Shown here: in pieces, positions 1-35,122 of the stretch
Layout of the letters: each line of letters opens with the position of its first letter
How positions within the stretch are numbered: position 1 is the first letter of the stretch
The notes under the pieces: generated by a model
Seen by the model: the letters and a program-made list of their open reading frames with translations, nothing else
The model's database searches: none
What the model was told of the DNA's origin: nothing
Made by a program: the position numbers and the translations under genes
Assembly: GCA_905235625.1 (NCBI GenBank)
Contig: CAJOLX010000012.1
Location: 1 to 35,122, forward strand
Length of the DNA stretch: 35,122 nucleotides
Reading direction: 5' to 3'
From: an uncultured Clostridia bacterium
Lineage (GTDB): Bacteria; Bacillota; Clostridia; Oscillospirales; Acutalibacteraceae

Positions 1-1
1 A

Positions 2-2233
2 ATGAGATACACTCTCGTTGAGGGCCACGGCAACTTCGGTTCGGTGGACGGCGACCCGCCCGCCGCTTACAGATACACCGAGGCAAGGCTCAGCAAAATC
101 AGCAACAGAATGCTTGACGACATCGACAAGGACACTGTTGACTGGGTTTCAAACTTTGACGAAACGCGCAAGGAGCCCAAGGTTTTGCCCTCAAGGTTCC
201 CTAATTTGCTCGTTAACGGCTCTCAGGGCATTGCCGTGGGTATGACCACCAACATCCCTCCGCACAACCTTACAGAGGTCATAAACGCCTGTATTTGCGT
301 GCTTGACAATCCCGAGGCTACTCTCGAAGACTTAATGTGCCACATCAAGGGCCCCGATTTCCCCACCAGAGGAATTATCATGGGCAGAAGCGGCATAAAA
401 TCCGCCTACGCCACCGGCAGAGGCAAGGTAGTCATCAGAGCGAGAACGGAATTTGAAGAATACGGCAAGGAAGGCCGCACGAGAATTATCGTGAACGAGC
501 TGCCTTACATGGTCAAAAAGCGCGCTCTCATAAAGAAAATCGCCGAGCTTGTTAGAGATAAAAAGCTCGACGGCATTTCGGACCTTCGCGACGAAACCGA
601 CCGCAACGGCATGAGAATAGTCATTGAGCTCAAGAGGGACGCTAACCCCCAGGTAGTGCTCAACAGGCTCTTTGCTCAAACCGAAATGCAGTCTTCCTTC
701 GGCATCATTCTGCGCGCCCTTGTGGACGACCAGAAGCAGCCGAAAATACTCACCCTGCGCGAATATCTCGACGAATACCTCGCTTTCCAGAAGCAGGTTA
801 TCCGCAGAAGGACCAATTACGACCTGAGAAAGGCTCTTGAGAGAGCTCATCTGCTCGAAGGCCTTATTGTCGCGCAGGATAATATCGACGAAGTTATCCA
901 CATCATCCGCACGAGCTACGACGACGCCAAGCAAAAGCTCATGGACCGTTTCTCGCTTGACGACGTTCAGGCTCAGGCGATACTCGATATGCGCCTTAAA
1001 GCTCTTCAGGGTCTTGACAGAGAGAAGCTCGAAAACGAATACAAAGAGCTCGAGAGCAAGATAGCTTATTACAGAGAGCTGCTTGCGAACGAAGAAATGC
1101 TCAGCGGAGTTCTCAAAGACGAGCTCACCGCGATAAGAGACAAATACGGCGACGAAAGAAAAACCGAAATCGCCGAAGCCACCGGCTGCGTTGAAGACGA
1201 AGACCTTATCCCGATGCACGACTGCGTGTTCGCTCTCACCGATATGGGCTACATCAAGCGCACCGACGTTGCCGAATACAGGCAGCAGTCGAGAGGCGGC
1301 AAGGGCGTTAAAGGCATTAAGCAGAGAGAAGAAGACAGCGTGAAGACTCTCTTCACCTGCTCCACTCACGATTACATAATGCTCTTTACGAATCTCGGCA
1401 GAGTTTACCGCATAAAGGGCTACGAGATACCCGAAACCTCAAGAACTTCCAAGGGAACGAACGTCGTTAACGTCATCCCCGTCGCTCAGGACGAAAAAGT
1501 GACCGCGATGATAAAAGTGCCCGATTTCGGTCAGGGAGACGCTTATCTCGCAATGGTAACCAAAAACGGCGTTATCAAGCGCACCGAGCTTGACGCTTAC
1601 AAAAACATACGCAAAAACGGCATAAACGCCATTAACCTTGACGAAGGCGACGAGCTCGGCTGGGCAAGGCTCACAAAGGGCGACGACCTCGTTGTGGTCG
1701 CCACCGAAAACGGCAAGTGCGCCACGTTCAGCGAGCAGCAGGCAAGGTCAATGGGCAGAATCGCGAGAGGCGTGAGAGCCATCAGGCTTCAGGATGACGA
1801 CAAGGTCGTCGGCGCCGACGTTATCGAGCCCGAAGGATTCGTGCTCACCGTTTCGGAAACGGGCCTCGGCAGGCTTTCGCCCGCCGGCGACTATCCTGTT
1901 CACGGCAGAGGCGGTCAGGGCCAGCTTAACTTCAGATCGAGCAAATACGGCAAGGTGGTCAGCGTTCAGTCCGTTGACTGCGACAAGGATCTCATCATAA
2001 TCACCGTTAACGGCATGATAGTGAGAATACCCATAAGCAGCATAACTCCTCATTCGAGAACCTCAAAGGGCGTTAAGATAATGAACCTCGCCGAGGGCGA
2101 CAGAATTATTTCCGCCGTTGCGGTTGAAAAGACCGAGGAAGAAACCGCAGCCGAGGGCGAAGAGGCTTCTGCAGAAGCCGTAACCGAGCCCGAATCGGCA
2201 GAAGAAAATACAGATGAAAACACGGAAGAATAA
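2..2233 (+). CDS. gyrA: DNA gyrase subunit A, 3' part (5' end cut off by the window)
   Basis: GyrA is the DNA breakage-reunion subunit of gyrase, acting with GyrB as A2B2 to introduce negative supercoils. The reading frame is open from base 2; the ATG there is an internal Met, and comparison with E. coli GyrA suggests about 97 N-terminal residues are missing, including the quinolone-resistance positions. The catalytic tyrosine is residue 25 of the fragment (codon 74-76, in the YRYTEAR context). The C-terminal beta-pinwheel carries the GyrA box at residues 429-435 (QSRGGKG, Ser where Arg/Lys is usual), which separates gyrase from topoisomerase IV ParC. The protein ends in a Glu-rich tail of about 35 residues. 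It is the first visible gene of a + strand run; mgsA follows 67 bases later without a visible terminator. The assignment is very secure. Confidence 0.97.
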   Translation: MRYTLVEGHGNFGSVDGDPPAAYRYTEARLSKISNRMLDDIDKDTVDWVSNFDETRKEPKVLPSRFPNLLVNGSQGIAVGMTTNIPPHNLTEVINACICVLDNPEATLEDLMCHIKGPDFPTRGIIMGRSGIKSAYATGRGKVVIRARTEFEEYGKEGRTRIIVNELPYMVKKRALIKKIAELVRDKKLDGISDLRDETDRNGMRIVIELKRDANPQVVLNRLFAQTEMQSSFGIILRALVDDQKQPKILTLREYLDEYLAFQKQVIRRRTNYDLRKALERAHLLEGLIVAQDNIDEVIHIIRTSYDDAKQKLMDRFSLDDVQAQAILDMRLKALQGLDREKLENEYKELESKIAYYRELLANEEMLSGVLKDELTAIRDKYGDERKTEIAEATGCVEDEDLIPMHDCVFALTDMGYIKRTDVAEYRQQSRGGKGVKGIKQREEDSVKTLFTCSTHDYIMLFTNLGRVYRIKGYEIPETSRTSKGTNVVNVIPVAQDEKVTAMIKVPDFGQGDAYLAMVTKNGVIKRTELDAYKNIRKNGINAINLDEGDELGWARLTKGDDLVVVATENGKCATFSEQQARSMGRIARGVRAIRLQDDDKVVGADVIEPEGFVLTVSETGLGRLSPAGDYPVHGRGGQGQLNFRSSKYGKVVSVQSVDCDKDLIIITVNGMIVRIPISSITPHSRTSKGVKIMNLAEGDRIISAVAVEKTEEETAAEGEEASAEAVTEPESAEENTDENTEE

Positions 2234-2300
2234 CACATGGCAAAGCCTTTAAGCCGCAAACCGAGGCATTTTGCCGCAAATTAAGAAAGGAGGCAAAGGG

Positions 2301-2717
2301 ATGAATATAGCCCTTATAGCTCACGACGCAAAAAAAGAACTCATGGTACAGTTTTGCATAGCTTACTGCGGAGTTCTCAGCCGACACAACATTTTTGCAA
2401 CCGGCACCACCGGCAAGCTTGTTGCCGAGGCGACGGGTCTTGAGATCACGCGCTTTTTGAGCGGCCCTCAGGGCGGAGACCAGCAAATCATCTCAAGGAT
2501 ACAGTGCAACGAAGTGGATTTGCTCCTTTTATTCAGAGACCCTCTCACTGCAAAGCCCCACGAGCCCAACGAAGCCACTCTTCTCAGGCTCTGCGACGTT
2601 CACAATATCCCGGTAGCCACCAACATAGCGACAGCCGAGGCGATAATCCACTCGCTTGAGAGAGGCGACCTTGACTGGAGAGATATAGTTAATCCCAAAT
2701 CACCGAAAGAAGGCTGA
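2301..2717 (+). CDS. mgsA: Methylglyoxal synthase
   Basis: MgsA converts dihydroxyacetone phosphate to methylglyoxal and phosphate, a cytosolic bypass that relieves sugar-phosphate build-up when phosphate is limiting. The 138-residue product is close to the family length (about 130-150). Visible active-site elements are His8, the GGDQQ motif with catalytic Asp60, and RDPL...PH (Asp80, His87). ATG 2301 is chosen because AAAGGAGG lies 7 bases upstream; an in-frame alternative start at 2271 adds 10 residues unlike the family. The stop is 2 bases before hisS, and the hisS ribosome binding site lies in the last mgsA codons, so the two are probably translationally coupled. Position between gyrA and two tRNA-synthetase genes gives no metabolic clue. 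Confidence 0.95.
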
Positions 2718-2719
2718 AA

Positions 2720-4054
2720 ATGGCGCTTATAACAAAGGCCGTTAAAGGCACGCAGGACATGCTGCCCGAAGAAACGGGCAGGCAAAGATATATTGAAAAC
2801 TCGTTGTTTGAAATTGCTCAGGCTTACGGCTTCAAGGAAATCCGTACGCCCGTTTTTGAGCACACGGAGCTCTTTCAGAGAGGCGTCGGCGAAACCACCG
2901 ACGTCGTGCAGAAAGAGATGTACACCTTCGACGACAAGGGCGGCAGATCGATAACTCTCCGCCCCGAAGGCACCGCGGGCGCCGTCAGAGCGTTCCTTGA
3001 GCACGGCATGTTTAACGACGCTCTGCCCAAAAAGCTGTGCTACATTCTCAACTGCTACCGCTATGAGAAGCCTCAGGCAGGCAGGTGGAGAGAGTTTCAG
3101 CAGTTCGGAGTGGAGATGTTCGGCTCCGCCTCCCCCGCCGCCGACGCCGAAGTAATTTCGCTTGCAAACAGCGTTTTTGAATATTTCTGCATTAAAGGGC
3201 TCGAGCTGCATCTTAACTCGATAGGCTGCCCCGAATGCAGAAAGAAATATCACGCGGCTTTAAAAGAATATTTTGAGGGCAGAAAGAGCGAGCTTTGCGG
3301 CACGTGCCTCGAAAGGCTCGATAAAAACCCCATGAGAATTCTCGACTGCAAGAGCCCCGAATGCAAGAGCGTTGCGGAGCAGTCGCCCGTTATCATCGAC
3401 TATCTTTGCGACGAGTGCAGAGAGCATTTTGACAAGGTTTGCAAATATCTCGACTCAATGGGCATAGAATACACCGTTGACCCGAGAATAGTCAGAGGGC
3501 TCGATTACTATACCCGCACGGTCTTTGAATTCGTTTCCACCTCTATCGGCGCTCAGGGCACCGTTTGCGGAGGCGGCAGATACGACGGGCTCGTCAGCGA
3601 GCTCGGCGGCCCCGATACCCCCGCTCTCGGCTTCGGCATGGGCATAGGCAGGCTCAAAATGCTCATTGAAAATCAGGAGTCAGCCCTTCCCGATGACACG
3701 CCCTGCGACATATATATTGCTCCCATGGACGAAGAGGCGTCGCTCGTGACGATGGCTCTTGCTTCCGATTTAAGATCGGGCTTCATTTATGCCGAAACGG
3801 ACGTTTCGGGCAGGTCTCTCAAGGCTCAGATGAAATACGCCGGCAAAATAGGCGCGCGCTACACCGCCGTTATAGGCAGCGACGAGCTTAAAGAAAACGC
3901 CGTCAAGGTAAAGAATATGCAGACCGGGGAGAGCGAAACAGTTTCCCTCGACAATTTTGAAGAGGATTTTATGCGCCTCGTTGTGCAGCAAAGCGCAGCG
4001 GAGCTCGGCGAAGCCGGTGACGGAGTCAGCTTTGACAATATTTTCGGCTTTTGA
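2720..4054 (+). CDS. hisS: Histidyl-tRNA synthetase
   Basis: This class II synthetase charges tRNA-His. The 444-residue protein has the class II motif 2 region (NCYRYEKPQAGRWREF, residues 111-126), the HisRS-specific RGLDYYTRT histidine-binding motif (258-266), GGGRYDGL, and motif 3 (GFGMGIGRL), followed by a C-terminal anticodon-binding domain. A central Cys-rich stretch contains CPEC, CGTC, CKSPEC and CDEC (about residues 169-232), which looks like a small metal-binding insertion; this is inference. ATG 2720 follows mgsA by 2 bases and uses AAGAAGG inside mgsA as ribosome binding site. No T-box leader fits in that gap, so expression presumably follows the upstream operon. Function is secure. 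Confidence 0.97.
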   Translation: MALITKAVKGTQDMLPEETGRQRYIENSLFEIAQAYGFKEIRTPVFEHTELFQRGVGETTDVVQKEMYTFDDKGGRSITLRPEGTAGAVRAFLEHGMFNDALPKKLCYILNCYRYEKPQAGRWREFQQFGVEMFGSASPAADAEVISLANSVFEYFCIKGLELHLNSIGCPECRKKYHAALKEYFEGRKSELCGTCLERLDKNPMRILDCKSPECKSVAEQSPVIIDYLCDECREHFDKVCKYLDSMGIEYTVDPRIVRGLDYYTRTVFEFVSTSIGAQGTVCGGGRYDGLVSELGGPDTPALGFGMGIGRLKMLIENQESALPDDTPCDIYIAPMDEEASLVTMALASDLRSGFIYAETDVSGRSLKAQMKYAGKIGARYTAVIGSDELKENAVKVKNMQTGESETVSLDNFEEDFMRLVVQQSAAELGEAGDGVSFDNIFGF

Positions 4055-4114
4055 CCGATAATTGTATTTTAGCGCCGCTATAACCTTTTGCGGCTTTTGA
4101 AAGGACGAATGGCA

Positions 4115-5920
4115 ATGGAATCTATGGCCGGTCTTAAAAGGACCGTATATTGCTCCGAGCTCAGGCTCGGCGACGCAGGCAGAGAAGTGACCGTTATGGG
4201 ATGGGTTCAGCGCCAAAGAGATTTGGGCTCGCTCATTTTCATAGACCTTCGCGACAGAACCGGAGTGGTTCAGCTCGCCTTTGACGAAAACACCGATAAA
4301 GAAATTTTCGAAAAAGCGTTCACGGCGAGAAGCGAATACGTGCTTGCCGCAAAAGGCAAGGTGCGCGAACGCTCCAATAAAAATCCCGACATCCCCACCG
4401 GAGATATTGAGATAGAGGTTACGGAAATGAGAGTGCTCGCGAAGAGCGAGACTCCTCCGTTTGAAATAGCCGAAAACAGCCAGACCTCCGAGCTTACGAG
4501 GCTCAAATACAGATATCTTGACCTTCGCAGACCCGACCTTCAGCGCAACATACTCATGCGCCACAAGATAACAAAAATCACCCGCGACTATTTTGACGAA
4601 AACGGCTTTGTTGAGATTGAAACCCCCATTCTCATCAAGTCCACCCCCGAGGGAGCGAGAGACTATCTTGTGCCTTCAAGAGTGCACAAGGGCAAGTTTT
4701 ACGCCCTTCCGCAGTCCCCTCAGCTTTACAAACAGCTCTCAATGGTCGCCGGGTTTGACAGATACATGCAAATCGCCCGCTGCTTCCGCGACGAGGATTT
4801 AAGAGCGGACAGACAGCCGGAATTCACTCAGATAGACCTTGAAATGTCCTTTGTGGATATGGAAGACGTGCTCGCGATAGGCGAGGGCTACGTAAAGAGA
4901 GTTTTCAAAGAGGCTCTCGGTGTTGACGTTGAGACCCCTCTCCCCCGTCTTACTTACAAAGAAGCGATGGAGCGTTACGGCAGTGACAAGCCCGACACCC
5001 GCTATGCGCTTGAAATCACGGATTTGAGCCCCGTTGTTAAAAACTGCGGCTTCGGCGTGTTCACGAGCGCGGTAGAGGGCGGCGGCTCCGTAAGGTGCAT
5101 CACCGCAAAGGGCGCTTATTCGACGCTCACCCGCAAAGAGATTGACAAGCTCACCGCCGACGCAAAGGGGATAGGCGCGAAGGGCCTCGCTTACGTGAGA
5201 ATAGCTCCCGAGGGCGAATACAACGCCTCGTTTTCAAAGTTTATGACCGAAGACGAGATGAAAGCCATCTTTGAAAAGGCGGGCGCCGAAAACGGAGACG
5301 TAATTCTCATAGTAGGAGATACAAAAAATTCGCTCGTTTTGTCCGTTTTAGGTGCACTTCGCCAAATTGCGGCAAAGAAGCTTGACATTATAGATAAAGA
5401 AAAATATAATCTTCTGTGGATCACGGAGTTCCCGTTCTTTGACTGGGACGAGGAGCTCGGTCAATTCGTCGCTATGCATCATCCGTTCACCGCTCCCATG
5501 GACGAATGCCTTGAATATCTTGAAACCGACAAGGCAAACGTCAGGGCGAAGGCTTACGACCTTGTGCTCAACGGCGTTGAGCTGGCGTCCGGCTCAATAA
5601 GAATAACCGACCCCGAGCTTCAGAGCAGAATATTCACCCTTCTCGGTCTCACCGACGAGCAGGCTCACGAAAAATTCGGCTATCTTCTTGACGCCTTCAA
5701 ATACGGAGCTCCCCCTCACGGCGGAATGGGCATCGGTCTTGACCGCCTCGTGATGCAGATGCTCGGCTGCGAGTCGCTCAGAGACGTTATCGCCTTCCCG
5801 AAGGTGCAAAACGCGAGCGAGCCCATGACCGACTGCCCCGCAGAGGTTGACGAAGAGCAGCTCACCGACCTTGCTCTGATTATTGACAGGAACAATGAGG
5901 ACGCCCAAGCGTCCGAATAA
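4115..5920 (+). CDS. aspS: Aspartyl-tRNA synthetase, bacterial type
   Basis: AspRS charges tRNA-Asp. The product of about 601 residues has an N-terminal OB-fold anticodon-binding domain, the class II core (motif 2 FRDEDLRADRQPEFTQID; motif 3 GGMGIGLDRLVM) and the bacterial GAD insertion domain between them. In the OB fold, the RDLGS context has Leu37 at the position that is His in well-studied non-discriminating AspRS enzymes, which fits a discriminating enzyme; that is inference from one residue. Several in-frame starts exist (TTG 4088, ATG 4109, 4115, 4124). ATG 4115 is preferred because AAAGGA lies 9 bases upstream, whereas it is only about 3 bases from 4109. A weak GCCGC/GCGGC hairpin (4074-4094) sits in the gap after hisS. 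Confidence 0.96.
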   Translation: MESMAGLKRTVYCSELRLGDAGREVTVMGWVQRQRDLGSLIFIDLRDRTGVVQLAFDENTDKEIFEKAFTARSEYVLAAKGKVRERSNKNPDIPTGDIEIEVTEMRVLAKSETPPFEIAENSQTSELTRLKYRYLDLRRPDLQRNILMRHKITKITRDYFDENGFVEIETPILIKSTPEGARDYLVPSRVHKGKFYALPQSPQLYKQLSMVAGFDRYMQIARCFRDEDLRADRQPEFTQIDLEMSFVDMEDVLAIGEGYVKRVFKEALGVDVETPLPRLTYKEAMERYGSDKPDTRYALEITDLSPVVKNCGFGVFTSAVEGGGSVRCITAKGAYSTLTRKEIDKLTADAKGIGAKGLAYVRIAPEGEYNASFSKFMTEDEMKAIFEKAGAENGDVILIVGDTKNSLVLSVLGALRQIAAKKLDIIDKEKYNLLWITEFPFFDWDEELGQFVAMHHPFTAPMDECLEYLETDKANVRAKAYDLVLNGVELASGSIRITDPELQSRIFTLLGLTDEQAHEKFGYLLDAFKYGAPPHGGMGIGLDRLVMQMLGCESLRDVIAFPKVQNASEPMTDCPAEVDEEQLTDLALIIDRNNEDAQASE

Positions 5921-5954
5921 CCATAGACACAAACATTGAAAGAAGGAAAATCCA

Positions 5955-7034
5955 ATGGCAAGAGTTTACAATTTCTCCGCAGGTCCCTCAATGCTCCCCG
6001 AAAGCGTGCTCAACAGAGCGGCTGAGGAAATGCTTGACTGCAACGGCACCGGTCAGTCCGTTTTGGAAATGAGCCACCGCTCAAAGGCTTACGAACCCAT
6101 CATTTACGGCGCGCTGGATCTGTTCAGAGAAGTGCTCAACGTACCCGACAATTACAAAATCATCTTCTGCCAGGGCGGCGCTTCAACTCAGTTTGCGGCA
6201 ATTCCCCTCAACTTCCTTAACGGAAGCGGCAAAGCGGATTACGTGCTTTCCGGTCAGTTCTCAACCAAAGCTTACAAGGAAGCTACGAAATACGGCGACA
6301 TCAAGGTAGTAGGCTCGTCCAAGGAGCAGAATTTCTCCTGCATCCCCGAGCTCAACAAAGCGGATTTCACTCCCGACGCGGATTATTTCTACATCTGCCA
6401 AAACAACACAATCTACGGCACAAGATTCACCAAGCTGCCCGACACCGGCGACGTTCCCCTCATAGCGGACGTTTCATCCTGCTTCCTTTCAGAGCCCATG
6501 GACGTTTCCAAATACGGCGTTATCTACGGCGGCGCTCAGAAAAACGTTGCTCCCGCAGGCCTTACCGTCGTGATAGTGCGTGAGGACCTTCTCGGCAAAG
6601 CAAGGGATTACACCCCCACCATGCTCGATTACAAGGTGCTTGCCGATAACGACTCCATGTACAACACTCCCCCCTGCTACTCGATTTATATGTGCAAGCT
6701 CGTGCTTGAGTGGATAAAGAGCATCGGCGGTCTTGAGGCTCTCAAGGTTCGCAACGAAAAGAAGGCGGGCATCCTCTATGACTTCCTCGATAACAGCAAG
6801 ATGTTCCACAACCCCGTTAAGCATGAAGACCGCTCAATGATGAACGTAACCTTCGTTACCGAGAGCGACGAGCTCAACGCGAAATTCGTTAAGGAAGCGG
6901 CTGACGCAGGCTTCGTTAACCTCAAGGGTCACCGCTCCGTCGGCGGCATGAGAGCGAGCATCTATAACGCAATGCCCGTTGAAGGCGTTGAAAAGCTCGT
7001 TGACTTCATGGCTGACTTTGAAAAGAATAACTGA
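5955..7034 (+). CDS. serC: Phosphoserine aminotransferase
   Basis: SerC transfers the amino group of glutamate to 3-phosphohydroxypyruvate, the second step of serine synthesis, using PLP. The 359-residue length matches the family (about 360). The N-terminus YNFSAGPSMLP is diagnostic, and the PLP lysine is Lys196 in GGAQKN. Start ATG 5955 has AAAGAAGGA upstream. It lies 34 bases after aspS and directly before serA, the enzyme supplying its substrate, so the pair forms a serine module inside the longer operon. The stop codon TGA is embedded in the serA ribosome binding site. The third enzyme, SerB, is not in the window. Confidence 0.97.
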   Translation: MARVYNFSAGPSMLPESVLNRAAEEMLDCNGTGQSVLEMSHRSKAYEPIIYGALDLFREVLNVPDNYKIIFCQGGASTQFAAIPLNFLNGSGKADYVLSGQFSTKAYKEATKYGDIKVVGSSKEQNFSCIPELNKADFTPDADYFYICQNNTIYGTRFTKLPDTGDVPLIADVSSCFLSEPMDVSKYGVIYGGAQKNVAPAGLTVVIVREDLLGKARDYTPTMLDYKVLADNDSMYNTPPCYSIYMCKLVLEWIKSIGGLEALKVRNEKKAGILYDFLDNSKMFHNPVKHEDRSMMNVTFVTESDELNAKFVKEAADAGFVNLKGHRSVGGMRASIYNAMPVEGVEKLVDFMADFEKNN

Positions 7035-7048
7035 GGAGGTCGTTTGAC

Positions 7049-8200
7049 TTGTATAACATTCTCACCCTCAACAAGATTTCTCCCAAAGGCCTTGCAAAGC
7101 TTGACAGCGCAAAATACGCATGCGGCGATTCCGTTGCTTCACCGGACGCAGTGCTGGTAAGATCCGCCTCGATGCATGAAACGGCGCTTGACGAAGCTAC
7201 AGTCGCTATAGCGAGAGCGGGCGCAGGCGTCAACAATATTCCCGTTGCGGACTGCGCCGAAAAAGGCGTGGTGGTTTTCAACACCCCCGGCGCAAACGCA
7301 AACGCCGTTAAAGAGCTCGTTATCTGCGCTCTGCTTCTCTCCTCGAGAAAAATTGCCGATTCTGTTGATTGGTGCAAAACTCTCAAGGGCGAAGGCGAAA
7401 ACGTGGGCAAGCTCGTTGAAAAGGGCAAATCCGCTTTTGCGGGCCCCGAAATTCTCGGCAAAACGCTCGGCGTTGTAGGCATGGGCGCTATAGGCGCGCT
7501 TGTGGCGGGCTCCGCTCAGGCTCTCGGCATGAGCATTGTCGGCTACGACCCCTTCCTCAGCGAGCAAAGCGCCGCCGATTTCATAGCAAAGGGCATGGAG
7601 ATAACCTCCGATATTAACGACATTTACGCAAAATCAGACTATATCACCCTTCATCTGCCTCTTAACGACTCAACGAGAGGCACCGTAAGCGCCGAAACAA
7701 TAGCAAAAATGAAAGACGGCGTTCGCATTCTCAACTTCGCCAGAGGCGAGCTTGTTGACAACGCTTCTCTTATCGCCGCGCTTGACAGCGGCAAGGTTGC
7801 CGCCTACGTTACCGACTTCCCGACCGACGAGCAAATCGGTCACGCCGGCGTTACGGCAATCCCCCACCTCGGCGCTTCCACCCCCGAGAGCGAAGAAAAC
7901 TGCGCGGTTATGGCTGCCGAACAGGTTGCCGCTTATCTTGAAAAGGGCGAAATTAAGAATTCCGTTAATTTCCCCGCGGCTTCTCTCGCTCCCTCATTCA
8001 AAGTGCGCACCTGCCTTCTTCACAAAGAAGACGAAACCATGCTCGACAAGGCTCTTGCCGCCGCCGCAAACGCGGGAGCGGCTGTTGAAAGCAGCTTTTC
8101 CGCGAGCAAAAAGGGCATGGGCTACACCGTGCTCGACACCGACAAGGAATTTGACGCCGCCGTTGACGGCGTTATAAAGGCAAGAATATTAAAAGCATAA
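7049..8200 (+). CDS. serA: D-3-phosphoglycerate dehydrogenase, short form with C-terminal ACT-like domain
   Basis: SerA oxidises 3-phosphoglycerate to 3-phosphohydroxypyruvate with NAD, the committed step of serine synthesis. The 383-residue protein has the 2-hydroxyacid dehydrogenase layout: substrate domain, NAD-binding GMGAIG (residues 144-149), catalytic Arg232 in ARGE, and His273 in PHLGAST. Residues 317-383 (beginning RTCLLHK and containing GMGYTVLDTD) resemble an ACT domain, so serine feedback control is possible but not proven. There is no long intervening domain, so this is a short-type enzyme. The start is TTG 7049: GAGGAGG at 7033-7039 overlaps the serC stop and is 9 bases upstream, and no ATG fits. 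Coupling with serC is likely. Confidence 0.95.
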   Translation: MYNILTLNKISPKGLAKLDSAKYACGDSVASPDAVLVRSASMHETALDEATVAIARAGAGVNNIPVADCAEKGVVVFNTPGANANAVKELVICALLLSSRKIADSVDWCKTLKGEGENVGKLVEKGKSAFAGPEILGKTLGVVGMGAIGALVAGSAQALGMSIVGYDPFLSEQSAADFIAKGMEITSDINDIYAKSDYITLHLPLNDSTRGTVSAETIAKMKDGVRILNFARGELVDNASLIAALDSGKVAAYVTDFPTDEQIGHAGVTAIPHLGASTPESEENCAVMAAEQVAAYLEKGEIKNSVNFPAASLAPSFKVRTCLLHKEDETMLDKALAAAANAGAAVESSFSASKKGMGYTVLDTDKEFDAAVDGVIKARILKA

Positions 8201-8209
8201 ATGAAAATC

Positions 8210-8242
8210 GGACCTTTGCTCCGTTAAGCGGAGCAGAGGTCC
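8210..8242 (+). other. 14-bp hairpin without a U-tract between serA and the lipoprotein gene
   Basis: The arms 8210-8223 and 8229-8242 pair over 14 bp with one G-U pair and a 5-base loop. The following bases are mixed (ACGCTGTAAAC), so this is not a standard intrinsic terminator. It could be an mRNA stabiliser or processing site that separates serC-serA expression from the downstream gene, a weak or factor-dependent terminator, or a protein-binding leader element. The structure is directly visible; the role is unknown. Confidence 0.6.
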
Positions 8243-8267
8243 ACGCTGTAAACAAGGAGGTTTAAAA

Positions 8268-9209
8268 ATGAAAAAGTTAATTTCCGTTTTACTCGCGCTC
8301 ACGTTCATTTTCGCATTCACCGCTTGCGGCGCCAAGGAAGAAGCGCCAACCGAAGAGCCCTCTTCGTCCGAAGAAGCAGTCGCTACCGACTCTCAGGTTT
8401 ATGAAGAAGACCCGATCGACGAGCCTTCATCGGAAGAAGCCGAGCAGCCCGCCGAAACGTCCGAGGAAGCTTCAGAAGCAGCTTCCGAAGCGGCTTCCGA
8501 GGCTGAGAGCAAAAAGGACGACGCCAAAGAGGAATCCAAGGTTGAAACTCCCGCAGCTCCCACCAATCAGGCTGAAATCATCGCTCTTTACAACAGCGCC
8601 GTAAACAACGCTTACAGCAAGAAGGCAGGCTTCTCAAAAGAGCGCTACACCGACAACGCAAACTTTGACATGAGCGTTGCTCTGAGAGCTTTCAAGAGCC
8701 TCGTTGAGAAGTTTGTAGGCATCGGCGAAGACAACAGATACAGCGAAAAGGTTACCAAAGGTCAGTGGGATTCCGACAGCAGGAGAGAATATCTCAGAAA
8801 GAGCACGCTCTCTGCTTCCGACGTTACCTCTGCCAAATGCAGCCCCGACGGCGGAGTTTACACTCTCACAATTGCCGTTAAAGGCGGCAACAGCGTAGCC
8901 AACAAGAACGAGCAGAAAACAAACGCTCCCATAGACAAGTGCGGCATCTGCGTGGGTAATGAGGATAAGAACTATTACGACCACAAGACCGCCGAAGTCA
9001 TTTATGACGCTATTGACGACACCTATTCGGGCGCCGACATCAAAGAGTCTTACAGCAACGCCGTTATCGTTGCCAACGTTGACGCCGTTACGGGCGAGCT
9101 TCTTGCGCTCACCGTAACCTACAACATCTCCGTTGCCATTGACATCGGCATCGGCTCCGGCACCGCCACCGGCACTACTCACATTATCTACAAGGACTTC
9201 AAATATTAA
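8268..9209 (+). CDS. Uncharacterised secreted lipoprotein
   Basis: The 313-residue product starts with a signal peptide (MKK, hydrophobic core) and a lipobox FTAC with Cys20, so it should be lipid-anchored on the outer face of the membrane. Residues about 22-100 are a low-complexity linker rich in Glu, Ser, Pro and Ala with repeated EAASEAASE-like segments, a typical spacer through a thick cell wall. The remaining 210 residues form one globular domain that I do not recognise; it has two Cys (KCGIC) and beta-rich alternating stretches near the C-terminus. AAGGAGG lies 7 bases before ATG 8268. It follows serA after a hairpin and is closed by a strong terminator. No function is assigned. Confidence 0.85.
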   Translation: MKKLISVLLALTFIFAFTACGAKEEAPTEEPSSSEEAVATDSQVYEEDPIDEPSSEEAEQPAETSEEASEAASEAASEAESKKDDAKEESKVETPAAPTNQAEIIALYNSAVNNAYSKKAGFSKERYTDNANFDMSVALRAFKSLVEKFVGIGEDNRYSEKVTKGQWDSDSRREYLRKSTLSASDVTSAKCSPDGGVYTLTIAVKGGNSVANKNEQKTNAPIDKCGICVGNEDKNYYDHKTAEVIYDAIDDTYSGADIKESYSNAVIVANVDAVTGELLALTVTYNISVAIDIGIGSGTATGTTHIIYKDFKY

Positions 9210-9234
9210 GCTGCGGCGAAAACCAATAAATGCA

Positions 9235-9266
9235 GGGTGCGAAATTAAATTTTCGCACCCTTTTTT
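9235..9266 (+). terminator. Intrinsic terminator after the lipoprotein gene
   Basis: GGGTGCGAAA (9235-9244) pairs with TTTCGCACCC (9251-9260) across a 6-base loop and is followed directly by six T. This is a textbook rho-independent terminator and marks the end of the gyrA-to-lipoprotein run. Confidence 0.92.
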
Positions 9267-9332
9267 AGTGAAGAAAGAGAAGAGAAACGCTTTAATCCGA
9301 AGCGCAAGCTCACCTCTTTAAGTTATTGCTTA

Positions 9333-9361
9333 TTGCAATTTAAAAAGTCGTGTGATATTAT
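9333..9361 (+). promoter_or_regulatory. Probable sigma-A promoter of the sugar cassette
   Basis: TTGCAA (9333-9338), a 17-base spacer, and TATTAT (9356-9361) with an extended -10 TGTGA directly before it. A second TATAAT at 9361-9366 overlaps. The gap 9267-9406 carries no gene and lies just after a terminator, so this is the likely start of the seven-gene transcript. Confidence 0.7.
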
Positions 9362-9406
9362 ATAATAGATTTATTATGCAACGATATTATTTGAAAGGCG
9401 GTTTGG

Positions 9407-10366
9407 GTGAAAGCTTTCACCGCGTGTCTTATGGCTGATATTCTCATTACGGGCGGAGCGGGCTACATAGGCTCCGTGCTCACCCCGAAGCTTTTGTCGC
9501 TCGGCAACAGAGTGACCGTGCTCGATTCGTTTCTTTACAGGCAGGCTTCTCTGCTTGACTGCTGCGAAAATAAAAATCTTACGATAATTAACGGCGACTG
9601 CCGCGACAGGCAAACGCTCGAAAAAGCCCTTGAAGGCAAAGACGTTATAATTCCGCTTGCGGCGATAGTGGGCTTCCCCGCCTGCGACAAGGACCAAACC
9701 GCCGCCGTCAGCACAAATCTTGAGGCGATAAGGCTTTTGCTTTCTCTTCGCTCAAAAGAGCAAAAAATCATTTTCCCCTGCACAAACAGCGGCTACGGCC
9801 TCGGTCAGGGGCAGGAATACTGCACCGAAGAGTCTCCCATAACCCCCATTTCTCTTTACGGCAAAACCAAAATGCAGGCGGAAAAAGAGATTCTTGAAGC
9901 GGGCAACAGCGTAACTTTCCGCTTCGCTACCCTTTTCGGCGCGTCGCCGAGAATGAGAACGGACCTGCTCGTTAACGACTTCGTTTACCGCGCCGTTTTT
10001 GACAGGTTCACCGTGGTGTTTGAAGGCGATTTCAAGAGAAACTTTCTTCACGTGCGCGACGCCGCGAACGCATTCGTTTTCGCTCTCGATAATTTTGACC
10101 GGATGAAGGGCGAAACCTACAACTGCGGCCTGAGCAGCGCGAATATATCAAAGCTTGAGCTTTGCGAAAAGATAAAGGCTCAAATACCGGATTTCACTTA
10201 TCTCGAAAGCCCGGTAAATTCCGACCCCGATAAGAGGAACTACATCGTTTCAAACGAAAAAATAGAGAGCCTCGGCTACCGCCCCTCCTACACTCTTGAA
10301 GACGGCATCGCGGAGCTCATCAAAGCGTATTCGGTTATCAAAAATTCATTTTACGGGAACGTGTAA
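9407..10366 (+). CDS. NAD-dependent nucleotide-sugar epimerase/dehydratase (extended SDR)
   Basis: Extended SDR enzymes bind NAD(P) and epimerise, dehydrate or reduce sugar nucleotides in the cytosol. The 319-residue protein has the Rossmann motif TGGAGYIG (residues 15-22) and the catalytic Tyr151-x-x-x-Lys155 (YGKTK); the usual Ser/Thr before it lies in CTNSGYG. The exact reaction (4-epimerase, 4,6-dehydratase or other) cannot be read from these motifs. The start is GTG 9407 with AAAGGCGG 8 bases upstream; ATG 9431 would give a more usual N-terminus (MADILITGG) but has no ribosome binding site. It is the first gene of the cassette and ends 2 bases before the cupin gene. Confidence 0.88.
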   Translation: MKAFTACLMADILITGGAGYIGSVLTPKLLSLGNRVTVLDSFLYRQASLLDCCENKNLTIINGDCRDRQTLEKALEGKDVIIPLAAIVGFPACDKDQTAAVSTNLEAIRLLLSLRSKEQKIIFPCTNSGYGLGQGQEYCTEESPITPISLYGKTKMQAEKEILEAGNSVTFRFATLFGASPRMRTDLLVNDFVYRAVFDRFTVVFEGDFKRNFLHVRDAANAFVFALDNFDRMKGETYNCGLSSANISKLELCEKIKAQIPDFTYLESPVNSDPDKRNYIVSNEKIESLGYRPSYTLEDGIAELIKAYSVIKNSFYGNV

Positions 10367-10368
10367 TT

Positions 10369-10731
10369 ATGCTTATAAAGGTCATTAAACCCGACTTTGT
10401 GTTTGAAGACGAAAGAGGCTGCCTTGCTCAGCTCGTTCACGGGGGATATAAGCAGATAAACTCCGTCTTCACCAAAAAAGGCGCCGTCAGAGGCAATTTT
10501 CATTATCACGCCGAAACGGAAGAAGCGTTTTACGTGGCGGGCGGCAAAATAAAAGTAACCGCCGTTTTTGAAAGCGAAAAGGAAGAAAAAGAGTTTTCGT
10601 CGGGCGATATGTTTCTGATACCGAAAAACGTAAAGCACTGTTTTGATTTTATTGAGGACACTTTTCTCGTTGTCCTTTACACCGAGCCTGTCGAAAAAGA
10701 CGACGGCTCAAAGGATATTATCGGCGACTGA
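10369..10731 (+). CDS. Cupin-fold sugar-modifying protein (FdtA/WxcM-like or sugar epimerase-like)
   Basis: A 120-residue single-domain cupin. The first cupin motif is RGNFHYHAETEEAFYV with His45, His47 and Glu in metal-binding-like spacing; the second holds PKNVKHCF with His90. The N-terminal DERGCLAQL region and overall length resemble the sugar 3,4-ketoisomerase and dTDP-sugar epimerase-like cupins found in O-antigen and capsule loci, where they act on 4-keto sugars made by a neighbouring SDR. That fits its place between an SDR and a radical SAM gene, but the substrate is unknown. ATG 10369 follows the previous stop by 2 bases, with a weak GGGA ribosome binding site. Confidence 0.82.
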   Translation: MLIKVIKPDFVFEDERGCLAQLVHGGYKQINSVFTKKGAVRGNFHYHAETEEAFYVAGGKIKVTAVFESEKEEKEFSSGDMFLIPKNVKHCFDFIEDTFLVVLYTEPVEKDDGSKDIIGD

Positions 10732-10749
10732 CAGCTTTTGGAGAGCAAA

Positions 10750-12663
10750 ATGAAAAAGATATATTTTGTTCAGGTGGGATTTGAGTTTGACGGCTCGGTT
10801 TATCTGCCCTATGCCGCCGGCGCAATCACGGCGTCCTGCCTTGCGGATGAACAGCTTAAAACAGAATATGATTTTTCCGACATTATTTTCCGCAGAGAAA
10901 AGCTCGCTCACGCGCTCGAAAAGATAAGCGACCCCTATGCGGTTGCGTTTTCGTGCAGCGTGTGGAATATGGAATATAACAAAGCCCTCGCCCAAAAGGT
11001 GAAGGAGCGTTATCCCGACTGCCTCATATTTTTCGGCGGCCACAGCGTGAGCGAAGACGCTTCTCTTCTTGCCGAAGAGGATTACGTTGACTGTCTCAAT
11101 TTCGGAGAGGGCGAAGAAACTTTTAAAGGCCTGCTTAAAGCGCTTTTAAACGGCGACATCGGCTCCGCGCCGTCAATCGCTTACAGAAAAGACGGCAAAA
11201 TAATAAAGGCCCCGCCCATCTGCCTTAAAAACAAAGAGCTCAGCTACCCTTCGCCTTATCTTACGGGCGTTTTTGACAAAATAATAGCTGAAAACCCGGG
11301 CGTTGAATTTTTAAGCGTGCTCGAAACCAACAGGGGCTGCCCTTATTCCTGCGCTTATTGCGACTGGGTAACGGGCAAGCGCATGCGCTTTTTCCCTATG
11401 AAAAAGGTGCTCGGAGAAATCCGCTGGCTCGCGGAGCATAAAATTGCCTATTGCTTCTGCGCCGACTCCAATTTCGGCATGTTTGAGCGCGATTACGAAA
11501 TAGCAGCCGCTCTCGTTGAGGCAAAGAAAAAATACGGCTACCCTCAGGTGTTCAGGCCCTGCTATGAAAAGAACAGCGCAGACAGAGTGTTTGAAATATG
11601 CAGGCTCTTAAACAGCGAGGGCATGGATAAGGGCGCGACTCTCGCCTATCAGACCCTCAGCGACGAGGCTCTCGAAAAAGTAGGCAGAAAAAACCTTACC
11701 ATGGAGCATTTTTCCGCTCTGATGAAAAAATACAACGAAGCGGGAATACCTACTTATTCCGAGCTGATACTCGGCTTGCCGGGCGAAACGAAAGACAGCT
11801 TTTGCAGAGGCATCTGCCGACTTATGGAAAACGGTCAGCACAACTCATTAAGCGTTTATCACTGCGAGGTGCTGCCCAATTCCGACCTCTCGAGGCCCGA
11901 ATACATAGAGGAAAACAAGATAAAAATAATAAAAGTGGGCTTTAATCACATTCACTCCGCCCCCGACAGGAGCGAAGAGGTGCCCGAATATTCCTACCTC
12001 GTGCGCTCAACGGCTACAATGAGCGAAGACGACTGGGTGCAGGCAAATCTTTTTTCCGTTTGCGCTCAGTGCTTCCACAGCCTCGGCCTCACGAGATTTT
12101 TCGCGATATGGCTCAATAAAGAGATGAACGTGGCTTACTACGATTTTTATTCCGGTTTGCTCTCTTACATTATGAACGGCTCGGGCAGGCTTCACAATAT
12201 GTGGAAAGAGTTTGAGCGCAAATATCAAAGCTCTCTTTCGGGCGACTGGAACTATTTTGAACCGAAATTCGGCAACGTAACGTGGTTTTTTGAAGAGGGC
12301 GCTTTCCTCGAAGCGGTGAGCGACTTTGACGCTTATTTTGAAGAGCTGCTGCCCTATATTGACTCTTTCGGCATTGACGGCGGCGTTTTCCCCTCTCTGC
12401 TCGCTTATCAAAAGGCGGCAGTCAGAAAACCGAATGAGAAAGAAGCACAAGTTTTTCTCAAATACGATTTCCCCGCCTATTTTGACGAGGTCATAAAGGG
12501 CGGCTCCCCTGCCCTCAAAGAGCTTAATTCTTCCGTTATCATAAAGCCCGACTGCGTTTACGACACTCTGCCAGACTATGCGCGAGAAGCGGTGTGGTAC
12601 GGCAGAAGAAGGGGCAGAACGACCTATCACATGAACGAGATTATTTATCCGGAAAGAGGGTAA
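10750..12663 (+). CDS. B12-binding-domain radical SAM enzyme
   Basis: The 637-residue protein combines an N-terminal cobalamin-binding-like Rossmann domain (about residues 1-150, including a GGHSVS turn) with a radical SAM core whose [4Fe-4S] ligands are Cys197, Cys201 and Cys204 in ETNRGCPYSCAYCDW. A large C-terminal region (about 400-637) is not recognised. Relatives with the ETNRGCPxSCxxCDW signature occur in polysaccharide loci; reactions of B12 radical SAM enzymes include C-methylation and rearrangements of unactivated carbons. Here it probably acts on the sugar built by its neighbours, as inference. ATG 10750 is chosen because GGAG lies 6 bases upstream; TTG 10738 is an alternative. No DxHxxG base-off motif is evident, so true B12 use is uncertain. 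Confidence 0.87.
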   Translation: MKKIYFVQVGFEFDGSVYLPYAAGAITASCLADEQLKTEYDFSDIIFRREKLAHALEKISDPYAVAFSCSVWNMEYNKALAQKVKERYPDCLIFFGGHSVSEDASLLAEEDYVDCLNFGEGEETFKGLLKALLNGDIGSAPSIAYRKDGKIIKAPPICLKNKELSYPSPYLTGVFDKIIAENPGVEFLSVLETNRGCPYSCAYCDWVTGKRMRFFPMKKVLGEIRWLAEHKIAYCFCADSNFGMFERDYEIAAALVEAKKKYGYPQVFRPCYEKNSADRVFEICRLLNSEGMDKGATLAYQTLSDEALEKVGRKNLTMEHFSALMKKYNEAGIPTYSELILGLPGETKDSFCRGICRLMENGQHNSLSVYHCEVLPNSDLSRPEYIEENKIKIIKVGFNHIHSAPDRSEEVPEYSYLVRSTATMSEDDWVQANLFSVCAQCFHSLGLTRFFAIWLNKEMNVAYYDFYSGLLSYIMNGSGRLHNMWKEFERKYQSSLSGDWNYFEPKFGNVTWFFEEGAFLEAVSDFDAYFEELLPYIDSFGIDGGVFPSLLAYQKAAVRKPNEKEAQVFLKYDFPAYFDEVIKGGSPALKELNSSVIIKPDCVYDTLPDYAREAVWYGRRRGRTTYHMNEIIYPERG

Positions 12664-12667
12664 AAAA

Positions 12668-13549
12668 ATGATTCTTATCGTCGGCTGCGGATATCTCGGC
12701 AGCTGCATTGCCGCCGAAGCTCTCAAAACGCAAAGCGAAAAAATCGTTTGCGCCGTGCGCAGCGCTTCCGCGCGCTTTGCCTTTGAAGGCGCCGACATAA
12801 CCCTCTGCGACGTTACCGATAAAGACAGCCTTGCGGCTTTGCTCAAAAAAACGGGCGGCGAAGAGCTTAAAGTCTTTTATCTTGCGGCAAATCACTTTGT
12901 TGACAGGGTGTTTGAAAGCCCCGAAGAAGCAAAGAAAGTGAATATAGACTCGCTCAAAAATTTTCTCGATTTATTTTCCCGTAAAATAAACAGGCTGTTT
13001 TACGCTTCAACCGACTGTGTTTACGGCGAAAACACCGCCGAAATCCCCGCTTTCCTCGAAACCTCGCCGCTTGCCCCCGTTAACGAATACGGCAGGCAAA
13101 AGCTCGAGGCGGAAAAAGCGGTGAGAGATTACGGCTTCACCGCTCTCAGGCTGCCGTTTATGGCGGGCGAATCCTTTACAGAAAGCAAAAAGAGCTTTTA
13201 TGACAATATTTGTAAAAGCCTTCAAAACGGCGAAAAAATTGAAATGATAGACGGCATGAGAAGAAATACGCTCTCTTACAAAAAAGCGGCTTCTCTCGCC
13301 CTCTCTCTGATGAATTGCGACAAGCCTTTGCCCGAAATAATAAACGTTGCGGGCGACAGGGCTTACACCAAATATGAAACGGGGCTTGCGATTGCCAAAA
13401 AAATCGGCGCCGACCCCGGGCTTGTAAAGCCCATTTCTTTTGAAGAAGGGCAAAAGTTTTTTAAAGACAAAAGAGCCGACAATTCCGTTATGAGCAACGC
13501 TCTGTTAAAAGAAACGCTCGGCTTATCCTTTATCCCTTGGGAGGGCTGA
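12668..13549 (+). CDS. NAD(P)-dependent sugar reductase/epimerase (RmlD-like SDR)
   Basis: A second extended SDR of 293 residues: nucleotide-binding GCGYLG (6-11), STDCVYG (114-120) with the catalytic Ser/Thr, and Tyr141-x-x-x-Lys145 (YGRQK). The layout is closest to dTDP-4-dehydrorhamnose reductase-like enzymes, which reduce a 4-keto sugar, but the identity of the substrate is not visible. It starts 4 bases after the radical SAM gene. Its TGA shares bases with ATG 13549 of the next gene, so translation is coupled. Having two SDRs and a cupin in one cassette implies oxidation, epimerisation and reduction steps on the same sugar. Confidence 0.87.
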   Translation: MILIVGCGYLGSCIAAEALKTQSEKIVCAVRSASARFAFEGADITLCDVTDKDSLAALLKKTGGEELKVFYLAANHFVDRVFESPEEAKKVNIDSLKNFLDLFSRKINRLFYASTDCVYGENTAEIPAFLETSPLAPVNEYGRQKLEAEKAVRDYGFTALRLPFMAGESFTESKKSFYDNICKSLQNGEKIEMIDGMRRNTLSYKKAASLALSLMNCDKPLPEIINVAGDRAYTKYETGLAIAKKIGADPGLVKPISFEEGQKFFKDKRADNSVMSNALLKETLGLSFIPWEG

Positions 13550-13551
13550 TG

Positions 13552-14535
13552 ATGCTCATTGCGAGAGCGCCTTTCAGAATATCTTTTTTCGGCGGAGGCA
13601 CCGATTATTACGAATATTATTCGGAGCACGGCGGCAGCGTAATATCGACTACCATCGATAAATACTGCTACGTAACTCTGAGGGACGTTGCGCCCTTCCT
13701 CCCCTTCAAAAATCAGCTCACTTATTCTAAGATAGAAAGATTTGACACTCCGGACGAGCTCAGTCACCCGCTTGTGAGAGCGGCTCTCAGGCGTATTCCA
13801 TATGACGGAATTCAGATTTCTTACGACGCGGATATGCCTGCGTATTCGGGCATCGGCTCGAGCTCCGCTTTCGCCGTAGCTCTCGTGCAGGGGCTTCACG
13901 CCATGAGGGGCGAATATCCCGACAAGCTCGAAATCGCCAAAGAGGCGATATATCTCGAAAGAGAGATGTGCAAAGAAGCGGGCGGCGTGCAGGACCAGAT
14001 AGCCTCCGCTTTCGGCGGCTTCAACCGCTATTATTTCGGCTCTGACGGCTTCTCCGCGGAGCCTGTTGACATTTCTCCCAAAAGGCTCAATGCGCTTCAG
14101 AGCAGGCTCATGCTCATGTTTACGGGCTTCACTCATTTTTCGGGCGAGGTCGCGAGAGCTCAGCAGGAAAATATTGCCGAAATAACGCCTTATCTTCACG
14201 AAATAAAGAAAATCACCGATGAAGCTCAAAAGGTTTTTGAGGGCGGCAACACGGACGATATAGGCGCTTTGCTTGACGAATCGTGGGCGCTTAAAAAGCG
14301 GTTTTCTTCAAAAGTGACAACCGACGAAATAGATTCAATTTATGAAAAAGCGAAGCAAAACGGCGCTCTCGGCGGCAAAATACTCGGAGCGGGAGGCGGC
14401 GGATTTATGCTGCTCTTCGTTCCGCCCGAAAAGCAGGAAGGCCTGCTTAAAGCGATGAGCGATTTCAGCTTTGTAAGCTTCCGCTTTGAAAACGAAGGCG
14501 CAAAGCTGATGTACGGAAACTCCGAAGAAAAATAA
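13552..14535 (+). CDS. hddA: GHMP-family sugar kinase, D-glycero-D-manno-heptose 7-phosphate kinase-like
   Basis: GHMP kinases phosphorylate small metabolites with ATP. The 327-residue protein opens with RAPFRISFFGGGTDY and has the ATP-loop PAYSGIGSSSAFAV (96-109) and the C-terminal GKILGAGGGGFML, all typical of HddA, which phosphorylates heptose 7-phosphate at C1 in GDP-heptose synthesis; fucokinase-like enzymes are the main alternative. The next gene carries the following two steps, which supports the heptose reading. Start: GGGAGGG at 13539-13545 best fits ATG 13552; ATG 13549, which overlaps the previous TGA, is only 3 bases from it. Symbol given by family resemblance. Confidence 0.85.
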   Translation: MLIARAPFRISFFGGGTDYYEYYSEHGGSVISTTIDKYCYVTLRDVAPFLPFKNQLTYSKIERFDTPDELSHPLVRAALRRIPYDGIQISYDADMPAYSGIGSSSAFAVALVQGLHAMRGEYPDKLEIAKEAIYLEREMCKEAGGVQDQIASAFGGFNRYYFGSDGFSAEPVDISPKRLNALQSRLMLMFTGFTHFSGEVARAQQENIAEITPYLHEIKKITDEAQKVFEGGNTDDIGALLDESWALKKRFSSKVTTDEIDSIYEKAKQNGALGGKILGAGGGGFMLLFVPPEKQEGLLKAMSDFSFVSFRFENEGAKLMYGNSEEK

Positions 14536-14556
14536 AACTAAACGGAAAAGATAAAT

Positions 14557-15816
14557 ATGAAAGCAGTAATTCTTGCCGGCGGCAAAGGCGAAAGGCTTGC
14601 CGAAATCAGCGGCGGCGTTCCGAAACCGATGATGCCGCTTTGCGGAAAGCCCGCTCTCCTTCGTCAGACAGAGGTTTTAAAGCGCGAAGGCATAAGCGAT
14701 TTCATCATCGTCGTGGGCTACAAAGCGGATAAAATTAAAGAATATTTCGGCTCGGGCTCCGATTTCGGCGTTAACATAACCTATTTTGAAGAGGATGAGC
14801 CTCTCGGCACGGGCGGCGCTCTGCCGCTTCTCGGCATTAACAACGATATTCTGCTCTGCTCGGGCGACCTGCTCTTTGACTTTTCGCTTGAAAGAATGGC
14901 GGCTTTTCACAAAGAGAAAAACGCTCTCGTCACGCTTTTTGCTCACCCGAGCTCTCACCCCGGCGACAGCACAGCGATTGTAACGGACCCTGACGGCAGG
15001 GTTAAGGGCTTTGCTCCGAAAGAAAGCAGAGAGCTTCACCGCAATCTTTCGAATGCGGGCATTCAGATTTTATCACGCGAATTTATTTCTTCAATCAAAG
15101 GCGAAGGAAAGCTCGACCTTGACCGCGACATAATCTCCCCTGCCGTGGGCAAGGGCGGAGTTTACGCTTACAGATGCACCGAATACGTTCACGATATAGG
15201 CACGCCCGAAAGGTTTGCGAGAGCGGAAAACGACATTAAGCTCGGCATACCCGAAATGCGCAGCCTTCGCAATAAGCAAAAAGCCGTTTTCCTTGACAGA
15301 GACGGCACGATAAACGTTTATAAGGGCTATATCTCAAAGCCCGAAGATATTGAGCTCATCCCCGGCGCCGCCGAGGCGATAAATACAATTCACGACAAGG
15401 GCTACCTTGCCGTGCTGATAACAAACCAGGCGGTCATCGCAAGGGGCGAATGCACCTTTGAGGAGCTTGACGAAATTCACGCAAGGCTCGAAGAGCTGCT
15501 CGGCGAGAAGGGCGCGTATCTTGACGCCGTTTACTTTTGCCCGCATCACCCCGACTCGGGGTTCCCCGGCGAAAGGCCCGAATACAAAATAAAATGCAGC
15601 TGCAGAAAGCCCTCGCCCGGCATGATTTTATCGGCTGTGAAGGATTTGAACATCGACCTTGACGGCAGCGTTATGGCGGGCGACGCCATGTGCGACATTC
15701 AAACAGCGAAGAACGCGGGCTGCAAATCAGCTCTGCTCGCCTGCGGCAAGCAGGAAAAAGAAAAAGAAGGCGTCGCCGATTATCCCGATTTGATTTCATT
15801 CGCAAAATCGCTTTAA
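14557..15816 (+). CDS. Bifunctional sugar-1-phosphate nucleotidyltransferase / heptose bisphosphate phosphatase (HddC-GmhB fusion)
   Basis: Residues 1-230 are a nucleotidyltransferase: LAGGKGERL (6-14), PKPMMPL (22-28), GTGGAL (84-89) and the metal-binding SGD (102-104), as in HddC/mannose-1-phosphate guanylyltransferase-like enzymes. Residues 242-419 are a HAD-IIIA phosphatase of GmhB type: FLDRDGT with Asp247 and Asp249, TNQ (289-291), and the GmhB zinc site CPH...CSC (Cys328, His330, Cys347, Cys349). Together they would remove the C7 phosphate from heptose 1,7-bisphosphate and activate the 1-phosphate with a nucleotide (GTP or another). The kinase for the previous step is the adjacent gene. 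Both halves look complete. The order of domains is opposite to the order of reactions. Confidence 0.9.
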   Translation: MKAVILAGGKGERLAEISGGVPKPMMPLCGKPALLRQTEVLKREGISDFIIVVGYKADKIKEYFGSGSDFGVNITYFEEDEPLGTGGALPLLGINNDILLCSGDLLFDFSLERMAAFHKEKNALVTLFAHPSSHPGDSTAIVTDPDGRVKGFAPKESRELHRNLSNAGIQILSREFISSIKGEGKLDLDRDIISPAVGKGGVYAYRCTEYVHDIGTPERFARAENDIKLGIPEMRSLRNKQKAVFLDRDGTINVYKGYISKPEDIELIPGAAEAINTIHDKGYLAVLITNQAVIARGECTFEELDEIHARLEELLGEKGAYLDAVYFCPHHPDSGFPGERPEYKIKCSCRKPSPGMILSAVKDLNIDLDGSVMAGDAMCDIQTAKNAGCKSALLACGKQEKEKEGVADYPDLISFAKSL

Positions 15817-15861
15817 ACCGATTTCAACCACAGGCAAGAGCCCTCACGGAGGCGGCAAATC

Positions 15862-16992
15862 ATGACTTACGTCTTAAAAAATTTTGATACTCCGCTCATA
15901 AAGTTCTCGCTTCAAAACGAGGGCTTAAAAGGCATTGCCTGTGAAATCATTTGGTATGACAAAAAGAAAGAGCAGCTTCTGCCCATAGGTTTGGAAATGA
16001 GCGGCGAAGGTCTGCTCTCGTGGCTTCGCAGCCGCGCCGTGCCCAAAAATCGCGGCTATATTGAGGCTATTCTTTCTTCAATGGGTCTTGCCGAAAATGA
16101 CCTTATGGGAATTCTCGATATTTGCATGGGGCTCTCGCTCAACGACTGCTACTGGGTCGTGAAGGAAGGATTTGAAGGCACTTTTGCCGAATATAACCTT
16201 TATGACAGCGATTTTTCGAAGGCTCTTTCGCTCATCGCCTACACGGGATACGGCAGCATGAAAGCGAGGGGTTTCACGTCTTCACCCGAATTCACCACAA
16301 ACGGTATGCTTCGCAAAGGGTGGCGCAAAATCGGCGGCAAAACTCTGCTTTATAAGGGCGGCACGGAGGGCGCTTCAAACACAGGCAACGAGCCTTATTC
16401 CGAATTTTACGCTTCTCAGATTGCCGACGCGATGGGCATAAACCATATTGAATATTCGCTCGCGAGCTGGAAAAAGAGCGTTTGCTCCGTGTGCGAAATA
16501 TTCACGAGCAAAGAAATTGCGTTCGTGCCTATATGGAAATTCGGCGACTTCAAAAACATCGTTGAGGTGGCGGATTTCTTAAAAGGTTGCGGCAAAAAAT
16601 ACTATGACGATTTTGTTGACATGATGATTTTTGACGCTCTCATATACAACACCGACAGGCACTACGGCAATTTCGGCATGCTCGTTAACACCGAAACAAA
16701 CAAGCCCGTTTCTCTCGCGCCGATATTTGACAACGGGCTCGGGCTTTTCCCCTATGCGGTAAAATCAGACCTTGAAAAAATTGAAGATTATGCCAAAACG
16801 AGGGATTCTGCATTCCGCGTGCCGTTTGACGACATAGCGAAAGAATTTATCACAGACAGACAGAAAAAACAGCTTCGCAAAATTTTGAACTTCAAATTTG
16901 AGCGTGATAAAAATTACAATCTTCCTGCCGACAGGCTTAAAACAATTGAAAAGTTTATAAGGCAAAGAGCAGCGGAATTGATCTCATTCTAA
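15862..16992 (+). CDS. HipA-like (CtkA/PI3K-fold) protein kinase, no antitoxin partner
   Basis: The 376-residue protein has a HipA-like kinase domain: probable ATP lysine Lys165 in LLYKGG, catalytic loop NTDRHYGNFG with Asp265 and Asn270, and metal-binding Asp290 in APIFDNG. Residues 1-130 are a conserved-looking N-terminal part (for example SWLRSRAVPKNR and SLNDCYWVV) that I cannot name. HipA proteins phosphorylate proteins such as GltX, usually with a HipB DNA-binding antitoxin; no HipB-like gene is adjacent. Its substrate is unknown. GGAGG lies 9 bases before ATG 15862. It follows the sugar genes by 45 bases on the same strand and may be co-transcribed. A sugar role is not implied. Confidence 0.82.
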   Translation: MTYVLKNFDTPLIKFSLQNEGLKGIACEIIWYDKKKEQLLPIGLEMSGEGLLSWLRSRAVPKNRGYIEAILSSMGLAENDLMGILDICMGLSLNDCYWVVKEGFEGTFAEYNLYDSDFSKALSLIAYTGYGSMKARGFTSSPEFTTNGMLRKGWRKIGGKTLLYKGGTEGASNTGNEPYSEFYASQIADAMGINHIEYSLASWKKSVCSVCEIFTSKEIAFVPIWKFGDFKNIVEVADFLKGCGKKYYDDFVDMMIFDALIYNTDRHYGNFGMLVNTETNKPVSLAPIFDNGLGLFPYAVKSDLEKIEDYAKTRDSAFRVPFDDIAKEFITDRQKKQLRKILNFKFERDKNYNLPADRLKTIEKFIRQRAAELISF

Positions 16993-17027
16993 AATTCGAT
17001 TGATTTCTCGGAGCTTTCGCTTAAAGC

Positions 17028-17064
17028 AAAAAATCCACCCGAATCTTTATGAAACGGGTGGGTT
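17028..17064 (-). terminator. Terminator of rpsB-tsf, probably bidirectional
   Basis: AATCCACCCG (17032-17041) pairs with CGGGTGGGTT (17055-17064), 10 bp with one G-U pair. On the - strand it is followed by six T (A-run 17028-17033), a good terminator for tsf. On the + strand the tail TTTAATGTTTTG is less regular but could also stop transcripts from the HipA-like gene. Confidence 0.85.
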
Positions 17065-17081
17065 TAATGTTTTGTCTTAAA

Positions 17082-18176
17082 TTACTGATTTACCATGCCT
17101 GCAACTTCCGCTGCAAAGTCATCGGCCTTTTTCTCAATGCCTTCGCCCTTTGCGAAACGGGTAAATCCGGTAACCTTGATGTTGGCGCCGGTCTTCTTCG
17201 CAACGTCTGCAACGTAGCCGCCGACATTGCCCTCAAAGAGATCGGAGCGAACGAATGCCTGCTCAAGGAGGCAAACCTCGTTAATCTGCTTTGAAATACG
17301 GCCGTCGATAGCCTTGTTGAAGATAACATCGCTTGCGAACTCTTCCTTGTGGTCAACGGCGACCTTGGCGAGAGCGGCAACAGCTTCCTTTGAAAGGAAG
17401 TTGAAGAGGAACTTGTTTTTCTTCTGCTCTTCGTAAGCTGCGACGTCTGCCTCGCTCCAGAGATTTTCGCTCAGAACGATGTCGATAGCCTTGTTGAGGA
17501 TGGGCTTGGGAAGAGATTCGGGCTTGTTGAGAGCGCTCTCAACGGTGATGTTTCTCATCTTTTCAAGCTCTTCGGCGGAAATATCGTCTTTGCTGAGATA
17601 TTCGGGGCTCATTGCCGCAACCTGCATTGCAATGTTTTTGCCCATTTCGGTGAATTCGGGCTTGTCTGCAGCGTCGGTATCAAAAGATACGAGAACGCCT
17701 ACGGAGCCGCCGCCGTGAACGTAGGAAACTGCGGTGCCCTCAACGAGAGCGAAACGGCGAAGCTTGAGATTCTCGCGAATCTTGAGGAAGAGCTCCTGAA
17801 TAGCGTCAGCAACGGATAAGGTGCCGTCGGCTATTGTGGCGGCTGAAAGAGCCTCAAGGTCTGCGGGCTTCGCGATAACGGCGGTCTTCGCGATCTGATT
17901 TGCGAGAGCGACGAACTCGGGGTTTTTGCCCACGAAGTCGGTTTCACAGTTAAGCTCAACGAGAGCTGAGTAATTATTGTCGGTGTAAACGCCTATAACG
18001 CCTTCTGCGGCAACTCTGCCGGATTTTTTAGCGGCGGAGGCAAGGCCTTTTTCACGAAGGATCTCAACGGCCTTTTCCATATCGCCGTCAGCCTCGGTGA
18101 GAGCCTTTTTGCAATCCATCATGCCGACGTTTGTCTTTTCTCTGAGAGCCTGAACGTCTTTAGCGGTGAATGCCAT
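17082..18176 (-). CDS. tsf: Translation elongation factor Ts
   Basis: EF-Ts exchanges GDP for GTP on EF-Tu. The N-terminal UBA-like domain ([17 protein letters not shown]) and TDFVGKN are diagnostic. The protein is 364 residues, longer than the roughly 280-310 common in bacteria; the extra length lies in the second half (roughly residues 225-295, including [18 protein letters not shown]), before the conserved C-terminal [15 protein letters not shown]. Start ATG (18174-18176) is used because GGAGG inside the last rpsB codons is 9 bases upstream and MAFTAKDV matches the family; the longer in-frame extension upstream is lysine-rich rpsB antisense frame. It lies 4 bases after rpsB in the classic rpsB-tsf operon. 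Confidence 0.97.
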
Positions 18177-18180
18177 TGTA

Positions 18181-18939
18181 TTATTCCTCCTCTTTGTTTT
18201 CGGTTTCTTCTTCGGCGGCTTCTTCCGATTCTTCGGAAGCGACGGGAGCAACCTGCTCGCCCTGTCTGCCTTCGATAACGGCGTCTGCAATAGCGCCTGC
18301 TATGAGTTTAACAGCGCGGATAGCGTCGTCGTTGCCGGGGATAACGTAATCAACCTCATCGGGGTCGCAGTTGGTGTCAACTATAGCAACGATGGGGATG
18401 CCGAGCTTCTTGGCCTCGAGCACGGCGATCTTCTCTTTGCGCGGGTCGATGATAAACATAACGTCGGGTATCTTCTTCATGTTGGTGATACCGCCGAGAT
18501 ATTTTTCGAGCTTTTCGATTTCGAGATTGAGCTTGGTAACTTCTTTCTTGGTGAGGCGATCGAAGGTGCCGTCGGACTCCATGGTCTTGAGCTGGTCGAG
18601 CCTTGCGATTCTCTTCTTGATGGTGTTGAAGTTAGTGAGCATGCCGCCGAGCCAGCGAGCGTTAACGTAAGGCATACCGCAGCGGATAGCTTCTTCTTTG
18701 ATGGAATCCTGAGCCTGCTTCTTGGTGCCTACGAAAAGAACTTCTCCGCCCTCTGCGGAAATATCACGGACGAAAAGATAAGCCTCTTCGAGCTTTTTAA
18801 CGGTCTTCTGAAGGTCGATAATGTAAATACCGTTGCGCTCCGTGAAAATGTACTCTGCCATCTTGGGGTTCCATCTTCTGGTCTGGTGACCGAAATGAAC
18901 GCCCGCCTCAAGCAACTGCTTCATTGATACTACTGACAT
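18181..18939 (-). CDS. rpsB: Ribosomal protein S2
   Basis: S2 is a 30S subunit protein. The 252-residue product has the signatures [19 protein letters not shown] near the start, [11 protein letters not shown], and [21 protein letters not shown] in the centre, then a Glu-rich tail of about 25 residues that doubles as coding DNA for the tsf ribosome binding site. The gene has AAGGAGG 7 bases before ATG and its own promoter about 110 bases upstream. rpsB-tsf is transcribed toward the sugar cassette and shares the terminator between them. Confidence 0.98.
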
Positions 18940-18960
18940 TGTTTTTCCTCCTTAGTTAAT

Positions 18961-18980
18961 TTGCATCTTGTCAGACGCAA
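18961..18980 (-). other. Small hairpin just upstream of the rpsB ribosome binding site
   Basis: TTGCATC (18961-18967) and GACGCAA (18974-18980) pair over 7 bp with one G-U pair and a 6-base loop in the rpsB 5' leader, 7 bases from AAGGAGG. With a leader of about 110 bases it could be part of an autoregulatory structure, but nothing proves this. Confidence 0.35.
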
Positions 18981-19035
18981 CCGCCGCCGGGCCTGATACC
19001 GAAACGGATAAACCGCACTAAGGGTAAAAATAGCC

Positions 19036-19072
19036 CTGCGTGTGAATTGCCTAACAAGTTTATCACACGCAG
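19036..19072. repeat. Perfect 10-bp inverted repeat at the rpsB promoter
   Basis: CTGCGTGTGA (19036-19045) and TCACACGCAG (19063-19072) are separated by 17 bases. On the - strand one arm fills the extended -10 part of the rpsB promoter spacer and the other falls just after the predicted start point. It could be an operator, or a hairpin ending transcripts from the upstream secreted-protein gene (the - strand tail is GGCTATTTTT). Confidence 0.7.
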
Positions 19073-19085
19073 AGCATAATTGCAA
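19057..19085 (-). promoter_or_regulatory. Probable rpsB-tsf promoter
   Basis: On the - strand TTGCAA (19080-19085), 17-base spacer, TAAACT (19057-19062) preceded by the extended -10 TGTGA. The start point would be near 19050, giving a leader of about 110 bases. Confidence 0.65.
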
Positions 19086-19132
19086 GTATTTTATTTAAAT
19101 AATATTAAATATTTCGATAAAAACCTGATTCA

Positions 19133-20644
19133 TCAGATGAAGAGCATGAAGGAAAGGCCTTTATCGGAAAGCCACTGCATAGCTTTAAGAAGAAGTGAAG
19201 GAAGCTGATCGGTAAGGAAGTTTATAATACCAACAAGCACGCCCCAACCGTCTTCGTCATTTCGCAGAACGGTAATCTTGTAGGTCTGCTCGACAGTTTC
19301 AATTTCTTCCCAATGATCTCCTCCCATGTACTTTTGCTTCTCATAAGTCACGGTGAAGGTCTTTTCGCCGGTGCTTTCGGGATTATAAGTTTTCTTGAAA
19401 TCGGAGCCATTCAGAGTAGTGGCCTTATCGAATTCAATCTCAGTTTCATTTTTAGTATCCTTTGGGTTTTTAACGGTTGCTTTTTTAGGAACTATTCTCG
19501 TGTCGCCCCACTGGATGTTGCCGTCGTTTCTGATGTCGCCGTGAACGGTGAATTCATTTTCCTTGCCGGCTCTGATGTTTTTTTCGTCTTTCCACGTAAG
19601 TCCCTTAACGTTGGTCATGCTTGCGTTATAGGTCTCGGCGTTGTTGGTAGTGATGCTCTTTGATTTGTAAGCGGATGCCGCAAAATCATCATGAGCGGCG
19701 ATTCTCTGATAAACGGTATAGTCCTTGCCCTTGGTAAGACCGGTGAACTTGTTGGAGGTCTGCCAGGTCTTGCCGTCAAGAGAGTATTCATAATCGGAGT
19801 TTGCCTTTACGGTGAGAGAAGTCATCTGAACGTCGGTAAATTCAACGTCTGCAACTTCGGCCGTGTTTGTCTCGAGAGTCATAAGGGTGATTGAAATTTC
19901 GTCGCTCTCAAGATAAGTCTTGGTTTTCTTTATTCTTGCGTAGACGGTGTAGCGGGTAGTCGGCTCAAGTCCCGTAAACGTGTTGTCTTCGCTCCATTTT
20001 ATATCATCGGGAATTTCCCCGGTTTTAACTATTCTGTACTCCGCGCCCGGAATGGGCTCAACGGTGATTTCGTTAACGCCGGCAGTTGCTTTAATGTTGG
20101 CAGGGGCAGCGGCCCTCGGCAATAATTCTTCGGTAACGGTGCCGTAATTGAGCGTTTTGGTTGCGGAGTCAAAATAGTAGCCGATAATCTCATAGGCTAT
20201 GCCCTGGCTGAGGTTATAAAGAAGAGTGCCGCTTACGGAAATGTTGGCATTCTTTGCGAAGAAAGTCATTTTGTCAACGTCTTCGCCGGTTATGGTTATT
20301 GACTTGTCGGCCTGGTTAACGTTAGCCGTTATATTCTTCTTAACGGTAGTAAAAGTTTCGGTGGCGGTTTCTTCTTCGTAAGAAGCGGTAACGGTGAAGG
20401 TGCCTTCCTTAGGCGTTGTGAATTTAAAATTACTGCCGTCCTGTGTGAACGTGCCTGCGGGGCTTATTTCATAGCTGTAGCCGTCCCCGCCGGTCGCCTT
20501 AACGATGATGGCGGCACTGTCATGATCGGCTGACAGAGTGAAGCTCAGAGCCGCGAAAGAAGTAACTGCGGAGAACGAGAAGAGCACCATAGCAGCCATA
20601 AGCACGGCTAAAGCGCGCTTTGATACGGATGCGATTTTTTTCAT
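19133..20644 (-). CDS. Secreted protein with two similar Ig/Fn3-like modules
   Basis: The 503-residue product begins with a long signal peptide (Lys/Arg-rich start, hydrophobic stretch, AxA-like site near FAA, residues 30-32). It then has beta-rich segments. Two units resemble each other: about 200-255 (FTGLEPTTRYTVYARI) and about 275-330 (FTGLTKGKDYTVYQRI), the pattern of short Ig/fibronectin-like adhesin repeats. The C-terminal 35 residues are hydrophobic and amphipathic (GIINFLTDQLPSLLLKAMQW), with no LPxTG motif and no charged tail, so sortase anchoring is unlikely; membrane or wall association by another route is possible. GGAGGG lies 8 bases before ATG. It has its own promoter. Function is unknown. 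Confidence 0.83.
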   Translation of the reverse strand: MKKIASVSKRALAVLMAAMVLFSFSAVTSFAALSFTLSADHDSAAIIVKATGGDGYSYEISPAGTFTQDGSNFKFTTPKEGTFTVTASYEEETATETFTTVKKNITANVNQADKSITITGEDVDKMTFFAKNANISVSGTLLYNLSQGIAYEIIGYYFDSATKTLNYGTVTEELLPRAAAPANIKATAGVNEITVEPIPGAEYRIVKTGEIPDDIKWSEDNTFTGLEPTTRYTVYARIKKTKTYLESDEISITLMTLETNTAEVADVEFTDVQMTSLTVKANSDYEYSLDGKTWQTSNKFTGLTKGKDYTVYQRIAAHDDFAASAYKSKSITTNNAETYNASMTNVKGLTWKDEKNIRAGKENEFTVHGDIRNDGNIQWGDTRIVPKKATVKNPKDTKNETEIEFDKATTLNGSDFKKTYNPESTGEKTFTVTYEKQKYMGGDHWEEIETVEQTYKITVLRNDEDGWGVLVGIINFLTDQLPSLLLKAMQWLSDKGLSFMLFI

Positions 20645-20672
20645 GTTATTAACCCTCCGTTTTAAGGATGTT

Positions 20673-20687
20673 CCTGCTTAAAGCAGG
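20673..20687 (-). other. Palindrome in the leader of the secreted-protein gene
   Basis: CCTGCTT-A-AAGCAGG forms a 15-base palindrome between the promoter and the ribosome binding site. It may be a small leader hairpin or a regulator site. Confidence 0.4.
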
Positions 20688-20701
20688 GTATTTACTGTGT
20701 T

Positions 20702-20730
20702 ATTTTACCATAAAATTTGTTTTATTGGAA
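20702..20730 (-). promoter_or_regulatory. Probable promoter of the secreted-protein gene
   Basis: On the - strand TTCCAA (20725-20730), 17-base spacer, TAAAAT (20702-20707) with extended -10 TATGG. It lies in the 133-base gap after the permease gene. Confidence 0.6.
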
Positions 20731-20777
20731 TAGTTTTCGAGTATAAATTATTAAATAATTGTAAATTTTGGCTCTTT

Positions 20778-21635
20778 TCAGATTATAATTCCTATCAAAT
20801 CCGCTATGTTTCCCATTACGAATCCTACCGCGTAAAGAGCCAAAAGAAAAGCAAGATTGCCTTTTACCGAGTGCCTGTTGGTTCTGAAAAGCACGAGCAA
20901 ACCTATGCCGCAGCCCGTGAGCAGACCCGATATCAAAGCGCCCGCGCCTATTATGCCGTTAAGATAAAGCTCGGTTATAACGACCGACGCCGCGCAGTTC
21001 GGTATGAGCCCCACGAGAGAAGCCACGGCGCACCCCGCGACCGGGGCATCGACAAACAGCCTGCCGAGACTGTCTTCGCCAATGAAGTAAACGGCGGTGT
21101 TGAGAATGAACGTTATCACAAGGATAAACGCGCCTATGTTCAGGGTGTGGTGCAGCGCCGAGCGGAAAATTCCGTGCTCTTCGCAGTTGCAGTTGCCCTC
21201 TTCACAAATTGATTTAATCTGCCTTTCGCTGTTGCCGCCCCGTATGATTTTTATTACGATGTCGGCGGCAAAGCCGAATATAACGGCAATGACGAGCTTT
21301 ATGAGCAAAACGTGAATGATTGCGGAGAAACCTATCTGCTTTGAGATGAAGATGGGCAGCATTTCGTCGGAGGTTGAGAGGAAAACGGCGAGCAGAGTGC
21401 CCGCGGATATGAGCCCGCCCGAATAGAGAGACGCCGCGGAGGCTGAAAAACCGCATTGCGGCACAAGGCCGAGCAGTCCGCCTATGAGCGGGCCGAATCT
21501 GCCGGCTTTTCTTATGCTCTCTTCACTTTTTTCACCCATTCTGTGCTCTATGAACTCCATGAGCAGATACGTTAAAAATAAAAACGGTATCAGCTTGAGA
21601 GTATCCACAAGGGTGTCAAGCAAAATGGTCTTCAA
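20778..21635 (-). CDS. ArsP_2/DUF2899-like metal permease (putative heavy-metal or manganese exporter)
   Basis: The 285-residue protein is an integral membrane protein with about 8-10 hydrophobic segments and two similar halves: GLVPQCGFSASAASLYSGGL (residues 56-75) and GLIPNCAASVVITELYLNGI (209-228). This internal duplication with P-x-C-hydrophobic signatures fits the ArsP_2 (DUF2899) family of putative metal exporters. A cytosol- or outside-facing loop has Cys144, Cys149, Cys151 and His154, a likely metal site. The substrate is not proven. Start is TTG 21635 with GGAG 9 bases upstream, inside the end of the alkD-like gene; no nearby ATG fits. It is the last gene of the GH109-GH4-AlkD transcript. 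Confidence 0.8.
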   Translation of the reverse strand: MKTILLDTLVDTLKLIPFLFLTYLLMEFIEHRMGEKSEESIRKAGRFGPLIGGLLGLVPQCGFSASAASLYSGGLISAGTLLAVFLSTSDEMLPIFISKQIGFSAIIHVLLIKLVIAVIFGFAADIVIKIIRGGNSERQIKSICEEGNCNCEEHGIFRSALHHTLNIGAFILVITFILNTAVYFIGEDSLGRLFVDAPVAGCAVASLVGLIPNCAASVVITELYLNGIIGAGALISGLLTGCGIGLLVLFRTNRHSVKGNLAFLLALYAVGFVMGNIADLIGIII

Positions 21636-21642
21636 AATAATA

Positions 21643-22332
21643 TCACTCCGAAATGTTTTTCACCTTAAGGCTCTTAAGGTATTCTTTGCTCTCGTCGCTT
21701 ATTCTGCGGCTCTCGCGCGCTTTCTGTATGGCTTTGTTGTGGACCCACGGGTCAAGCCTGCGCTGCTCAAAATAGGGAATTATGCGGTCGTATTGATAAG
21801 CGAGAGCGGTGGCAAAATACCACGAAATCATCATTTTTACATAATAGTCTTCCGAAAAGGAAGCCGACACTTTAAGAGCGCATTCGTCTGTAAATTTATC
21901 GGTGAGAAAATAATTCATCAGCATGCGTATGCCGAATCTCACCGTGTAGGTTTTGCCCGAAGACAGGCACTCGTCAATAAACGGCATGAGCCTGTCGGCA
22001 TTTTTCGCAAACGCCGCGGGGTTCAGCTGGTCGCAGGTCGCCCAATTGTCAACGTAAGGCAAAAACGCCCGCACTTTTTCGACCGACGAGTCAAAATTCT
22101 TGTCAAGCGAAATAATAAACGAGTGCAGCTGATTTTCTTCAAAATATTCGTGCGGCAGCTCGTTTAAGAACGCTTCTCCCTCGGGAGCGCCTGAGCAGGC
22201 TTTCGCGAGGGAGCGGATATCCGGTGTGCGAACCCCGATTATTTTGCCGGGGTCAACGTTTGGTATGAGCTTTGCGGTGAACGCCGCGTAATCGGCGTCG
22301 GCAAGAGAAAAAAGCTTATCCTTTAAGCTCAT
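21643..22332 (-). CDS. DNA alkylation repair protein, AlkD-like DNA glycosylase
   Basis: AlkD proteins are HEAT-repeat-like glycosylases that remove N3- and N7-alkylated, positively charged bases. The 229-residue product has the family signatures VDNWATCDQL, MMISWYFATALAYQ and DPWVHNKAIQKARESRRI. Trp97 and Asp101 have the same spacing as AlkD Trp109 and Asp113, and Arg136 and Trp171 are in place for Arg148 and Trp187, so the catalytic cleft appears intact. Its ATG overlaps the TGA of the kinase-GH4 gene (ATGA), so the two are translationally coupled, although no functional link is obvious. The permease gene begins 7 bases after its stop. Confidence 0.9.
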   Translation of the reverse strand: MSLKDKLFSLADADYAAFTAKLIPNVDPGKIIGVRTPDIRSLAKACSGAPEGEAFLNELPHEYFEENQLHSFIISLDKNFDSSVEKVRAFLPYVDNWATCDQLNPAAFAKNADRLMPFIDECLSSGKTYTVRFGIRMLMNYFLTDKFTDECALKVSASFSEDYYVKMMISWYFATALAYQYDRIIPYFEQRRLDPWVHNKAIQKARESRRISDESKEYLKSLKVKNISE

Positions 22333-24593
22333 TTCGCCGCGTTCTCATCTTTAAAATACTGGGGCAGATACTGCTTGTGAGCCTCTTTCATCTCATTAAA
22401 GCAGTTAACCGCTGCCTCCCAGTCGCCCACGAGAGGATGAATGAGCAGGGCGTTGATAGCCGCCTCTTCGTCGCCGTCTCTGCCGGCTTTAACGGTGTAG
22501 TTCTCATACTCCTTAACGACTCTCATGAGCCCGATTATGTGGTGATTGTCTATCTCGCCCACGGGTATGGGCTTTGCGCCGTCTTTGCCCACTCTCGCCG
22601 CAACTTCGATTACGTCGTCGGGCTTTAAGAAGGGCAGAGTATCGCCGTTTTTAACGTTGACGACTTGAATGTCGTTAACGTCGTTCGCTATGGCGTTAAT
22701 GAGGTTAACGGCAACAAGCGAATACTTGTGGCCTCCCCTCTGGTCAAGCAGCGCGGGCTTTACGTAAAGCCCTTCGTCGCTGTACATTTCGAGAAGCTGC
22801 TCCTCGATTTCCATGCAGACCTGCGCCCTGCTCTTGTCGCCCTCAAGCAGGTGCTTGAGCTTTGCGTTGCGGCAGTAATAATACTGCAGGTAAGAGGAAG
22901 GCACGGCGTGAATTGCGGCAAGGGTTTCGAGCGAGAAGCCGTCGTCCTTGATGTTTGCCATAACCTTGGGTGAAAAGCCCTGAGCGATGAGGTCGTCAAG
23001 CAGCTCTTTGCCGTCCACGCGAACGCTCGTCATCCAGCTTAAATGATTGAGGCCGACGTAGGTGTATTCCATGTTTTCGCCCACGATTTCTTTCGTGTCG
23101 TCAATCATGTCGATAGGCACGTTGCAAAGGCCTATGCACTTAACGTTTGTGTTGTTGAGCACAAATTCCGTGATAATTCCCGAAGGATTGGTGAAGTTAA
23201 TGAGCCACGCGTTCGGGCAGATAGCTTCTATCCTGTCGCAGATATTCTTGATAACGGGTATGGTCCTCTGAGCCTTGAAAAATCCGCCGATACCGGTGGT
23301 TTCCTGGCCGATAAGGTTATATTTGAGGGGTATTGTTTCGTCAAGATGCCTTGCGGGCAGCTTGCCCACTCTTATCTGAGTGACAACGAAATCCGCGCCC
23401 TGCAGCGCCTCGTCAAGGTCGTCGGTGATAACGGTTTCGCAGTCGATGCCCGCAGCCTTAAGCATGCGCACGCAAAGGCCGCCCACTATCGTCCTCTTTC
23501 TGTCGTCGATATCCATAAAGGATATTTTCTTGAGCTTCAAAGTGTCCTGAGCCTTGAGAAATCCGTCGATGAGCTCGGGGCAATATGTGCTGCCGGAGCC
23601 GATAACGGCAACCGTTATCTCTTTGGGCTCTTTCACGGCGTCTTCGTCGGGCTCGGCGTATTCCTGCATAATCCAGTTGATACAGCCCGTAACGGGAGGA
23701 ACGTCGAGCTTTTTGAAGACGATCTTTCTGCCCGAATACTCCGCCGCTTTCTCTTTAAGCATTTTGATATATGTCGGGGAGCCTACCTTAAGGTTTATTG
23801 AGCCGGAGAGGATTACCTCAACCTCGTCGCCGTCAAACTCCATCTGACTTATGAGAGCGGCGATAGCTCTCGCGCCCGTTTCAGCCATCTGCTCGCAGTA
23901 AGCCGTGGCGGGGCGGTCGTTTTGCTCAACGGCGTCAAAGAAGAACTGAATGAAATTGCGTATGTGTGAGGGATCCTCGGCGGGATTTTCGATTTTGCCG
24001 AGAAGCTCGAGGAAATCCTCTCTCTTCTCTATGCCGTAAAAATCCTTCACCATGCCGGTGATAAGGCTTTCCTCAATGCCGAGGAAAAGCTGTCTGTAAA
24101 CTATTTCGTAAGCCTTGATGGCTATTGACTCGCCGCCCGGCAGGTCGCCCGAAAACAGGCCGAGGCCCATGAGCTGGAGCATATTGCCCTTTGAGTCAAT
24201 TCCGTTGCAGCAAACGCCCGTGCCGCAGTTGTAGCCTACGGCGGAGCCCGTTGACGAGCCGGCTTTTATGATGAGATAGCCGTCGTTGTAAACTTCAAAA
24301 TTGTCAAGGCCCTTTGAGCGGAGAATTGAGCACATTTTGTCGTGCTGCCACTTGTGGTCTATGCCCGCAAGGCCCATAACGGTGAACGATATTTGCGAAA
24401 GAGCGAGTCCGTTATTTTTGCAAAGACCGTTTATGCCGTCCATGATTATTCCGGCAGCCTCTTCAAAGCCGCCTTCAAGATTTTCGTGATTGCTGCCCGG
24501 AACGGCGCAGTAATCAAGCATTTTCTTTGAGCCGTCAAAAAGCGCGATTGCGGTCTTAGTGCCGCCGCCGTCAACTCCGATGTAGAATTTCAT
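22329..24593 (-). CDS. Fusion of a BadF/BadG-type sugar (N-acetylglucosamine-like) kinase and a GH4 NAD-dependent 6-phospho-glycosidase
   Basis: Residues 1-312 form a complete ASKHA kinase of the BadF/BadG/BcrA/BcrD family: phosphate loop GVDGGGTKT (6-14), MGLAGID (73-79), GYNCGTGVCCNG (120-131), GDLPGGES (149-156) and LSGS (262-265), as in N-acetylglucosamine kinases. After a charged linker (313-325), residues 327-754 form a GH4 enzyme: NAD-binding VIGSGSTYCPEL (330-341), NFTNPSG (466-472), metal ligands Cys490 (GLCNVP) and His517 (GLNHLSW), and a tyrosine-rich YLQYYY (568-573) that may hold the catalytic base. GH4 enzymes use NAD and Mn to cleave 6-phospho-glycosides by transient oxidation at C3. 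The fusion thus could phosphorylate a glycoside and then cleave it. Start ATG 24593 has GGAGGAGG 9 bases upstream. Substrate unknown. Confidence 0.9.
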   Translation of the reverse strand: MKFYIGVDGGGTKTAIALFDGSKKMLDYCAVPGSNHENLEGGFEEAAGIIMDGINGLCKNNGLALSQISFTVMGLAGIDHKWQHDKMCSILRSKGLDNFEVYNDGYLIIKAGSSTGSAVGYNCGTGVCCNGIDSKGNMLQLMGLGLFSGDLPGGESIAIKAYEIVYRQLFLGIEESLITGMVKDFYGIEKREDFLELLGKIENPAEDPSHIRNFIQFFFDAVEQNDRPATAYCEQMAETGARAIAALISQMEFDGDEVEVILSGSINLKVGSPTYIKMLKEKAAEYSGRKIVFKKLDVPPVTGCINWIMQEYAEPDEDAVKEPKEITVAVIGSGSTYCPELIDGFLKAQDTLKLKKISFMDIDDRKRTIVGGLCVRMLKAAGIDCETVITDDLDEALQGADFVVTQIRVGKLPARHLDETIPLKYNLIGQETTGIGGFFKAQRTIPVIKNICDRIEAICPNAWLINFTNPSGIITEFVLNNTNVKCIGLCNVPIDMIDDTKEIVGENMEYTYVGLNHLSWMTSVRVDGKELLDDLIAQGFSPKVMANIKDDGFSLETLAAIHAVPSSYLQYYYCRNAKLKHLLEGDKSRAQVCMEIEEQLLEMYSDEGLYVKPALLDQRGGHKYSLVAVNLINAIANDVNDIQVVNVKNGDTLPFLKPDDVIEVAARVGKDGAKPIPVGEIDNHHIIGLMRVVKEYENYTVKAGRDGDEEAAINALLIHPLVGDWEAAVNCFNEMKEAHKQYLPQYFKDENAAK

Positions 24594-24594
24594 A

Positions 24595-25869
24595 TTATTT
24601 ATCCTCCTCCGCTTCAAAATAATCATAGCAAACCTCGTCCAGACAGAATTGACCGCGTCTGTAAGGTTCTCTGTCTATCCACATGCCTCTTGTGAAATCC
24701 GGAAAAGCTATCGGCGATGAGCCGGTCGCTACGGACATCTCGGAAAGGCACGTTACCGCCATCCATGCGGCGGTGTCATAAACGTCAATAGGCGGCTTCG
24801 CGTCAAGCTTTACGCTCTCAACGAACGCGCTGAGCACGAGGAAATCCATACCTCCGTGGCCGCCTTCGTGAATGCCCTCTTCGGAATATTTTTTCCAAAG
24901 CGGATGCTCGTATTTATCTCGGTATCCGTCGTCGTAAAAATTTTCCCAGGTGTGGGTCCAGTGCTCTTTGTTTTCATGGGATATGCCCTCAAGATATATC
25001 GAGTCGCCGTCTTCCATGTAAATGCCCTTCGTGCCCTGAATTCTGTAAGCTCTCGAATAGGGGCGCGGCAGGGAGCAGTCGTGAATGAGGGTCACGGTTT
25101 CGCCGTTTGCGCATTTAATCATCGTCGTGATCACGTCGCCCTGGTTGAATTTATATTCAGCAAGGTCGTAATCCTCGCCCTTGTTGTTTTTTATCCACTC
25201 GTTGAGTCCCCTCGATTTTGAAGCCATTGAAACGAGAGATATGAACCTGTTGCCTCTGTTTATGCCGAGCACCTTTGAAATGGGCCCGAGCTGATGGGTG
25301 GGATAAAGCTCGCCGTTTCTGTGCTGAAAATTAAAGAGCCTGCCGTGCCTGTCTTCTCTGCCGAGCGAAATCTCATCGCGCAAATCGTGCTCATAGCCGC
25401 CCGCCATGTGAATTATTTCGCCGAAGAGCCCCTGCTTCACCATGTTGTAAAGCGCCATTTCGCTGCGGTCGTAACAGCAGTTTTCGAGGAGCATGCAGAA
25501 TTTGCCCGTTTCCTCGCTCGCTCTCACCATTTCCCAGCATTCTTCGATATCCGCGGCGCCGCCCACTTCAACAGCCACGTGCTTGCCGGCTCTCATGGCG
25601 TCGGTCGCAATGCGCGCGTGAGTTATCCAGGTGGTGCAGCAAAGCACGGCGTCAAGGTCGTCCCTCGCGAGCATTTCTTTGTAATCAAGGTAAACGTCGG
25701 GAGATTTGCCTGTTTTTTCGGTAACGATTTTTTGACCCTCAAGCGCTCTGTCTTCATATTTATCGCAGACGGCTGTAACCTCAACGCCTTCGCAGTTGAG
25801 TATTTCGGCAAGGTTGCCTCTGCCTCTGCCTCCGAGGCCTACCGCCCCGATTTTAATATTCTCTTTCAT
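24595..25869 (-). CDS. Gfo/Idh/MocA-family oxidoreductase, GH109-like NAD-dependent glycosidase
   Basis: The 424-residue protein has an N-terminal Rossmann domain (GLGGRGRG, residues 11-18; CDKYEDRA) and a C-terminal alpha/beta domain with GGYEHDLRDE (157-166), NGELYPTHQLGP (185-196, His192), WTHTWENF and HPLWKKY...GHGGMD (322-342). This pattern resembles GH109 alpha-N-acetylgalactosaminidases, which keep NAD bound and cleave by oxidation-elimination, more than ordinary sugar dehydrogenases; a plain sugar or inositol dehydrogenase is the alternative. No signal peptide is seen, so it is probably cytosolic. GGAGG lies about 5 bases before ATG. It is the first gene of the operon; its last codons contain the ribosome binding site of the kinase-GH4 gene, and the stop is 1 base from that ATG. 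Confidence 0.85.
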   Translation of the reverse strand: MKENIKIGAVGLGGRGRGNLAEILNCEGVEVTAVCDKYEDRALEGQKIVTEKTGKSPDVYLDYKEMLARDDLDAVLCCTTWITHARIATDAMRAGKHVAVEVGGAADIEECWEMVRASEETGKFCMLLENCCYDRSEMALYNMVKQGLFGEIIHMAGGYEHDLRDEISLGREDRHGRLFNFQHRNGELYPTHQLGPISKVLGINRGNRFISLVSMASKSRGLNEWIKNNKGEDYDLAEYKFNQGDVITTMIKCANGETVTLIHDCSLPRPYSRAYRIQGTKGIYMEDGDSIYLEGISHENKEHWTHTWENFYDDGYRDKYEHPLWKKYSEEGIHEGGHGGMDFLVLSAFVESVKLDAKPPIDVYDTAAWMAVTCLSEMSVATGSSPIAFPDFTRGMWIDREPYRRGQFCLDEVCYDYFEAEEDK

Positions 25870-25921
25870 AATTACCTCCCGACAAAAAATAGGATGAATT
25901 CAAGCGCATCCGTTAATGATA

Positions 25922-25949
25922 ATTATATCAGCCGACGCTCAAAAATCAA
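25922..25949 (-). promoter_or_regulatory. Probable promoter of the GH109/GH4 operon
   Basis: On the - strand TTGATT (25944-25949), 16-base spacer, TATAAT (25922-25927) preceded by TGA. It begins right after the stop of the upstream membrane gene. The leader also has a short inverted pair GGATG/CATCC (25892-25911), which is weak as an operator. Confidence 0.72.
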
Positions 25950-25950
25950 C

Positions 25951-26484
25951 CTATTTAAAGTATTTTTTAAAATGTTTTCTCCACTTATTTACATAAAGTG
26001 TGATAAGGCGCGTGAGCGCGAAGTCATAAAAGACAAAAGCGAACGCTCCGAGCCCGAGAAGCATGACCGCTCCCCACATTCCGTATTCGTCCATTTCGTC
26101 AAGCGTCAGCCCCATTAGTCCTATCATAACGGCGTATGAAGCGGTCATGGAAGCGAGAAAAACGGCGAGCTTTATAAGCATTGCGGGAAATGCCGGAACG
26201 TGAGCCTCAATCGCCGCTTTAAGTATGGGATAATAGCCGAAAAACGCAAGATACATGGCGGCAACTTCTTTTTCGGGCACGAGGAATATGCCCAGCAAGG
26301 AAACGACGGCATAAACGCCGAACGCCCATTTTTTATCCGTTTCAACCACCATTATTATCAGCAGCGCTCCGGCGAAAGCGGGCAGCGCGTAAGTCATGAA
26401 CGGCACGAGCGCCACCGATATAAGCACGGTGAGCGACAGGGCGGCTGTAATGCCGCCGAGCGCGCATTTTGAAGTATGTTTCAT
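25951..26484 (-). CDS. Small integral membrane protein of unknown function
   Basis: The 177-residue product is strongly hydrophobic with about five or six membrane segments (roughly 9-30, 33-48, 53-70, 75-92, 100-126, 135-160) and a basic C-terminal tail (NKWRKHFKKYFK). The look is that of small substrate-binding (S-component-like) or YybS-type membrane proteins, but no diagnostic motif is seen and I do not assign a function. GAGGTGA, which includes the stop of the J-like gene, serves as ribosome binding site. It is the last of a three-gene operon. Confidence 0.8.
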   Translation of the reverse strand: MKHTSKCALGGITAALSLTVLISVALVPFMTYALPAFAGALLIIMVVETDKKWAFGVYAVVSLLGIFLVPEKEVAAMYLAFFGYYPILKAAIEAHVPAFPAMLIKLAVFLASMTASYAVMIGLMGLTLDEMDEYGMWGAVMLLGLGAFAFVFYDFALTRLITLYVNKWRKHFKKYFK

Positions 26485-26492
26485 TTTTCACC

Positions 26493-27047
26493 TCAGCAGC
26501 AGCTTATAAAATCTCCGCCCATGCATTCGCAGCAGCAGTCGGCGCAGAGGAGCCCCGTGCACATGTCGCACGTGCTGCACTCCCTGCCGGAGGAATGCTT
26601 TTGGCGCGAGGTGCGGTAGCCGCCCGAGCGGGCTCTGTCCGCTCTTTCGCACGCCTGCCTGTAAACGTCGCTTCCGGGGTCCATGTTGTAAGCGCTCCGA
26701 AAGTGGTTTGCCGCTTCGTCGAGCCAGCCTTTTCTCTCGTAAACAACGCCCCTGAGATAATACCATTGGGCGTTGCGCGAAGCAAGAGGTATTCCGTCAA
26801 GAAGCGTTTGAGCGTCTTCAAGCCTTCCGGCGTTGATTTTGGCCTCTATATCGGAAAAATCGTTGCCGACAAACGTGTAGCTGCCCGAGGACTGCATGAT
26901 TATTTCGTCATAAGCCTCGTCGAGCTCCGCAAGCTTGTCGTATCTGCCGGCTTCTCTGTAAGCTCTCGCTTTGCGCTTATAAGCCTCGTCAACAGCCTGA
27001 TGCGACGAGCCTCTCGGCACACCGAGCACGGTATAGGGGTCTGTCAT
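26493..27047 (-). CDS. Degenerate J-domain / TPR / Cys-rich protein
   Basis: The 184-residue product has an N-terminal segment (3-50) that looks like a J-domain (DPYTVLGVPRGSSHQAVDEAYKR, here split by a short variable part) but lacks the HPD tripeptide needed to stimulate DnaK. Residues 66-125 look like tetratricopeptide helices (AQWYYLRGVVYERKG; AANHFRSAY). The last 28 residues hold ten cysteines (CSTCDMC, CADCCCEC, SCC), a probable zinc or iron-sulfur site. It is therefore probably a scaffold rather than a normal co-chaperone, as inference. GGAGGTGA precedes ATG. It lies 15 bases after the DUF5685-like gene and 8 before the membrane gene. Confidence 0.83.
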   Translation of the reverse strand: MTDPYTVLGVPRGSSHQAVDEAYKRKARAYREAGRYDKLAELDEAYDEIIMQSSGSYTFVGNDFSDIEAKINAGRLEDAQTLLDGIPLASRNAQWYYLRGVVYERKGWLDEAANHFRSAYNMDPGSDVYRQACERADRARSGGYRTSRQKHSSGRECSTCDMCTGLLCADCCCECMGGDFISCC

Positions 27048-27062
27048 TTTTTCACCTCCGCT

Positions 27063-27953
27063 TTATTTTACGGTGAATGATTTGGGCTTTTCGGGGCAAT
27101 CAAGATATTTTGAAACCGCTTTGTCCGCGGCGCTCGAAAGCCCGTCAAAAACCACGTTATCTATAATGTCGTCAAATCTTTTGAATTCCGCTTTTTCGCG
27201 CGCTTCGTCCGCGGCGCAGTGAGTCTGATTTAGCAGCGCTCTCGATTCTTTTATGAATTCCTCCCGCGCGCCGGGCTCGCTTATGTCGGGATATTTTTTC
27301 TTAAACGGATTGAAAGCTCCCGTTTTAATGTCTTTGCAGTAATCGTCAACGGCGTCAAGGATGTAAATGTATCTGCCCGTAAGGTAACCGAGGCGGTAAA
27401 GCTCGCTTTCTTTTTCTTCGCATTCGAGCGAAAACAGCCTGCCGAGAGCGTCGGCGGAAGGGTCTGCGCAGGCGTCTATGCCGCTGTCGGGGGCATTCTC
27501 CGCGTCCGCCTGAGCGGCGACGGCGCTTGAAATCGCGGTTTCAATCTCCGGCGCGAGCCTCTTGGCTTTTTTATGCATGAGAGAAACGGCGGGCAGAGCG
27601 AGCAGCGAAAGAAACCGCTTGCCGAATTCTTTATCTTTTATATTGTCTTTCAGCTTATAGTAAACGGTGATTACGGCGCCGTGAGCGCAAAGGTCGATTT
27701 CTCTTTTATCCTCGCAGAAGAAGCATTTTTTAGCCGGATTTAAAGGGCATCTTTTCTGAGTGAACGTGCACGAAGCGGAACCCGCGGCGAGCTTCACCAT
27801 AGCGGCAAAAGCGAAATCATAGCTCAGAAGGAGCCTTCCGAAAACGCCGTAATATTTGCCCAAAGCATTGCACACCGAGCAGTAAATGCCCCTGTAAACT
27901 TCATAATCGGCAACCTTCATTTCCGGCTTGTAAGCCCTGACGTAGCCAAGCAA
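27063..27953 (-). CDS. DUF5685-like protein
   Basis: The 296-residue protein begins MLGYVRAYKPEMKVADYEVY, the signature of DUF5685 proteins of Clostridia. Two Cys groups are visible: CSVC (25-28) and CPLN...CFFC (69-80), possible metal ligands. Two Asp-rich stretches, LKDNIKD (101-107) and DAVDDYCKD (200-208), recall the paired metal-diphosphate motifs of all-helical isoprenoid synthases; this is only inference. The start is TTG 27953 with GGAGG 10 bases upstream; no suitable ATG exists. Function unknown. It heads a three-gene operon with a promoter about 55 bases upstream. Confidence 0.83.
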   Translation of the reverse strand: MLGYVRAYKPEMKVADYEVYRGIYCSVCNALGKYYGVFGRLLLSYDFAFAAMVKLAAGSASCTFTQKRCPLNPAKKCFFCEDKREIDLCAHGAVITVYYKLKDNIKDKEFGKRFLSLLALPAVSLMHKKAKRLAPEIETAISSAVAAQADAENAPDSGIDACADPSADALGRLFSLECEEKESELYRLGYLTGRYIYILDAVDDYCKDIKTGAFNPFKKKYPDISEPGAREEFIKESRALLNQTHCAADEAREKAEFKRFDDIIDNVVFDGLSSAADKAVSKYLDCPEKPKSFTVK

Positions 27954-28006
27954 CCTCGCCTCACCTCCGCCCTTTCAAAACGGCTGCGCTTTTGCGCTCC
28001 GCATCC

Positions 28007-28035
28007 AATATAGTATTTTATAACGATTTGCGCAA
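28007..28035 (-). promoter_or_regulatory. Possible promoter of the DUF5685 operon
   Basis: On the - strand TTGCGC (28030-28035), 17-base spacer, TATATT (28007-28012). No extended -10. It is placed about 55 bases from the TTG start of the DUF5685-like gene. Confidence 0.5.
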
Positions 28036-28178
28036 AAAGGCGTGAACATATTGTAAATTTTACAAATGAAAGCGATAGGAAATCAACAGAATTTAACGGC
28101 GCTCTCTCCGAAAGCGTCTCGGCCGAAAAACGTCAGAAATCGAAAATATAAATAAACGAGCAAAAACATTTTGGAGAG

Positions 28179-28215
28179 AAAAAATACAGGGTGCGAGTTT
28201 TAATGTTCGCACCTT
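28179..28215 (-). terminator. Terminator-like hairpin with no gene upstream
   Basis: AGGGTGCGA (28188-28196) pairs with TCGCACCTT (28207-28215), 9 bp with one G-U pair and a 10-base loop. On the - strand six T follow (A-run 28179-28184) 3 bases after the stem. The stem matches the terminator at 9235-9266. No - strand gene precedes it, so it may end a small RNA or an antisense transcript. Confidence 0.55.
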
Positions 28216-28312
28216 GCTATGTTTATCCATATTCTTTTTTGTTCTTCGCATAATACGGAAGTATCAAAGGGATCATCCTTGATTAATTTTGCGTTTTCAT
28301 GCGTTCTCAGCC

Positions 28313-28341
28313 TTGAGAAATCAAAGGCTTTGTGTTATAAT
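28313..28341 (+). promoter_or_regulatory. Promoter of the epimerase/kinase pair
   Basis: TTGAGA (28313-28318), 17-base spacer, perfect TATAAT (28336-28341) preceded by TGTGT. The predicted start is about 25 bases before ATG 28373, so the leader is short. Confidence 0.8.
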
Positions 28342-28372
28342 GGAAAAAATTTAAACGAAAGCGGTTTTGCCT

Positions 28373-29044
28373 ATGCTCCCTGCGGCGATTTCACCCTCAA
28401 TGATGTGCGCCGATATTTTTAAGACCCGAGAAATTATTGACGCATTTGAAAAAACTGAAACCGAATATCTGCACATTGACGTTATGGACGGCAGCTTTGT
28501 GCCGAATTTTTGCCTCGGCACGGATTATTGCAGGCGACTTAAGGCAGGCACAAGCATTCCGCTTGACATTCATCTGATGGTCAGAGAGCCCGTTAAAACG
28601 CTCGATAAATTCACCTTCGGCAGCGGCGACATGGTTTCGGTCCACCACGAAAGCGACAGCAAAGAAAACGTTTTGAAGGCGCTTGAATTCATAAGGAGCA
28701 AGGGCGCTTCGCCTTTTATAGCGATAAATCCCGACACTCCCGTTGAAACGGTAAACGACTATATCGCAGCCGTTGACGGCGTGCTGTTAATGACGGTTTA
28801 TCCGGGCTTTGCGGGTCAGCAGATGGTGCCGGGCTCCCTCGAGAGGATAACCGCCCTTCGCTCGCTGCTTGACGAAAGCGGCAGACAGAGCGCTCACATT
28901 GAAGTTGACGGCAACGTTAATTACGAAAAAGCTCCGCTGATGAGAAAAGCGGGCGCGGATATTTTTGTCGTAGGCACGTCGAGCGTGCTCGGCGAGGGCG
29001 ACAAGGCGGAAAATATGCTCAAAATGCGCCGTTTGCTCGGATGA
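28373..29044 (+). CDS. Ribulose-phosphate 3-epimerase family protein, AlsE (allulose-6-phosphate 3-epimerase)-like
   Basis: This TIM-barrel enzyme interconverts ketose phosphates at C3 using a metal. The 223-residue product has the family ligands His34 and Asp36 (HIDVMDGSFVPN), His67 (DIHLMV) and Asp179 (EVDG), plus MTVYPGFAGQ (140-149) and VVGTSSV. The N-terminus ISPSMMCADIF is closer to AlsE (ISPSLMC) than to Rpe (IAPSILSADF), so the substrate may be allulose 6-phosphate rather than, or in addition to, ribulose 5-phosphate. ATG 28373 is used; TTG 28367 adds two residues. GAAAGCGG upstream is a weak ribosome binding site. It is followed 13 bases later by a ribokinase-family gene, a likely substrate source. 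Confidence 0.88.
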   Translation: MLPAAISPSMMCADIFKTREIIDAFEKTETEYLHIDVMDGSFVPNFCLGTDYCRRLKAGTSIPLDIHLMVREPVKTLDKFTFGSGDMVSVHHESDSKENVLKALEFIRSKGASPFIAINPDTPVETVNDYIAAVDGVLLMTVYPGFAGQQMVPGSLERITALRSLLDESGRQSAHIEVDGNVNYEKAPLMRKAGADIFVVGTSSVLGEGDKAENMLKMRRLLG

Positions 29045-29057
29045 AAGGAAATTCAAA

Positions 29058-29957
29058 ATGAAAATTCTCGTTTTCGGCTCGTTCAACATTGATAAAGTTT
29101 ACACTCTCAGCCACCTGCCGCAAAAGGGAGAAACCCTTTACTGCGGCGGCTATGAGGTGCACGTGGGCGGCAAGGGATTAAACCAGGCGCTCGCGTTCAA
29201 AAAGGCAGGCGCCGACGTTTACGCGGCGGGTAAAGTGGGCGCCGACGGCGATTATCTGACCGATTATCTCGCCTCGGGCGGCGTTGACGTTTCTCTCATT
29301 GACAAATCGGGAGAATACACGGGCCACACGATAATCGAGGTTGACCCCGACGGGCAAAATCAGATGATACTTTTCGGCGGAGCAAACAGAGAAATCACCG
29401 CCGAATACTGCGACAAAATAATTGAAGAAAACAAAGACGCCGACTTAATACTCATGCAGTATGAAACCTCCTGCGTTGAATATATGCTCCGCAAGGCTCA
29501 CGAGGCGAAAATCCCGACGGCGCTGAACCCCTCCCCTTACGTTGACGAGGTGAAAAATCTGCCTTATTCGCTCGTGGATTATCTGATACTCAACGAATAC
29601 GAGGGGGCTCAAATAAGCGGAGAAACGGACGGCGAAAAAATCGCGAAAGCGCTTTATTCAATGGGCTGCGGCTCGGTCATTCTGACTCTCGGCTCGGAGG
29701 GCAGCATTTTTTACGACGGCGCACAGCTCGCGAAAGCGTCCGCCTTCAGCGTTAACGCCGTTGACACTACCGGCGCGGGCGACACCTTCACCGGCTATTG
29801 CCTTTATGCCCTGCTCAGCGGAGAAAAGCCCGAAGACGCACTTGCCGCCGCTTCCGCCGCCTCGGCGATAGAAGTGATCAAAAAAGGCGCCGCAGAAACG
29901 ATACCGGAAAGACAGGAAGTGCTGGAATTCATGCGCATCCAAGGGCTGTCGTATTAA
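29058..29957 (+). CDS. PfkB/ribokinase-family sugar kinase
   Basis: The 299-residue kinase has the PfkB signatures GGKGLNQA (37-44) and DTTGAGDTFTGY (236-247) with catalytic Asp242, the KGAAETIP segment near the C-terminus typical of ribokinases, and an N-terminal GSFNIDKVY substrate motif. Ribokinase phosphorylates ribose at O5; related enzymes act on other sugars or nucleosides. Paired with an AlsE-like epimerase it may phosphorylate an incoming pentose or ketohexose, but the sugar is not visible from sequence. AAGGA lies 9 bases before ATG 29058, right after the epimerase stop, so the two form one transcript. No transporter gene is nearby. Confidence 0.88.
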   Translation: MKILVFGSFNIDKVYTLSHLPQKGETLYCGGYEVHVGGKGLNQALAFKKAGADVYAAGKVGADGDYLTDYLASGGVDVSLIDKSGEYTGHTIIEVDPDGQNQMILFGGANREITAEYCDKIIEENKDADLILMQYETSCVEYMLRKAHEAKIPTALNPSPYVDEVKNLPYSLVDYLILNEYEGAQISGETDGEKIAKALYSMGCGSVILTLGSEGSIFYDGAQLAKASAFSVNAVDTTGAGDTFTGYCLYALLSGEKPEDALAAASAASAIEVIKKGAAETIPERQEVLEFMRIQGLSY

Positions 29958-29980
29958 GCGAAAAGTATATGGATAAGTAT

Positions 29981-30022
29981 AAAAGAGCCGAGGTAAGTGC
30001 GCCTCGGCTCTTTTTGTTTTTT
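29981..30022 (+). terminator. Strong bidirectional terminator between convergent operons
   Basis: The arms 29981-29993 and 30002-30014 (AGAGCCGAGG/CCTCGGCTCT core) pair over 13 bp with an 8-base loop, and T-runs follow on the + strand. The A-run before the stem gives a T-run on the - strand too, so it may also stop aroF transcripts after they cross the tandem repeat. Confidence 0.93.
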
Positions 30023-30097
30023 AGTTTATGTTTCTTGCAGTTTATATTTCTTGCAGTTTATATTTCTTGCAGTTTATATTTCTTGCAGTTTATATTT
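30023..30097. repeat. 16-bp tandem repeat, four full copies and a partial fifth
   Basis: Unit AGTTTATATTTCTTGC at 30039-30054, 30055-30070 and 30071-30086 is identical; the first copy (30023-30038) has one change (G for A), and a fifth copy is partial (30087-30097). There are no spacers, so it is not a CRISPR array. It lies between convergent genes and could vary in copy number. Confidence 0.95.
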
Positions 30098-30122
30098 TTA
30101 TTTTCCACGTATTATTTTCCGC

Positions 30123-31151
30123 TCAAAGCGCTTCGGCTATGTCATAAATGAGTCTTTCGGTCTTTTCCCAGCCTATGCAGGCGTCGGTGATGCTCTGACC
30201 GTAAACTCCTCCACCGACTTTCTGGCAGCCGTCAACGATATAGCTTTCTGTCATAATGCCCTTAACAAGGCTCTTTACCTTGCTGTCGTATTTCATATTG
30301 AAAACAATCTCTTTGGCAATTCTCGGCTGCTCAAACGGGTCTTTGCCGGAATTCGCGTGGTTGGTGTCGATGACGATAGCGGGATTTTCGAGGCCCTGCT
30401 CATCATACAGCTTGCCGACGTTGATTATATCCTCGTAGTGATAGTTCGGGAAGGATTTGCCGTAGCGGTCGGTGTAGCCTCTGAGAATTGCGTGAGCGAG
30501 AGGATTGCCCTGCGAATGCGCCTCCCAGCCTCTGTAAATGAACGTGTGCTTGTGCTGCGCGGCGTTTATTGCGTTCATCATAACGCTCAGGTCGCCGCTC
30601 GTGGGGTTTTTCATACCTACGGGCACTTCAATTCCGCTTGAGGTGAGCCTGTGCTGCTGGTCCTCAACGCTTCTCGCGCCGATGGCAACGTAAGCCAAAA
30701 CGTCGTCAAGATATTTGTAGTTTTCGGTGTAAAGCATTTCGTCGGCGCAGGAAAATCCCGTTTCTTCAAGCGCTCTCATGTGAAGCTCTCTGATGGCAAT
30801 TATGCCTTTGAGCATATCGGGCTTTGACTCGGGGTCGGGCTGATGAAGCATTCCCTTGTAGCCGGCGCCGGTGGTGCGGGGCTTGTTTGTGTAAATTCTC
30901 GGTATGATGAAAATTTCGTCCTTAACTTTTTCCTGCACTTCTCTGAGGCGGCTTATGTAATCAAGCACGCTGTCTTCCCTGTCTGCCGAGCAGGGGCCGA
31001 TAATCATAACGAACTTGTCGCTTTTGCCCGTGAAAATGTCGCTGATTTCTTTATTCCTTTTTTCAACCGTCTCTCTGAGAGCCGGCTTAAGAGGATACAT
31101 TTCTTTAAGCTCTTTGGGTATGGTGAGCTTTCTTTCAAATATCATGTTCAT
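30123..31151 (-). CDS. aroF: 3-deoxy-7-phosphoheptulonate (DAHP) synthase, AroFGH type
   Basis: This enzyme condenses phosphoenolpyruvate and erythrose 4-phosphate, the first step of the shikimate pathway. The 342-residue product matches the type I AroFGH family: GPCSADREDSVLDY, PRTTGAGYKGMLHQPD, IGARSVEDQQHRLTSSG, GMKNPTSGDL and DTNHANSGKDPFEQP, plus GIMTESY near the end. Enzymes of this class are usually inhibited by an aromatic amino acid; position after tyrA suggests tyrosine but this cannot be read here. The first ATG (31149-31151) fits AAAGGAG 11 bases upstream; a second ATG lies 6 bases on. It begins 3 bases after tyrA and is the last gene of the operon. The symbol aroF is by convention. 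Confidence 0.95.
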   Translation of the reverse strand: MNMIFERKLTIPKELKEMYPLKPALRETVEKRNKEISDIFTGKSDKFVMIIGPCSADREDSVLDYISRLREVQEKVKDEIFIIPRIYTNKPRTTGAGYKGMLHQPDPESKPDMLKGIIAIRELHMRALEETGFSCADEMLYTENYKYLDDVLAYVAIGARSVEDQQHRLTSSGIEVPVGMKNPTSGDLSVMMNAINAAQHKHTFIYRGWEAHSQGNPLAHAILRGYTDRYGKSFPNYHYEDIINVGKLYDEQGLENPAIVIDTNHANSGKDPFEQPRIAKEIVFNMKYDSKVKSLVKGIMTESYIVDGCQKVGGGVYGQSITDACIGWEKTERLIYDIAEAL

Positions 31152-31154
31152 ACG

Positions 31155-32024
31155 TTAATTTTCTCCTTTCGGCTTATCAAAAAGCGCTCTCTTTTCGGTG
31201 GAGAGCCTCATTTTATTTTTCATACCTTCAACGTCGTCATTTTTGAGCATTGAATGGAAAACCTCAAACTCCGCCATAAATTTTTCCATTTGCCTGAGCA
31301 GAGCGTCTTTGTTGAGCATAAAAAGTTCGCTCCACATATCTTCGTTTATTCTCGCTATTCTCGTCAAATCGCGGAAAGAGTCGCCCGTGTAATCCACGAG
31401 GTGGTCGCTCTTTGAGCAGGTCATAAGGCAAATGGCAATGCAGTGAGTAAGCTGAGAAACAAAGCCTATCATTTCGTCGTGCGCCATGGGCGGCAATGAA
31501 GAAATGCGGGCAAACTCCAGAGTTTCACCGACCGCTTTGCAGGTCTCTATGGCTTCAAACGTATTTTTATCGGTAGGCACAACTATGTAGTTCGCTTGGT
31601 AAAAAATAGTTTCGTCGCTGTTTTTTACGCCGTAAACCTCTTTGCCCGCCATGGGATGAGCGGCTATAAACTCAACGTCTTTTCTGATAAGCTCCTGTAT
31701 GTCATAAACGATGCAGGATTTTACGCCCGTTACGTCGGTTATTATGGCTCCGCCTTTAAAAAGATGCTGATTTTCTTTTATCCAAGACACTATGACTCTC
31801 GGATAAACTGCGAATATCACGAGGTCCGCGCTGCCCACAAGCTCCGCCGACGGAGCGACGGCGCCCTTTGAAATAATGCCGTTTTGCAACGCGTATCTTA
31901 TCGTTTCGGGGTCGGTATCTATTGCGCTCACGTCATATCCTTTTTTGGAAAAGCCCTTTGCGTAAGAGCCGCCGATGAGTCCGAGGCCGACTATCAGTAT
32001 TTTTGTTTTCTTATCAAGTATCAT
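31155..32024 (-). CDS. tyrA: Prephenate dehydrogenase
   Basis: TyrA oxidatively decarboxylates prephenate to 4-hydroxyphenylpyruvate with NAD, the committed step to tyrosine. The 289-residue protein has the Rossmann GLGLIGGS (13-20), the substrate motif AAHPMAGKE, and the helical C-terminal SQLTHCIA and DLTRIA. It is a stand-alone enzyme without a fused chorismate mutase or ACT domain. It overlaps aroA by 11 bases. GGAGG is 12 bases before ATG. Chorismate mutase is not visible in the window. Confidence 0.95.
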   Translation of the reverse strand: MILDKKTKILIVGLGLIGGSYAKGFSKKGYDVSAIDTDPETIRYALQNGIISKGAVAPSAELVGSADLVIFAVYPRVIVSWIKENQHLFKGGAIITDVTGVKSCIVYDIQELIRKDVEFIAAHPMAGKEVYGVKNSDETIFYQANYIVVPTDKNTFEAIETCKAVGETLEFARISSLPPMAHDEMIGFVSQLTHCIAICLMTCSKSDHLVDYTGDSFRDLTRIARINEDMWSELFMLNKDALLRQMEKFMAEFEVFHSMLKNDDVEGMKNKMRLSTEKRALFDKPKGEN

Positions 32025-33225
32025 ATTTTATTTTCGCCTCCAGATTGCTAAGGTCGTCAAAAAACGCGGGGTAGCTCTTTGCAACCGCCTCGGCGCCTTC
32101 AATAACGCCGCCCGTAACCGCGCAGAGCACGGAAAGAGCCATAACCGTTCTGTGGTCGTTATGGCCGAAGAAAGGCTCATCGGGCTTTTTGAAAGAGTCG
32201 GAATACACTCTCACTCTGTTTTCGCCGCTCTCCTCAAGCCTTATGCCCGCTTTCGCAAGCTCCTCCGCAACCTCGCCGATGCGGTTGCTCTCTTTGATTT
32301 TAAGCCTTTCGGTGCCCGTAAATTCGCCGCCGCCGTTCATGCCGGCAAAGGCAAACAAAATCGGCGCAAGGTCGGGGCAGTCGGCAAGATTTATGCGGGC
32401 AAATCCGTTTTTGAGCTCTTCAAAATACGAAACGCACGCTTTGTCGCCCTGGAACGAGTTTTCATTAAGACCCTGCACTTCGATATCAAAGCCGAGATAT
32501 TTAAGCGCGTAAAGAAAAGCCGCGTTTGACCAGTCGCCCTCAACGGTTTCATGAAGGGCGCCGTATTTCTGATTGCCGGGCACGGAGAAATTAAGCTCGT
32601 CCGCTTTGTTTATCTTTACACCCGAGCGTGAGATAACGTCGAGAGTCATGTCAATATAAGGCCTGCTCTCAAACGGCGGTATCACCGTAAGCTCGCTCCC
32701 GTCACGCAGCAAAGGCAGAGCGAAAAGGAGCCCCGAAATAAACTGGCTGCTGATATTGCCTTTTACGTGAAATTCGCCTGCGCACAGAGGGCCTTTAAGC
32801 TCGTAGCCGGAGCCCTTGCGGCGCATTATTATTCCCTGTTTTTCGCAAATATCTTCATAAACGGTCATCGGCCTTGACATCAGCCTTTCGCTGCCCGTTA
32901 AAAACGCTTCCTCGCCCGAAAGCAGGCACAAGGGCGCAAACAGGCGCGCGGTTGTGCCGCATTCGCGGCAGTCAAGGCTTATATTTTTTGCCTTCATCGG
33001 GTCAAAGCCCTTTATCTTCACGCTGCCGCCGCCTTTTTGAATAACGGCTCCGAACGCTTCGAGGCAGTCGAGAGTTGCCGAAATATCCCCGGAAAAGTCA
33101 ACGTTTTTGATAACGCTTTTCCCTTCGCTCAAGCCCGCCGCCAACAGCAGACGGTGAGCTTCGCTTTTGGAGGGAGGAGCGTTAACTTTTCCCTTAAGCT
33201 CGGACGGTAAAATTTCAACCTTCAT
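32014..33225 (-). CDS. aroA: 3-phosphoshikimate 1-carboxyvinyltransferase (EPSP synthase)
   Basis: AroA joins phosphoenolpyruvate to shikimate 3-phosphate. The 403-residue protein has PPSKSEAHR near the N-terminus (Lys20, Ser21, Arg25), CGTTARL (in place of the usual NSGT), RPMTVYED, SSQFISGLL, RPYIDMTL, GDWSNAAFL, and RLKIKESNRI near the C-terminus with the DHR motif. Start ATG (33223-33225) gives the normal N-terminus MKVEILPSELKG; the longer in-frame start upstream would add 12 residues from aroQ antisense context. It overlaps aroQ by 11 bases and tyrA by 11 bases, so translation along the operon is tightly coupled. Confidence 0.95.
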   Translation of the reverse strand: MKVEILPSELKGKVNAPPSKSEAHRLLLAAGLSEGKSVIKNVDFSGDISATLDCLEAFGAVIQKGGGSVKIKGFDPMKAKNISLDCRECGTTARLFAPLCLLSGEEAFLTGSERLMSRPMTVYEDICEKQGIIMRRKGSGYELKGPLCAGEFHVKGNISSQFISGLLFALPLLRDGSELTVIPPFESRPYIDMTLDVISRSGVKINKADELNFSVPGNQKYGALHETVEGDWSNAAFLYALKYLGFDIEVQGLNENSFQGDKACVSYFEELKNGFARINLADCPDLAPILFAFAGMNGGGEFTGTERLKIKESNRIGEVAEELAKAGIRLEESGENRVRVYSDSFKKPDEPFFGHNDHRTVMALSVLCAVTGGVIEGAEAVAKSYPAFFDDLSNLEAKIKYDT

Positions 33226-33655
33226 TTTCTTCACCGCAGGCAAGGTAATCCATTGCGTCAAGATAGCCCTTGAGCCCGCGTCCTTTTATCGTTTTAACGG
33301 CGGCAAGCCTTACGTAGCTCGTTTTTCTGAACGGCTCGCGCTCGTCGGGGTCGCTTATATGCACCTCAACGCACGGTATGCCGACCGCCTTGAGAGCGTC
33401 GAGCAAAGCGATGCTCGTGTGGGTGTAAGCGCCGGGATTTATGACTATGCCGTCAAAAACTCCGTAAGCGCTCTGTATTTTGTCAACGAGGTCGCCCTCG
33501 TGATTTGACTGATATATTTCGGCGTAAACGCCCTTTTCATCGGCGTGAGCTCTTATCATCGAGCAGAGGCTGTCGTAGCTGTCGCTGCCGTAAATATCGG
33601 GCTCTCTTATGCCGAGCATATTGATGTTCGGCCCGTTTATTACAAGTATTTTCAT
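33215..33655 (-). CDS. aroQ: Type II 3-dehydroquinate dehydratase
   Basis: AroQ removes water from 3-dehydroquinate to give 3-dehydroshikimate. The 146-residue protein has the type II signatures NGPNINMLGIREPDIYG with Arg17 and Tyr22, QSNHEGDLVDKI, NPGAYTHTS with the catalytic base His79, EVHISDPDEREPFRKTS, and the C-terminal KGYLDAMDYL. Type II enzymes are homododecamers and differ from AroD. Its ATG overlaps the aroE-aroK stop (ATGA) and its end overlaps aroA, marking translational coupling both sides. Confidence 0.96.
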   Translation of the reverse strand: MKILVINGPNINMLGIREPDIYGSDSYDSLCSMIRAHADEKGVYAEIYQSNHEGDLVDKIQSAYGVFDGIVINPGAYTHTSIALLDALKAVGIPCVEVHISDPDEREPFRKTSYVRLAAVKTIKGRGLKGYLDAMDYLACGEENEG

Positions 33656-34890
33656 CTTGCGTGCCTTCTTTCCGTTTCAAGCGCCGCCGCCAAAGCGTCG
33701 TCATAAGTTCTTATGATTTCATCGGCGGTCGAAACGTAAATATCGTATCTTTCCGCATATCTCTTCTCTATTTCTTCCCTGCTGAGAGCAAGCGGTCTGT
33801 CGGGGGTCGGGAGCAGGTATTTAAGCTCTCTGTCTCTGAAATAAAGCCTGCCGTTCATTTTGAGGGCTCTTACGTTTTCTTCGCGCAAAACGGCTCCGCC
33901 GCCCGTTGAGATAACGCAGCCCGAAAGAGCGGACACTTCCTTTATAATCTGCGTTTCCATGTCGCGAAAAGCTTTTTCGCCGTATTTTTTGAAAATTTCG
34001 CTTATTTTCTCGCCCTGCTTTTCAACTATAATGGCGTCGGTGTCGATAAGCTTTCTGCGAAGGTCGGACGATATGATTCTTCCGACGGTCGTTTTGCCGC
34101 TTCCCGGCATGCCTGTGAGCACTATATTCTCTTTTTCGGAAAGTATTTGCGAATAAATTTTTTCGGCAAGACCTTCGGGAGCCTCGGTATCAAAGAAAAA
34201 TTCATAAGCTCTCACCGCCTGCGAAACGAGCATGAACAGCCCGCCCTGCGCCTTTAAGCCCAAATCGAGAGCGCTCTGCACAAGCTGAGTTCTCAGCGGA
34301 TTGTAAACGGCGTCAACAACTCCCTCAAGGCGTTTGAACGCGCCGAGCTCGATGGGTGAAGCGAAAATATCGGGGAACATTCCGCAGGGAGTGGTGTTTA
34401 TGATAACGTCCGCGTCGGAATGCTCGGAATAAGCCTGCTCATAGCTCACCGCGCCGTTTTTCGGCGACCTGCTGACAGTTACGGTTTCGCGGGCGCCGAG
34501 GCTTTTGCAAACGGCGTTTGCGGTTTTTGAAGTGCCGCCAGTTCCTAAAACGAGCGCCTTCTTGCCCTGTAAGTCTATGTTGAGCCGTTTTATCAGCGCG
34601 GTCATGCCGTAATGGTCGGTGTTGTAGCCGTAAAGCCTGCCGTCTCTGTTAACGATAGTATTGACGGCGCCTATTTCTTTTGCCGTGTCGCTTATTTCGT
34701 CAAGAAACGGAATAACGTCCGTTTTGTATGGAATGGTCACGTTAATGGCTTTGAAAGCCTTGCTTTGCATGAACGGGGCAAGCTCGTCACGGCTCAGCTC
34801 CTGCAGAGAATAATCGTAATCACCTATTTTCGCGTGTATTTCTTTTGAAAAAGAATGAGGCAAATGCTCGCCTATGCAGCCGTATTCCAT
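33652..34890 (-). CDS. Bifunctional shikimate dehydrogenase / shikimate kinase
   Basis: The 412-residue protein fuses two consecutive enzymes. Residues 1-248 are AroE: HSFSKEIH (11-18), NVTIPYKTDVIP with catalytic Lys56, GAVNTIV, GYNTDHYG with Asp92, and NADP-binding GTGGTSKT (116-123). Residues 253-412 are AroK: Walker A GMPGSGKTT (260-268), IDTDAI (282-287) for shikimate, Arg309 (FRDMET), and TGGGAV (329-334). It would reduce dehydroshikimate and phosphorylate shikimate. The junction at about 245-255 is a short helix without a long linker. Fusion puts consecutive enzymes in one chain, so intermediate passing is possible but not shown. AGAGGA precedes ATG. The operon runs from aroC. Confidence 0.94.
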   Translation of the reverse strand: MEYGCIGEHLPHSFSKEIHAKIGDYDYSLQELSRDELAPFMQSKAFKAINVTIPYKTDVIPFLDEISDTAKEIGAVNTIVNRDGRLYGYNTDHYGMTALIKRLNIDLQGKKALVLGTGGTSKTANAVCKSLGARETVTVSRSPKNGAVSYEQAYSEHSDADVIINTTPCGMFPDIFASPIELGAFKRLEGVVDAVYNPLRTQLVQSALDLGLKAQGGLFMLVSQAVRAYEFFFDTEAPEGLAEKIYSQILSEKENIVLTGMPGSGKTTVGRIISSDLRRKLIDTDAIIVEKQGEKISEIFKKYGEKAFRDMETQIIKEVSALSGCVISTGGGAVLREENVRALKMNGRLYFRDRELKYLLPTPDRPLALSREEIEKRYAERYDIYVSTADEIIRTYDDALAAALETERRHAR

Positions 34891-34921
34891 AATCTTTTCC
34901 TCTTTCTTTCGGGGAATAAGC

Positions 34922-35122
34922 TTAATCCTCCCCGAGGTAATCGACGCCGAATTTTTCGGCTAAAAGGTCGCACAAAACGATAGAAGTAACTGCGTCCGCA
35001 ACCGCTCTCGCCCTGTGAACTATGCATGGGTCGTGCCTGCCCTTGACCTCGAGCGTTTCGCTCTCGAGAGTTTCAAGGTCAATGCTCTGCTGAGGCTGAG
35101 ATATTGACGGAGTGGGCTTAAC
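34922..35122 (-). CDS. aroC: Chorismate synthase, 3' end only (cut by the window)
   Basis: Only 66 C-terminal residues are present. They contain KPTPSIS (2-8), then GRHDPC (28-33) and HRARAVADAV, which match the end of AroC (FMN-dependent formation of chorismate from EPSP). The stop at 34922-34924 lies 31 bases before the aroE-aroK start. As the upstream gene on the - strand it is the first visible gene of the aromatic operon; aroB and the promoter would lie outside the window. Confidence 0.9.
   Translation of the reverse strand, partial: VKPTPSISQPQQSIDLETLESETLEVKGRHDPCIVHRARAVADAVTSIVLCDLLAEKFGVDYLGED

Follow-up and report, generated by a model that had tools for sequence, protein, structure and literature searches.

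A GH4 phospho-glycosidase is commonly taken to indicate that sugars enter through a PTS. The window analysed here, a stretch of 35,122 nucleotides from an uncultured Clostridia bacterium, encodes a protein in which such a domain is joined to a BadF-type kinase, raising the question of where the phosphate on its substrate comes from. If a BadF kinase can supply it, the PTS reading would fail in gut Clostridia that lack a PTS, and one protein of a gut bacterium would probably do what a special uptake system does elsewhere, namely place a phosphate onto an imported sugar chain and then cut it.

Domains of the fused protein

The fusion gene (22329..24593, minus strand) encodes 754 residues plus stop; the same frame on the plus strand contains many stops. 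Of its two in-frame ATGs, which result in numberings of 765 and 754 residues, the one at 24593, already chosen in an earlier sequence-only reading and used here for numbering, is preceded by a GGAGGAGG site within the 3' end of the upstream gene, whose stop is at 24595. The protein comprises a kinase half (residues 1–312; 23658..24593, minus strand), a linker delimited by sequence comparison (313–323; 23625..23657, minus strand) and a GH4 half (324–754; 22332..23624, minus strand), latter of which was assigned by Pfam and by comparison with 5c3m, 1s6y and E. coli ChbF. In the 765-residue numbering, PF01869 (16–303), PF02056 (339–515) and PF11975 (523–733) all match above cut-off, the two GH4 models being covered at positions 2–181 of 183 and, completely, 1–211 of 211. 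Pfam, alignments and the minus-strand frame thus bear out the proposal of the sequence-only reading that one polypeptide carries a complete kinase and a complete GH4 domain. A fold model is good for the kinase half and mostly below a pLDDT of 60 for the GH4 half, and its domain arrangement is not usable.

Its sequence places the GH4 half in the ChbF/6-phospho-beta-glucosidase type. It matches solved 6-phospho-beta-glucosidases with E-values of 2.7e-72 to 5.5e-100 (5c3m 5.5e-100, 1s6y 5.4e-99, 1up7 2.7e-72) and 6-phospho-alpha-glucosidases with 1.5e-37 to 3.2e-50, whereas it reaches only 3.3e-13 with AglA (1obb) and only 2e-12 with LplD (3fef), both of which we take to be enzymes of unphosphorylated sugars. 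Its identity amounts to 38% to E. coli ChbF compared to 24% to MelA, and the motifs RVG (408–410), DExIPL, GQET (429–432) and CN(V/I)P (CNVP, 490–493) are common to the GH4 half and ChbF, where two of them read LDERIPL and CNIP, and are absent in MelA. In a five-row alignment including ChbF and MelA, the residues that we presume to form the NAD loop (G332, G334, S335) and to ligate the metal (C490, H517) are invariant, as is Y568, to which we likewise assume a role (all numbers being half-domain numbers plus 323), so that the earlier description of both metal ligands and the NAD loop as intact holds. We regard CNVP as a mark of the 6-phospho-beta-glycosidase subgroup of GH4; no paper naming both was found in the open-licence literature. 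A 6-phospho-hexopyranoside is required by BglT and GlvA (PMC10628242).

The kinase half scores 66.5 bits with PF01869 (cut-off 31.5) and 21.8 bits with the ROK family, below its cut-off of 22.9. D8, G10 and T12 of the DxGxT motif (8–12), G124 and G126 of the GTG motif and the catalytic Asp104 are in place, with roles assigned by alignment with PMC10465942. The closest solved relative in sequence and fold is MurK from C. acetobutylicum (8zo3), which, like human NAGK, contains a Trp within a GGWG...GDEGS pocket motif. Among 100 kinases adjoining GH4 genes, a set that excludes L201 (a kinase piece of 157 residues) and L221, this motif (Trp plus DEGS) and Trp144 are found in none and N-x-[E/Q] at positions 35–37 in 96, whereas the four PTS-linked BadF kinases all contain the Trp and the motif and none contains N-x-[E/Q]. 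The kinase near the GH4 gene of L221, a locus without PTS, carries N-x-Q and no Trp. As MurK from T. forsythia, a MurNAc kinase, reads S133-P134-L135, with Leu135 at the NAGK Trp position by spacing (PMC10465942), where the window kinase has Leu144, the motif does not define GlcNAc/MurNAc kinases. The aromatic residue two positions after the loop Asn (W38 in NAGK, F34 in T. forsythia MurK, following the same source) is Glu37 in the window and Asn in C. acetobutylicum MurK, and its absence consequently does not exclude a GlcNAc/MurNAc kinase. The pocket sequence of GH4-linked kinases, unlike that of NAGK and C. acetobutylicum MurK, would speak weakly against plain GlcNAc as substrate.

Kinase partners and PTS genes in relatives

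The association of both activities extends well beyond the fused protein. The kinase is located upstream of GH4 in 77 of 80 loci, which are all whose contig extends far enough, 74 as separate genes and three fused. In the 74 split loci, the intergenic gap has a median of 19 bp and is at most 152 bp in 72. On the order level, the kinase adjoins GH4 in 11 of 14 loci from 13 genomes (L259 being identical to L070), in 10 of these downstream. The sequence-only reading had stressed the fusion, which is real; the wider finding is the two-gene kinase-GH4 module, which is older and more widespread.

Across the phylum, we analysed the 69 loci at the top of the match list, leaving out about 10 matches of similar score and lower-scoring ones, and sought PTS and ABC genes within the fetched stretches as Chb-type EII and L181-type ABC. 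A BadF kinase adjoins GH4 in 22 of these loci and Chb-type PTS EII genes are found in 26, with no locus containing both, and ABC permeases are present in 9 of the 22 loci with adjoining kinase compared to 0 of the 47 others. The Fisher value of 2e-6 for this exclusion is inflated since loci are related and several originate from the same genome; on the GH4 tree, from which L195 was omitted (GH4 piece below 300 residues) and where loci with neither partner and L071 were left stateless, it corresponds to two state changes. In four loci (L185, L187, L188 and L223), a PTS is accompanied by a BadF kinase nearby, illustrating that such a kinase can serve these clusters after cleavage.

In the genus of the window, none of 45 genomes had PTS enzyme I above cut-off, and the EIIC family PF02378 was found in none of the 45, with each search exceeding its cut-off in 7 of 14 control genomes; 15 of the 45 genomes are at least 90% complete, and 30 are below 90% complete or more than 5% contaminated. 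We take the weak enzyme I matches, seen in 30 of the 45, to be PEP synthase/PPDK-type proteins.

No sugar transporter was found beside the window gene. Directly upstream, a gene for a GH109-type NAD-dependent glycosidase (24595..25869, minus strand; PF21252) aligns with 2ixa over residues 20–433 (E 1.3e-94) and retains YPTH, whose Tyr and His presumably have the role known from GH109. Of the 73 relatives whose sequence leaves space for it, 55 have it, and the fusion gene is possibly translationally coupled to it. A promoter-like match (10/12) is located just upstream of the GH109-type gene, with 7 such matches observed against 7.6 in shuffles. Further conserved neighbours, all on the minus strand, are a 177-residue membrane protein (25951..26484), for which at best an ECF S-component-like fold is possible (Foldseek probability 0.99, E 0.25), a DnaJ/TPR protein (26493..27047), whose DnaJ match is below cut-off in the window copy, and a DUF5685 protein (27063..27953), assigned by domain search and the relatives' loci.

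A proposed PTS-free route and its alternatives

We favour, with moderate confidence, a role of the fusion protein as a two-function enzyme in glycoside use without a PTS, which would phosphorylate and then cleave. A beta-linked disaccharide or glycoside would be imported by a non-phosphorylating transporter, upon which the kinase half would transfer phosphate from ATP to O6 of the non-reducing sugar. With NAD+ and a divalent metal, the GH4 half would oxidise C3, eliminate the aglycone sugar and add water, yielding a sugar-6-phosphate and a free sugar. Whereas the chemistry of GH4 enzymes and of the kinase is established, we infer both the order of steps and the action of the kinase on the glycoside and not on the free sugar; the benefit of the fusion might be a fixed ratio and perhaps hand-over. 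The PTS-free route, already put forward in the sequence-only reading, is supported by a GH4 half belonging to the 6-phospho type, by a genus without the tested PTS parts and by the 69 phylum loci, in which Chb-type PTS genes and an adjoining BadF kinase never occur together. The accompanying leaning towards an aminosugar has fared less well, as the pocket of the kinase does not follow that of NAGK, although this is not decisive. Our own slight lean, held tentatively, is towards a gluco-type beta-glycoside, with a GlcN or GlcNAc glycoside being a possible if somewhat doubtful substrate. On a larger scale, it is conceivable, at not quite an even chance, that a Bacillota-wide PTS-independent system exists, where a subfamily of BadF-fold kinases with N-x-[E/Q] loop and altered GWG/GDEGS pocket would phosphorylate imported disaccharides or glycosides for a GH4 partner, replacing the PTS, and that it became fused in one gut lineage. 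If so, these kinases, which homology would probably lead one to name GlcNAc kinases, would serve another purpose.

The kinase might instead trap the monosaccharide that the GH4 half or GH109 sets free, with GH4 acting on unphosphorylated glycosides and the fusion joining cleavage to trapping. This reading, which we consider unlikely, draws on GlcNAc/MurNAc monosaccharide kinases being nearest to the kinase by both sequence and fold, on the BadF kinases in the vicinity of PTS clusters, whose disaccharide is phosphorylated during import, on NagA and NagB, each of which exceeds its cut-off in 36 of the 45 genomes of the genus, and on the fusion being the only PF01869 gene above cut-off in its own genome. 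It is at odds with 6-phospho-type motifs in a genus without the tested PTS parts and with the difference between the pockets of GH4-linked and PTS-linked kinases.

As a special case of the PTS-free route, the kinase could generate chitobiose-6-phosphate, from which a YdjC/ChbG-like deacetylase would remove one acetyl group before GH4 releases GlcN-6-phosphate. Of the E. coli GH4 enzymes ChbF and MelA, the former is closer to the GH4 half and cleaves GlcN-6P glycosides after the action of ChbG (PMC12791066), and Glu37, which 77 of the 78 family kinases share, could by its position face an amino group. YdjC genes are present in 43 of 45 genus genomes; in L069 and, by clustering, in L068, one lies further along the row of genes that includes the pair. 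However, the L069 YdjC has no relative in the 80 loci of relatives, YdjC in 16 of the 69 phylum loci never occurs with an adjoining kinase, the bacterium's own copies show 27–31% identity to ChbG over partial length, and the kinase lacks the aromatic residue that holds the N-acetyl group in NAGK and T. forsythia MurK (PMC10465942), as does C. acetobutylicum MurK. YdjC/ChbG was rejected as a chitobiose link, the genus having YdjC but unlinked to the kinase-GH4 pair there, and we regard this route as improbable.

Origin of the fusion and known systems

The fusion is rare and recent, the result of one event and known from four genome records, the window and G004, G009 and G040 (L076, L080 and L077), whose proteins are 84–85% identical to that of the window and where both domains and the frame are kept while the linker varies. 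Judging by name, two of the three records besides the window belong to one project. Because the search of relatives reads through stops, a full-length row alone does not prove a fused gene; among 99 relatives, all 20 rows besides the window that cover both halves were inspected, revealing three fusions and 17 pairs of genes. No further fusion was detected among the matches listed for 200 family and 394 order genomes, where the inspected rows covering both halves (G228, G257, G183, G189, G214, G270, G255, G203; G864) are two genes, with a stop preceding GH4 even in G203, whose kinase is truncated by the contig end. Among the matches listed for 398 phylum genomes, the GH4 match of the window alone resides in a frame above 700 residues. 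Long GH4 frames in G483, G644 and G582 (657–695 residues), G741 and G754 were inspected and are no kinase-GH4 fusions, and neither is, as judged by eye, that of G075. Nearly all relatives thus contain two separate adjoining genes. In a kinase tree calculated without L201, the fused kinases form a single clade with a support of 100/100, consistent with one recent event. Although the tiny gap between both genes in nearly all relatives would invite an assembly or sequencing artefact, which the sequence-only reading had named as a concern, the four records with differing linkers and kept frames and the single clade render it extremely improbable. The same reading had known of no characterised fusion of this kind, in line with the open-licence literature, where no paper on a kinase-GH4 fusion or pairing was found among the matches listed.

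Compared with known systems, the kinase shares its fold and catalytic Asp with C. acetobutylicum MurK (8zo3) and human NAGK, whereas their GGWG...GDEGS motif and the NAGK Trp beside the loop Asn are not kept. BglT from Thermotoga maritima (1up6, 1up7) and Gan4C from Geobacillus (5c3m) belong to the same GH4 subgroup and are, unlike the window protein, single-domain chains. We assume T. maritima to have no PTS and a BadF gene adjoining BglT; neither gene number appears in the literature among the matches listed. BglK from Klebsiella pneumoniae is presumably a ROK-family protein, whereas the window kinase belongs to PF01869 and falls below the ROK cut-off. The likeness to BglK consists in an ATP-dependent kinase acting on a glycoside, followed by GH4 (PMC10628242). 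The GH4 half, which shares its motifs with E. coli ChbF, would be expected to cut a 6-phosphorylated beta-disaccharide as that enzyme does. However, in the Chb system the PTS phosphorylates at uptake (E. coli gene table; PMC12791066), whereas here, with none of the tested PTS parts found in the genus, the kinase is fused to GH4, a natural arrangement in which a single protein would hold both steps.

The fused gene and its split relatives

The gene extending on the minus strand from 24593 to 22329 comprises a single frame of 754 codons, and in Pfam its product scores 66.5 bits against PF01869, the BadF-type kinase domain, for which the cut-off is 31.5, and 177.5 and 169.2 bits against the two GH4 domains, which bears out the sequence-only reading that a complete kinase and a complete GH4 enzyme share one polypeptide; an NCBIfam scan of the protein returned no model over its cut-off. 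A GGAGGAGG site, which lies within the 3' end of the gene upstream (stop ending at 24595), precedes the start at 24593. A search for this architecture across genomes recovered single-frame fusions in three relatives (G004, G009 and G040), with 84–85% identity to the protein of the window. The fusion is real, and it is rare. With four genome records carrying a single frame and linkers differing in length and letters, a sequencing artefact is ruled out.

The remaining loci of the genus that were opened encode kinase and GH4 separately. Full-length rows in the relatives, family and order searches reflect that the search reads through stops and do not prove a fused gene, and all listed rows spanning both halves that were opened beyond the known four (from 99 relatives, 200 family and 394 order genomes) turned out to be two genes. 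Similarly, among the matches listed for 398 phylum genomes, no GH4 match besides that of the window lies in a frame exceeding 700 residues. In a kinase tree of 43 rows, which includes three of the four fused kinases, these form one clade (100/100) nested among split ones, so that a single recent fusion of the gene pair is the simplest history.

The wider kinase-GH4 module, together with its pocket signature, is the more useful part. Of the 556 loci confirmed in a GH4-alignment scan, the best 80 were kept, and all of these are titled uncultured Clostridia, Clostridiales/Clostridiaceae, Oscillospiraceae/Ruminococcaceae or Bacillota, many originating from guts of ruminants, horse and deer. Within this set, the kinase is located 5' of GH4 in all 77 loci whose contig is long enough, 74 of them split and 3 fused, with a median gap in the split pairs of 19 bp and two wider ones of 606 and 1826 bp. 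Eight additional family-level loci contain the pair. There are exceptions, such as L065 (G014), where about 2.4 kb separate the genes. Other families of the order often invert it (14 loci from 13 genomes; kinase adjacent in 11, 3' of GH4 in 10), and the order-level loci L255, L257 and L258 have no adjacent kinase. In the open-licence PMC literature, we found no paper on the fusion or the pairing.

Conserved neighbours

A GH109-type gene, which in the window matches 2ixa at 1.3e-94, lies 5' of the pair in 55 of the 73 loci whose contigs extend far enough. Further 5', 38 of 71 relatives with room keep a block (25951-27953, minus strand) encoding a DUF5685, a DnaJ/TPR and a 177-residue membrane protein, outside of which the flanks vary. 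The membrane protein (25951-26484, minus strand) has no Pfam match over cut-off; in Foldseek, its predicted model (pLDDT 83) resembles RibU and other ECF S components (probability 0.99, TM about 0.6, but an E of only 0.25). Relatives of the DUF5685 protein (27063-27953, minus strand) contain an ILDAxDDxxKD-like stretch with a possible likeness to the second of the Asp-rich motifs in squalene/phytoene synthases. At the other end, 9 of the 80 loci (L134, L136, L141, L143, L150 and L152-L155) carry, 3' of GH4, relatives of about 700 residues of the PF07494 propeller proteins of L068 and L069; L068 contains three propeller proteins in tandem.

The source of the phosphate

PTS enzyme I (TIGR01417) passes its cut-off in none of the 45 genomes of the genus, and PF02378, the one EIIC family searched, was found in none of them; 15 of the 45 have a completeness of at least 90% and a contamination of at most 5%. 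Weak enzyme I matches below cut-off in 30 of the 45 were taken for PEP synthase or PPDK-type proteins. Of 69 phylum GH4 loci, 22 have a BadF kinase directly adjoining and 26 have Chb-type EII genes within the stretch, with both together in none, so that one route looks like a replacement of the other. The Fisher values overstate this exclusion, which reflects only two state changes on the GH4 tree and includes some loci that share a genome. ABC sugar permeases accompany 9 of the 22 kinase-adjacent loci and 0 of the 47 others, as in L181 (LacI, binding protein, two permeases, GH4, kinase); 12 of the 69 lack any partner sought.

In a GH4 clade of seven of these loci (L237-L242 and L244), a YdjC deacetylase directly adjoins GH4, with neither a BadF kinase nor Chb-type PTS genes within the stretch. 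Separately, L167 (own genome, C3) contains at ~505-1470 a gene that, judged by eye from its motif, looks like HPr kinase, preceding a ROK kinase in a genome without PTS enzyme I over cut-off.

Sugar pocket, substrate and enzyme type

By sequence and fold, the kinase half groups with MurNAc/GlcNAc kinases (8zo3, C. acetobutylicum MurK; Foldseek TM 0.88 by target length), and its sugar-surrounding residues differ from theirs. PMC10465942 assigns the catalytic base of T. forsythia MurK to D95, the hold on the C1 hydroxyl to D141, and a link to N-acetyl binding to W38 of human NAGK; the aligned counterparts in the kinase of the window are D104, D150 and residue 37. The catalytic Asp is kept by all 100 GH4-adjacent kinases examined, and N-x-[E/Q] occupies 35-37 in 96 of them; the GGWG-motif Trp and DEGS are absent throughout. 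Both are present in the four BadF kinases from PTS loci, which form a separate clade (100/99) and lack N-x-[E/Q]; a plausible role for these is to phosphorylate the sugar once it has been set free. Those linked to GH4 look altered near C1 and C2, which fits a glycoside substrate and argues weakly against plain GlcNAc.

NagA and NagB (36 of 45 genus genomes each) and YdjC (43 of 45) are over cut-off, the genus thus probably being able to use amino sugars; none of the three is among the scanned neighbours of the fusion. The adjoining GH109 hints at a glycan containing N-acetylhexosamine, and we lean slightly, and tentatively, to a gluco-type beta-glycoside.

The kinase might instead phosphorylate the monosaccharide released, with the GH4 half taking unphosphorylated glycosides. 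Two MurKs weaken the pocket argument for a glycoside: that of C. acetobutylicum also lacks an aromatic residue at position 37, and that of T. forsythia has S133-P134-L135 in place of the GGWG stretch of NAGK, so that loss of the Trp is compatible with a monosaccharide kinase. We nevertheless consider that rival reading unlikely. PTS-free phosphorylation followed by GH4 cleavage, which the sequence-only reading had called plausible, is supported by the kinase/PTS exclusion, the lack of enzyme I over cut-off and of PF02378 in the genus, and the 6-phospho-type GH4 half, and is the function we favour with some confidence; whether BadF kinases with altered pockets phosphorylate glycosides for GH4 throughout Bacillota, as a PTS-independent system fused in one gut lineage, we regard as nearly evenly balanced.

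For the GH4 half, the closest matches are 6-phospho-beta-glucosidases (5c3m, 5.5e-100; 1s6y, 5.4e-99; BglT 1up7, 2.7e-72), ahead of 6-phospho-alpha-glucosidases (3.2e-50 to 1.5e-37), AglA (3.3e-13) and LplD (2e-12). According to PMC10628242, BglT and GlvA require the 6-phosphate. The GH4 half has 38% identity to E. coli ChbF, with which it shares the motifs RVG, DExIPL, GQET and CN(V/I)P, all absent from E. coli MelA, to which its identity is 24%.
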